Part shown: positions 1 to 64,000 of the stretch, one piece after another | How the letters are laid out: each line of letters opens with the position of its first letter | How positions within the stretch are numbered: position 1 is the first letter of the stretch | NCBI GenBank assembly: GCA_963971425.1 | Contig: OZ020518.1 | Location: 8,039,989-8,103,988, forward strand | Direction: 5' to 3' | Source of the DNA: Bryoerythrophyllum caledonicum | Lineage: Eukaryota; Streptophyta; Bryopsida; Pottiales; Pottiaceae | Length of the DNA stretch: 64,000 nt | Program-made: the position numbers and the translations under genes | The notes under the pieces: model-generated | Seen by the model: only the letters and a program-made list of their open reading frames with translations | What the model was told of the DNA's origin: nothing | Database searches by the model: none

Positions 1-116
1 GAAAGTCGTTATAGTCTAGATTTTCCTCTGCGTAACCGCATCCGGATGGCCATCCGGATGTTGTAAGAGTATTGGTTCAGAAGCAACAATCATCCACCGA
101 TTAGCGGAGTAGGAAG

Positions 117-232
117 AGTGGGTGTCCTACCACTTTAAGTTACGGGGCAGTGGGTGTCTAGCCACTTTAAATCATCAGACAGTGAGGGATCTGGCCACTT
201 ACACAAACATGATCAGTGGCCTTTCGGTCACT
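117..232. repeat. Array of four short hairpin units, 32-34 nt apart
   Basis: Four units begin with AGTG(G) at 117, 149, 181 and 215. Each closes with a complementary (T/C)CACT at about 130-134, 162-166, 195-199 and 228-232, giving 4-5 bp stems with 8-10 nt loops. The flanking unit sequence is also similar (AGTGGGTGTC..CCACTTTAA). The setting, with a nearby TGTTG start at about 59, looks like part of an LTR or other transposon end, but no partner repeat is in the window. Confidence 0.5.
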
Positions 233-1040
233 TGTTTAAACCGTCCGGAAGACTCTCTCAGGAGGAACAAAGATAAATAAAACTCCCTTTCAGTTGTCTA
301 GTAATCAGTTCGAGAAGCTATTGTAAGAAGTCTAGGATCCGGAAGGATCCAGATATTGAGCAAAGGAATGAGTAGGAAAGCTAACCTGTGGAGTAGTGTT
401 TGGTAGTTTAGTTTTTGTAGTTTATTCAAAAAAGAAACAATAGGTCTCTATAGGAATGACACCGGAGCGGTTTACTTTGGAAGCATTTAATGACAATTGA
501 GTGCCTTCCGGAGGAATACACACTCGACGACTTGCAACAGTAGCACTGCCATTCCTCTGAACAATTGAACTAACTAACAAATTGCTTGGAGGTCTCAGAT
601 AATAGATGCAACAAATCCTAAGCGTGCAAGGATGGCCTCTATTGAAAGGCTTCATGAGCAAGCTTGAGACACGCAAAAATTCCTACTCTTGCGGTCACGA
701 TAAGTTTGAATTTATGTTTTCTTTTACATCCATGACGACTTCAAGGTGAACGTGTTTGCGTATTCTCATAAAACCTACTCAAATGGAGTACACTGCTTTT
801 CCCCCAACTTTTAGGTCGAGTGCGGTGTTGCTAAGTTGGTGTGGCACCAAAAAAAAAGTCTCTTGGATGTTGTTTTGTTATTTTTTTCCTCTCTTGCAAG
901 TGGGATCTTTTTCAATAATGATTTCTCTCATTTGTGTGTAATGGCACATGCTTCGTGGACATTGTATTTTAGGAAGATGGTGTTCTCAATTTCTACAATT
1001 GTCCCTTATTTCTACTCCTAACACAACTCTTATGCAAATG
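233..1040. other. Unassigned sequence, possible retrotransposon end
   Basis: No protein family could be recognised on either strand. The frames present are short. The GGATCCGGAAGGATCC palindrome near 336-351 is the only local structure I see. Confidence 0.3.
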
Positions 1041-1259
1041 TCATAGAGATTTCAATATGGCGGTGTGCTCAGGTCCTCCAATGACTTCATACAGTCTTTG
1101 GAAAGTAACCATGGCAACGCATATGAATTTGAGTTCCCAGTGGCGTGGCACTACAATCCGTAGTGCTTGTGATGGACAAACCCTACGACACGTCCCTATC
1201 GATGACTTGATTTTGCACACGGAGTTGTTAGTGGCGACATAAAAGAATGTGCGTTTTTT

Positions 1260-1895
1260 CAGGTGCCCATGCCGAGATTGCAAAGGTGGTCGTTGCAAAA
1301 CCATCCAAGTCATACGGCAACACCTTGTAGCAGTGGGTTGAGATCCTTTTTTGAAAAGGCCCTTCATAGAAAGGATCCCCTTGAAGGCTATCCGACTTGC
1401 AGTATTTGGATTGAAGACGTCACATTTAATGATGATGTCATCATTCACGATGTTACGGATGACGTAGTCGACAATGCGGACATTGCTTCAGACATCAATG
1501 TAGACAACGCCAATATAGAACCTCTTGAACATCCTCAATTTCCTCTACTAGATGAGTTTGATGAAGTGCAGTGGCAGGTAATGGAGGCCTTGGACAAAAG
1601 AGATGCATTGCATGAGGAGGTTGAAGCATCAAACGAGAAAGGGGATCAAGATGATGGTGCGAATGAAACAGTGGACGGGTTAGAAGATTTGTATACACAA
1701 GCCACCACTATAGTGTATCCTGGTTCGAGAACAAGTATTGTGTGTGCCCACTATCATCATTATGAACATGTGTACAGTGTTCCATGTAAGCAACAAATTC
1801 ATCCATGAGTTGTTTTGGTTTTTGTCTATTGACTCACTCCCACCGGGTAACAAATTGCTTGGTATTTATTACAAAGTCCGCAAGAGCATTAGAAG
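1260..1895 (+). pseudogene. CACTA (En/Spm) transposase remnant
   Basis: Starting at 1264 a frame reads CPCRDCKGGRC followed by an IRQHL stretch. This matches the Cys-rich transposase-associated domain found at the N-terminus of plant CACTA transposases. The frame then stops, and the homology moves to a neighbouring frame (GYPTCSIWI, about 1387-1413), so there is a frameshift. An acidic spacer follows. Near 1800-1895 another frame gives NKFIHELFWFL and LPPGNKLLGIYYKVRK, resembling the CACTA motif NKLP-x-SYYEAKK. The catalytic core is missing. The remnant stops abruptly where the hAT homology begins (about 1895). Family assignment is from motif recall; the frame breaks are seen directly. Confidence 0.6.
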
Positions 1896-3445
1896 ACTAC
1901 TAATTTGGCTGTGGAAACCCTAACACACTTGCCTATGATCGCAAAGATAGAAACCTTGTTGCAAACTTTGCATGCATACTTCAACGCAAGTCCGAAGCGC
2001 CATCTAGAGTTTATCAAACTAGCTAAGATCATGCAAACAAAGAGTCTGAAATTGCTCTCTCAAGTAAACCTCATCACATGTACCTTGTAACCTTCCTTCA
2101 CTGTGCCATATGCAAATTAGTTCTTGTGCATGTTATCTAGTCTCTATCCTTGTCAATTGTTGTTGTTTGACGCATTTTTGAATGCCCCACTAGTTTGAGA
2201 TTGCTACACATAGTTGTTATTATGTGATGATCAGGTGAAAACAAGGTGGTTAAGCATATTGTTCCCTTTGAGGAGGATGATGGGCGAATACAAGACTCTC
2301 ATGGCAAAGATGGCGGAGGATCGACTTGACAAAGAATCAAAGGCGCCTACAAGGGAGACAACAAGGAAGAACTTCAAATTGCTCTGAGATGTCTCAATCC
2401 TATGCGCATTGACTTGCTTTTTGCCGCTCTTAGAAACTGTCCATAGTTTGATCAAATTCTCTCAAGAAAGAGACATATTTGTCTATGATTATGTGGTTGC
2501 GGTCAAAGTGTGTCAAGCTCGCCTTTGCGAGCTCTAGTGTGATCCCAAAACGCAGTTTACTTCCGATGCCTTTCGTGAGTTCACAGATTTCATAGGTGGA
2601 CGACATCAAAGCATGTCATGGACCTGGGCCTCTTGACGAGTGGACTTAAACTGCACCCAGGTTGAACACATCAAGTTTACATGCACAAACTTATCCTTCA
2701 ACGTTGTAACCGGCAATGTGTATGGTGTGGCAAAGCTTGTGACTTCTAATAACTTCACGGATGTCACCTCTTGTCTGAAGTCCCTCTGCATTGGTAGGTT
2801 TCATGGTTTCCGCTAACTGACTTCAGCTTTGATCTGTTTTATTTGTGGTTATCATGTTCAACGTTCTAATATCTTTGATCTGGTCACTGTGTAGCTGCAG
2901 CAAATAAGCTTATTAAGGAGTTGACTAGCAGATTCCTTGATTGCAACATTATGGACTCACTTATTGTGGTATACCCGCAGTATTGGCTACAGCCAAATGC
3001 TGATGCTCTTTTTGACCGTCATTTCTTAGTGATCAAGTCGCATTTCTGTTGCGAACGCGTGAGTGGAGAAGTAGTGAACTCTCCCTTGCCAAGCGAGGAA
3101 AAGCTCAACCACCAATGTAGCGTGTGGAAGTCCACCATGAAGGTAAATGCTGGAGAGGCCATGGAAAAATCCTTCATTGTAAATCCTTTGACGCGCCTAT
3201 GGAGGAACATAGCAACCTCAGTGTGGCTGAGAGCAGCAATGTCTAAACCGATAAAGGTGGCTGAGATTGTTGTTGTCCAAATGCTTGGGTTCGTTGAAGA
3301 CAAGCGCATCTTTTCTTCAGTTGCCTATTCGAAGGGCAAGCTAAGAAACTATTTGAATGAGTACCTTAAGTGTGTTGTTGGTGTAAACTCTCCGAAGTAT
3401 TTCACCTTGGACAGTTTCCACTTTGAGAAAGCATATGAGGCCTAA
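1895..3445 (+). pseudogene. hAT-like transposase remnant (zinc-finger/DUF4371-type)
   Basis: Three blocks in order resemble one hAT-type plant protein. Block 1 is NLAVETLTHLP and ASPKRHLEFIKLAKI (1897-2090). Block 2 is EYKTLMAKMAED..LLETVHSLIKFSQERDIFVYD (about 2285-2540), with one in-frame stop (TGA near 2383). Block 3 is the C-terminal dimerisation region, 2921-3445, with VYPQYWLQ, NPLTRLWR, KVAEIVVVQMLGFVEDKRIFS and KLRNYL. A GT..AG interval at about 2794-2900 behaves as an intron between blocks 2 and 3. The first half of a normal hAT transposase, including the BED finger, is absent. Loss of the front, stops and spacing show it is dead. The alternative is a domesticated hAT-derived gene, which the stops argue against. 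Confidence 0.65.
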
Positions 3446-6400
3446 AGGATGGATGCAAAGCAGAAGCCCGGTTCCTAAACTTTTGTTATGATTTTCAATG
3501 ATGTTCATGTCCAGCGGAGTCCACACATTTGTCATTAGAGGTGTTTGTAATTTTCTATTGCCAGAATACTATAAGACGCCTGTTAAGCATATAGCCAATG
3601 AACTACTCAAAACTTTGGCAATTCTGTATTATTGGTGCCATTTTCAAAAAACGTTATTCAGTAGGTGCCATATTTTAGAGACTAGTGAAATCATGAATAG
3701 CCAAGGGTAGGGAAACTTTGCAGACACTACTTGCCAAATCTTGCATTCACTCCATGGTCTAGGGTGCCAATTATAGCAATTGATTGGAACTACTGTAGCC
3801 ATTTCAAAGTTAAAAATATATATATATTCGCCATGTCTTTGACAGTATTATTATGTGAATAGCCACACTCTAGACACTTCAAAATTCCTCAATGAAAGGC
3901 TACTTGCACCCCTGCATCGGCCGATGACGTCATTGGCATTCTGAACATTATCCTAAGGATGACCCCAACGCATATCCTTTCTGTGGCCCTGAATTGAGCC
4001 GCCCGGAGCTGTTCTTCAATCCAGTTTGAGACGTTTTTCTTGGTGATTTCGTCCTCTGCCATCTAAACAATGATCATTACCTTCCCATGTGGATGGGCCA
4101 AGTTCTTGACTGCGTTAATCTAACTCTCGAAGACTGCTACGGGAATTTCAAAGTTGAGTGATGGATGCCCATGTTAGGGAAGAAGGAATCGAAGAAAGAC
4201 GTCGCCAGTGAGTGCTGGACTGGGACAATGCAAAAGGAACCTTGTCTTCTAGAGGTACAAAACTGCAAAATAATTTTGTACTTGCACTATTTTTGATCCC
4301 ACTCTAAGAAAAGCCCTCTAGCGTCCACCATATTCTGCCAGAGGCAGTGAGCGCTGCAATTGCAACTCTGGAGGCTGGTGGCATCTCAATCAATTGTGGA
4401 GATGAGGACTAATTCTTTTTGCAGTCAGCCGCCCGCTAACAAATTGTTGTAGGACCCTAAACATACAACTCAATTGCTGCCAAATCCCACTATAGGTGCT
4501 TTTTGGTTATTTGTTGGCAAGATCCTACTATTTCTAGATAGAGGAGAACGTTCCAGTCAGCTCCCCGCGGACTGCGACAATACCTTGTCTCAACATCTAT
4601 TACTCAAAAATTCTAATGTTGGCCATCCCTTAAAGATTGCGTTTTGGCTTTTATCATATACGCAAATGTTGATGTTTGTCAATGTGTAGTTAGCCGGTGG
4701 CTTCATTATTTTGTAACCAACTTATTTCTAATCATATCCAACCTCTTTTGGCTTACAGACCACCTTCCCATGTCTATTGCATGTTTCTACTATTTGCATG
4801 ATTTGACTGCTTTATTCAATAAAATTTTCAACTCATGATTGCGGACTTTGTGCATGACGTCATCCTCCAACACGGTTTGTTTCACCTTATTCTTGGCAAT
4901 GGTTTGTTTATTTCTTAGTCTCCAGCACTATGTCTCGGTTGCCCTCCAGCTCTTGCATTTGAATTCCTCCTATCTCATTGTTGGTTCAATACACAACTAT
5001 TAATATTGAAGATGAAGAGTCAAGTTTGTTGCTGCATCCTCATAGTCGGCCGCCCCCCAAGAAGAGAAGGAACCTTTACGGTCAGAATTTTAACAATCCT
5101 TTGCAAATTATGAATACCCTATATATCGTCACTCATACTTGCATATTTTTTGACAATCTAGAAGGTATATTTGGTGGTCGCAAGTATTTATTATGGCCCA
5201 CAATTGATCGTTTTGTCTAGATTTTGTTATATATTCGTTAAGTTCAAAGACTTATGAAATTGACAATTAAAAATAGGCCTCGTGATACTGACATAGTTAC
5301 AAAAAATTAATGAAATTGCCAATAAGAAGTGACCTCATGAAATTGATTGATAAAAGTGACCCCATGAGATTGGACAATTGGATATGCCTAGTAAAATTGA
5401 TAATAAAAAGGCTACTTCTGAGTGACAATACATTAATACAATAAGATATAAAACAAGTTACTGAGAATCATTTCTAAGTTTTGACACCTGGTTGAAAAAG
5501 TCTAGGCTAAGTATTAGATGTATATATCTCTTCTTTTCTTCATTTGATCAAATATCATAAAACTCTAACACCTCCAAAAAAAGCATAATAATGGATAGTG
5601 TTTTCTTCACAATCATTTGAAGACAATTTGAAACTTTCAATTATTATTGTAAGCCTTTTTGTTTCAAATAGTTTATTGGTCAAATTTAATACATTGAAGT
5701 TATTCAAGTATTTATTAACCAATTTTATATGAGTTATAAGTTGTTATAAATTGGTTCACTCTTGGTTTTTATGATCCAAGAGTGTAGATTATGAGTTGGA
5801 AGGAGGTAGGATCATATGTTACAGCTTGCAATAGATGGCCAATGGAAGATTGCCACATTGGCATTTGAAAAGTCAAGAACCAGTTATGAATGCAACTTAT
5901 GCATCAATCCTTCAACAATGAAGTGGTGCACAAGGAAAAATCTACCAGAGTAATAGATCATGCACAACATCATCCACACAAAGGATACATTTCATTGTTC
6001 ATTTTTTCACAGAAATCATTGTAGTTCGTTAATTTTTCAACGGATTGGAGATGATGAAGATGGTTAGATGAAGGACAACAAAGCGCATGGTTGCTCCAAC
6101 TAGTGCAAATCAATCCAACAGTTCAACGAGCCGTGGAAATTGGTCTCCCTGAAAATTGGTCTCATTGACCACTTTTTGGTCTCTTCATCGTTAAAGGATT
6201 AAAAAATGGATGCATTGTCTAATCACTACTTCTTCTGTAAGTTGAGTTGGAAATTTTCCATTCATTTTACTTTCTTCTTGGTTGCTTGAGCTCTTGTAAG
6301 TTCACTAATAATATTCATTGCTTGTTAATCAAATCAATATAAGGATAATAGAAGAGATTGTTTATTAACGTGGTAAAGAAATGTGAGTTGAATATGTCAC

Positions 6401-6700
6401 AATAAAATGTATAAACCAAAACACATATTGTAGCTCTAAAGTTTATCATAATTATTCATAGGACTCCAAGAGTTGTTCTTTAAAAGTTTTAATTTAACAA
6501 CAATAACTAAACAATTTATCCATTGAAAACGAATTGATTTTATCTACTATGAAAGAGATAGCACACTTCAATAATGAACCATCAAACAATAACTCCCTCA
6601 AAGAATATAAACTACAACATTTAATTAATTTATTTTATATATTTAAAAATAGGCCCATATTGATATATTCTTTACGTATCTTTACATATTTAATTAACGG
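3446..6700. other. AT-rich intergenic DNA without recognised genes
   Basis: Only short frames are present. There is a (TA)n tract near 3818 and a degenerate run of ~35-45 bp units at about 5245-5410 (variants of TGAAATTGACAATAAAAAGTGACC). Base composition shifts sharply from AT-rich to GC-rich at about 6715, which marks the start of the SR-gene upstream region. Confidence 0.5.
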
Positions 6701-7381
6701 ATGAAACTAAACTTATGACTAGAGATTGCCAACTGGGCTCGGAGGGAAGGCAAGGAAACCGTTCCTCAGCAGCGAACCGGGGCCGTCCGATCGCCTCCAC
6801 GAACGGCACGATGCGAAAACCTAGAGCCGTTCAAGTTGCTGTCGTCGTCGTTGCAGGCGTAGTTTGCTATTCCCATGCGAAGCCCTCGCGCACAGGACCG
6901 ACGTCGAGGTGGTCGTGACTTCCGCTGCGAGTGGTCGTCTCCCGCTCGCCGGTGATTCTTTTCCCCGATCCGCCATCTTTTTCTCTTTCGTTTCGTCCGT
7001 TTCTTCCCCGCTGCCGCGGCATGTGCGCGAAGCGCGAGCGTTTTTGCTGTCTGCTAGGGTTTGGATTGCAGGTTCCTGTTGTTGTTTTTTCGTTTTGCGT
7101 GGTTGGAGGTGAGGAGTGTTGTTATCAGCGGAAGGCGGGGGTGCATTTGAGGATTTGGAGGGTTCGGAAGGGGTGCATTGTGTGGTCAGAGCGTAGGTTT
7201 TTCTTTTTTGGTTTTTTGTGTTGAAGGCGGAATAAGGACGTGTGCATGTGTGCAGTGTTTTTGTTGATGGTTGTTGCCGTGATTTGCTGCATCGGCGGAA
7301 TCGGGAGGAGGAAAGAGTGGTAGGTAAGGTATAAAGGGAGACCGACACCTTACTCCTACAGCCAACCTTCGCTTATTTGGA

Positions 7382-7441
7382 ATTAGATATCTGCGTGGAG
7401 TGGAGCATGGAGAAGGCCATGGATTAGATATCTGCGTGGAG
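7382..7441 (+). repeat. 19-bp direct duplication in the SR-gene promoter
   Basis: The 19-mer ATTAGATATCTGCGTGGAG occurs at 7382-7400 and again at 7423-7441, a 41-bp step. It lies about 70-125 bp upstream of the TATA-like element. It could be a duplicated transcription-factor site or a small tandem duplication. The core contains GATATC, a palindrome. Confidence 0.7.
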
Positions 7442-7507
7442 CTGGAGGGAGCGTAAATTGAATGAACACTAGAGTGATGATGGAGGAGGGGAGCGAGGGG
7501 ATGGGAA

Positions 7508-7515
7508 TATAAAAG
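7508..7515 (+). promoter_or_regulatory. TATA-box candidate for the SR gene
   Basis: TATAAAAG lies in a GC- and purine-rich stretch 390 bp before the start codon. Transcription would start near 7540, leaving a leader of about 350 nt that could hold an intron. A weaker TATAAAGG sits at about 7329. Confidence 0.45.
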
Positions 7516-7897
7516 GGCAGGGGGAGTGGATGCCGGGGGAGGGAGGGAGGGGAGGGGAGTGGGTGGCTTCGAGTCCAATGCGCGAGTGTTGAGAGGACAG
7601 TGGGATTTTTGGCGTGTCTAAGTCGTGCATAGCTGTGGAGCTTCCTGGAGCTAAGGAGGGAGCGGTGGAGCTTGAGGGGCTTCGCTTGGACCAAAGATGT
7701 CGCTCTTGGTTGGCCTCATAGCTTTCTGTTTTCATGTCTAGCTGGCGTCAGCTGATTTTGTCAGTTGGTAACTTATTTTTTCTGCAAATGGACGCCCGTG
7801 CGATTGAAGTGTCGTATGGCATACTGATTACTTGTTTATGAACTCCAGTTTTGTGCGTCTCAAGGAGTGAAGATAGTTTTCCATTGTAGTCTGCACC

Positions 7898-10578
7898 ATG
7901 AGCAGCCGTGCGAGTCGAACGATCTACGTTGGAAACCTCCCCGGTGATGTGAGGGAGCGTGAAATCGAAGATCTTTTCTACAAGGTAATATTCTTTATTT
8001 TATCATGATAATTAATTTCAATGAGTCTAGAAATGAGTGACTTGGTGACCATCACATTCCTGACAGACCTATTACTCCGTGTGTGGGCGCAGTATGGGCG
8101 AATTGTGGACATCGACTTGAAGCTTCCTCCTCGCCCACCTGGTTACTGCTTCCTTGAGGTAATCCCATAGTACTTTTCTTGTTGTTCCGTGTCGCGTTTT
8201 ACAGTGAGGATCGTTGAAACGTAAGATGGTATTGTGGTGAATGCGCAACAGCTTTAACAATCAGTATTCGTTGTCCCGGGACTGGAATGATCATTTACAT
8301 GTTCTGTGGTAATCCTAAAAGTTCATTGCTGAACTCATGTTTTAAATGAAAATATTTTCACTTGCAGTTTGAAGACGCTAGAGATGCCGAAGATGCCATC
8401 CGTGGCCGGGATGGATACAATTTCGATGGAAACCGCCTTCGGGTATGGCTTTTTTCCAGTTCAGATCGATTGTCATAATTGAGTGGTTATTTTGGTAAGG
8501 TGTTGAGCTTTGTTTATTGCCAGCACGCTGAAATTTGATACATGTATTGTTTGATCAAGACGCCAAACGTTGTGATGTTACTGCATTTTGGAAACAGGTG
8601 GAAATTGCCCACGGTGGACGGGGTCCTCCACCGGCAGTGGATCGTTACAGCATTTACAGCAGCGGTGGGCGAGGAGGTGGGAGTGCCGCCGACAGCGGTG
8701 GCCGTGCAGGAGGGGTTTCTAGGCGATCAGAATACAGGGGTAATATTTCCATTATCAAAGTACTGTAAAGATTTGATTTTTCCGTGAACTATTGATTATG
8801 CACTTCGTTGAGGTTTAATCTGACAAAGTACACCTTTTCATTTGACAGTCACGGTGACTGGGTTACCCTCGTCTGCATCTTGGCAAGATTTGAAGGTATC
8901 GGTAACTTTCCTTGTCCTTTAATTCGGTGTGTACAATATTTTACCCGTCATGACAATATTGCTTCACAAGTTTCCCCGCCGATGCAGCTTCTCCCCTCGT
9001 TTGAATACTTGTTTCGTGTACAGGATCACATGCGTAGGGCTGGTGATGTGTGCTTCGCACAGGTCTTCCGTGATGGCTCTGGTAAGAACCCCCAGTTCGT
9101 TTGTGTTTTTCCTTGTTCTATTTTATTAGTTTCTGCTTCTGGGATTGGATTCTTGTTGCCAGGATTAAATATGGATGTTTATTAATAAGCCACTTTGTAT
9201 TGTGCTTTTGCAGCTGGAACTATGGGCATTGTGGACTTCACCAATTACGATGACATGAAATATGCTGTAAGTGTCCGATCTCGCTTTCAACAGATTTCCG
9301 TATATGCTATGGTACGTAGCGTTAACTTTTATTCACGATTTCCGAACATTTCGAATCATATTCACGACTGTATTTCTGCATACAGATCCGGAAATTGGAC
9401 GACTCGGAGTTTCGCAACCCATTTTCTCGTTCTTTCATTCGGGTATGCGAAATTGTCCATGCTTCGTGTATTCTATGCAAGGCCGGATATGTAAAAACTG
9501 TTGTTTTATGCTCAACTGATTTATCGATTGTGTTACAGGTGAAGGAGGATAAGGGTTCTGGATCTCGACGAAGTGTTACACGGAGCCGTTCACCCAGCCG
9601 CAGGTATTGTTCATTGAGCTAGGTCGTTTGTGGCATGATAGGTTATCTTGGGAGTATCTGAGTTTGTTATCCTCCGCACTTCAGCTTTTCCAAATGGTCT
9701 GAAAGTAGAATATTGTTGTTGGTGGGTTTCTCTAAGCTGCCAGTACATGCGTTTTTCTTCTACCCATTTGGTAGTAAATCTGATCTTTTATGGTGTTAAA
9801 TTATGCGCAGCCGTTCTCGCAGCAAGTCTGCTCGCAGCCGCTCTCCTCGGTCTCGATCACGGTCGCCACGGTCGCCACGGTCTGTCACCCCTGTATCTAG
9901 GTCACGGTCACGCTCCATTCGATCTCCCTCCAAGTCAAGATCGCCCTCTCCTGTACAGGTTAAACAGATTCTAAATCTCTCCCTTCAAATCGATTTGCAA
10001 CTGTGCATGTGGTAAAAATATATAAATTCTGACAAGCAGAATAGATTAACTCTTAGTTTTTGTCTCGCATCAAATTCGATTTTTTTGTTTCTGATCTGTC
10101 ATACTCTGCGCAGGGATCTCCTCTGAAGAAGGACAGTCGAAGCCCCAGCCCCAGCCGCTCCAAGTCCCCAGTCGCTGTGGTATGACTTTTTCCGGAAGGC
10201 ACTTGTTTTTATTCTGGAGCGTTTGTTGTAAAGAAAGAAGATTACAGACCTCGCCCACGCTAACGTCTCGTTCTGTTTCTGCAGGCGAATGGGAGGAGCT
10301 CCAGTGATGCCGAGAAGAATGGCAGCTTGAGCCCCAAAGCAGAAGATAATGGGGTAAGTTCATAGAGTCTTGAAATTTCTGTCCGTGCACTACTCCTTTC
10401 CAGGTTTTTACCTCCTGCTTTTCATACTTCTCATTACAGTACAGATCTATCCAAGTAGGATTGAGCTTTATAGTTTTCACTGTTACTCGATTCGGTCTGA
10501 CGTTGCTTCCGTTTTGTTTTCCAGGGCCGGGTTTCTGAACGCAGCGTTTCTCCGGTCTCAGAAAACGGCAAAGAATGA
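7898..10578 (+). CDS. SR34: SR splicing factor of the SRSF1/SR34 type, 13 exons, 328 aa
   Basis: Nuclear pre-mRNA splicing factor that binds exonic enhancers and recruits U1/U2AF. Exons: 7898-7984, 8093-8158, 8368-8442, 8598-8739, 8849-8895, 9024-9081, 9214-9266, 9386-9442, 9539-9603, 9811-9958, 10114-10179, 10285-10353, 10525-10578. All junctions are GT-AG, phases agree, and the total is 987 nt. RRM1 holds RNP2 IYVGNL (residues 9-14) and RNP1 GYCFLEFE (46-53). A Gly-rich hinge follows at about 98-118. The pseudo-RRM2 carries the diagnostic SWQDLKDH (134-141), then TNYDDMKYA. An RS domain of SRSRSP repeats runs from about 200, with a Ser/Pro-rich tail. Length is near Arabidopsis SR34 (about 300 aa). 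The start is the first ATG, in good context (CACCATGAG). SR34 versus SR30 paralogy cannot be settled here. Confidence 0.93.
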
Positions 10579-11420
10579 GCGAGTCAACCGACGCACGATA
10601 TCTGGAGGTGTTGTAGTAGGGACGTTTTTCCTAGAGCACTCAGACTTAGTGAGTTGTTGGCTTTGTGTAGCCTCCACAGTTTCTGTGGTCCCAAGGTTTA
10701 TTTCCCCCAGCTTTTCCAAAGCGTTGCTTGTCGTCCCCTTGACGTAGGCATGGACTCCTGATTAAACAACTACTCAGATCTCTCGCAGGTCTCCTTCTCT
10801 TCTAGGTCGAGTTCATGAGCAGCAGCATGTGCAGCAGTATTTTTGTTAAGTCCTTATACGAGTCATTTCAATGACGTCCCCGTTTCTGCATGGATGACAC
10901 GACTTATTCCTTTCTCATTTAACGAAATTCCTGTTGCTTGAACTAACACCCTGTATGTGGAGATTTTCGTTTCTCACAGGAAGTGGAGGAGAGCTCAAGA
11001 GTTTTCGTTGGTAACCGGTATGTCCTGCTCTTCTTTTCAAAGAGGAAGTGGAGAGTTGTCATTGGTGATCGAGTGGAATCTTATATTGGGTCAAGACGTA
11101 CTAGTAACCATTTTACACTTGGTATCAAATCGTGGAAGGGTTGAACTGAAGCAGGCAGTCGGGTCCTTTGACTGAATCTTTCAGCATACAATTACACTGT
11201 CATTCATGCAAATCTAGTAGTGACGTGGCCTACCTTGTTGCAGCGGAACAGTTCCTCGTATTTAGGAGCGATGCGAAGATGTATGCCTGTCAATTCAACC
11301 CTCAACTGCTCGAAGTGACGTCAGGTCTGTAGCGTTCTATTATTGTCACGGTATCCCTGACACACAGATCTGCGTGCCTGAAATGAAACGCTGATGTTTT
11401 GGTTTCGATGCTTCAGGAGC
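10579..11420 (+). other. 3' region of the SR gene with two exon-like segments
   Basis: No new protein is recognised. Two segments have good splice borders: 10980-11017 (TTTCTCACAG before, GTATGT after) and 11244-11324 (TTGTTGCAG before, GTCTGT after). Joining them gives an early stop, so they would be untranslated or alternative 3' exons. SR genes are known for alternative 3' splicing, but transcripts would be needed to confirm this. Confidence 0.3.
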
Positions 11421-11421
11421 G

Positions 11422-11725
11422 AATAGAGTTTTCCAGAAAGTAAAGGAGGGTGACACCGCATGTCACCCCGAATCTTAGGGTCTTATGTTAGTAGCTGGGA
11501 CCATATGCACATGGTGACTTGACTTGTGAAAGGTGTAGGGGACCACCGGTCAACTTTTTGGGAACTTGGGGTAGGGCTTTAGCTTGCATGGGAGCTTAAG
11601 CTTGCATGGGAGCTTAAGCTTGCATGGGGTAGGGCCCAAGAACATTGATTGCTAGGCATCTCATTGGTGCAGGAAAAGGAGGTATGAGATGTTGGAAGTC
11701 TATTCTTGTGCCAAAAAAAAGTTCG
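11422..11725 (+). repeat. Dispersed repeat R, copy 1
   Basis: About 300 bp, starting AATAGAGTTTTCC.GAAAGTAAAGGA and including CTTAGGGTCTTATGTTAGTA and a CATCTCATTGGTGCAG block. It is repeated at 32676-32940 in the same orientation with about 80-85% identity by eye. It includes a private triplication of an 18-bp unit (AGCTTGCATGGGAGCTTA) at 11581-11629. No coding capacity. The class is unknown; it could be a terminal fragment of a larger element. Confidence 0.65.
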
Positions 11726-11730
11726 TCTAT

Positions 11731-12127
11731 GGTTGGATGACCTATAACCACCAGGAACCCCAGAACAGACAAGCTAAAGTGGACCAAAACCATCACAGAC
11801 CCACCCCATTTCCGAAATTTTAGGAAGTCAGATATGATTGGGTGTTAGTTCATGATTGGTTCAAAGCTGCCGGTTTTTAGTCAATGCAAAAGTGGTTATT
11901 GGTTCAACTTAGTGTGGAAATAGAGAGTTTTGTATGTCGAGGAATGGGTCACGGCTTACTATCCACTTTGAAATTTTGTAGCAATTTCAATATGAAGAAA
12001 TAAGTGGTCATGACAATTGCAATATTCATGAAATCCTATTGTGAATTCCCAAAAAATGTCTTACCACGTATACAAACGCTATAAATAGGTCAGCAAGCTT
12101 AAGTTGGTGGTTATAGGTCATCCAACC
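11731..12127. mobile_element. 397-bp segment bounded by perfect 23-bp inverted repeats
   Basis: 11731-11753 (GGTTGGATGACC..ACCACCA) is exactly complementary to 12105-12127 (TGGTGGTTATAG..CCAACC). The inside is AT-rich and non-coding. This fits a short non-autonomous DNA element. I see no clear target duplication, and the repeat does not continue outwards. Confidence 0.55.
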
Positions 12128-12982
12128 TTACCTCCCTCACCTCCTGTTCCTACAAACGTGTTGTTTGGGGGAGACACCTGCCTATCCTCTCACCTCTTCC
12201 CACCAACTGTTTTTTTCATTTCCGCCGTGTAATCATAGAATTTCCGAGTTCTGTAGTCATAAAGTCTCCAATTTTCCCATCAGGCACATAATTTCCCATT
12301 TCTGTCTTTCCGACGACCTGTACCATAGCACTACGTACGGTTGCTACTTGTAGGCTGCCAGTTCCTCAGTGATGATTATCATCACTGGTAATTTGAGTAT
12401 GACGAGATCTTCTCACTGCAGTGGCTGCAGCAAGTGACTTCGCGGCCATCGAAGTCCCAGAAGGCTCAACGTGGAGAGATGGGATGGGGTAGGATCAGAA
12501 TATTTTCTCTTTTTGGGCACATCAAGGGGTTCTTTTTTTTGACCCTCGAGTTCCATCAGAGTAGCGGGGATTCCACGACCGGTAATCGAACCGCCATCCT
12601 GCACGTTTATTTTGGGTGCGTTGTACCGGGACCTGGTAATTGTTGAACCTGGGTGGAGTTAATGTTTTTTCAGCAGGGTCATGCTTGGCTTTTGTCGTCC
12701 AAGTGGCCACATGCTGCACCATCATCAAGTGACTTCCTGACACTGCTCTTTGCTGCTATTGGCTACAAGAGTCTTGCTTTTGAGACTCGGAACCAATCAC
12801 CTCCCTTCCTTCACTTGCTGTTACTCTTTCCCTGCTACTTGTCAGGGACGCTTGCTTTCTATGGTTGGAGCCAATCACCTCCTTCGCCTGCTGTACTTTA
12901 CACTCTATCTCTTTTATGCCAATTTCTAAAAGAAGAAGAAGAAGAAGAAGAACTCCGGTTTCCTAAGGATTTGCCGGTCGAG

Positions 12983-13240
12983 CATTGCACCAAGCCTCAG
13001 GCTTGGAAGGGTGGGGGAGGGAAGGGACAAAACCGGCCCCTATTTTTATGTTGGAGGGGGGCCCTATTCGAAGTAAGGAGGGGCTATTTGGGGCCACATG
13101 CCCCAAATTTGTCAAAAAAATATCCAAAACCCTAAATCGGGCAAGGCCAGAAAAATTGTCCCACCTAGGCTTGGCGCCCGACCCACGCTCGACCAGGATG
13201 AATAAAGAGATCCGTTTCCAAAGGGGACTGGCATGAATAT
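12983..13240 (+). repeat. Small repeat Q, copy 1 (inside the GAA-headed repeat)
   Basis: Contains the palindrome CCAAGCCTCAGGCTTGG (12990-13006), GGGACAAAACCGGCCCCTAT, ATGCCCCAAATTTG and a CCCTAAA-type stretch. A diverged second copy in the same direction lies at 14230-14500. No coding function is recognised. Confidence 0.55.
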
Positions 13241-13303
13241 TGTGTCTGTTCATTCTCTCTACTAAGTCAATGGTCATGGGACATAGGTTAGTGCAATACA
13301 CTA

Positions 13304-13907
13304 CATCCCTCCCATAAGTTACAGCCAAATCTAGCGCTCGTGGGTGGAGGTTGTAAGAACTTAGTAGAGGTCAAAAGTTAGTGGTGGTTTTAGTAGAGGA
13401 CTTGGTAACTTCAGCACACTTTCATCTTCATCCATCTACTGTCATTTCTTAAAATTGGCCTAGATTCAAGTGCCAAGTTAGATGGCATGTGAAAATGTCA
13501 TGTGACCATGCGGACTTGAGTTGGCTCACTTGTACCCTGCTCATAGGCAAGTTGGATGGTTGAAAAGCTCAAAAAGTATTTAAAAATCATTCAAAACAGT
13601 CTTGAAAGGAAAATGGCATCACATGTGAAGATTGTGGCACTATTGTAATTGAATAGTGATCTTGTTGTGATTGAATAGTGACGTGTGAAGGAATAGTAGC
13701 ACTGTTGAGTGATAGTGATATAGTAACTGATTGGTCTAAAAAACGTAGAACAACAACATCATCTACCAATTGTGTGCTTTAATTGTCAGATACATCAACA
13801 CTAATCACATGGCAACACTAGGTAGAACTTAGTTGAGGTTATAGTTAGCTCACGTTATAAGTCAGAGGCATTATAACTTAGCAGAGGTATAACTTATGGG
13901 AGGGATG
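13304..13907. mobile_element. Stowaway-like MITE, about 600 bp
   Basis: The terminal inverted repeat ATCCCTCCCATAAGTTA lies at 13305-13321, and its exact complement is at 13890-13906. The CTCCC-rich start and a TA at each edge resemble Tc1/mariner-derived Stowaway MITEs. There is no transposase inside. It interrupts the outer repeat described at 12930-13960, which fixes the insertion site independently. Confidence 0.65.
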
Positions 13908-14229
13908 AGTGTAGAACTACTTCCCGCCTTTCAAGGGTAAACACTTTTCTATACTAAGCGCATCCCTACACTAAGTGACTTAGAGACAACCAACATGCCC
14001 ATTCTTCCAAGGGCTTTTTAGGTACCCATACAACAAGGTCTTAAGGACCTCTCCACCATAGTTTGGTGGACTATGGTGGTTGTCACCTTTGACTATATCA
14101 TTAAATCTTAAATCCAAAGTTTGTTCTCAACACTATGATATTTAGGAGGATCACAAACATTCTTACTGGGTTGAAACTCGTTTTTATCAAAAACATCTTC
14201 TCAATGGGAACCTACTAAAAACCCTTGAT

Positions 14230-14500
14230 GAGTGTTGCATAAGCTTAGGAGGGTAGGAGGCGGTGGGGACAAAACTTGCTTCTATTTTTATATTGGAGTA
14301 GGGCCCTATTTTTGCATGATGGGCCCTTGAAGGGTAATTTGAGACCGCATGCCCCAAATTTGGCAATTTTTTCCTCTAAAGCCTCTAAACCCTCCAAAAT
14401 AAGACAAAAATTGACCCCATTTCATGAAGATAGGGGACCCACTCGAGATTGTGGCTTGGTGCAATGTTCGTTGGGGGTAAATAGAGGGATCCAAACTTGT
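14230..14500 (+). repeat. Small repeat Q, copy 2
   Basis: Same order of motifs as 12983-13240: GGGACAAAAC, CTATTTTTATATTGGAG, GGGCCCTATT, GCATGCCCCAAATTTGGCAA. It ends with GGCTTGGTGCAATG (14453-14466), which is the reverse complement of 12983-12996 in copy 1. The two copies are about 1.25 kb apart, head to tail. Confidence 0.55.
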
Positions 14501-14529
14501 GGTAATGAGTCTTATGAGATTTGAGCCAA

Positions 14530-15520
14530 TTAGCCCTTTGGAATTGAGACATGTTTTTTTGATAAGAATAGTTTTACTTCAATATTATTGTTTTGAGGTA
14601 TGTAACATAATAAAAGGAACATCAAAGAAGGAAGTTAAATGTACAATTACCATAGTCTAGCATGTTGTGAAGCGAGTCTTGAAAAAGATGGACTCCATTG
14701 AGTAGTGTAGGTGTGAGAATAAAAGCTTTGTTTCTTTATAAAAAATTGTTGCCTAAAAGTTTTTAGTTTGAGGGGGTGTGGATTTGGAGTTAATTAGAAT
14801 TTGTCGGGGTGTTTTTACATTCTCAAGAACATTGTGTAGTTACTAACTGTATTGTGAGCTCTTCAAAAAACATATAATAAATATCTAGATCAATTGTAGA
14901 GAATATACTATGACGTTTCATACACCATATATTACGCTTTCACCTCTGCAAAAGTCATGTAAATCCATACAGAACATTGTAGAAGAATTGCATGAAGAAA
15001 AGACAATCATTGATTCTTACATTATGGTGGAAATATAAGGGATGAATGTATAAAAGGAAAAAAGAAAAAAAGAATTCACTTTGAAGTTAAATTTATTCAC
15101 TTCAAAGAATAAGAAATGCCACAAAAAGTAAACCAACGCAACCCACTGTTTTCAAAGCTATTATATCCTCACAAGCTCCTGACACAACCAGACAAGATAT
15201 TATGCTTCCATCCACCTGGCGAAAACACCTTTTCTATATACAACTGTTTTAAAGGTGTTGCTGACAAAGGTGTGCCGCAGTGAATGAGAGAGGCTGTGCA
15301 TGCCCCATGCGTTGCAACACGCGTTGAACTGCATTCGCCAGCACGCAATCCAGTACAGCATTCAAAATATTCATACATATCTACATAAAACAACAATAAT
15401 AACACACCCAAACTATCCATTTCAATACATTCCCACGTACTATCACCCTACTTGTCACTACTGTAGGCCCATGCATCCCATGCAAAAGGCCCTTTCTTTA
15501 CGAAGCTCATCAAGGTAAAT
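14530..15520. other. AT-rich spacer
   Basis: Nothing recognisable on either strand. It contains an A-rich tract at about 15055-15075 and short frames only. Confidence 0.4.
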
Positions 15521-15523
15521 TCT

Positions 15524-16030
15524 TGGGAGGTTTTTGGAGGAGGGTCTTAGTTTGTAAGATGAATTCTTCTGCATACAACAGCAATCTTGTTGTAACAGGC
15601 AGCTTGGATCGGTAACATATAACAACTACATTTGGTGTACACTCATGTACCCCGCCTTTCCATTATAACAACCCCTAAATATAGCATCCTTTATATATAG
15701 CAGGTAGAACCAGCGTGGCTGTTGGAAAGGGAGCCGACTGTTTTATCAGATGATTTTTTAGGTTTACGTAGAGGCTCTTGGTTCGTATGATAAACTCAGT
15801 GTTTTATGTATGATAAACCCAGTGTTTTTTGAAGGTATGATTCTGGGGAGGTTTTTGGAGGGGGGTCTTGGTTTGTCTGATAAACTCAGTGTTTTTTTTA
15901 AGGTATGATTCGGGGGAAGTTTTTGGAGGAGGGTCTTGGTTCGTAAGATGAATTCTTCTGCATATTATGAGATGGTATTAGGGTTTATGTAGAGGCGAGT
16001 CTTGGTTTGCATGGTGAACTCAGTGCATAC
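15524..16030 (+). repeat. Degenerate tandem repeats just upstream of the O-fucosyltransferase start
   Basis: Four or five partial units share GGTTTTTGGAGG(A/G)GGGTCTTGGTT and (A)GATAAACTCAGTG or GATGAATTCTTCTGCATA. Clear units lie at about 15524-15580, 15755-15800, 15840-15900 and 15905-15970, with a weaker one at about 15977-16030. They lie in the promoter or leader of the downstream gene and end within 40 bp of its start codon. Confidence 0.6.
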
Positions 16031-16067
16031 TCATACGTATTTTGTGGAGGAGAACAGTGGGTTTGTG

Positions 16068-19000
16068 ATGAAAGGAATTATGGTGGCGAGAAGAGCGGCG
16101 GGGTTGAGGTGGTGGATTGGATTGGGTGGTGTCTTTCTCCTTTTGTTGGTTACGGCTTTCTCCTCACCTCATCTTTGGCATCATGTGCTTGTAAGTTTTC
16201 TCCACCTCAAGGCGTGAGTTCTATGGAGAAAAATGTGTTGTACGACAGAGTTCTCATATGCCTCATTTGATGGAGATTTGTGTTGTAAGATAGAGTTGTT
16301 ACGACATGGAATGTTTCTCATTTTTGAGAGAAGAATGTGCAGGATGTTGAGGATTAAAATTCAACTATTTGCATGTTTGATTAAGGTGTGAAGAACTTGC
16401 TATACATCTTGAGAGGTGTCTTAACGGAACCATCATCTTTTCGTCGCTGGATGGGTGAGGGTGTGATTTTGGTGTGTTCCAGAAACCAGCTCCATTTCTG
16501 TGTGTGAAAGACGAGTTCCGGACTCGGTGCCCTCCTCTGGTAAAGCATCATAACGTTGGCCTCTTTCTGTTGTTTTCCATGGTGTCGGTTTCATGACACT
16601 GTAATCTGTGGAGAAGCATGCAGCAGGGTGGTGGAGGTGAGTCGCTTTGGGAGAATCCCAGGGTTGCAACCCAAGGTTGGAGAGCTTGCGCTGAGGTGAT
16701 ACCTCATGATTACCAGCGTACGTCTGTCTCCGACCGATCGAAAGAAGGCAAGGTTATGGGGCATAACCGCAGATCAGAAGGTAGTACTGGCCTGTGATTG
16801 TCCCCCGTAACCTTGCCGTCTTTTGAATTATCGGACATAATCTCAATCCAAACTTGTTTGATCCATTGGCAAACTTTACTACTTTATGCTACCAATCAAC
16901 TTCAAGAAGGTGATGCTCTTTAGCATTATCAATATTAACACCTCTTCTCTAATCCAATGTTGTCTCGATGGGCTGTGTACTGAGATTATGTTAGTGTAGA
17001 AGGATTGATTTCATGCTGGAGGCGTCTTAGTATCAGTCTCTGAAGATATCTTTCACTTCCAAAGTCCTAGGTTCATGTAGTATTACTCTTGAAACACTAT
17101 CCATGTGCAGTTCCAGCAGGTGAAGATGGAGGTAATGGTTATATTGGCATCATTGCCGAGGGTGGGCTCAATCAGCAGAGAATCTCTGTAAGTCCGGATA
17201 TTGGAAATTTTGGCATCTTTCACAAACTTTGGCATCTAGGAAGTTACAGTGTTCTCCGCCAAAGTTTGTGAAGTGCTGCTGAAGTTTTGGACGTATCGTT
17301 AATACAACGTTACATTCAAGTCAGAAGCAGTGTATATGTATTCCAATCAAATTCCAATTCCAAGTACTTGTTCTCAGAGTTGGAGCTGCCTGAGGTTAAT
17401 TTTTTGTTCTGAAACCAAAAAGCACAAGTGCAAGTAGATGGGCATAAGCAGTGCCATGTGTAGCATTCTTGTAAGTAGTCTGATATGTGGAATTCTTATG
17501 CAAAGCCGTTGCGATATGCAGATTATCAACGCCGTTGCAGTGGCACGCATTTTGAACTGCACTTTGATTCTGCCTGTTTTCAAACAAGACTCCATCTGGA
17601 AAGATTCAATGTATGTGTTTGCATGCCAACTTAGAGCATCCAATATAAAGTCCACCAAGTCCACCAATACATTGTAAAAACAAAATAATGAAACTATCAC
17701 TACACTAAATTTTATGTTAAGTGTCATGCACAGGAAATGACTTTTAAATGCTATAAGTTTTTACTTTTGATGAATATTTTTACCAACTATCTACAATAAT
17801 CCCCCTCTTTGATAATATAAAATTTTGTGCTCTTAGTAAAATCTTCATCAAAAGTAAAAAACTTATAGTACTTACAAGTCATTTACTGTGCATGACACTA
17901 AACATAAAATTTAGTGTAGTGTCCTTAGGTTTTTTGGATACTAAAAGGTCCACTCACAAAATCAATCAAACTTAATAATCCTGTGGAATTCAGAAGCTCT
18001 TTGAATTGTCCATTTTCTAGTGCTAAATGTGTCAATTGGGTACACTAAACTCCCTTTACAACATGTGTTAGAACAACCGAGATGTGTTGTAAAGAGCTAT
18101 CTATTCTTGTGGTAAATACTAGGGGTGGTCTCGGTTGTTGAAAAGAGAGCTATCTGTTCTTGTGATAAATGCGAGGGTGGACTTGATACATGATGGTAAA
18201 TAATGGTAAGAGGAACCGGGTACCTTACAATGTCCACTCTACTAGTTTTCCATGAGAGGTGGACGATAGCGAGTATTACATCAAACTCGCCATTTTTTTT
18301 GCAGGCAATTTGCAGATGTGTTTGATGTGGATCACTTCATAAACTACCTCAAGTCTGATGTTCGGATTATTAGGGAGCCTCCAAACTGGATACCTCACCA
18401 TAACGTCTTCTACTCTTCCATTGGGTGAGTCCACTAATTCTTTGACACAATATTCAACGCCCAGTTCCTTATTTGACAAACAATAGACTTATATGTCAAG
18501 TGAGGCCAAGATTTCAAGAGATTTGACCGCTTTTCACGTTCTAAATGATTAAAATCAGCTTTAAATAATTCTATAATCAGATCAAAGAGAAGAAGGCTAG
18601 CTAAAATTCATTGTACATCTTGATCTCTTCGTCATTCTCAAATGTTGCAAAAACCACTTCTAACCAGAGTTTAAAGACCATTGAAGAGAAGTATCAAAAT
18701 TAACAGTTGATAACTTGACAAATTCCTCTCCCTTGTCCTGATGAGCAGGTACACAATCAAGGATATCCCCAAATATGCGAGTGCGGAATTCTACATACAA
18801 AGTGTCCTTCCACGCATCAAGGAGAAGAAACTCATGTCCCTCAAGCCCTTCGTGGACAGGCTTGGGTACTTATCTCTCTCATACAATCAGAGCACAATGC
18901 TTCCCACAATATAAATCAACCATTCATGCAAATGTGATGCACTTCATCACACACTCCCCATACATGGATGGACCTTCATTTAAGTGGCCCCTCAAAAGGA

Positions 19001-21837
19001 GAACTTCTTACTTCTCACACTCCAAATTATATCACAATTAATGAAAAACCATCGCTTGAATAGTGGAAGAGAAAAATTCAAGGTCTTGTCCATGTTTTTT
19101 TGTGTTTGAAAAGCAAGATAGACCAAGGTATATACATGAAGGAAATACAACCATCAATGTCCGTATGCAGTTTTAGAGTGCCCTTCCGCTACTCTTCATT
19201 TAAAGTGTTAACCACGTTTTGAAGGGCTTGAGAAGATTTTCACCCGTTTTTAGTGGCTTGGCCCTCTTTAGCGAGTTGTGATGAGGATGCCCTAAATGTG
19301 CAAAAGTTAGCTAATTTGATTTGACTAGGGATTTGGTTGCAATGCTTGAATTGATAATTGTAAACCTTAACCACGTGAGACTTGGTTGATGTAGGTATGA
19401 GAATGTGGCACCAGAGATCAACAAGTTGCGGTGCCGAGTAAACTACCATGCGCTCCGCTTCCTCCCTCACATGGAACACATGGCGGAAGTCTTGGTGGCA
19501 AGGATGCACAACCGGACGGGGCAACACCATCCTTTCCTGTAAGCTTGCTAAGCACCATATTTTTGTCACTAAATGGACTATTGGTTGGAACATCTTTTTC
19601 ACTTACTGCACCAAGCCACTACATGTCATAGCATAGCTCAAACCAAGGTTATCAAAACATGGAATACATGTATTCTTATTCCAAATACAAAAATAAACAA
19701 TAAATAAAAATATTCATATAATTATATTTCGTATTTTATATATGCCTTAATACATGATGACTAAATCAACCAACATGAGCTCCTGACTTGGTGTAATACT
19801 CTCTTAAAAAAATACCACGTCTAACACCTAGATTTGAGATCCATCACTCAGTAACTAATCCCATGTTCCAGGGCACTTTGTAATAGATCCTTACAACTTT
19901 CATGTCATTGTTTAGGGTTTAGGGATTCAGGGTTTAGGTTTCCATTCAAGTTTCTCTTCTACCATTCTGGCAGCTGTTCTGAGAGGTTGAATCAAGGTCA
20001 TGGATACTTGTCTACATTGACATCACTATCTAGAAATCAAGTTTCTGTTCCAATCATACTGGCATCAGAACCCTAAACCCAGACTGCCCTAAACCCTAAC
20101 TGCGTTGTCCAGGGCACTGCACCTACGATTTGAGAAAGGGATGGTAGGGCTGTCATTCTGCGATTTTGTGGGCACCCTCGACGAGAAGACAGCACTTCAT
20201 GAGTACCGAAAGAAGGAATGGCCTCGGCGCTTCAAGGTCCGTCTCTCTAAGAAAAGAATCACGGTGTGGCATGGTATGAGTCCAAATAAACCAGGTATTT
20301 TCCACAACAATTTACGTCTGAGCTCCAAAGTTGCAGTAAGGAAATCACGCCAGAATTTCTGAGTCATGGCATGGTATGGTATGAGGCTATGAGCCGAAAT
20401 AAACTAACTCTTCTCCAGAAAGAACCGTGTTCTAGTTCTGAAGCTCTGGCATGGGATGAGACTCCGCAGATTATCTTACTTAGTACAAGCCAACCTCATA
20501 ATAAAAACTCGCACTTGGAACTAATAACTTGGGACTTGTGAGGGGGACGGATTTGCAGTAATTACTAGAGTCACCACATGGTCATCACACTAAATCTAGA
20601 TCTTGCTGTAAATATGATATTCATGACCAAAAACTTTCCATTAAAACAACCTCTCTTTATTACATGCAGAACGAACTGGGCTTTTGTAGAGGGAGCTGAC
20701 TGTAGCACTTTCCATCTCACTCCAAGTGTGACTGAGGTGTGCAGAATGACACTGGAGTGATGTGGAAGGAGGCGCTGTGCAAGCGCAAGCAAGGGAAGTG
20801 CCCCTTGGAGCCTGGGGAGGTTGCTCTCATGCTGCAGGGCATGGGGTACTCGCGAGACTCGCAGATATATGTCGCCTCCGGGCCAATGTATGGGGGCAAT
20901 AAGCGGATGCGCCCGCTGCAGCAGATGTTCCCTAACTTGGTATGTGCTACATTTCCCGGCAAGAAACTGTACCCTAGTCTATAACCGGAAAAGAAATAAA
21001 CGAGAACCCGCAGAGTTGATTTCACATGGATGCCAAAGTGAACCTAGTGTAGCAAGACATAAAACCAATGTGATTCATTTCCTCCTAGAGACCTAAACCT
21101 TAAACCCTGATTGGCCTGGTTTAATTCTTGGTTTGTGTGGGTGAGGAAGTATGAGTTAGCTGTTAGATCTAAACTGTGCATCATGAATCTCCTGGGCTAA
21201 TCCGAATCTTAAAAGTTAAATACCCAATTTTTTCTTTGGCTCGCGCAAGTGAAGAAGAGATGTTTAGTTAGTACTCTCAAACCTAAGAGAACCAACGTAA
21301 TCCTTTTCCTACAAGAATCTTCAAGAAGGTCAAAATACTAAACTTGATGTATTTTTCCTCACAAAAATCAACAAGATTCAGTTCCTTCCAAAACTCTAGA
21401 TCCCCAACCATCTACAACATGAACCAACATTAATTATTTTACAAAAAAAATTCTTTCTCACCTAGGTGAGGAAAGAAGACCTAGCAACTGGGCAAGAATT
21501 GGCCCCCTTCCAATTGCATGTAACCTCCATGGCTGCCCTTGACTTTTTAGTCTGCTTAAAATCCGACGTGTACGTAATGACCCATGGCGGAAACTTTGCA
21601 AAGCTGGTTATTGGCGCTAGGCGTTACCAGGGCCATGGGGGGAAGTCCATTAAGCCCAATAAGGGATTAATGGCATATGCGCTTGGAGACCCTATGATGC
21701 AATGGGAACGGTTTATTGTAGAGGTGACGGAGATGCAAAGGGGACGAACAGGGATGCCGGAAAAGACATTTCCTGGGTATGATATTTGGGAGAATCCTCT
21801 ATCACCTTGCATGTGTCCCTCAACGGTTGTCACTTGA
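16068..21837 (+). CDS. GDP-fucose protein O-fucosyltransferase-like protein, 11 exons, 481 aa
   Basis: Golgi type II glycosyltransferase predicted to transfer fucose from GDP-fucose. Exons: 16068-16190, 16624-16717, 17120-17187, 17522-17610, 18305-18424, 18749-18865, 19395-19538, 20113-20236, 20745-20939, 21466-21837. That is ten coding blocks seen with matching phases (1446 nt); a further leader exon is possible. Residues 15-31 form a membrane anchor after RRAAGLRWW. Motifs: GWRACAE (stem), GGLNQQR (87-93, motif I), VFDVDHFI, ALHLRFEKGMVGLSFCDF (253-270, HxRF motif II), QIYVASG, VMTHGGNFAKLVIGARRY (395-412, motif III), TFPGYDIWENPLSPCMC near the end. A usually conserved Cys before NAVAVA is Ile (97). 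The borders of exon 2 and the start of exon 3 (17111 or 17120) are the least certain. Acceptor partner and gene name cannot be told. Confidence 0.88.
16735..16840. other. Imperfect hairpin in intron 2 of the O-fucosyltransferase gene
   Basis: GAAGGCAAGGTTATGGGG (about 16744) pairs with CCCCCGTAACCTTGCCGTC (about 16803) with few mismatches, leaving a ~40-nt loop. It may be a small element remnant or just secondary structure. Confidence 0.4.
17698..17921. mobile_element. 224-bp hairpin MITE in intron 4 of the O-fucosyltransferase gene
   Basis: The left arm starts CACTACACTAAATTTTATGT and the right arm ends with its complement (..ACATAAAATTTAGTGTAGTG). The arms stay complementary for roughly 90 bp each, so almost the whole element folds back. 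The CACTA start suggests a CACTA-derived MITE. It sits between the exons ending at 17610 and starting at 18305, so it is spliced out. Confidence 0.7.
19868..20118. mobile_element. 231-bp telomere-motif insertion flanked by a 10-bp duplication
   Basis: CCAGGGCACT occurs at 19868-19877 and 20109-20118. The second copy spans the real splice acceptor and the first bases of the exon starting at 20113. Between them, TTTAGGGTTTAGGG and GGGTTTAGG (19911-19946) face CCCTAAACCC and CCCTAAACCCTAA (20073-20100). A target-site duplication that copied the acceptor is the simplest reading. Confidence 0.5.
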
Positions 21838-21919
21838 TCACAATCTATAGGGACATTCAAATGCAAACTGATCTACGTTACTACTTCAACGCTGTAAGTT
21901 ACTTGATGCCACGTACTCT

Positions 21920-22090
21920 GACATATAGGATGCACCCTCCGGAGTTGTGGTGGAAGAGATTCATGGAGGAGGTGGCGGAGATATAGTAAGGTTGCCAAAA
22001 GAGACGTTTTCAAAGTATGTTGCACGATAGAGTTTTCTGAGTTCTCCCCCCTTGCATGTGTAAAACATGAGTTGTCACTTGTATCAATGT
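21920..22090 (+). pseudogene. Degenerate tandem copy of the O-fucosyltransferase last exon
   Basis: TGGTGGAAGAGATTCATGGA..GAGGTGGCGGAGAT parallels the gene's ATGGGAACGGTTTATTG..GAGGTGACGGAGAT (21705-21735). Downstream CCAAAAGAGACGTTTTCAAA, CTTGCATGTGT and GAGTTGTCACTTG parallel the coding end (21760-21837). It has a TAG early and many changes. A local duplication that included the stop codon and the start of the 3' UTR would explain it. Confidence 0.55.
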
Positions 22091-22779
22091 CTCTTTGCTT
22101 TGCCAAATTGAAGAATTTGCGCTGCTCTTTGGTTGTTTCAAAAGAAGCAATTCTACAATTTCTTACAATTTGTTGTTAGCTTCACCAAAATTTATTAAGG
22201 TTTTACAAGAAGTTGAAGTATAAAAATGCTATTAAAAGGTGCATCGTATTCTTCATGAAATATTTTTTTGGCAAAATTAAGTTTCAGTGGATTAGATGAG
22301 TTTAGATATACAATGTTTTTTTCCCATCATTAAAGTCGTATCCTCAACATATGGTATCAAAGTTGACAAGCTTATGCATGTTGAGAAAGTAATACTTTCA
22401 AGTTGGAAGATTGTTATGACCGACAATGAGAACCAAGATTTTTAATAATAATTTTCTTTTACAATGTTTTGAATGTGATCTGTAATACTTGTAGATATTG
22501 AAATAAGACTAAAAGATCATTTAGAACAAATACATGGAACATGGAAGTATTTGTCACCAAATCAAATCTAAGCCATATTTTTCATTGCTGATGTAATCCC
22601 TATCCATAAAAGAAAACAAAAAATAACGGGATGGTTGTTGAGACTCGTCCGGCGAGGGTCGCGTGCACGAACGGGGTATCAAGACCTAGACAAGGGAGTG
22701 GTGGGGTGGAGGAGGATTGCGTTTAGTAGTACAACGTGCAAAAAGAGGCGGCCACAAGACTACTCTTTCCAAGTCCCAA

Positions 22780-24050
22780 TGACTACCAATACATCAGGGC
22801 TTTGAGCGAGAAGGAGGAGGAGATGGCTGCAAAGAAGAGCAATAAGTGCAAGATCATGAAGCTATTGGCAGGTGCTATAGCAATGGCGTAAAGAATGGTA
22901 GCTATTAAGACACTATGGCTATTTTGCGCATGTTCGGATGGCCAAATGTTTTTGTCACGTTCATGTGTAACCCAAAATGACATGTGATAGCAACAAAACT
23001 AGAATCCAAATAGGAAGCACAAAACCGATTGGATTTGGTTACGCATATATTCAATTCAAAATTACAGAAGCTGATGACAAATTTCAAGGATTGCAAAGTG
23101 TTTGACAAGGAGTAGGGATACACTCAATAGGTGATTAATTTTAGAAGAGAGACCTATCACATGCGCACATCATGCTATTTCTTGACAAGGAATTAAAATC
23201 GAGGACTTCATACGAGTTCAATTGAGCAATGATTGCCAAACTTCCGAATCCAGTTACTCATTGCGATGCGTACGAGACTATGAAATGCTGCTTGGTGCAT
23301 GGCCTTGTGGCATGCAAATTCCAAGTGCCCCTTCCTTGTAAGGAGGATGGTAAATATACCATGCGGTACCTCACAGCTTCGCCAAAATTGATGCACAAAT
23401 ACAAATGGCTATCCCGTACATAGGAGGAGGAGATGACAGGCGTTCCTTTTTGATAGAAAAGGACATTGACATGTTGACATCTTGGATTGTATCGTATATC
23501 CTAAATTCAATATTGGAGTACAACGAGCATATTAACATTGAGGAAAGCTTTCAATACTACCTTGCATTGTTATTTAAAGGTCAACTTTCTAGTTTATTGA
23601 TCATTTATTCCTACAGATATGTTTGTTGATCACCCTTGTGATGTACATTATCAAATATGTGTACACAGGTCACAATTGTAGAGTTGTGGACTTAGAAAGC
23701 ACCAATAAGATTCAATAGTACATCAATGCTCGCTACATCTTTGCGTCTGAGGCATCATGAAGGCTATTTGGGTTTTCAATGCACCGAGGATCTTCAACAA
23801 TCCAACGTTGTAAGTTCATCTATTCAATCAATAGCGTCTAATGTTTTATGAAAACAAAGATCTAGCGGACATTTTCAATAGAGATCGAGCAAGAAGGCAA
23901 CTCTAAAAGAATGGCTTGAAGCAAATTGGATAATTTTGCTTGCTAGAGAAATGTCGTGTGTTGACTTTCCTTCCCCCTTCTCATAGCAACCGTAGAAACA
24001 ATGGGCGATCTGAAAGAAGGAATATGCAATAGGGCGTATAGGTGATAGTT
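22780..24050 (+). pseudogene. Helitron transposase remnant, copy 1, Rep part
   Basis: Out-of-phase stretches are collinear with Helitron rolling-circle (Rep) proteins. MFGWPNVFVTFMCNPK (22929-22976) resembles the family's FITFTCNPKW. RLDLVTHIFNSKLQKLM (about 23023-23073) resembles DRPDLVxRVFKxKL. The block that should hold the HUH histidines reads RETYHMRTSC, so the second His is lost. Then come LVHG-like, NGYP and SYVDFP-like blocks up to about 24050. Many stops. The second copy at 29190-30506 repeats the same order, which supports the reading. Confidence 0.7.
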
Positions 24051-24054
24051 GGCT

Positions 24055-25125
24055 AAGCTAGTAAAAAAACACTTGTCACAAAAGGCATTTTAAGGAGTCA
24101 CGACCATACTTCAGCTTCACAAATGCAATGGTTAATTTATGATTTTTGACTTTGGAATGTGATTCCAAACTTGCAAACCATTCCATTTGCGCAATTTTTT
24201 TGTAATGTTGCTTAATTGTTTGAATAGAAGAGGTATTTTTTAATACCACTATACAATTTCAAGAAACTAACAAAAATACTTTTTACTGAAAATTTTGTGC
24301 TTAGAATAGTATGAACTTTTGGATACACAATAAATGCATAATATTCATGAACATTGTAGTTGAAAATATTAAATTAGGTAGTCCAGCTGACTTATATTGC
24401 AAGAAATGGCATATTTTGTAGATTGAATAAAAAATAGGAAGAATGGTGGTTTTTGCCCAAAAAAAATGCATCCTTTTAAACCATACAAAAAGCTAGGTGG
24501 GCCCAAAGGGCGTTCATAAAATCTCCTTTTGATACCTTCAAATTTATGAAACCCTAATTTTTCATGCCCTAGCGCATTGTGTATTATATAGATACCATGT
24601 AATATAATATGTATTGTCTGCGTATGCAAATATTCTTGGCAAAAATGTGCATGGCTGATGAAACGTGTCCACATGTTCTCCAACACAAAATTCAAGATAT
24701 CAACACCACGTCCAAGATATTTTGGTTCACCTAACATTTAATCAACCACAATTTTGTCATATATTTTCAAAAGATGGTTAAGATTCATGAAAGATTTTAC
24801 AAAAGGTTGTAAAAAAAGATATACTACACATATTATAGTTTTTGCCCAAAGTGTATCTACCCTAACTGACTTCCACCTGTATCTACTTTGTGAATCTATT
24901 AGTACCGTACCCCAAGGTCTAGTTCAACACTCTTGTGTCGAATTAATTATTTTTTCCTGGCACAGTGGTTCGGATTTAATGGTTATCACCTAGATATTAC
25001 ACAAGTATCACATAGATATTACATGAGTATGGCCTTGGCATCACATGGGTATCATCTTAGACAAAATGTATATATTTTCCAAGAAATTCGGACACTGTCC
25101 ATTTTGAATTAATTATGTACGAAGT
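24055..25125. other. About 1.06-kb insertion within Helitron copy 1
   Basis: Copy 2 is continuous across this point (about 30095-30120), so this block was inserted into copy 1 or lost from copy 2. It is AT-rich, with no protein family recognised and no clear terminal repeats by eye. Confidence 0.4.
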
Positions 25126-25129
25126 AGAC

Positions 25130-26160
25130 CTCCACGTAGGGTAAGCAAGAAATACTTTCTCCGGACAATTTTGACCCTGAAGAAATGTGCAACATCTATT
25201 TAAGACCAACGTCCTTTTGAAGGCGTTGTCTATGATACTTTTAAGGTTGTCTGCATTGCGTGTGCACTTCATGATAACAATAAATGGTAGGCGCATTATA
25301 TCCAAGAAGCTACAATGATGCAGTTAGGAGTTCAATTCTATTTGTTTTTGTAAGCATCTTGACCCATGGACCACCAACAGACCTACAACAACTATAGGAG
25401 CAAATTTGTGAAAGTTTCTTGAATGATTGCGGATATCGGTCACAACAAGATGGAGTAGAGCAACCATTAGAGGAAAATATTTTTTGGTCTTGCATTGAAC
25501 GAGATCACTTAACCACTTGCAACATCTAAGAAATCATTGGACAATTTCAATTTGCCTCAATTAGCTTATATCATTGAGAAATTGCAAGTGAATCAACTTA
25601 TTTTCGAGCAACTCAACAACAATGTTGGACAATTGAGGAAAGATGGTCAACAACAACTTGAAACCTTGAACAACAGCGGGATGTTTACAAAGAATCTCAT
25701 TCTGAAGTCCGTGGCGCAAACGCAAAACGAGATTGCTTTGGGAGTTGCTTTCTCCGGAATTTCCGCATTGTTGCTATACAAAGGAAGGACCACTTATTCA
25801 AGATTTATAATTCCAATTGAGTTGGACCTAGCTATTGTATGTAACATCCACGGATAAAGTGATTTGGCGGAGCAGATACACTGTAGAAAGCTCATTCTTA
25901 GGATGAGGCGCCAAAAGTTAATAAGCTTGCTTTTGAAGTTGTTGACTCTATCTTCCACGGCATAACCAAGCAAAATGTGCCCTTTAAAAGAATTACTTTT
26001 GTAATGTACGGCAACTTCAAAGAGGTTCTACCTGTTGTTTCAAAGTGCTTGCGGCTAAACATTGTTGGAGCATCAATCAAGAAGTCTTATCTGTGCAGTC
26101 ACGTTCAAGTGTGCGCCATACATCAAAATATACATGTTGGTGCAACCTCTCACTACAACA
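25130..26160 (+). pseudogene. Helitron copy 1, PIF1-like helicase part
   Basis: The best stretch is 25537-25857. Its RTTYSRFIIPIELD parallels the helicase motif GRTAHSRFKIPL, but the Walker A position reads GMFTKN and has lost the GKT. After a stop, 25860-26110 continues in several frames with FEVVDSIFHGIT- and ITFVMYGNFKEVLPVV-like blocks, which match the Walker B region (VVFGGDFRQILPVV). A 5'-3' DNA helicase fused to Rep is the Helitron hallmark. This copy is inactive. Confidence 0.65.
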
Positions 26161-26164
26161 GACT

Positions 26165-27680
26165 TGGTCACTTGGGATTCTGGGAGGCAATGTAGTGGTA
26201 ACCCGGGAGCAACACCCCCAGAAGTCAAACATCTTGAGAGACAAATTCGTGGGAACCAATCGGGTCGCCGTATTTCCTCAAAAGCACATGATGTAGAAAC
26301 GGTGATTCTTTTCCCAGCCATCATTTACGTCTTGAGCCCATGTGCCACGCACCAGGCATGTTCATTTCCTGAAATTCACTATGTAGTTTTCTTTCCTCTC
26401 TTATTTACTCATACTCCGAGAAACATGTTATTTTAGATATGTGTACTCCTAGTAACATGCAATTTCATAAACATTTACTCCTAGAAACGTGTGCACAAAG
26501 TGAACACTTCTCCAGGTAATCCACATGTACCTAAACCTTATAGCTAATCACATAAAGCTCTAAGAGAATTTCAGACTTAAAGACATACAATACCTATATT
26601 CCAGAACCCAAATTATTAAACCGTGAATAGTGAATTGCACTCTCAATTATTTCACCATCGAGCCAATTTGTACGTCCTCTTTACAAAAGAGTAGCATAAA
26701 TTATTCCAAACGCTCAAATTCAAACCGTAAAAACCGTATGTAATTGGGACATACATTAGTTGAGAAGTGTCTTGAGGGGCAATATATGATCACCTTCACG
26801 GTAATCAGACTCTTCTTCTAAAGTGTACAAGAGACGTGGAATTACGTGGAATGACGCACCTGGGATGTTTTTAGAGAAAACATTTTAGGGGCAAAGTGGA
26901 GGTGCGAGGCGGTAAAGAAAGGTTTAGCAAGAGATGCAGAATAAGCGGTCGCAAACACTATCGCAGGCAATCGCTCGTTGTCATGGTTAGTTTGCAAACG
27001 CATTGAACTTCCCTATTCTTGCAACCGATCAAAGCAGGTGGAAGAGTTGCAATGGAGGAGGTGCCAGGATCACACTTTCTTGTGTGGATGGGATTTCATA
27101 TATATGTGAATGATGCCATGGTTTGTGTAGGTGCAATTTGTAAAGTGTAATCTTTTTTACAAGTTTGTCATGTTGTTTCTAGGTTTTGAATTGCATTCGA
27201 GTTCTGGAAGATTGTGAGAAGGTCGTCCAATTGATTTAGGAATTTCAAAATACGTAATGATTTCTAAGATTATAAAATAATATGGGTGGAATATTTGTAA
27301 TATTGTAATTTCAAAAAATAATTTGAATTGTACAAAAAGATCAATGGTTTGGGAAGAACCGTGTGTAACAAATCCAGAGGAAAGAACGATGACAATGACT
27401 TGCGAGCACGCATTTGACAATGACAAGTGTCAAAGCTCCATTTGTTCCTAGTTTTGTAACCACCAAATGAGATACATCGCGAAGGCAACACATGGCATGT
27501 CTAGACAAAGTCCTGCAGGCAAAGATAAACATGGATAAGTGGGAACTACGAGAGGGTAAAAGTAAAGACCAAACGTTATTATGACGAAAGAGAGCCAAAC
27601 GGGGAGCTTGTCCCCAAGAGCAGGGGTGACTGCTCCTCGGCCAACCCCTTAGTGTTAGGGTCGTGTACTAGTGTCCACTT
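26165..27680. other. About 1.5-kb insertion within Helitron copy 1
   Basis: Sequence on either side (26110-26160 and 27685-27760) is adjacent in copy 2 (around 32150-32210). No gene is recognised inside. A GAGCAGGGGTGACTGCTC hairpin lies at about 27620. The ends are similar short words (ACTTGGTCACTTG / CCACTTGACGCTTG) rather than clear inverted repeats. Confidence 0.4.
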
Positions 27681-27684
27681 GACG

Positions 27685-28450
27685 CTTGTTGACTTGGGGA
27701 ATTAGATGTTTGCGGATTGACTTTTGGCGCTTGGAGAAGGCAAATTGGATATTGTTCAGGAAGATAATGTCTATTGTCCATCCAATACCGAATCCCTCAA
27801 CAGACTATGAAAGGCATGATCAACACGGTTTATTCAAAAGTTACAACTATCAATAGTAAAATGGATATTTATAGCATTTGCACTATTCTTTGATATACAA
27901 GGATGACATGGCAAGAATCAACGTTGTTGTGCTTGACATGGTACTGGTGCAACTCAAGTTTTTCTAAGCGCTCTACGGGTAGATGATTAAGATAGCGCCA
28001 ATGTGATCACATCCAAGTTCTTGAATACATTGGAAGTTAGCGGGTGGCCATCACATAAGCTTACGCTTAAGGTTAAAACACCAATGATGCTTCTACGCAA
28101 TTCAGATCCATCAAACCAACTATGCAATGGCATTGGACTCAGTGTCCGTCACTACTCGGCCAAGTGATTAAGGCGGAAGTCCTTACAAGAAATTGTGCAA
28201 GATACATTGCATTCATACCTTGGATTCCTTTGGTTACTGAGAGCGTCGGACTCCCTTTTCAATATGCCGGAGGCAATTTCCAATTTGTGTCGCCTATGCC
28301 ATGACTATCAGCAAGTCGTAGGGACATATGTTTCCCAAAATTGGTTTCTACTTGACCAAGGACGTTTTCTTGCATGGACAATTGTATATTTGCATGCAAT
28401 GATTGAAGAATATTTTGGTACAAATAGAAGGATAATCACAATGTGGAGAT
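27685..28450 (+). pseudogene. Helitron copy 1, C-terminal helicase part
   Basis: TGACTTTTGGCGCTTGGAGAAGG gives the family's F-x-xWLLxLGEGK block. Then NTNDASTQFRSIKPTMQW-type and VIKAEVLTRN..RYIAFIPWIPL blocks (28122-28304) match the C-terminal PIF1 region (VIxAEIITGxxxGxxVFIPRI), followed by LPFQYAGGNF. Stops and frame changes throughout. Confidence 0.55.
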
Positions 28451-28454
28451 GACA

Positions 28455-29185
28455 AAATAATGCACAATGTTGTTCACAAGGAGGCGCTTTGATAATTGCA
28501 TTTTGATTCACCAATGACTCCAATTTTTGACAAGTTTTCAATCACCAAGGAGTCGCAAATGCTCTTCCTTTGTTGGGGACGATGGGTCTCTACACGAGTG
28601 TGTAAAAGATTACAAATTGAAAACTGGTGATTCCAAAATCCGAGCTCATATTCAAACATGGAAGATCTTGCAGTCATTCAGCACGTTGTCACTATGGTAT
28701 CAATCCGAAGCGCTGAAAGAAAAAACTTGGTAGAGAGAGAAGAGAGTTGAAGGAAGAGGAGCATTGGATGGAAAGCGAGAGAGACAATTAGAAGCGTGCA
28801 CGTCGAGCTTACAAATCTGTGTATTCTACATCGTCCAATTGTTTAGAAGCACGTCCCTAGCTTGCCATTTTTTCATGGTTTGATGCTACAAGCCCTAATC
28901 TTGAGCGTTTCACCTTTTGGAGAGGGAAAATGAACCTTTATTGCGGAACATCATTGCCTTTGGTGTGGAAGTTAAAACATCATCGTTGCTTAAACATCGA
29001 TTTTCTTCCCGGGCTTTCAAAGCGCGTTGCATAGAATCGGAGCTAAAAGCCTGGAGTTGAAGGTAATCATTACGTCTACAACTCTTGATGGTGGTCAATT
29101 GTCCAATGATCAATGTCCCCAAGAAGCTCTTCTCTGTGCACCTACTGTACAGCACGGAGGTGCCTTATAGCTACTTAGAGTCGGC
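28455..29185. other. Spacer between the two Helitron copies
   Basis: One open frame (28527-28733) has no recognised family. The rest shows nothing. The N-terminal Rep region present in copy 1 (CNPK block) is not found here, so copy 2 is truncated at its front or diverged beyond reading. Confidence 0.35.
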
Positions 29186-29189
29186 GGTA

Positions 29190-30506
29190 GAGACGGCGAT
29201 TGATATGCACGTTTGAGAGGCCCAGGGTTTGGATCTCATTGCCAAATGATAAAGTAACATCCAAATTGAGGAATAATGACAAAATCAACCCAACAGTGAT
29301 TACTAAACTTCTAGATCATGCCACTAACCCCAATTCATACGAGACAGTGACATGCTCCTTGCTGCACAAGCCTTGCGGAATGGAAAATCCAAGTTCCCCA
29401 AGCATGAAGCATGGTAAATCAATCAAGCAATACCCTCACAACTTTGCCAAAGAAACATGCGCAAATAGAAATGGTTATTGTACAGGAAGGGAGATGACGG
29501 GTGCTCTTTGTTGACAACAAAGTTTATCAAGTTGACAATCGTTGGATCGTACCGCACAACCTATATTTATTGTTGAAGTACAACTTACACACTACCGTTG
29601 GGGTAAGCTTTCTATACCATGGTTGCATTGATGTTGAGGTTGACTTGATTATTTATCGTTCATTTTGCCAACGGATATGTTTGTTGAAAACTGCCCTAAG
29701 GTACTTTTTGGAATACATGTACAAAGGTCACAATTTTGAATTGCGCAGCTGTGGTCTTAAAAGGTATTGATGAGATGTTCACTACGTCTCTACATCTGCG
29801 GCAATGTGGAGGCTATTTGAGTTTCGAATGCACGTTGGATCTTCAACAATCCAAGGATGGCATGTTCATCCACCCAATCAAAAACTTGTGACTTTGAATG
29901 CATAAGGGAATCTAGCGGACATTCTTAGTACAAATCGAGTCTAGAAGACAACTTTGATGGGATGGTTTGAGGCAAATCAAACAATTTCACTTGCCGAAGA
30001 GACGTCTTATGTGGACTTTCCTTCCCCCTTCACATGGCAGCGTGAGAAAAAATGGGTGATTTGGAAGAAGGGATTTGCAATAGGGTGTATCTACTTTGTC
30101 AACATGCGAAAGTCAACTTCCATCAAAGGGCGAAAGATACTTTCTCCAAAAACTTTTGATGCTCGTGAAAGACATGACACATTTTCTCAACTTGTGTACT
30201 TCTGAAAGCATTGTCTTTGACACTTTCAAGGCTGCCTGCGTTGATTGTGGATTTTACGAGAACGATGAAGGGTAGAAGCAATGTCTCCATGAAGGTGCAC
30301 TTAGCCAGTCAAACGCTCAGCTCTATTGACTTTTTACCATCTTGATGCATGGACTACTAGTAGAGCCAAGACAATTGTAGGAGCAATTTTGTAGAAGTTT
30401 ACCGGACAACTGTGGACATTTGTTGAAACAAAATGGAATTGAGCAACCATTGGAGGAGAAAATTTGTATTTTCCATCGAACATGATCGCTCAACTCTTTG
30501 CAACAT
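29190..30506 (+). pseudogene. Helitron transposase remnant, copy 2, Rep and early helicase part
   Basis: In order: NPNSYETVTCSLLHKPCGMENPSSPSMKHGK (Helitron P-x-LYxxVxxxMxHGPCG block), DNRWIVPHNLYLLLKYN (DNRWVVPYNPYLLxKYNxHIN), YKGHN, MWRLFEFRMHVGSSTIQ (CWRLFEFxLHxxxPSVxxL) and MGWFEANQTISLAEE (LTxWFEANQ), then VDFPSPFTWQREKKWVIWKKGFAIGCIYFV. Several of these lie in open frames at 29200-29514, 29501-29770 and 29954-30205 with breaks between. It is better preserved than copy 1. It is cut at 30507 by a TTAA-flanked insertion. Confidence 0.75.
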
Positions 30507-31446
30507 TTAACCCCTAAAGGACCAAGTGTCGAAAATGGGTTTTTTGAAAGTTTGGTGAGGTTCCAATGGTGTCAATTTCCAACTTTCCTCTTTAAAAATT
30601 TTACTACAGAAAGGCATTACCAAGACCTTAGTGGGAAAATAATTTTTTCCTTGATTGGACATTTGATGAAAAAGTTATAGGGATTTGAATTTCAAATGGG
30701 GAGAGTGGGCACGTCGGGCAACTCCAAAAACTTTTGCTAGGACACTCTATTGAATGTTAGATTTTCAATGCTCGCAAGTAATATTATTTTCCTTCATATT
30801 GTCAAAAAAATCTTGTCGTTAGTGAAAAATAGCATACCAACCCAAGTCAAACATTTTCACTCATTGTCGGCCAAAGGACCAAAAAAACTTCTTCTTTTCC
30901 ACATAAAACCTAGATATCTTTATATTTTTCACTTTTTATTTTTTCTGCAACAACATGTGGTGTAAACCTTCTTATTAAACATTCAAATTATCAATCGAAA
31001 ACATATCAATTTCACAAAAAATTAAAGTGAGAATTGGCAAATTTCAAACCTCCACTCCTTGCACAGTTGTTTTGAATATGCTACACTGGTCATCTACCTC
31101 TAAAAATTGGTGTAATAGGAACTAACATCTTTCTTAACAAGATGGTAATGGATTTAGACCTTGTGAAGTGAAAATATTTGACACCAAGTGAAGCCAAAGT
31201 CTGGTGATCCACTGAACGCAGGGAAGAATATGAACCATTTGCTTGACTTCAAACACTATAATCTTTCAATCCGTGTGGTCAAAGTTTATGAAATTTTGAA
31301 AGTATGTTATTTGATAAGTCTTAATTAAGATCCTACGGTCAGAACTAGAAATCAAAGTTTTTGTTTCCTTCTTTGTTCATTGCACTAGAATCCAACAATT
31401 TTGAAGTGTTTTTGGTGTAAAACTATCACGGTACCTTAGGGGTTAA
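30507..31446. mobile_element. TTAA-flanked (piggyBac-like) non-autonomous element, 932 bp, copy A
   Basis: TTAA (30507-30510) precedes CCCCTAAAGGACCAAGTGTC, and the right end reads TACCTTAGGGG before TTAA (31443-31446). The ends CCCCTAA/TTAGGGG are inverted, and a TTAA target is the piggyBac hallmark. A second copy in the opposite direction lies at 58942-60878. The element splits Helitron copy 2: removing it joins GCAACATT to AAAGTTGTTGGACGATTT, which matches copy 1 at 25518-25550. No transposase is inside. Confidence 0.75.
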
Positions 31447-32560
31447 AAAGTTGTTGGACGATTTTTATTTGCCACAACCTACATCTCTGAGAGGAATTGC
31501 AAGAAAATCAAATTATTTGATAGCAGCTCAAGAGCAATGTTGCACAATTGAGGGAAGAGGTTCAACAACAAATTGAAACCTTGAACAACGAGTGGCAAGA
31601 CATTTATGAAAAAGTCATGCAATTGAGCATGCTTGCCATCTCAAACTAGATTTATTTGGCCGATAGATCAGGTGGTTTTGGAAAGACATACTTAGAGAAT
31701 TCCATCATGAAGTCCTTTGTGCGCAAAATCAGATTGCGTTGGTAGGTGCTTCATTTGGAATTGCCACATTGTTGGTATTCAAAGGCATGATTGTTCTTTC
31801 AAAATTTAAAATTCCAATTGAGGTGGACAAACTTTTGTGTACAGCATCCGCAGACAAAGTGAGCTTGCGGAACTGATACAATGTACAAAGCTCATTCTCT
31901 AGGGCAAGAGGCCAATGGTCAATAAGTTTGCTTTTGAAGCTATTGACTATACGGTCCATGACACAACAGGACAAGATGTGCCCTTTGGAGGAATCACTTT
32001 TGTAATGTGCCACGATTTTAGATAGATTCTGTGAGTTGTTCCAAACAGCTTGCAGGCAGACATTGTTGCAACATCAGTCTAGAAGTCTTACATGTGGGGC
32101 CACATTGAAGTGTGCAACTTCTGTCTAACTATGCGAGCTAGTGCAATCTCTACAACACTTGTTGAGTTGTAAAATTGGACGTTTGCAAATTGGCTTTTAG
32201 CGCTTGGAGAAGGCAAGCTGGATATTGATTAGGAAGATAATATTTGTTGTCCACCCAATATGGTATGGCCTCAATGGACCATGAAGGACCTCATCGATGC
32301 AATTCAACATGAAATTGCCATTGGCGACAACCTAAGGAATTATTTAAGCAACTACACTATCCTTGCCGTACACAACGAAGACGTGACAAAGTTAACATAG
32401 TTGTGCTTGATATGGTGCATGGGGCAATAAATTTCTCTAAAGCATTGACAAGGTAGACAATGAAGATGCCTTCAATGTGATCTCATCCGTGTCTTTGAAT
32501 ATACTCAAAGTCAATGGATGGCCACTATACAAATATCTACAATTATTACATATATTTTGA
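31447..32560 (+). pseudogene. Helitron copy 2, helicase part
   Basis: GGFGKTYLENSI at about 31671-31706 is a worn Walker A (GGTGKTFLWNSI). Next come SFGIATLLVFK-like and KIPIEVD-like blocks, then MVNKFAFEAIDY and VPFGGITFVM (Walker B area, 31900-32010), then a WAHIEVCN-like block and NWLLALGEGKLD (about 32190). It parallels 25537-28110 of copy 1 but without that copy's insertions after the Walker A region. Multiple stops make it inactive. Confidence 0.7.
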
Positions 32561-32675
32561 GTTATTTAAGGCTTAGAAAGATATCAAAACTTTCCACCAC
32601 TATTTGTGCTTTACTTCACAAATAACTCTATTGCATTAGACATTTGATTCCTAAGCTACACTGTTTATTCCAAAT

Positions 32676-32940
32676 AATAGAGTTTTCCTGAAAGTAAAGG
32701 ATCTTTCACCACAAATCTTAGGGTCTTATGTTAGTAACTGGGACCGCGTGCACATGGTGACTTGGCTTGGGAAAGGTGTGAGGGAACCACCAGTCAACCT
32801 TTTGGGAACCTGGGGTACTATGGGGGAGCTTTAGCTATCATGGGTAGGACCCAAGAGCATTGATTGTTGTGCATCTCATTGGTGCAGAAAAAGGGAGTAT
32901 GAGATATTTGGACATCTATTCTCGTGCATAACAAAGTCTC
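32676..32940 (+). repeat. Dispersed repeat R, copy 2
   Basis: Direct-orientation relative of 11422-11725, sharing TCTTAGGGTCTTATGTTAGTA, GTGCACATGGTGACTTG and CATTGATTG-TGCATCTCATTGG. The 18-bp triplication of copy 1 is absent. It lies just past Helitron copy 2. Confidence 0.65.
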
Positions 32941-32944
32941 GTCC

Positions 32945-33900
32945 TGTCTGGCACCATATTCCTACTGGCTTTCCTCTTCCGGGTGCACTTTCAAGAAAAC
33001 TCTAATGTGTAAACCCAATTAGCATGAAACTACGTGAAAATAAACCACACAAATAAAATAATTCCAATCTCTATACACTTCGGATGGAAATGTTTCTACC
33101 TAGACTACAATTGAATTTTTACCAAGTCAAACGACATCAATCAATGCATGTTCAAATAGTGCGGAACCCAGAATGAGTATAGACTAAACTTATTGGAATA
33201 CACAGTGTAATTGCCAGACGTACTTCAGATTAAAGAAAACTAATATCAGAGGTACATATATACTTTACTTCGACGGTAATGTACCACTTTCTCATCAAAC
33301 TGAAGCATATACGTCCTGTCTCTGCCAACGATTTGTCAACTGGTTCCAAATTTTATCTAAAATTTACACGAGAAGCTTATTAGTGCACCTGGATTACATG
33401 TTAATACCTCTTTCTAAAAACCATAACAGGACTTGCGTATACCACTTCTACTGAAGTAAGTTCTTATAATACAATTCGAAAATCCTCCTGACACTCAACG
33501 TCAATTCACCTTCATGACTCAAATAAACTCAGGTAGGCAGCTCTGGATTCCCTTACATCCGATCCTCGTGCATTTTCTACAAAACCACAGGAAAAAATTC
33601 AAAGGTTCAATAAGATTGACATAACTATCAAGACCAATTTTTTCTACAGAAATAGAAAAAAATATCACCTAACCTCACAGTCATGACCTATCGACAGTAC
33701 CAATATATACTTACACTAGCATCACAAGTGTATTTTCTAGATACTAGTAAAGACCTGACGCAATATGAATAAAATCATTCCCAGCATGATGAAATCAAAA
33801 AGCCGAAACAAAAAAATGCAAGCCATGAACGTCACTCTATATGGATGGAGCTATAATTTCGTAAGAGGTTATCTCTTCCTGCGGTATACAAAAATATAAC
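32945..33900. other. Intergenic spacer before the receptor kinase 3' end
   Basis: No coding signal on either strand. It probably includes the 3' UTR and terminator region of the minus-strand kinase gene. Confidence 0.4.
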
Positions 33901-34090
33901 ATACATCACACCGAAACCTCTGAAACGACTCGAGATACTTGATCTCTGTCTCCTAAGAGTTCTTCCTCAGATTGCAACAAACCCTGCCGACTGTTACTGT
34001 GACGCTCACGAAGCTCGCTCAGGGAGAAATATATGCAAGACGCCAAACCAAGTATAAATAGCACTCTATTTACATACTCTGCTTCCCTCA

Positions 34091-36479
34091 CTAAGCCATT
34101 TCTGCCATGCTGTCAGCAGGTGAGGTTGTGGTGCTCACCCACACGTCTTGCACGGAAGTAGGAGACGTTGGCCACACAGCGTCCTTCTTGATAAGCGGCT
34201 TCGCAGGGTCCTTGTTATCAAACGACAACTCCGAGTCCAGCTTCTTCACTCCGAATCCAATCGTCTGTATCCGCTGCAGCTCTGCAAGCACCTCTTTCAT
34301 CGACGGCCGGTCATCTTTCTCAGGCGCCAGGCACCGGAATGCAAGCTCCGCCACCTGCTCCACCATGATTTGGGCCTCAGGATAACTGGGGAAAACAGCC
34401 ATCAGATCCGGGTCAATGATTTCGTGCAACAACCCGGAGTGGATCTTCGCCACAGCTAAGGATGCTAGATTGATCTCCTTCCGCTCTCGTGCCATGTCAA
34501 CCGCTTTCTTCGCCGTCACAAGCTCCATCAACACCACACCGAAGCTGTAGACGTCGCTCTTGTCAGAGAGGTGGTACGACTCGTGGTAGTCTGGGTCTAG
34601 ATAACCTGGAGTTCCTTGTGGCGCAGTTGAGATGTGTGTGTGCTCCATGTTCACCACCAGGCGTGATAAACCGAAATCTGCAATCTTCGCCTTGAAGTCC
34701 TTGTCAAGGAGGATGTTCGTCGTCTTCACATCCCTGTGGAAGATGGGCGGGTCCACTAGGAAGTGAAGATATGCAAGAGCTTCAGCAGTTTGGATTGCAA
34801 TTTCCAACCTGGTGTCCCAAGAAAAATCTGCTTTGTAGCCTCCATGGAGATGCATAGATATGGACCCGTTGGGGACGTACTCGTAGACTAAAAGGGGTCG
34901 CTCCATGCAGCAACCAAGTAGCTGCACCAGGTGCGGATGGCGGACCTTTGAGAGTACCTCGACCTCGTTCAGGAACTGCTGGATTCCTTGGCTTCCGCCT
35001 TGGTTGAGTTTCTTCACTGCCACCATCCGACCGTCTGAAAGACGCCCCATGTAAACGGTTCCAAACCCGCCCCCTCCGAGCTCCTGCTTCGCGCTGAAGC
35101 TTTGGGTGGCGTGGTCCAGCTCCTTGTAGCTGAAGAGCTGTGTGAGATGGCCGGAGCCGTTGGATCGGATCTTCTCAAACGCCTTCTTGTCGTCGTACTT
35201 CACTCCGTCACGGGCGTAGCGAGATCGGCGGCACCAGAATAACATTACTAAGAGGAAGATTATAACCGCTGCGAGGAAACCACAAACCACACCTGCTACA
35301 CACATCCACAGAGAGAGGTCATTCCCTTGCTGTTAAAAAGAGACAATACATACATTCTACGTACCAAACGCAGTAGTTCAGAGCACAGCACCTTCTCAAA
35401 AACAGCGATATCCATTTTCGAAACCAGCATGGCATTGCTGACATGCCATTTCAAACTCAATGCATATATTCAACATACCAAACCCAGTAGTTTGGAGCAC
35501 GTAGGATCCAATACGTTCTCTCAACAACAAAGACATCCACTTTCAAAATCATGTGGCTTTCTTGACATGATAAAGAGATTGATAGGGGGCCCAACGCTAA
35601 CCAAGAATGATGTATAGTCTCCTTTTCTTGGCTTTGGTGTTTTCATATTTCCTATCTGAATCTCCTGCAGTTGGTGCAGCCTCTGGAGACGGCACTGACT
35701 GAGAGGTGAAATTCGTGAATGACTTATCTGCACGCATACGTAACAAGGCCCAAGTCAATCATTCTAGTTGCAACAAACAGAAATCCCTAACAACTCTTGC
35801 GTGCTCCAGCAAACGTACTTCTGTCGCCTCCAAATTGAAGCACCAACGAATACGTCGTGTTCAGAATATTCGGAAGGCCAGGAGGGGGCCTCTCGAACAG
35901 CTTGCAGGCGCTGAAAGCCGGATCTCTGAAGTTGTCCAGCGTCATAGGACAAGCCCACCGAGGTTCAGTCGGATTGAACACGCCCGAGCCAGAGCGGTCA
36001 CAGGGGCTGCTAAAATTCGAGAACGGAGTGCACCCTCCTCCGTTCACCGGATCGGGGCAATCCAGAAGCAGGGTGGTCGTGTTAGTGATGTTCATTTCTC
36101 TGAACCTGTTCGGGTCGAAGTCGCGGCAGGTCGCGGCCGATCCCTGCGGCACCAGCGAAAGCGTCTGGTTCCAGTAATCTATCTTGGTCACCTTGTACAT
36201 GTCTTGCGAAAACGTGTTATTCTCCGTGATGTTGAGGTACAGCGTCTCCCCCTGGCACTCGAACATGAACTTCGGATACGTGGAGTAGCACTTGTTGCTG
36301 AGCGCATCCGCCTTCAGGCGAAATGGGAACCTGATCGACGCATCAATGTGCGAACCGCATATCCTCCAGGGACAGTATCCGGACGCACTTGCGGCATCAC
36401 ATACGCTTATCACCATGCTCAACATCACCAATGCACACGCCAACTTCACCCCCGACATCGCCATCTCTCTGACTCCCAT
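34091..36479 (-). CDS. Receptor-like protein kinase, LRK10L/WAK-like ectodomain, 3 exons, 662 aa
   Basis: Plasma-membrane Ser/Thr kinase. Exons: 36479-35819, 35727-35602, 35292-34091. Donors are GTACGT and GTTAGC; both junctions are phase 1; total 1989 nt. Residues 1-29 are a signal peptide. The ectodomain has CPWRICGSHIDASIRFPF (Cys-rich GUB_WAK_bind type), several N-x-S/T sites, and CKLFERPPP. A Ser/Thr/Pro linker is encoded by exon 2. The membrane helix (about 258-282) spans the exon 2/3 join and is followed by WCRRSRY. Kinase: GGGGFGTVY (335-343), AVKKL Lys 356, HRDVKTTN (448-455), DFGLSRL (468-474), TPGYLDPDY. All catalytic residues are present and it is an RD kinase. Best match by eye is the Arabidopsis At1g18390/At1g25390 group. 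The ligand is unknown; wall oligosaccharide sensing is only a family-level guess. Confidence 0.9.
35345..35575. repeat. Two-copy tandem duplication in intron 2 of the receptor kinase
   Basis: CGTACCAAACGCAGTAGTTCAGAGCAC (about 35361) recurs as CATACCAAACCCAGTAGTTTGGAGCAC (about 35475), followed in both by TCTCAA-AACA..ATCCA-TTTC and a GGC(A)TT-CTGACATG block. Period is about 115 bp. It is purely intronic. Confidence 0.6.
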
Positions 36480-37300
36480 GCGCTCCCCAAAGCACTACTT
36501 CTAACCCCTCAAACCAACTCTCCTTGCCTTCCCAAACTCCCCGGCTAAATTCGACATCAATCTCACATCACATACACATCAATTCAACCTCATTCACTGT
36601 TGTCAATAGCGCAAAATCGACATCTAAAAGCCCTAGGGAAACCAAAGACACTTAATATAAAACTTACTCGGGCTAAACCGAACCCTGCCACATAAAACAC
36701 GAAACTTCAAAAAAAAAAAAAAAAACAGCAAACAAGATCTAAAACCAGAACCACACTCACCAAAAAACCTCGGCAATCCAACAATTCTGACCTCAACCAA
36801 ACCCTAGCAGAACAATTCTAACTCCAACCGGACTACCTCCGACTTAACCAAACCCTACCAAAACCGCACCACGACTTAAAACACAAAAAAAATAACGAAG
36901 AACGGAGACCACGCAACACACAAGACACAACCTCGAAAGCCCTCAACCTCGGCAATCTAACAATTCCGGCGGTTGAACCTCCAAAGTCAAAGCTCCGACA
37001 AGAACTAAACCCAACAACCCGCACTCATCCTCTCTGCGAGCTCCGTGTCGGGCACCACGGCGTCGTGAGTGCGCAACCCGCCATCGCCATCGAGCTCGAG
37101 CTCCCTCCCTCTCTCGCTCTCGCGCATTCCCTTCGCCATGATTCACGTCGCCGTCAGTCAATGCTGCAGAGCCGCCGCGAACCCGCCATTCCTCGTCCGC
37201 CGAACGAAAGTTTCACCAACTCCGACGAACGACGAACGGATGAAGAATCAAACCTAACTCCGTCACCTTTCTCCTAGTCTACTTATTACGTGGATTATGT
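36480..37300 (-). promoter_or_regulatory. Upstream region of the receptor kinase gene
   Basis: Read on the minus strand, a GAGAG-rich, GC-rich stretch at about 37140-37080 looks like a plant leader. It is followed by AT-richer DNA with a run of about 18 T (36710-36727) before the start codon at 36479. This suggests a long 5' UTR, possibly with an intron. No TATA box could be fixed. Confidence 0.35.
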
Positions 37301-37720
37301 ACACGGTTTTGGGCTCCGGTGGATGAAGGCCGGTCGGATGGACGAAGTAGACGGACTCATCGTTCTGGTGTGGATGAAAGCGAGTTAAAATGGTAAGGAA
37401 AGTCAAGGCGAGTTAATAATTGGTGGCCCTTTGTCCGTGATTTTTCCTTCTTAGAAGAAGCTGCTTTCGGAGACTTTTGGGTCGCTTATGTCGTGGGCGT
37501 GACGAAACCAATATGTACGGATGGAGCAAAATCTGGTGGGACATCATCTACGTCTTGGGTTCATTTTCCGTTGTCTAGTTGCCGGGATTTGGGGTCTGGT
37601 TCTGGAATGTGTGTGGTGCCGGTTGGGTTCTGGAATCAGCCGGTTTAAAAAGGTCAAAATCATGGTACTTTTGTCTACTTCAACCCTTAAATGCCAGAAG
37701 GTGGCCACAATATTCTACAA

Positions 37721-37860
37721 GAAGAAGAAGAACGCTGGTGTCCAAGGGAGGCCAGCATGAATAAAGTGTGTTCGTTCCACTACTAAGACCATGCTCACCG
37801 GACGAGGAATTAGTAAGCTGGAACTACTTCTCCCTCTCGAGGGTAGACACTATGTAACAA
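37721..37860 (+). repeat. (GAA)n-headed short interspersed repeat, uninterrupted copy
   Basis: Starts GAAGAAGAAGAACGCTGG and includes GGCCAGCATGAATAAAGTGT, CCACTACTAAGACCATG and GGAACTACTTCTCCC..GAGGGTAGACACT. Its first ~75 bp are shared with the insertion at 41091-41165 (reverse orientation), and the whole with 12930-13960. It abuts the 3' end of the LINE on the minus strand. Confidence 0.6.
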
Positions 37861-37939
37861 GTAACCACGAAACCATGAAACCAACCAATCAAAGAAGTAT
37901 CGAGTGAAGCAGAGGAAATTTTATGGGGGGTCTTGTGTA

Positions 37940-38620
37940 TCAGGAAGGGCTTGGTTGTTTTCAATTTTGCGTTTGTGTAGAAGGATGGACATAGCGTATT
38001 GTATGGCAATGGCGTTAATATTCTTGAAAGTGTTTGTAATTGTGTTAGTAGGAATTTTGAAGATATCTTCTAGGGTTTTTATAGATAGGATAAAGGTGGT
38101 GGCGCAAGCGCCGGTTGTGATTACCATAAGGGGGTCCACCTTCCAGCCGAGGGTAGTGATGTCATCAATAAGGGGTTGGTATTTATTGATTTTGTTTTCA
38201 ATTGTTTCAGGGGAAAATCTGTCATTGCAGTATGTAAATTCGATGAATTGAATGGTATAGTTTTGGTTTATGTGGTCGGGTGGGGGGTCATTATATGGTT
38301 GGCCTCTAACACAAAGTATGTCGGGTTTGAGTCGAGCATTGCAGTGGCATCATTGGGTTTTACATGTACATGGCAGTAGCCATGATGGTACCGTGTTTTC
38401 TTGTGGGTTGTTATTAAAGGTGCCGGCATTCATGAGGATAAAACATCATGTTATGGGAGGTGATTAATTTACGGATTTCCCATACGGCTTTGTTATGTCT
38501 TTTGACAATTAGGGAGTGTATGTGGTGGTTATGACATTTAAGTAAAACATGTAACCATGTGTCAAGGTCCGTGGACGTGCATATTGGCCATGTTATGGAT
38601 GGGAATCTTTCTATTCCAAA
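37940..38620 (-). other. LINE C-terminal CCHC motif plus restriction-like endonuclease region
   Basis: Reading down the minus strand: C-x8-WLHVLLKCHNHH..KRHNKAVWEI has the spacing of the CCHC/CCHH knuckle that precedes restriction-like endonucleases in R2-type LINEs. After one frameshift and one TGA, CHCNARLKPDILCV gives a PD motif. Then IEFTYCNDRF and ENKINKYQPL supply the acidic residue and the K-x-x-KY expected of a PD-(D/E)XK fold. The region ends KRKIENNQALP, stop at 37921. Assignment rests on motif order, not on an alignment. Confidence 0.55.
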
Positions 38621-41080
38621 GAAGAGTTGTTTTCGGGCGTTTCCCATGTATTGTCCAGTACGAAATTTAATAAGGCATGTTATTTGTGAGCCAGTGATGA
38701 TAGGATTTTTCCAGAAATTTGTGGACAGTTCATTGTCTATATTGTTGTTGTTAGTCCACTTTTCTATGTTAGGGAAGTTATCTAAGATTGTGTCAAGGTT
38801 ATTATATAGGTCTTGTTTTTGGAGGTATTTGCTCAAAAATCTAATTGGGCCTTTATCGGGGGTGTTTTCTTTGGAGGGCCTATCTTCTTTTTGGAAGTAG
38901 TATGGGGTGGCGTGGGCATGTTCGTGTGGATCTTTGGCATTTTTGTGTGATTTTTTCCAGCCCTCTTTTGCTAGTTTATCCGCCTGTTCGTTACCATCAA
39001 TATCGGTGTGGGCTCGAACTTTGTGGATGGTTGTGATTTGTCTTCGTTTTAGTATCATTTGGACCATAGACTTTAGTATGGTTTGGTTGGGGTGACTATT
39101 GTGGAGGGTAGGGTTTGTTATTTGGGTGTTTAGTAAGTATAGTGCGTTAATGCAGTCTATGAAAATGTGTGCTAGTTCATTGTTGTATTTTGTTGTAACA
39201 ATTTCCAGTGTTTTGTGGATGGCCATAAGTTCTGCTCTAAGAATATTTTGTAGTCCATGCAGTCTTTTGGCTAATTTGATTTCTTTCGTAAAATTGTATA
39301 TTCCATAACCGGTTTTTTTTCTACACCAATTACCCAGACTGATAGGTTCTGGTGGTTTGAAGGAGCCATCGGTATAGGAGCAATATGCGGGATCAAATTT
39401 TGGTGAGGCGGTAGTTTGGTAGTTCGGGAGGGATGGAAGTGGTAAACTGTGATCTAGTGTATTGTTATTGAGGTTTAGTTTTGACCATTTTTTGCTTCTA
39501 ATGACTGATGTTTGTATAGGTGTTGGTGGCGCTATCTTTGTATATAGCCGATTTATGTTAAGAGTTTTTGCTATGGAGGTGAGTTCGGCAAGTTGATCTA
39601 GGGTGCCTAGGGTTTGGTTTTGGTGGTGGACGCATATTATTTGTAATGTAGATGGTTCAATTCTAGGCTTTTTTAGCTCGGGTGGGATAGTAGGTTCTTC
39701 GCAAGGAATTGAGTCTGCTTCAAATAATGCAAGGATGTGGGAATCTACAAATGGGCTGGACTGGGGATTAAAGTTTTGGTACCAATTTTTGTTTGGCGTG
39801 ATAATGAGTGTAGATGTGTGTTGTGGGTCGTTTATAGCAGCCAGGCGGGCCCAGTGTAGTGCTTGTCGAGTTTCTTCCTTGTTGTGGGGGTGCGCTATAC
39901 CATTACCGACCCATTTATAGTCAAAGGCTTTTCCCAAGGAGCCAAATATTTTATCTCTTTCAAAGGGTGAGTAGAATTTTTTTAATTTGGTGGAACATGT
40001 GACGGGGGAAGAGAAGTATGATTGTTCGATGTTAAAAGATGAGATTAATGAGTCTAAAATGGGTGTGGGTATTGTGTATTGTGCATTTTTTAGGGGATTA
40101 TTTTTTGGAATGCGGTATTTATATCTTTGGTATAGCCAAATCAGTTCGGTTTCAAATGGTTGGGTAGTTGATTCAATGTTTGTAGTGGTTTTTAGTTTCA
40201 TATTGTATTGATTCCATAGCCATTGAAGTCTAGTAGTGGGGATAGTGTGTAAATGTCAGCCATTTGCTTCGTATAGATGGGCTTGGTTGTTCTCTATTTT
40301 GATTGTGTTCGAGGTTGTGGTAATATCGTTTTCGGGGTTACATTCCATAGTATAGATGTTAAGGAGTGGGATGATTATAGGTGGAGTTACGGATCTTGAG
40401 TCTTGTAATTGTTCTTGGGGGTGGTGTGCTAGAATGATTTCCGAGTAGAATTTATCTTTGATTTTTTGGTAATATTGTTTTAGCTTTTCGGTGTTGTATG
40501 TGGAGGTATTATAGTCGTGTCTTGGAAAAAGGTTTCGTTAACGAAGCCATTTATTGAATGTATTGTTGTTGTGTTGCCATTGGCAAAGGTATTTTGTAAA
40601 GGTATTTTGTATTCTACTGGTATCTAGATGTTGTATATGTTTATGGCGTATGATGTTATTAATAGGATATGCGGTGGGATTTTTGATTATGTATGTTGAG
40701 GGGCGGGGGTGGTATGGGTATGGGAGGTTGGGGAGGTGGATTGGTGGTAGGGTGGCTCTTGGGAGGATGTTGTTATCGACGGCGATGAATGGGTCTTGGA
40801 GTGTGTGGGAGTATGGGTGTATGTTACAAGGGGTATCGCATATAGTTGGGCATGTTGGGTGGCAAAAAAGTTGTTTGGCAACGTTTAGGGCACTCTTGAT
40901 TAGTTTGGATGGGGTGAAGTGGTTGGTTTTGAAGTTTTCATTATTCATGATGTGTGTACTGTGTGGTAGGGTGATTTGTTTTAGTTCAAAAATATTTTTT
41001 GATAGGAGTTTTTGTAAAAGTTTTTGGGAGAGTTGGGCATTTAGTGTGTTAACGTTTCGTGTTTCTTGACACCATACTAT

Positions 41081-41175
41081 TTCTAATGGTAGTGGGCATG
41101 GACTTAGTGGTGGAATGAACGGACACTTTACTCATGCCCGCCCCCTCCGGAGACCGGCGTTCTTCTTCTAATGGT
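41081..41175. mobile_element. 75-bp insertion in the LINE with a perfect 10-bp target duplication
   Basis: TTCTAATGGT at 41081-41090 is repeated exactly at 41166-41175. The 75 bp between (AGTGGGCATGG..CGGCGTTCTTC) are foreign to the LINE frame. Their reverse complement matches the first part of the GAA-headed repeat at 37721-37800 and 12930-13290. There is an internal GGGCATG/CATGCCC pair but no full terminal inverted repeat. Ultra-short SINE or MITE; the 10-bp duplication proves insertion after the LINE. Confidence 0.75.
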
Positions 41176-44100
41176 GTTTTATCATAGAAGAAATTTGGAA
41201 GTGTACTTTTAAAGTGAACTTTAGCTACATGTTTTAATAGGTAGAATGTACGAGTTATTGGTGACCTTATACAATCTATTTTTTAAATTCTAGGTATATT
41301 TTCAGCACCACCATATTGAGCAAGTACATGTTGAGTTAACCCATTATATATTTTTCCGAGCCTACCTTTGTCATTTAGGGCATTTTGTAATTGTTCCCCT
41401 ATACAGCGTAGATAGGCATTTTTGAGGGAGAAGGCTTCAAGTCCGAATAGGTTATGTGGGAGTTGGGTTATTGCGTTTGCCATGCATTTTGGCATACCAC
41501 ATATGGTTTTTTGTATGGCTATAATCTTTTGGTCAAGTTTTTTAATGGCTGGCATAGAGTATGGTACTGCGTAGAAGCTGTATGCTATACCTGGGCGTAT
41601 TACGGTGTCAACCATTTTAATCTTTTGTTTCATAGTGGCCGAACATGTTGTTAATTCTTTGCATTGTTTAATGAGTTTTGTGGTTGTGGTGTGAATTTGG
41701 ATTTTCCATTTTAGCGAGGGAACAAGATTTGTACCTAGGTAAGCATATGCTTCGTTTTGGTGTAGTATGGGGATTGGTTGACCACGGTAGTTGATGTTAG
41801 AAGCTTGCATTAGGGCTTTAAATGTAGTTGGATTCATTTTGGATTTGTTTGGACATCCTATAGCCGTGCATTTTGGGACGCCTACGTCCATATCAGACCA
41901 TTTGCAATATTTGTCGATTTTATCAATTTGTGTTTGTAATGCGCTTATTTTGTTAGTTATAGTGGCAAGGTCATCGGCGTAGGCGGCGGAGTTTATGGTG
42001 ATTTGTGATGTACCAAAAGTATATCCATTATTGCCTCGTTCTAGCCAACAAATTAGTGGTTCTAAAAATATAATTAATAGGTATGGACTGAGGGTGTCTC
42101 CTTGTATAGTTCCTCTATGAATGGGGGATGGGTTTAGTTTTACCAAAGTGCTCACTGGTGTAGTAAGTAGATGATTGGGAGTAGATATTTTCAACTAGTG
42201 CAGTTGCATCTTTTGGATACCCAATGTCAGTCATTATTGTTAGTAGTCGGGTGTGGTCTATAGAGCCAAAGGCATTTTTGAAGTCAATATATAAAATATA
42301 TATGTCTTGGTTTGTGAACTGTGCATCTTCTAGTGCCGCTATTAAAGTTTGTATTTGTCTAGAAGTACTTCTCTCTGCTCTAAATCCCTCTTGACTATCG
42401 TGTAGGATTTTAAAATTTTCACCGTATGATGATAATATTGAAGTAAGTGTACTGGTGTAGAGTTTATATATTGTGTTGGCTAATGCTATTGGTCTATGAT
42501 TTGGTAAAATTGAAGGATCTTTTTTTTTGTATAGTAAGATTGTTGCACTTGTTTTCCATGAGGTTGGTATTTGTTTTTGTTTATAACAATGGGAGAAAAA
42601 TAGAAATACTAGTTTATTAAATCTTGGGGGCATGTTTTTAAGTATTGAATTTGGTATACGGCCTAGCCCTGGGGCTTTGTTGTTTCCTAGGTTGCGGAGA
42701 CATGTGTCATATATGGCTCTATTGAAGTATGTGTGTAACGGGGTTTCAGGCTCACCTCGTTTGTCTAAGGTAAATCCATCTAGGTCATGCCATGGGTATT
42801 GGCGTACTGCGCATGTGCATTTGATAGGATGTTGTGGTTGGTAGTTGCATGTTGGTACGGCGGGTCTATTATTTTTTTTCTATTGGTTGAATATTTCGTT
42901 TGCTATGTCTTTTGGGCTAGTTAATACGTTATTATATTGGTCAGTGATACAATCTACTGGTGGGGATTCTAGTTTTTAAAAAACTTTTCTATTTATTTTT
43001 TGGGCGCTAGTTTTGTATAGTTGTCTGTATTTTGAGATGGCTTTTCTAATGTTATCTTTGGTGTATTTTGTAGTTACTTTCCGGGCTTGTATATTGGCAT
43101 TTTTTGCGATTTGTGCAATGTTTTTAATCCATGTATCATGGGGTAAGTTCGGGAGGGGTGGGGCAGGGATTTGGGTGTGGTGCAAGGTTAGTAATTCGTT
43201 ACATATGGGATGATTACGCCATTGTGGGTTTTTTTTACGATTCTAATAGTTTTCCGTATTATGTGGTATGTGGTTACGTGTTGTTTCCATGTTTTGGACA
43301 ATTTGCGGGGTAGATAACCGCCTTGTTGTGAAGATCTATTTGTCATTTGTGGTATTGGTTGGGCTTTACAAGTTTGTTCTAATGTATTGGAGATATTATT
43401 TATAAGTGTATCTAGGGTGTGGCACGTTTCGTGCCATTGTGTTGGAGAGAGTTGGTTGTTATTTTCAAGGGTGTTTATGAGAGAGTCTATTTGTATGGAG
43501 TTTTTTTCAAAAAACTTTGTGTTGAATTTTTCTAAATTATCTTTTGGGATGGGATTTAGTATTCCGATAGTATCCTTGTTTGTGATTATAGGGGTGCAAT
43601 TAATTAGTATGTTATTTGGGATGTGAAGTTGTACAGGTGAGTGATCGGAATTGAGAGTAGTATCTTTGTTTGTTGTAGAGGTGTATTGTGTAGTGTTATT
43701 TGTATTTATGTAGAAGCCGTCTATTAGGCTTAAATCACTATAGTTATGTCCACCTTGTCTGGAGTATTGTGTATCAGTGTTTATGTAGGTAAATTTTAAG
43801 TTTTCTGTGAAGTGGCGCCATTGGTAGTCTATGGTTTGGAGGGGGGTATTATGGTTTCCGTTTTGTTTACCAATTAAAGCTATGTCTCTGTTGAAGTCTC
43901 CACATAACAAGTAGGTATGGTTAGGATTTTGATTTATTAGGGATGTAATGGTGTTTTGTATGTCTATAGTAAATCTAGTATCTTTGGGATGGGAGGGCAT
44001 ATACATGTGAAAGATTAACCATGCTTGTAGTGGTTGATTAGTAATTTTAATTATTTGAAGGTAGGGAGATATTTGCATTGGGGTAGGAATTTTTTTGATG

Positions 44101-45008
44101 TTGCCCGGAAAAGCATATTTTTTGTGTATTAGTGTAAGGAGGCCACCTCTGCCCGGTGTGTATGGTCTACGTTGTTGGATGCACCTTGTTAGTGCATGTG
44201 TATTGTTAAAAATAAGTTTGTAGTCTTGAAATATATTTTGTATGTATTTTGTAGATTTTGTGGCCGATATTTTTGTGTCTTGTGTGACTATGATGGCCGG
44301 TGGCGTATTTGTATGTGTGACCAATGTTTGTAGGCTAGGAAGAGCGGCATTCCATGTGATTATTTTTGTGTTTTCATTGTTTGGGTTGATGTTTTGGTGT
44401 TGTGGTGGAAGGTAAGAGGGTGGGGGAGGTGGATGGGCATATTCTGGTATGGTGTTGAAGCATTTTAGTGCCTCATTATTTAGATTGTTAGGAAGGTAGG
44501 GGAATTTTTGTTTTACTATGTTGTTTGAGGGGGGTACGGTTTGACTATGTAAAAAGTCGTATAATTCTTCGTGTATTGAATTTCTGTGGTTTATGATATT
44601 TAGGTTATCTTCAAGAAATTTTGTATAAGAGTGTGTGGTGTGGATGTGTCTTTCGGGTGGGTTTTGTAGGTTTGATAGGGTTCATAATAATGTGTTAGTC
44701 CATGTAATTATATTCGGGTTTTGTAAATTTAGAAGACGGTTACATTCATCTAAGTTTGGGTGGGTGGTGATTACTAGGGCATAGAAAATATGTGTTGGTG
44801 GGTGTGTATTTTTTTGTTGTATGTATTGGGCAATATTTGGATGTGTTGTGATGTGTAGTTGATGTAATATATGTGTGGGTTTAAAAAGAGGTGAAAATGT
44901 CTGTGCAATGTGTTTATATTCCGGCTGTAGTTTAATGATATTTGGTATGAAGTAAATTTTGGCGTTTTTTTTATGTGTTGTGGGATGTCTTTTTAGTATA
45001 TTGGGCAT

Positions 45009-45059
45009 GGGTCTCGGATTGGTTTCTATATCTCCACTTAGTAGTAATAGGATTTTATA
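45009..45059 (-). other. 2A-like peptide motif at the front of LINE ORF2
   Basis: In the same frame as the APE domain, the minus strand encodes YKILLLLSGDIETNPRP followed by Met. The 2A consensus is D(V/I)E-x-NPG followed by P, preceded by a hydrophobic Leu-rich run. Only the Gly of NPGP is changed to Arg (AGA, one transition from GGA). 2A-like peptides are known at this position in several animal and trypanosome LINEs. As it stands the motif is probably inactive. Confidence 0.7.
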
Positions 45060-45096
45060 GTGTGAAGGTTTGTTGTGTTGTTTTTGGTTTATTGGT

Positions 45097-45790
45097 TTAT
45101 GTGTATATTGTTGGTGTTTTCTTGTTTTTGTTTTTTGTGTTTTTATTTGTGTACGTGTGTGTGTTTTTGTTTGTGGGATTTGTCATGGTCTTGTTTTTTC
45201 CCCTGGTTATAAGTGTTATTTTTGGATGTGCATTTCTTTTTGAGTTTGTGTGGGCTTGTTTATAGTTTTTTTGGTGTGTTTTTGTGTGTATTTTTGTGGT
45301 ATTTTGTAAGTGGATTTTTGTTCGCAAGTGTGGAGGTGTGAGTGTGTGTATATGTATATGTGTGTATATATTATGTGCGTTTTTGGGCTTTTGTGTGTGT
45401 ATTTGGTTGTGTGGGCGTGTTTTTGTGTATGTGTGTATATGTGTATTTGTGTTTTTATTTTTTGTATTTATATGTGTGTGCGAGTATGTGGGTGTTTGCG
45501 TGTTTGTCTTCATGTGTTTATGTGTGCGTATGAGTGTGTATGCAATTATTTTGATCTTTTGAGGTGAGTTTGTATTGGTGATGGTTTGTTTGTTTGTGGG
45601 TTTGGGGGATGTGTGTAAGAGGTGACATTCAAGGGGATAAATGTTCTGATTGGTTGGAGGTGTGTGTGGTAGTAGGGCTGGTGTGTTGTGTGTGGGTGTA
45701 TGAGGTGTGTTTGTGATGTAGAAACGTGATAATGGAGTATGAGTGTTGAGAGTGTGTATCTTGTATGTGTTTATCCAAGAGATATTCATA
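45097..45790. repeat. TG-rich low-complexity tract between LINE ORF1 and ORF2
   Basis: The plus strand is almost C-free, dominated by TGTGTGT, TATGTG and TTTTTG words. The complementary strand has a 230-codon open frame made almost only of Thr, His, Asn, Lys and Pro. The frame is a by-product of (AC)n-type sequence and differs from the ORF2 frame. It may be the inter-ORF spacer or the worn N-terminus of ORF2. Confidence 0.6.
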
Positions 45791-46274
45791 CCGTAATGAT
45801 ATATGCAATGACATTGTTTATAGATAAGTGGGGTGAAACCCCAAAATCAATACAAGCATGTGCCATGTGGTCTCCAAGTCATGCAATTAGTTGTAAGTAT
45901 GTTGTAGCAAAAGTAGGGAGTATGTCTAGAGTAGGAGGTGATTAGTGGAGGGGGGATAAAGACTAAGGTGAGGCTAAAGTATACTACAGTTATAGTAGTG
46001 AGGTGATATATCATTAGTATAGGCAATGTAGAGTAAGAATGGAGACTTTGGAAGTTTACAACTAGTTGTAGTGGTGTGGGGGGTACTAATGTAGTAAGCA
46101 TGAGAGTACTAACTAGTATATTGTAGTGATGAAAAGAGAACATACTAGGGGGGATAATAGTTTCAATGTATATGGGGGTGTTTGAAGAGAATAGGAGAGT
46201 ATGGAGGAGAGAGGTGCTAACCTTGTCCATCCATGTGATATCATATTGGTGATGTCTTTGGCAGTAGTCCTTGG

Positions 46275-47822
46275 TCAATCCACGTTTGAGTCGTCTTCTA
46301 AGGCTGGGATGTTTGGTGGTCGCGATCCTGTGATTTGTTGCATAGCCATAAGTGCAGAGGTCATCAATTTCTCAACATTTGAGAGCTTCGCCTGTAACTC
46401 ACTGGTGCGGTTATCGGTGTAGGCCTTCGTATCTTTGATGATGTCCTCTCTGAAGGTGGAGAGTTCTTGCCGCAATCTCTTGTTGCCTGCATCTATAATG
46501 GAGGTCATTTCTAAAATGGTAATGCTAGCAGGAGCTGGGGTAGCTTGGAGGGACTCCACGGTGTTTACTAGGGCTTTATTGATGTCATTAAAGCCCCACT
46601 TCTCCAATAATGCGGTGGTGGGTGGATCATCGCCTTCGAGGCTGCGGCGGTGGGGAGAAATCTCCACTTGATATTGTCCTACGGTGAATGTCTTGTGTAG
46701 GAATTGGCAGTAGATAATGGGATTAGGGAATTGCAGGTTGGCACTGCCATTGTGCATCCTTCTCTGCTGCCTGTGAAACCATAGAGAGATGACATTCTTG
46801 GCCTCAAAGGTTTGATGGATAGCTGCCGTGGTTTCTGCCACGTTCATGAGGATGGGAAGGTGGGAAAGGGTGACCGTTAATGCGTCCTTCTTGGCTCTAT
46901 CAGTTGGAGAGAGGCCTCCAGAGCTACTAGCCCGTACTGGTATCACCTCATGGTGTGTAGTAATTTGGTGGAGTTCAAACTTCTTGGCCTATTGAGGGGT
47001 TGAGGCAACTATAAAGGCGTGTGAATCCTCATGTACCTTCTGCACATCTGTGATCTCTAATTCCAAGTTTCTCGAGAAACTATTTGTCTCCACATCCTGG
47101 AAGAGGATGTAGGCAGTCACGCCTTTGAGGGATTCACTCTTGATGCGCACTGATAAATTCTTCCGTGCTATTGCATGGAAAATTTTGCAAACTTTCCCTA
47201 AGGAGGCTTGTCCTATAGGGTCCAAATGAAGGATGAAGTATCTAGTACCTTGAAGGAGGGCAATAGCATCTACCTCTGGCCTGAGGAGATGTAGTTTGAT
47301 AATGCCTGACCATACACCTTTTTGTCCCTCTTTTTTGACCCCTTTGCATAAAACGGCCATTGGGTCCATTAGATTAGTGCCTAATGGTATTTTCATGTGC
47401 TCGAGCCTAGCTAGGACAAGCCTCTTTACATCATCATGATACATGGGTTTGTAGTGTTGGCCTTTGACGTTGTCGTTGCAAATTGAGGAATATAATAGTT
47501 GTGGGATCCTAGAGTAGGCCACAACGGCGCTGATGGCCTCCTCTGCTTTTTCTTTGGGTACTCCCCGAGTGATCATGTCTCTAACACCTTCTCCACTGAA
47601 TAGGGGCTCCTGACTTGCATCTATAGCAAGCTTTTCCATAGTGGAGAAGCCCAACGAAAACCAAAATGATGAAAGGTCAGGGATGGAGACCTGGATAGTG
47701 GGATAATTACCTCGAGCTTTTTTGGATGGGGTTGGACCTCCACTTTTCCTTGAGATTAAATCTTCATTTGTTGTGGCCTTTATAACTCCCGTGTGGGGGT
47801 TTTCGGTGTCCATGGCGTCCAT
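46275..47822 (-). pseudogene. LINE ORF1-like protein interrupted by one TAG
   Basis: A single frame of 516 codons with one in-frame TAG at 46989-46991 (CAA TAG GCC). The first half begins with a Lys-rich SRKSGGPTPSKKARG segment, then a mixed alpha/beta region (YILFQDV..LELEITDV) that could be an RRM-like fold. The second half has VEISPHRRSLEGDD and a C-terminal coiled-coil-like stretch (AKLSNVEKLMTSALMAMQQI). No zinc knuckle was seen. Position 5' of ORF2 and the ORF1-like size suggest an RNA-binding ORF1p. Function is inferred from position only. Base composition is ordinary, unlike ORF2. Confidence 0.55.
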
Positions 47823-48154
47823 AACTTGTGGAAGACGTGGGCCTGGAGTTGCTGGACTAGGGATTCAAGTGTTGGGGTAGGTCGATAATGGGTGAAATAG
47901 GTCGTTGGTTGTGTTTGGGGAAGGTTGGAGGGGATGTGGTAGGTCGTTGGCCTGTTGAGAGAGGTTGTGGAGGGGTTGGGTAGGTCGCTAGTCTTGATGG
48001 GGTGGGTCGCAAGTCTGGTTGGGTGTGTCGCAGGTCTGGTTGGGTAGGTCGCGAGTTAGGGTTTGGGTGGGTCGCTGTTCCGGGTTTGGGTGGATCGCTG
48101 TTGCGGTAGGGGGGGTCTCTCGTCTTGGGACTGTTTCCACGAGTGTAAGCAAGC

Positions 48155-48870
48155 CTTCCCCAATTAACAACGGCCTTCCCCGATTAACAACGACCTTCCG
48201 TGAGTTGGTGTATCGGTGCTGTAATATTCCCTGATCGCCTTGCTTCTCTCTTGTATGCAGGTAGCTTGTGAGTTCGAGTGCTCCTTGAAGGTCTCTGTCT
48301 CGTGTTCTGATCGCCTTGCTTCTCTCGTGTGTACAGGGAGCTTGTGAGTTTGAGTGCTCCTTGAAGGTCTCTGTCTCTTGTTGTGTATATGTCCAGGCTG
48401 TTGATGAGTGTTGTCCCCTAACTCCGCGTCTGTGATTGCTTGTATCGGGGGTCGTTGTGTTTGTGATGATGAACGTTGTATCACTTTGTCGTTTTGTCGG
48501 TGTCAATTCTTGCGCCTTGGTGCGCGGTGTTGCTGTATCGGTGTTGTTGTATGAGGTCCTACGCCTTGGTGACGGGTTCCTGCACTTCGGTATCGAGTTC
48601 CTGTACCTCGGTGTCGTCCAAGTCGGGGTTGGGGTCTTGTATTGTGGTCTAAGTTCCTGTATCGGTCTGTGTCGTCCGAGTCGGGTCGGGGTCTTGTATT
48701 GACGTCGAAGTTCCTTGGTGTCGTCCAAGTCGGGGTCACGGTATTGTTCTATAGTTGAAGTTCCTGTGTCGTTGTGTTGGTGTCCAGTTCCTGCACCTTG
48801 GTGTCAGGTTCCTTCACTTCGGTGTTGAGTTCCTGCACCTCGGTGTTGTCCAGGTCCGGGTCAAGGTTTA
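48155..48870. repeat. Tandem repeats in the presumed LINE leader
   Basis: A 76-bp unit is duplicated head to tail at 48231-48306 and 48307-48382 (starts CTGATCGCCTTGCTTCTCTC). Just upstream, AATTAACAACGGCCTTCCCC / GATTAACAACGACCTTCC is a ~19-bp repeat. From 48545 to 48870 a ~70-bp unit with GTGTCGTCCAAGTCGGGGT, CTTGTATTG and AAGTTCCTG recurs about five times. Leader monomers are common promoters in LINEs; that role here is inference. Confidence 0.65.
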
Positions 48871-49064
48871 TGTTTCTGCCTGTGCCGTTGTCTTTCTGGG
48901 GTTCTACCTCTTGCAATACTAAGGTTTTCTGTTGCTATAGGTTGGGGGATCCGGATGGGGTTAAGTGTTACTCTTCACTCCGTCGCTCATTGGGAGGTGT
49001 TGGGCCAAGCTTGATGCGTAGACTTTGTTGCGTCCTCTATATGCCTGCAAGATTATAGGGAAAA

Positions 49065-50100
49065 ATGCGCGACGCTTCCGCGCACTATTGTAGATGTGGA
49101 GATCTCTATGTGTGTACAAAGGTCTTGTGATCTAGGGTTAGGTTATACTTATTTGGTTAGGCAAATGCTATCACTGTTGGTGGTCTATGTAACTTATGAG
49201 ATTGTATCAAGAAGAAATTTGTGAAACATCGAGTGTTGGCTAATTGTGTGTGAGCTGCAGATCTAATGCATTAATCAAAGAAGTGGAAGGAGTAAGAATC
49301 TTTAATAGAACTTAGAGAGGTAGATGCGTTTCTTGATGCTGATGTGTGTGGTGTACGCTTGTTGTTGCTGATTGTGGTGCACTCCAGGGTTGCGGATGTC
49401 TCTGCTTGAACTCCAAATTGCTAGTGTTGTGGATCTTGGGTTGTGGAAAGTTGTTGTAATGTAGTTGTGTCGATCTTGTCTTTCTTGCTATACTTGTAAA
49501 GGTGAATAACTGGGTTGGGGAGGTGCGTCGACTAAGAGAGAGGCCTACAGATGTGGTATCCGGCTTTCAAATCTGGAGCGGATCTTGTGGCACAAGGCTA
49601 AGTTACATCTACGTGCCAACACTTGCTCCCATGCTTCTCAAAAAATGCACACCATAGATTTAACTCTCTTGCGTTCACTCCTCAAACTCCAGATCTGTTT
49701 CTTGTGAGCCCTTTCCAACGTGATCTGTTTCCCAAGCCTCTCTTACTTCTCGAATCTAAAATGTATGGGGAGCTCTCACCAAGATCACCCACCTCTTGGC
49801 CCCCACAACCTTTTCACTGAGGCTAAGTCTCCCCTCCCCTCACGAGAGATTTCGGAGCTCACTCAGTCTGCATTCCCACGACTCTCCCGCACCCCAACAC
49901 TTTACAAGGGCCAATATTCTACATGTATGATGTCGTATTTGAACATGGTAAGGTTGAGATATTGAAATGACCTCCAAATGAAAGATGTTAGTTGAAGAAT
50001 TTTCAATTTGAAGATGTAAGTCTTGCTAAGCTTTAGTATTTTTTTGTATTCTAGAGAGTAAAATACGTCCCTGTATATATGGTTCTTGACTGACGTTTAA
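49065..50100. other. Spacer without recognised genes
   Basis: No family recognised. GTGTTGGC near 49233 and GCCAACAC near 49615 are an inverted pair with LTR-like TG..CA ends, but there is no primer-binding site or partner copy to support an LTR. Confidence 0.35.
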
Positions 50101-50103
50101 GGG

Positions 50104-50892
50104 TTAACCCTTGAGTGCCCACGAGAGCCAAAATGGGACTTTGGAGGTGTTACAACGTAATTTGCATGAAATTCATGGGGAACTAGCTTGTGAAATGTGC
50201 AATTCGGATTTGTGCACACATATATGAATACTTTGCAAAAATCATATCATGATTTGGAGTGATAGAGCTCTTGCAAAAGCTAGGAATACAACACAAAATT
50301 CATCAAATATATTTGAATACCATGTCAAATACTATGTTGTATTTCATACACATGCAAAATGATTTTGATCTTAAATTTTGATTGAATTTTTTCTTTTAAA
50401 GATTCTTCATTGTTTTGTGATTGTCGATCTCTCTCATTGCATACAAAACTTCCATTTTAATTTCTATAAGTTTGGAACATTTCCGTTTACAATCATGTAG
50501 ACAAAAGTAAAAAAATCATCAATAATCATGTATAAATGTTTTCTTCACGTATGACATGTCAATGCCATGCTATCAACCTAGTGCACATGTGAACCTCTTT
50601 TATTTAAAGTACAAAAATCCTTCCAAGAATCTATTGATGGATAAAGTAGTATAACCTCCAAAGTCCACAATTTTCATTACCAATATACGGTATCTTTCAA
50701 CACTATAATCTATTCCATCAACCGTTGGATGTTGTGTAAGTTTTCCCCAAAGTTTACGTTATGGTTTGAGTTCAATTTTGTAAGGTTGGATACTAAAATT
50801 AGGCATTGTATTTCCATCAAAGTTAGTTCAAAGAAAAAATTCAGCACATATCTTGGTTTTGGAGAAACATGACCTGGGCGCTAAAGGGTCAA
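50104..50892. mobile_element. TTAA-associated non-autonomous element, about 780 bp
   Basis: The left edge is TTAA then CCCTTGAGTGCCC. The right edge is GGGCGCTAAAGGG then TCAA, a near-perfect inverted repeat with a decayed TTAA. The last ~240 bp (about 50650-50888) are repeated at 54145-54368. It belongs to the same broad CCC/GGG, TTAA group as 30507-31446 but with different internal sequence. Confidence 0.6.
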
Positions 50893-51269
50893 AGAGAATT
50901 CTACTTTGCAGATTTCATTACATTCATATAGAATGAATATCTACAATACATTGCCACACGATATGTGGCACTTTTATTCATTGAAATTAAATTCATTCCG
51001 AGAATTTGATTGGAATTTTTCCTTAATCTCTAATTGCTCACCAAAAGCACTCAAAAATTGTGCAAGAATAGCCTGAGGTTCAAGAATTTTTTATACACAT
51101 TTATTTTTGTAAACTTAAATTTAATGAAATGTGAATCCAAATTGTTAAAGCAAAGTTTGATGTTTCATCTTATACGTTTATTAGTATAAAATCCAAACCA
51201 ATGAATTAAAAAAATATTTTTTTCTTATGTGGATTAGAAAAACATTCTTTGACTGAAAAAATATTTAAC

Positions 51270-53686
51270 TAAGGGCCGCTTTACACTATGGTGGAGAACT
51301 CCACCGGTCAAGAATTCAAGGGAAATGGAGCAATATGATTGGAGAAAAAATTGTTCTTCACCGGATTGGGTTTACACTACGGCCAAGACTTGACCGGTGG
51401 AGAATTTCAAGCATGGATGAAAAAATGACATGGATGCCTATGTGGCAACACTTTTTTGAAGAGGTCTTCTCCTCTGGATTAGTTTCTTGTCCGACCTCAA
51501 CCCCCCGGACAAGAAACCAAACCACTGGAGAAGAAGAACTTACTTAAAATATTCTTCCCCCCCTGAAATTCGCAATTCGTTGCAAATCCTCTGATACAGC
51601 TTGCATCACCAAAGAGGTGTTTCTCTTTGGCTTTGCAATACTCTGCAGAAATCTTCAGTTACCAAAGTAGTGTTGGTGAGTTCTCTAATCTTTCTGCATT
51701 AATGTTTTTTGAAAAACCTAGACTTTTAAAAAATTTCCTGCAGATCAAGTTCTTGATTCTTCTTCCATGAGTGTCTAATTTGAAAAAAAATTGTTGGGTT
51801 AGTTGCGCAATTTTTTCTAGTTTGTGTGGTACAATTTTCAAGTTGATGCGATGAGTATTGAGTGAGTTACTGACATTTTTGTGGACGGGGGTTCTGCCGA
51901 AAACATTCTGGGTCAGTTTTGAACAGTCCAATTTTGGCGTGCTGTAACTTCTTGATGGAAGGTCGTTTTTCACTGTTTGTGTTTCGGAAAGATGCGCATT
52001 TTTGTCTAGTTTCTTTGGTACAATTTTTAAGTTGATGCGATGAGTATTGAGTGAGTTACTGCCATTTTAGTGGAAGGGGGTTCTGCCGAAAACATTCTGG
52101 GTCAGTTTTGAACAGTCCAATTTCGGCGTGCTGTAATTTCTTGATGGAAGGTCGTTTTCCAATGTTTGTTTTTTTTAAAAGATGCGCATTTTTGTCTAGT
52201 TTCTTTGGTACAATTTTCAAGTTGATTCAATGAGTAACGATTGAGTTACTGACATTTTCGTGGAATGGGGTTCTGCCGAAAAAATTCTGGGTTAGTTTTG
52301 AACAGTCCAATTTCGGCGTGCTGTAACTTCTTAATGGAAGGTCGTTTTCCGAAGTTTGTTTTTCTGAAAGATGCGCCTTCTTTTCTAGTTTCTTTGGTAC
52401 AATTTTCAAGTTGATACAATGAGTATTGAGTGAGTTACTGACATTTTAGTGGAAGAGGGTTCTACCGAAAACATTCTGGGTCAGTGGGTCAGTTTTGAAC
52501 AGTGAAATTTCGGCGTGCTGTAATTTCTTGATGGAAGGTTGTTTTTCAATGTTTTTTTTTTCAAAGATGCGCAATTTTGTCTTGTTTGTGTGGGACAATT
52601 TTCAAGTTGATGCAATGAGTATTGAGTGAGTTACTGACATTGTTGTCAAGGCATATCTTATCTTTATTTTTATTTTTATATTGAAATCTTTTGAGATTTG
52701 TTTTTCACACTCTTCCAATGTGTAAAAATCATTTCATTTCTACTAGTTGGGTAAATTATTGTCCACATAAAAAACAAAGTCGTGAAGTTTCACACTAATT
52801 TTATTTTTTCAAATTGTGTGTTATTTTTCATATTTAATTTTTATAATTACTGTATTGAAAATATTGTATACCAACGTCATATCGTCTTTTTACAATATGA
52901 TCTCAAGAAGGATTGAAATTTGAAACAATATTGATTTTATGTCAATATTGATATGGAATGCGATTATGACCCATATGGAATCTATATGACCATAAGAAAT
53001 ATATATCTCTGATATGTTTTACATATGAACAAAAGTGCCTTCTATTTTCCTTGATGTAATTTTGGTAAATAAATTTTGAACAACTGAATTGATTTTTTTT
53101 TTGTAGTATAAAAATTGTAAAGTAGAACCCACAGTAAGCACATAGATGTGTTGTTACTTAAACTAATGTCAACATCAACAAGCCTTATGTGGTAATTGAA
53201 GAAAAGGCAAGCAAATAATTAAAAGGTTTGAAAGAGATCAAGTATAACATGGTTGTGTGTGCTAACATCATGTAAATTGTAGTCATGTGAAATTTTTACC
53301 ACACAAAGTAGACAAGTAGGGGCTTTTTTCCCAACAACTATTACTACATTTAGACATTTGATGCAAAAGATATAAATTTTTGTAGTTCAACGGAGCCCAT
53401 AATGTACATAATATGTCCATGGAGACCATTAGAAATTGTCGTTTTCATTGGCTAGCATAAACTTTCTTGGTGGTGAAGTTCACCGGTGGTCTTCACCTTA
53501 TGAAATTGGCCGGTGGACTTCACCGTTGGGTGTTTACACTACTAACCGGTGAAGACTTCTTCATGCATTACTTTATTCTTTTTTTGTCTTGTCCAACATC
53601 CACCGCTCGCCTCAAATAACCATGTCTTGGCCGAGACTTCTTGACCGGCCGGTGGAGTTCTCCACCATAGTGTAAAGCGGCCCTAA
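51270..53686. mobile_element. PIF/Harbinger-like element, 2,411 bp, TAA target duplication
   Basis: TAA (51270-51272) precedes GGGCCGCTTTACACTATGG, and the right end is its complement (CCATAGTGTAAAGCGGCCC) followed by TAA (53684-53686). The inverted repeat is perfect for 35 bp and continues after a 4-bp indel. GGGCC ends with a 3-bp TAA/TTA duplication are typical of PIF/Harbinger. No transposase is recognised inside, only a satellite array and AT-rich DNA. Subterminal ACCGGTGAAG-type words repeat near both ends. Confidence 0.8.
51790..52640. repeat. 189-bp satellite array inside the Harbinger-like element
   Basis: About 4.5 head-to-tail units. The marker AGTTGATGCGATGAGTATTG starts at 51841, 52030, 52220, 52409 and 52605, giving periods of 189, 190, 189 and 196. 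Each unit also has GTTCTGCCGAAAACATTCTGG and GGCGTGCTGTAA. The period is 63 codons, so minus-strand frames run over parts of it, but stops and repetition argue against coding. Confidence 0.85.
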
Positions 53687-54144
53687 GTATGGAATTTTCT
53701 CCCATTTATAAACTTTTGAAACCAATGAAGAAACATTATTTTATCCGCTGCCAACAGATACTTCCCATCATTAGCAACTTTCAATGGCCAAAATTGTGTT
53801 CTCATTGAACAAATGAGGTGTTTTGACATCTAAAGTTCTTATAGATGTCAAAATATATCATACATGTCTGGTTTAGGTATAAATTAGTGAGTTGTGGCCT
53901 TCAAGGGATTATTGACAAGGTACTTATATAGTTGTTGGTAGATTTCCAGTAATATTTGTGGACTTGTTTTTGTTCATAATTAGTTAAATCTTTGATTTTG
54001 GCAACGTGTGAAGACCTTTGACTTGCCTTAAAAAAATTGCAGTAGGAAGGGTTCTTCTTTAAATCTGAAAGGAAATAAAATGAGTCATAGTATTAAAATC
54101 ACAATGACAATAGAAGGATGCAAATAGAAATAGAAATTATCCAA

Positions 54145-54372
54145 GTTGACTAAAGCCCACAATATTCATTACCAATATAGGGTAACTTTAAACACTATAA
54201 TCTATCCCATTAATTGTTGAATGTTGTGCAAATTTTCCCCAAAGTTGAGGTCATGGTTTGAGTTCAATTTTGTAAGTTTGGATACTAAAATTTCCGTCAA
54301 AGTTAGTTCAAAGAAATAAATCAGCACATTTCTTGGTTTTGGAGAAACATGACTTGGCCATTAAAGGGTTAA
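54145..54372. repeat. Partial second copy of the 50104-50892 element (right part)
   Basis: ATTCATTACCAATATAGGGTAACTTT through TTGGTTTTGGAGAAACATGACTTGG mirrors 50670-50880 in the same direction, ending GGCCATTAAAGGG TTAA. The final TTAA is shared with the next element. The left part was not found. Confidence 0.6.
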
Positions 54373-54597
54373 CCCCTAAAAGACCAAGGCCCTTTTAGAG
54401 GAATTTCTACTCTATCAATTAAAATTTGCCGAGATGAACTTTTGAGGGATGAAACCGTAGGATCTTCTTCTAAATCTACATGTCAAGATGATGTGGTGAA
54501 AATTTTGTAGATTTTGGACGGTATGGATTGAAAAATGATTGTTGTCAAAGTGTCAAGCTTTGTACCCCACAGGTACACTTGGTCCTTTATGAGTTAC
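54369..54597. mobile_element. Short TTAA-flanked element, about 220 bp
   Basis: TTAA (54369-54372) then CCCCTAAAAGACCAAGG. The right side is CTTGGTCCTTTATGAG then TTAC. The ends are inverted for about 15 of 18 bases. Internal sequence differs from the 932-bp family although the outer ends match it, so it may be a further-deleted derivative. Confidence 0.5.
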
Positions 54598-56384
54598 ATT
54601 ATTAATATTCATGTTTGCAATACACATTGTATGTCAATGTGAACTATCACCATGTGCATCTTCAATTCCTAAGAGCAAAAGTCTTCAAGTCCCGAGGTGG
54701 GCTTTTGCAAATCTCGTGCAACTTTCTTTGATTGCAATGTCTATTTTTAGTTCTTGAAATTTTGTATGAAGATGCAAGAAGGTAAGGAGTTGTGTGGCTA
54801 AATTAATTTTAGTTGCATTAGATCAATAGAATTTTTCTATGTTAAATTTATTCTCATCCAAAGTTTTGCTTTACCTCTATTGAATGCGATAATTTTTTTA
54901 ATATAAGTAAACAGTATGATCTTATTTGAGATTTTTAGAATAAAATTCTTCCATAGTGCAAAACTTTCATTCCAAGGAGATACAAAGTTTTCACACCTTG
55001 TCAAACAAGATGTTGAAACATTTCTATTCCCTCATAAAAAATTTACTCATTTGATTTAAAAAAGATTCCCTCATAATTTTTGTTTTTTACTCATTTGATT
55101 TAAAAAAATATTCCCTCATAATTTTTGTTTTCTACTCATTTGATCATTTTTACTTCAAAATGTTTCACGAATATCTACTTTGGCAGTTTGGATTTCATTT
55201 TTTTTTGAATTAAGTATATTATATATGGAATTTGTTTTGGCTAATTTTAAACCTTCCTTCATTGCATATTTTAAAAATGAAATTGCTTCATTCTCTTTCA
55301 CGTTTGAAAATTGGCTTACTAGGAACCAACATCATGTACTGTACATTTGTGGCCCCTTGCATGGCCTCGTTGTTTAAGGGTTAAGCAAACATGTATGTAC
55401 AGTACAATAGGGTGACATTCAAATTGGCCGTTTAGTAGTTCCAGGGATAGTGTCCTACACTGCTGCCAACTTTGACACCCTCCCCAAAGCTGAGAAATTG
55501 TTATTTTACCATGAAAATTTGGGGACAGCATCATCTTTATGTTGAAAACATGCATATCAAATTTCAAGTCCAGGAGACTTATACAAAAAAACTTATGCAA
55601 GATCTACCAACATGGGATAGCTGTGAGAAAAGTGTCACAGCTGCCAACTTTGACACCCTCCCAAGAATTGAGGAAATTTTTTTTGCCCATGAAATTTTTG
55701 GAGCAAAAACATTTTTATGTTGTTTGCATGTGTGGAAAATTTCAAGTCCAAAAGACCCATACGAAAAATAATATTCCAAATCTACCAACATGTGTAGTTT
55801 TGAGAAACAAAGGAGAAAACCATTTTACTACTTCCAACTTTGACGCCCTCCTTAGGATTGAGTTTTTGTTGATACATAATGAAATTTTTGGCACAAGATC
55901 ACCTCTACGCTGGTAACATGTGGGATAAATTTCAAAGCCAAAAGACATACATAAAAAAAGTTATTCCATATCTATCAACATGTGTAACTATGATAAACAA
56001 TTTGAAGGTCATATTGAAAATGTCAAAGTATCTTTGACACCTCATGCTTTTTCGTTGAACTCAATCATGTGAGTAAGCCACCAAACATAAATGCTTCTCA
56101 AAAAGATCAATAATATCTAAATGAAGAAGTGAAGAGGTGTTCCATGCAGAAGAATCCACTTGGCCATAAAGTGTGCATTAGACACATGACAAATTTTTTC
56201 TTCTAAATATCTATTGAACACTATGTAAAGGGAATGGTGTGTGTGATTTGTGATAGACTAAATGTTGAGACAATCCTCAAAATAGAGAGTGTTGTATTGT
56301 GGGATGCATGAGTGTTGATTCACATTGGGCATACATGATGAGTGATTAAGAGCAAAACAATTTTTCATGTATGCATATGGGCTT

Positions 56385-56580
56385 GTGTTTTGGCGACCCT
56401 TCTCTCCTCTCTGCTCCAGCGCCTTGGCTCCCTTCTCTCCCCCTTGCTCTGCTCCAGCCCTGTTCTCTTTCCTCTGCCAATTGTCACGTGTCAATCCTGC
56501 AACCCCCTTTGCTCTGCTCTAGCCCCTTGGCCCCCTTCTCTCTCCCTTGCTCTGCTCTAACCCCTACTCTACTGCTGTAG
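56385..56580 (+). repeat. CT-rich direct repeats upstream of the transposase
   Basis: CTTCTCTC..CTTGCTCTGCTC(C/T)A and CCTTGGC(T/C)CCCTTCTCTC recur twice within 200 bp. The whole stretch is C/T-rich on the plus strand. It lies between the left arm and the start codon, so it could be the element's promoter; not testable here. Confidence 0.5.
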
Positions 56581-56607
56581 CTAGCATCACGCACTCTATA
56601 AGTTTAT

Positions 56608-57618
56608 GATGGCAATTTCAGATGAAATTCGTGCTCGCATCATAGGTTTGAGTGAGGGAGGATTTACAGGAGTTCAAATTGCAGCTACTACTAGAGTTCC
56701 TATTAGAACAGTTACAAGGTTAGTAAAAACATTTAGAGAAGATGGAACCTACAAGCGCAAACCTTGCGGAGGAAGTCACGCTTAAAAAGCTTAGTGATAG
56801 AGATGTTCGTAGTATTGTACATTACTCAAAAATTCATCGTTGCTCTTCACTCTCAGAGATTACCAATGCATGTCCTACTCAAGTGTGTAGACGTACTATT
56901 CAAAGGGTCTTACATAAAAATGGCATTTTTAGTCGAATTGCAGTCAAAAAACCTTTTTTGACACCTCGTCACATGTCTCAACGATTAGCTTTTGCTCAAA
57001 AGTACCGCGGATGGAGTGCAAAAGAGTGGGAGCGTGTTGTTTGGACAGATGAATCTACTTTTGAAATTGGAAAAAATTCTCGGCAAATTCATGTTTGGAG
57101 AAGTGCATATGAGCGTTATTCATCAAGTTGTCTAGCTTCTACTTTTAAAAGTGGAAGGACTTCTTTAATGATTTGGGGCGCATTTGCCGGAGGATAAAAG
57201 TCAGAACTTGTCTTTATGCCTAAAGGTCAACGTTCTGCTAAGGATTTTATAGAAGTGGTTTACGATGCCAAATTGGTTCATTTCATGGGTTAAATTCCAC
57301 AAGGAGTGCTTATGGAAGATGGGGCACCCGTCCATAGGAGCAAAATATGTGAAGAATGGAGACAAAGCCACCTTCTCGAAAAATCTCAACTGGCCTCCAA
57401 ACTCTCCCGATCTCAATCCAATCGAGAACGTTTGGAGGATGTTAAAAGATGTTGTGCAACGTGGAAAACAATGCCCTGGAAGCTTAGATGTGTTGAAGGT
57501 AGTTCTTGAAAGAGAGTGGAAGTTAGTCAATGGTACAAAGCTCCTTCAACTATGTCATTCTATGCCCTCTAGGTTACTAGCAGTGATTGACGCTAATGGA
57601 GGACATACACGTTGGTAG
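56608..57618 (+). pseudogene. Tc1-like DD34E transposase, broken
   Basis: Cut-and-paste transposase of the surrounding element. The N-terminus (56608 on) has paired helix-turn-helix features (GFTGVQIAATTRVPIRTVTR; then HRCSSLSEITN, CRRTIQRVLHKNGI). Catalytic residues: first Asp in WTDESTF (about 57050), second Asp in MEDGAPVH (57318-57320), Glu in PDLNPIENVW (57424-57426). The second Asp to Glu distance is 106 nt, i.e. the DD34E spacing plus one inserted base. Breaks: a frameshift near 56760, TAA at 57195-57197, a TAA near 57292, and a frameshift near 57350. All three catalytic acids are kept, so it died recently. Confidence 0.85.
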
Positions 57619-58941
57619 ATATGGAATAACTTTTTTGTGTACATCTTTTGGCTTTGAAATTTATCTCACATGTTACTAGCGTAGAGATGATCTTGTGCCA
57701 AAAATTTCATTATGTATCAACAAAAACTCAATCCTAAGGAGGGCGTCAAAGTTGGAAGTAGTAAAATGGTTTTCTCCTTTGTTTCTCAAAACTACACATG
57801 TTGGTAGATTTGGAATATTATTTTTCGTATGGGTCTTTTGGACTTGAAATTTTCCACACATGCAAACAACATAAAAATGTTTTTGCTCCAAAAATTTCAT
57901 GGGCAAAAAAAATTTCCTCAATTCTTGGGAGGGTGTCAAAGTTGGCAGCTGTGACACTTTTCTCACAGCTATCCCATGTTGGTAGATCTTGCATAAGTTT
58001 TTTTGTATAAGTCTCCTGGACTTGAAATTTGATATGCATGTTTTCAACATAAAGATGATGCTGTCCCCAAATTTTCATGGTAAAATAACAATTTCTCAGC
58101 TTTGGGGAGGGTGTCAAAGTTGGCAGCAGTGTAGGACACTATCCCTGGAACTACTAAACGGCCAATTTGAATGTCACCCTATTGTACAGTACATCATGAT
58201 TAATACATAAAGTTGAAAACTTTGCAATACAAACATCGATGCCAATTGAAGTCAAAGTTTGCTATTTGTCTTAATGTTTATCATCACTTTATATACCAGA
58301 ATCATCCAATCCGTACGATCAAATGTTATGAAAATTTATGAGCATATATTTTTAGTATTTTAGATTAGGGTCTAAAAATTAGAGATAGAAATAAGAAATT
58401 TAAAATTCATACCCACTTTTTCCACTAAAAAAACCATTTTGAAAGGGATTTGGTGAGATATTATCAAGGATTTGTAGGGTTTAAATCAAATCCATATGAT
58501 TTCTAAAACTTCTTGCAAGATCCATTCAAAACTAAAATAGTATACCTTCCAAAATCTACAAATTTCAATATTTACCGTAGGTTAAGGGCACCTTCGGCAC
58601 TTGGATGCCGAATAATTAATTAAAGCCAAAAAAGTGGGTTTGGCTTTCTAAAAGAGATTTTAGAAGATTTCGGCAGGAGTTCACATATTACTATAATTAG
58701 CCTATTTTGACAGCCAAGGGGATTGAACCCAAGACCTCAAGCTCCCTACTTGGAGCTCTTTTGCACACACTTCCAAGAATCAAGGCTTTCCAAGCCATAA
58801 CTCCCCTTTGATGTCCTTTGTGCTCAAAAATTTGGTATATTAATATTTTCTTCAATTTCGGCATTTTTACTCAATAATTTCCCAAATAATTCGTCATGCC
58901 TTTTTTGAATTAATTATAGCCGAAGGTGCCCTTCACCTACG

Positions 58942-60878
58942 GTAACCCCTGTAGTACCGTGATAGTTTTACACCAAAAACACTTCAAAATTGTTGGATTC
59001 TAGTGCAATGAACAAAGAAGGAAACAAAAACTTTGATTTCTAGTTTCAACCGTAGGATCTCAATTAAGACTTATCAAGTAATATATTTTCAAAATTCCAT
59101 AAACTTTGACCGGACGGAATGAAAGATTATAGTGTTTGAAGTCAAGCATATGGTTCATTTTCTTCCTTGCGTGCAGTGGATCGGCAGACTTTGACTTCAC
59201 TTGGTGTCAATTTTTTGCACTAGACAAAGTCTAAATCCATTTCCATCTTGTTAAGCATGATGTTAGTTCTTTGTACACCAATTTTTAGAGGTAGAGGACC
59301 CGTGTAGCATATTCAAAACAACTGTACAAGGAGTGGAGGTTCAAAATTTGCCGATTCACACCGTAATTTTTTGTGAACTTAGGGCCGGTTTACACTTGGG
59401 GCCGGATTGAAGGCCGGCCGGAACTCTCCAAGTTTCAACCAATAGGATCTTTCAATCTCTTAAAATCCAACCCAAGAGCTTTATACTTGGGGCCGGCCTG
59501 AACCACATTTCATCCTACGTGTCGCCTTAGGTGGCATGGTTTTGGCGCCAAACCATCCGGCCTCAAGGGAGCAATTGGGAGGAGGTTTGGGGTGGTCCAA
59601 ACTCCCATCTAGGGCCGGATTCGGTTCCTCTGTTGGATCCTTCAAATCACTACCGTCAATTAATAAAAAATAAATAAAAAACAATTATTTTTTATTTTTT
59701 ATTTCGAAAAAATATTTTTTAATTTTGAAAAATATTTTTTAATTTAAAAAAAAAATCGATTTTTAAAATCATTATTTTTTAAAAAATTTGAAAAAGTTAA
59801 AATACTCCTTCCTTTTGGATATGCACCCAAAAAAAGGGATTTGGCCAAATAAAGTAAATAAAACTCTTTTTTCCAATAGTCAAAATAGGAAGAGGAATTA
59901 GAAGTTGCATATATATGAAAAAAAACTCTCTTTTATTTTAGACCTATCAAAAATAAGAGAAAAGGGAAAAATTTATGAAAATAGAAAAAATACTCTTATT
60001 AATTTTTTTATTTTAAATGTATTAAGGAAAGAAAACATCTAAAGTAAATATATGAAACCTATTTTTCTTTAAACAAGGAAAGAAACAAAGACAAAAGCTT
60101 GACACATGTGCTTCTATAATTTTTAGTTGAGCCTTATGAAAATCTAAGACACTTAAAAATTGGAAATTTAGCCCTAGAATCGGCCCCAACACTTTACATT
60201 GACTAGGGCCAAGATGATGAATTTGAAATCCGGCCCTAGAATCCGGCCTCAATGCTTTACATTATTTGGGGCCGGATGGAAGAATTGGGGCCGGATTGAA
60301 GGCCGGATTGATGGCAAATCCGGCCGGCCTTCCATCCGACCCTAGGCCTAATGTAAACCGGCCCTTAATATGTTTTTGATTGATAATCCGAATGGTCAAT
60401 AAGAAGGTTTACACCACATATTGTTGTGGAAAAAATTAAAAGTGATAAATATAAAGATATCTAGGGTTTATGTGGAAAAGTAGGAGTTTTTTTGGTACCT
60501 TGCCCGACAATGAGTGACAATGTGTGAAAATGTCTAACTTGGGTTGGTATGCTATTTTTCATTAAAGATAAGAACTTTTTGAGAATATGATGGGAAACAA
60601 TATTACTTGCGAGTATTGAAAATCTCACATTCAATTGAGTTTCCTAGCAAAAGTTTTTGGAGGTGCCCAAGGTGCCCGCTCTCCCCATTTGAAATTCAAA
60701 ACCCTATTACGTTTTTCATCAAATGTCCAATTTAGGAATAAATAGTTTTCCCACTAAGGTCTTGGTAATGCCTTTCTATAGTAAAAATTTCAAAGAGGAA
60801 TGTTGGAAATTGACACCATAGGAATTTGACTGCACTTTCAAAAAGCCCATTTTTGACACTTGGTCCATTAGGGGTTAA
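58942..60878. mobile_element. TTAA-flanked element, copy B (inverted), split by a MITE
   Basis: Reverse complement of 30507-31446 along its length. For example GTACCGTGATAGTTTTACAC (58955 on) matches the right part of copy A, and CACTTGGTCCATTAGGGG TTAA (60857-60878) matches its left end. Without the nested MITE it is about 943 bp, like copy A (932 bp). The left target reads GTAA, one change from TTAA. Confidence 0.75.
59379..60367. mobile_element. PIF/Harbinger (Tourist-like) MITE, 983 bp, TTA target duplication
   Basis: TTA (59379-59381) then GGGCCGGTTTACACTTGG. The right end is TGTAAACCGGCCC then TTA (60365-60367). Subterminal regions repeat GGGCCGGATTGAAGGCCGGC-like words in both orientations. 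The ends resemble the 51270-53686 element (GGGCC(G)..TTTACAC), so both may use one transposase. No coding sequence inside. It is nested in the TTAA element, so it is younger. Confidence 0.8.
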
Positions 60879-61199
60879 TAATAATAAATTTAAACACTAA
60901 AAGCTATGCAATCAACAATTAGATGTTATATGAAGGAATTTTCTAGAAAGTGAGAGGGGGTAATTCCATTTGCCACCCCTACTTTATGATTACATCCGGC
61001 ACCACATGGAAGAGGGTGACTCAGCTCATGAAAAGTATGGACGAACCACACTCAGGTCCTTCTACAACATCCCCATTTGTCTTACCAAAATTTACCATCG
61101 TTAACTAAGTCCACCCCTTGTAACCACCATAAGAATAGATGGCTTGGTATATAACAACATCTGGTTGTTCTAACAAATGTTGTTGTATAGGAAGTTGAT

Positions 61200-61740
61200 T
61201 GTATAGGAAGTTGATTGTATTGATTGATCCTTTAAAAAACTTGGAATATTTTAGAGGAGCTTTGGCTTGCATTAACCTCTAAGAGACAATTTGCACCTGC
61301 GGGGTACAAATCAATTTTGGGCAAGTTCCTAAAAATCCATCTTTGAAGATAACTTCTTGAATGTTTTAGTTAAAATAGGAATATTGGTTATCTTTGCGGG
61401 GAATTTTCTCTTTCTTTTTGGTAGTTGGGCGGGGTGCTATAGAGATGAATAATAGTTACACTGTAGAGTTGACAATTGCACTTTTCTAAGGCGGGTAGTA
61501 GTGAAGGAAAGTTTTTGGCGACCTTCATCGTTTCCACTTAAAAACACATAGAAATTAAAGAGATTTTACTTTTTTTGAAAAATATTTTTTCTATTGTCGT
61601 AGTAATTCTATTCATTGTTTGGAGTTTGGATCCAATAATTATTTCTCTATTTAAAAAATAAAATTTCTTTCCTAAGTAAAGGGCCACTTTCTATGCCCCT
61701 ACTCGTTGCAAGTCCATTTTTCTTTATTGTAAACACCTCT
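61200..61740. other. Spacer between repeats
   Basis: No genes seen. A TTGATTGTATAGGAAG word is duplicated at 61194-61220. TTAACCTCTAAGAGACAA at about 61275 resembles the left end of the TTAA-flanked elements, but no right end was found. Confidence 0.35.
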
Positions 61741-61741
61741 A

Positions 61742-62387
61742 CTACTACACCGTTCCCTGAATATAGTGTAGACTAGACTATTTGAAATTTCCTACACTAA
61801 TTTCATTAAACGCAAATTAAAGTGGTCCACTTCAATTTTCCATCCACATCAAATCATGTCCATTAGAAATAGTGTGGCTTGTTTCAAAATAAAAGACACG
61901 GGAATTGATGTGGATAAGTTTTTACAAATTGTACCCTAAAACCAAAATTATAATATAATAACATAATAATAACATAATAACATAATAAAATAATAACATA
62001 ATAATATAATAACATAATAAAATAATATAACATAATAATATAATAACATAATAATATAATATAACATAATAATATAATAACATAATAATATAATAACATA
62101 ATAATATAATAACATAATAAAATAATAACATAATAATATTATTTTATAATATAATAATATAAACATAATATTATAATATAATATAACAGAATATAATAAT
62201 AACATAATAATAACATATATGAATAACATAATAACATATATTATAATATTAATATTATATACAATAATAACATATATAATAATAACATATTAATACTATA
62301 TTAATAACCAAAATTGATGTGGTCCACCTCAATTTTCATCCACATTACCTATACCTCCACACTATATTCAGTGAATGGTGTAGTGAT
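61742..62387. mobile_element. MITE of about 640 bp with an AT satellite core
   Basis: CTACACCGTTCCCTGAATAT (from 61744) is complementary, with 2 mismatches, to ATATTCAGTGAATGGTGTAG (62364-62383), and flanking bases extend it (..AGTGTAG / CACACTAT..). Inside, AAGTGGTCCACTTCAATTTTC (left) and GTGGTCCACCTCAATTTTC (right) are direct, not inverted. The middle is the satellite at 61950-62310. Confidence 0.65.
61950..62310. repeat. AT-only tandem repeat (AACATAATAAT)n
   Basis: Variants of ATAATAACATAATAATATAAT repeat for about 350 bp with almost no G and regular single C. Open frames on the minus strand (all Leu/Tyr/Ile/Val) are artefacts of it. Confidence 0.9.
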
Positions 62388-62779
62388 TTTTGGTGTGCGA
62401 TGACATAACACAAGGTAGAACATAGATCCATTGACTTTATGCAGTGTGTAGTGGAAAAATATGCCATTATCATGAGTCAAAATGCGTTGGCTCTATCTGG
62501 GCACCCTGGAAAAAAACAATTTTGCACTCTTCAAATGCATGTGTCTTACAATCCACATGATTAAACTTTACAAAATTTTAAAGTGTGTTCTTGTAGTAGT
62601 TTGTCTTGTGTGTCCATGTTGCACACGGGTGTGTTTGAGTCTAGCTCATCGTCCGCTCAAACTTTTTAGAGATCTCTTCCCATTTTTACTCTGATTCTCG
62701 AACTCAATCCCTTGCTAGCCATGATATCCACATTTGGGTTAGAATATGGCTTGTTTGGGCGAAGATAACTTCATTTGGG

Positions 62780-63775
62780 TGGAGATGCTTTCCTAATGTG
62801 TACAAAAGCAAGAAGCGTAAGCTTGATCTCGCTATCATCTCAACAAATGTTGCTGAAGATGAAGAAGCAATTGGAGTAGGAGGTGGAATTGACATGGAAT
62901 GTGAGAATGGTGTGCTTGAGGGATGTGGTACTACTAGTGTCGATCCAGGCTTGCAACATAGGAAGAGGTGTGGAGGATGACATTGCAAGAATCAGGTTTG
63001 TGGTGGTGATATTATGGTATATTTTGTCAATTAGTTGTTGTAGATGCATAAGCATTCCTTGGCATTCAAAGTGTGGGTTCTTTCAACAACAATCTGTTCT
63101 TGTGATTGTGAAAATATGGATATGGATGTGAAATGGAAGTGCTAAAGTTTTTCTTATGTGTATGTAGGGACCGTTTTGAACCAAAGCACAAAGTATTTCT
63201 CAGTCACAGCGGGTTCTAAAAGAGCTTTGTGGAGTAGTTGTGTCTTGATTTGGAGGGTACAGATAGATACCCCTTCTTCGATAAACGCCGGGGTAGTTTA
63301 CCTGTTGGTAAAAAGTGTCCAAAACTCTTGTTTTCTGCTATTCAACAATGCGAGGTTGGAGTGGTGGTTTTTTTGGAAGAATTTTTTACACATTCTAAAT
63401 GGCCAATGTTGGAGCTTGTGGAGATGGTGAGAGCATCAAAGGAGCATGGATATTGTGTCTATATTTTATAACATTTCACATGAGAAGTGTTGTGACGAAG
63501 GGACTCAAAGAGGATGGAAAAGGAAATGGGAAGAGTTGGCTAAAAGAGACTCATCAATCAACATTGATAAGTGGATGAAGGCTTTGAAGATTTTTGGTTC
63601 AACAACTGGTCTTGTTTTAAGGAATCCGAGGGAAGAAGTGCAACTGCGACTTGAAGTTGTTGAAGCAGTCTGTAAATTAGTTCTTCCGGAATCACAACCA
63701 GATGATTTGGATGTTGAAGGAAAGGATCGGTTGTGCAAGGTGTGCATGCCGACAAACTATAATTTCGTTTAGGAT
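62780..63775 (+). pseudogene. TIR-domain (NLR-type immune receptor) pseudogene
   Basis: A TIR domain normally makes nucleotide signals after pathogen sensing. From about 63185 one frame reads KHKVFLSHSGF, stop, KSFVE, stop, LCLDLEG (stops are TAA and TAG at Gln-like positions), then YPFFDKRRGSLPVGKK, LFSAIQQCEVGVVVFLEEFF and SKWPMLELVEMV, matching TIR boxes 1-3. A frameshift near 63450 moves to FYNISHEKC and a helical tail with MKALKIFGSTTGLVL (63446-63772). The catalytic Glu region is present near SKWPMLEL. A preceding exon-like piece (62798-62990) may join through a GT-AG intron (62993-63169). No NB-ARC is seen before the window ends. Confidence 0.75.
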
Positions 63776-64000
63776 GATATAATCATGGAAGCAAGTTTAG
63801 AAATTGTTTTCAAGGGGCTGTTGAATGATAACTTTTGTGACTTTATGTATTGTTGACTTTTGACATGTTGGATAAGGGGAGCATGCTAGGTCTGTATCTG
63901 ATAGATTATTGTTTTTGTATGTTGTTTTGAAGATTATATTGGATAAGATTGAATCAAATCCTCAAGAATCAAGTGTTGGAGTTCGGGTTGTGGGTTTGTA

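What the first reader, a model, noticed from the sequence alone, without database searches (positions are those of the whole stretch)
45009..45059. 2A-like ribosome-skipping peptide at the front of the LINE ORF2
LLLLSGDIETNPRP followed by Met, in the APE frame, differs from the 2A consensus only by Gly to Arg (one base change). 2A-like peptides precede APE domains in some animal and trypanosome LINEs. In a plant LINE it suggests that intact family members separate an N-terminal peptide from the enzyme.
Basis: partly seen in the sequence, partly recalled or inferred. Interest (0 to 1): 0.85.

Follow-up and report, generated by a model that had tools for sequence, protein, structure and literature searches.

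The report
Decayed 2A peptide in plant LINE
A broken plant LINE retrotransposon carries, just before its first enzyme domain, a near-perfect copy of the peptide that some viruses and animal transposons use to make ribosomes skip a peptide bond, but the key glycine is arginine in this copy, so the working form can only be inferred.

Summary
The motif is real. On the minus strand, 45050..45009 encodes LLLLSGDIETNPRP, followed by Met. It matches the L-rich class of StopGo/2A sequences at 12 of 13 fixed positions; the release glycine (p18) is Arg. It is the only such hit in six frames, and chance would give about 4e-9 in this window. It shares the frame of an APE endonuclease. Downstream, on the same strand, are an R2-like reverse transcriptase, a PCIF1-type (cap methyltransferase family) domain and RNase H, in a land-plant context (WAK-type kinase gene nearby).

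This copy cannot be working. p18 is not Gly, no in-frame ATG precedes the motif after the preceding stop, a stop separates it from APE, and ORF2 has at least three frame changes. The best reading is a decayed but homologous 2A from a family whose intact members put a short leader before the enzyme. That rests on one copy: the genome search did not complete (21 tries), and scans of viral, prokaryote-genome and plasmid collections gave no relative. "NPGP in the family" is therefore untested.

A 2A-bearing LINE is a known kind. A land-plant host, an R2-like RT with an APE, and a PCIF1-type domain make it a new variant.

The parts
45009..45050 (-). 2A-like motif LLLLSGDIETNPRP (p18 Arg in place of Gly); Met codon follows at 45008..45006
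44682..45182 (-). 166-aa open frame holding the motif; no in-frame ATG before the motif; ends in a stop at 44684..44682
43188..44681 (-). 497-aa frame, same phase as the motif: APE-type endonuclease (PF14529 E=5.2e-6, 26.8 bits, just under the cut-off of 27.4; PF03372 E=0.0056, under its cut-off). GDFN and SDH strings present (motif names recalled)
42976..43242 (-). 88-aa frame between APE and RT, in the RT's phase; no Pfam hit; taken as part of ORF2 by position
42115..42879 (-). N-terminal half of the reverse transcriptase (RVT_1 E=2.1e-12); best solved relatives are R2 elements
41283..42194 (-). C-terminal half of the reverse transcriptase with YADD (RVT_1 E=1.3e-10); R2 proteins E=5.4e-13, LINE-1 ORF2p E=4e-4
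40538..41131 (-). 197-aa frame between RT and the PCIF1-type domain; no family match
38414..40255 (-). 613-aa frame: PCIF1-type domain (PF12237, aa 18-154, E=1.5e-11) then RNase H (PF00075, aa 291-432, E=1.9e-11)
37921..38349 (-). 142-aa frame with KPD...IEFT and KINKY strings that resemble an R2-type restriction-like endonuclease; not confirmed by any search, and its place in ORF2 is inferred
   Evidence: resemblance recalled
46275..47864 (-). ORF1-like frames (47864..46989 and 46988..46275, stops included), same strand, upstream of a CA-rich spacer; membership in the same element inferred

Best explanation
The motif is a mutated remnant of a real 2A/StopGo peptide at or near the front of ORF2 of a land-plant LINE. 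In intact ancestors, ribosomes translating ORF2 would make a short leucine-rich leader. The LLLLSG and D-I-E-x-N-P-G residues would then engage the exit tunnel and block peptide-bond formation after the glycine, so the leader is released and the enzyme (APE, RT, PCIF1-type domain, RNase H) is made from the following proline on. Shown here: the motif, its class, its frame, its neighbours and its improbability by chance. From the literature: the mechanism and the importance of NPGP. Inferred: that the family form had Gly at p18, an upstream start, and used the skip. This copy itself almost certainly does not skip.
For: 12 of the 13 fixed positions of LLLLSGD[VI]ExNPGP match, all but p18; expected by chance 4e-9 in the window. 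LLLLSG-like is one of four main hexamer groups drawn from 1,900 representatives of 9,968 viral StopGo sequences; L-rich motifs go with p12 = D; T is among the favoured p15 residues (PMC12846837 sections 9 and 10). In phase with the APE frame; 2A sequences are reported in APE-type LINEs (Odon 2013, seen only as a citation; text not held). 2A sequences work in plant cells (PMC4981915 passages).
Against: p18 is Arg. In 2,465 octapeptides p18 is almost exclusively G, and the variants flagged as functional are at other positions. Alanine scanning of EMCV 2A-2B confirmed that NPGP matters (PMC4231674 passage). L-rich motifs prefer p15 = S; here it is T. No in-frame ATG lies upstream of the motif after the preceding stop. 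A stop lies between motif and APE. A codon-usage model gave no clear signal for this frame around the motif: 2.7 against 2.6 for another frame at 45060; clear only from about 44760 downwards. No second copy was seen, so NPGP in the family is untested.
Confidence: 0.68

Rival explanations
1. The family never used skipping: ORF2 starts at the Met directly after NPRP (45008), and the upstream 2A-like codons are a relic of an older ancestor, or this lineage lost the 2A by fixing Arg.
For: The only in-frame ATG of the 166-aa frame is exactly there; the codon signal upstream of the motif is at most 0.5 in any frame at 45180-45420; p18 is Arg.
Against: 12 fixed motif positions, including Gly, Asp and Glu codons on a strand with about 7% G, have survived in a copy with several disabling changes, which suggests constraint until recently.
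Confidence: 0.2
2. The NPRP form is the family's own and acts as an N-terminal hydrophobic leader (signal-like or pausing peptide) without bond skipping.
For: An N-terminal 2A of a sea-urchin NLR protein acts as a signal sequence when skipping fails (PMC4981915 passages).
Against: The hydrophobic stretch here is only about five residues (ILLLL), and one copy cannot tell a family state from a private mutation.
Confidence: 0.08
3. Chance resemblance.
For: The core octamer alone at up to 1 mismatch would be seen by chance about 0.007 times per window, and the first stage may scan many windows; the 14-mer was tested after seeing the hit.
Against: The 14-mer expectation is 4e-9, and it is in phase with an APE frame, as in LINEs reported to carry 2A.
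Confidence: 0.02

Closest known systems
2A-bearing APE-type LINEs (Odon et al. 2013; trypanosome L1Tc, Heras et al. 2006; both known here from citations only)
   Same: 2A-like sequence in frame with an APE-RT protein
   Different: Land-plant host; p18 Arg in this copy; RT nearest to R2 among solved structures; PCIF1-type domain and RNase H downstream. How far this differs from each published element could not be checked, as the papers are not held
LLLLSG-class StopGo/2A sequences of RNA viruses (PMC12846837)
   Same: Upstream hexamer, p12 D, p13 I, p14 E, p16 N, p17 P, p19 P
   Different: p18 Arg; p15 T where L-rich motifs prefer S; in a retrotransposon, not a virus; the survey found no evidence of natural use by plant viruses
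Dualen/RandI LINEs of green algae (PMC3636483, PMC4640811 and PMC3747384 passages)
   Same: APE, RT and RNase H in one element; a C-terminal frame that may be a restriction-like endonuclease; green-lineage host
   Different: Restriction-like endonuclease not confirmed here; PCIF1-type domain not mentioned in the passages seen; table 3 of PMC3747384 lists RandI for green algae but L1 and RTE for flowering plants
PCIF1 cap m6Am methyltransferase (Pfam PF12237; PDB 6irv, 6irx)
   Same: Sequence similarity over about 140 aa
   Different: The residues aligned to NPPF read HPHN in this copy; embedded in a LINE ORF2

Membership tests
StopGo/2A peptide | Core D(V/I)ExNPGP | tested here: not met
   DIETNPRP: six of the seven fixed positions fit, p18 is Arg
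StopGo/2A peptide | Recognised upstream hexamer class | tested here: met
   LLLLSG, identical to the class name in PMC12846837 section 10
StopGo/2A peptide | Translated: in frame with a start upstream and a coding region downstream | tested here: not met
   No in-frame ATG before the motif after the stop at 45185..45183; stop at 44684..44682 before APE; copy is broken
StopGo/2A peptide | Measured bond skipping | not testable with these tools
   Needs a translation assay
2A-bearing APE-type LINE | APE and RT domains downstream in one element | tested here: met
   PF14529 (E=5.2e-6, just under its cut-off) and RVT_1 (over its cut-off in both halves) on the same strand
2A-bearing APE-type LINE | NPGP in the family consensus | not tested
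   The genome search did not complete (21 calls); no relatives by the search for related loci, the DNA search (39, 89, 90, 91) or tblastn of plasmids (21)
Dualen/RandI | APE plus restriction-like endonuclease | tested here: inconclusive
   APE supported; candidate RLE frame has no sequence match of that kind, a pLDDT 39.6 model (97) and no meaningful fold match (106)
Dualen/RandI | RNase H | tested here: met
   PF00075 E=1.9e-11
Dualen/RandI | RT phylogeny | tested here: inconclusive
   Both RT halves score best with R2 among PDB sequences; no tree built, no Dualen RT at hand
Plant L1 | RT of the L1 clade | tested here: inconclusive
   R2 5.4e-13 against LINE-1 4e-4 for one half; no LINE-1 among the 8 sequences at E<=1 for the other; argues against, but no tree and no plant L1 compared

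The most novel reading that the evidence does not exclude
A land-plant LINE family, possibly of the dual-endonuclease Dualen/RandI type, uses a working 2A to release its enzyme and also carries a PCIF1-type (cap m6Am methyltransferase family) domain next to RNase H: natural 2A recoding in a land plant, together with an RNA-methylation-type domain in a LINE polyprotein.
Probability: 0.35. Interest if true: 0.8.

Novelty: new variant of a known kind. Interest (0 to 1): 0.55.

Why it matters
StopGo is described as common in RNA viruses and rare in cellular genes, and a 2026 survey found no evidence of natural use by plant viruses although 2A works in plant cells (PMC12846837). A plant transposon family with a 2A of the same L-rich class would show natural use in the plant lineage and would bear on how 2A sequences arise or move between viruses and LINEs. 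A PCIF1-type domain in the same polyprotein raises the question whether a LINE can influence methylation at its own mRNA cap.

Tried and rejected
Relatives: the search for related loci with the second RT half and with the APE frame (20) in viral contigs and with the PCIF1/RNase H frame in genome contigs (38): 2, 10 and 11 stretches matched a pattern, none encoded a relative. tblastn of the second RT half against plasmids: none (21). DNA patterns for GDIETNPGP (39, viral), an L-rich GD[VI]ExNPGP (91, viral) and the RT string IQGDTLSPYL (89 viral, 90 genome): 0 matches each; no pattern scan had a positive control. These collections are viral, prokaryotic or plasmid, so a plant family could be absent from all of them. 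tblastn of eight frames of the element (not the 88-aa and 142-aa frames) against the window found only themselves at E<=1 (16), so no second copy was seen in the window.

Restriction-like endonuclease at the C-terminal end: the only two PDB sequence matches at E<=10 are a phage tail sheath protein (0.025) and a zinc-finger protein (4.7) (57); no Pfam match at E<=1 (58); a model of mean pLDDT 39.6 without an alignment (97); the fold search on it gave 0 matches at E<=0.001 and listed mostly ribosomal, phage and homing-endonuclease proteins from E 0.04 up, meaningless for such a model (106). Kept as a lead only.

The codon-usage model (75) does not fix where ORF2 starts. Rejected: chance (40). 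Not held, so not read: Odon 2013 (17), Rao 2025 (44), Luke 2014 (45), Heras 2006 (46), Kojima and Fujiwara 2005 (67).

Full report
What is there. The minus strand of 45009..45059 reads YKILLLLSGDIETNPRP, then Met at 45008..45006. The motif proper, LLLLSGDIETNPRP, is 45050..45009. It lies in a 166-aa frame without stops (45182..44682), in phase with the 497-aa APE frame (44681..43188); one stop codon, 44684..44682, separates them.

More than chance. In six frames of the 64,000 bases the core D[VI]ExNPGP has one hit at up to 1 mismatch and the same single hit at up to 2. The 14-mer with LLLLSG has that one hit at up to 4 mismatches; 12 of its 13 fixed positions match. An independent-base model expects 0.007 and 4e-9 hits respectively at up to 1 mismatch. 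The 14-mer was set after the hit was seen, but its first six letters are a published class of StopGo upstream motif and not of my making (PMC12846837 section 10).

What the literature says of such a sequence. In that 2026 study (sections 9, 10, 13 and 14 read; outline and passages) LLLLSG-like is one of four main hexamer groups, L-rich motifs go with D at p12 and S at p15, and T is among the residues favoured at p15 overall. Position p18 is almost exclusively G; the rare functional variants it names are at p12, p13, p14, p16 and p19. It adds that other variants were partly active in mutant studies; I did not see p18 data among them. G18, with P17, allows the loop that moves the P-site tRNA end. 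Alanine scanning of EMCV 2A-2B also found NPGP important (PMC4231674 passage). I conclude (inference) that NPRP does not skip. The same study found no evidence of natural StopGo use by plant viruses, while StopGo works in plant cells; a sea-urchin 2A worked in Nicotiana benthamiana (PMC4981915 passages).

The element. The APE frame is supported by PF14529 (E=5.2e-6, 26.8 bits, just under the curated 27.4) and by the presence of an RT downstream; it has no PDB sequence match at E<=1, and its only NCBIfam matches are far under their cut-offs, to proteins including exodeoxyribonuclease III. On the same strand follow the two RT halves (RVT_1 E=2.1e-12 and 1.3e-10), a 197-aa frame without a match, and a 613-aa frame with PF12237 PCIF1_WW (E=1.5e-11, 44.6 bits against a cut-off of 31.1) and RNase H (E=1.9e-11). 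Of 177,635 distinct PDB sequences the only two matched at E<=10 by the PCIF1-type region are PCIF1 proteins (E=0.015 and 0.064); where they read NPPF (motif name recalled) this copy reads HPHN. Both RT halves score best with R2 proteins; LINE-1 is far weaker for one half and absent at E<=1 for the other. A further frame, 38349..37921, has strings that recall an R2-type restriction-like endonuclease, but no search or fold confirmed it. If it is one, the element would combine APE and RLE as Dualen/RandI does (PMC3636483 and PMC4640811 passages). Table 3 of PMC3747384 (passage) lists RandI for green algae, and L1 and RTE for flowering plants. Upstream, 47864..46275 holds ORF1-like frames; that they belong to the same element is inferred from strand and position, and a codon model trained on ORF2 stretches favours another frame there at 47220-46860.

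Host. A gene with GUB_WAK_bind (E=1.7e-10) and a protein kinase domain (E=5.6e-47) within 34091..36494 points to a land plant. The species is not known to me.

State of this copy. Read in its longest open phases, ORF2 changes frame at least three times up to the RNase H frame (near 43.2, 42.15 and 41.2 kb) and holds at least five in-frame stops (ending at 44682, 42976, 42880, 40538 and 40256); if 38349..37921 continues it, a fourth frame change follows near 38.4 kb. The only in-frame ATG of the 166-aa frame is the one after NPRP. So the copy is dead, and its Arg may be one more decay change or a family state; one copy cannot tell. The codon model is clear for the motif's frame only from about 44760 downwards; around the motif two frames score alike (2.7 and 2.6 at 45060), another frame leads at 45120 (3.0), and at 45180-45420 no frame scores above 0.5. 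This leaves the start of ORF2 open.

What could not be done. Viral, prokaryotic and plasmid collections gave nothing, which says little about a plant family. Ten literature searches were run, each with a capped listing of 1 to 20 papers. In those listings and in the passages read I saw no report of a 2A in a land-plant LINE, nor of a PCIF1 domain in a LINE. The key survey of eukaryotic 2A sequences (Rao et al. 2025, known from a citation) and Odon et al. 2013 are not held, so novelty is not established.

Verdict. A decayed, homologous 2A at the front of a plant LINE ORF2 is the best reading (0.68). That intact family members skip is plausible but unshown.

Noticed in passing
window 38414..40255, minus strand: A PCIF1-type (cap m6Am methyltransferase family) domain sits between RT and RNase H of the LINE; the residues aligned to NPPF read HPHN. 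No such LINE was seen in the capped listings.
   Followed up: partly
window 37921..38349, minus strand: C-terminal frame with KPD...IEFT...KINKY strings, recalling an R2-type restriction-like endonuclease; unconfirmed.
   Followed up: partly
window 41092..41169 and 37723..37798: About 79 bases, 82% alike in inverted orientation, one inside the LINE near a change of frame and one beyond its 3' side: possibly a small insertion.
   Followed up: no
window 45180..46270: Strongly CA-rich (minus strand) spacer between the ORF1-like frames and ORF2, with long stop-free frames, partly rich in Thr and His, that are probably compositional.
   Followed up: no
window 55387..58201: Two arms of about 595 bases, 98% identical and inverted, about 1.6 kb apart; each arm holds a two-copy 178-base tandem repeat.
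   Followed up: no
window 51804..52641: Tandem array, 189-base unit, 4.4 copies.
   Followed up: no
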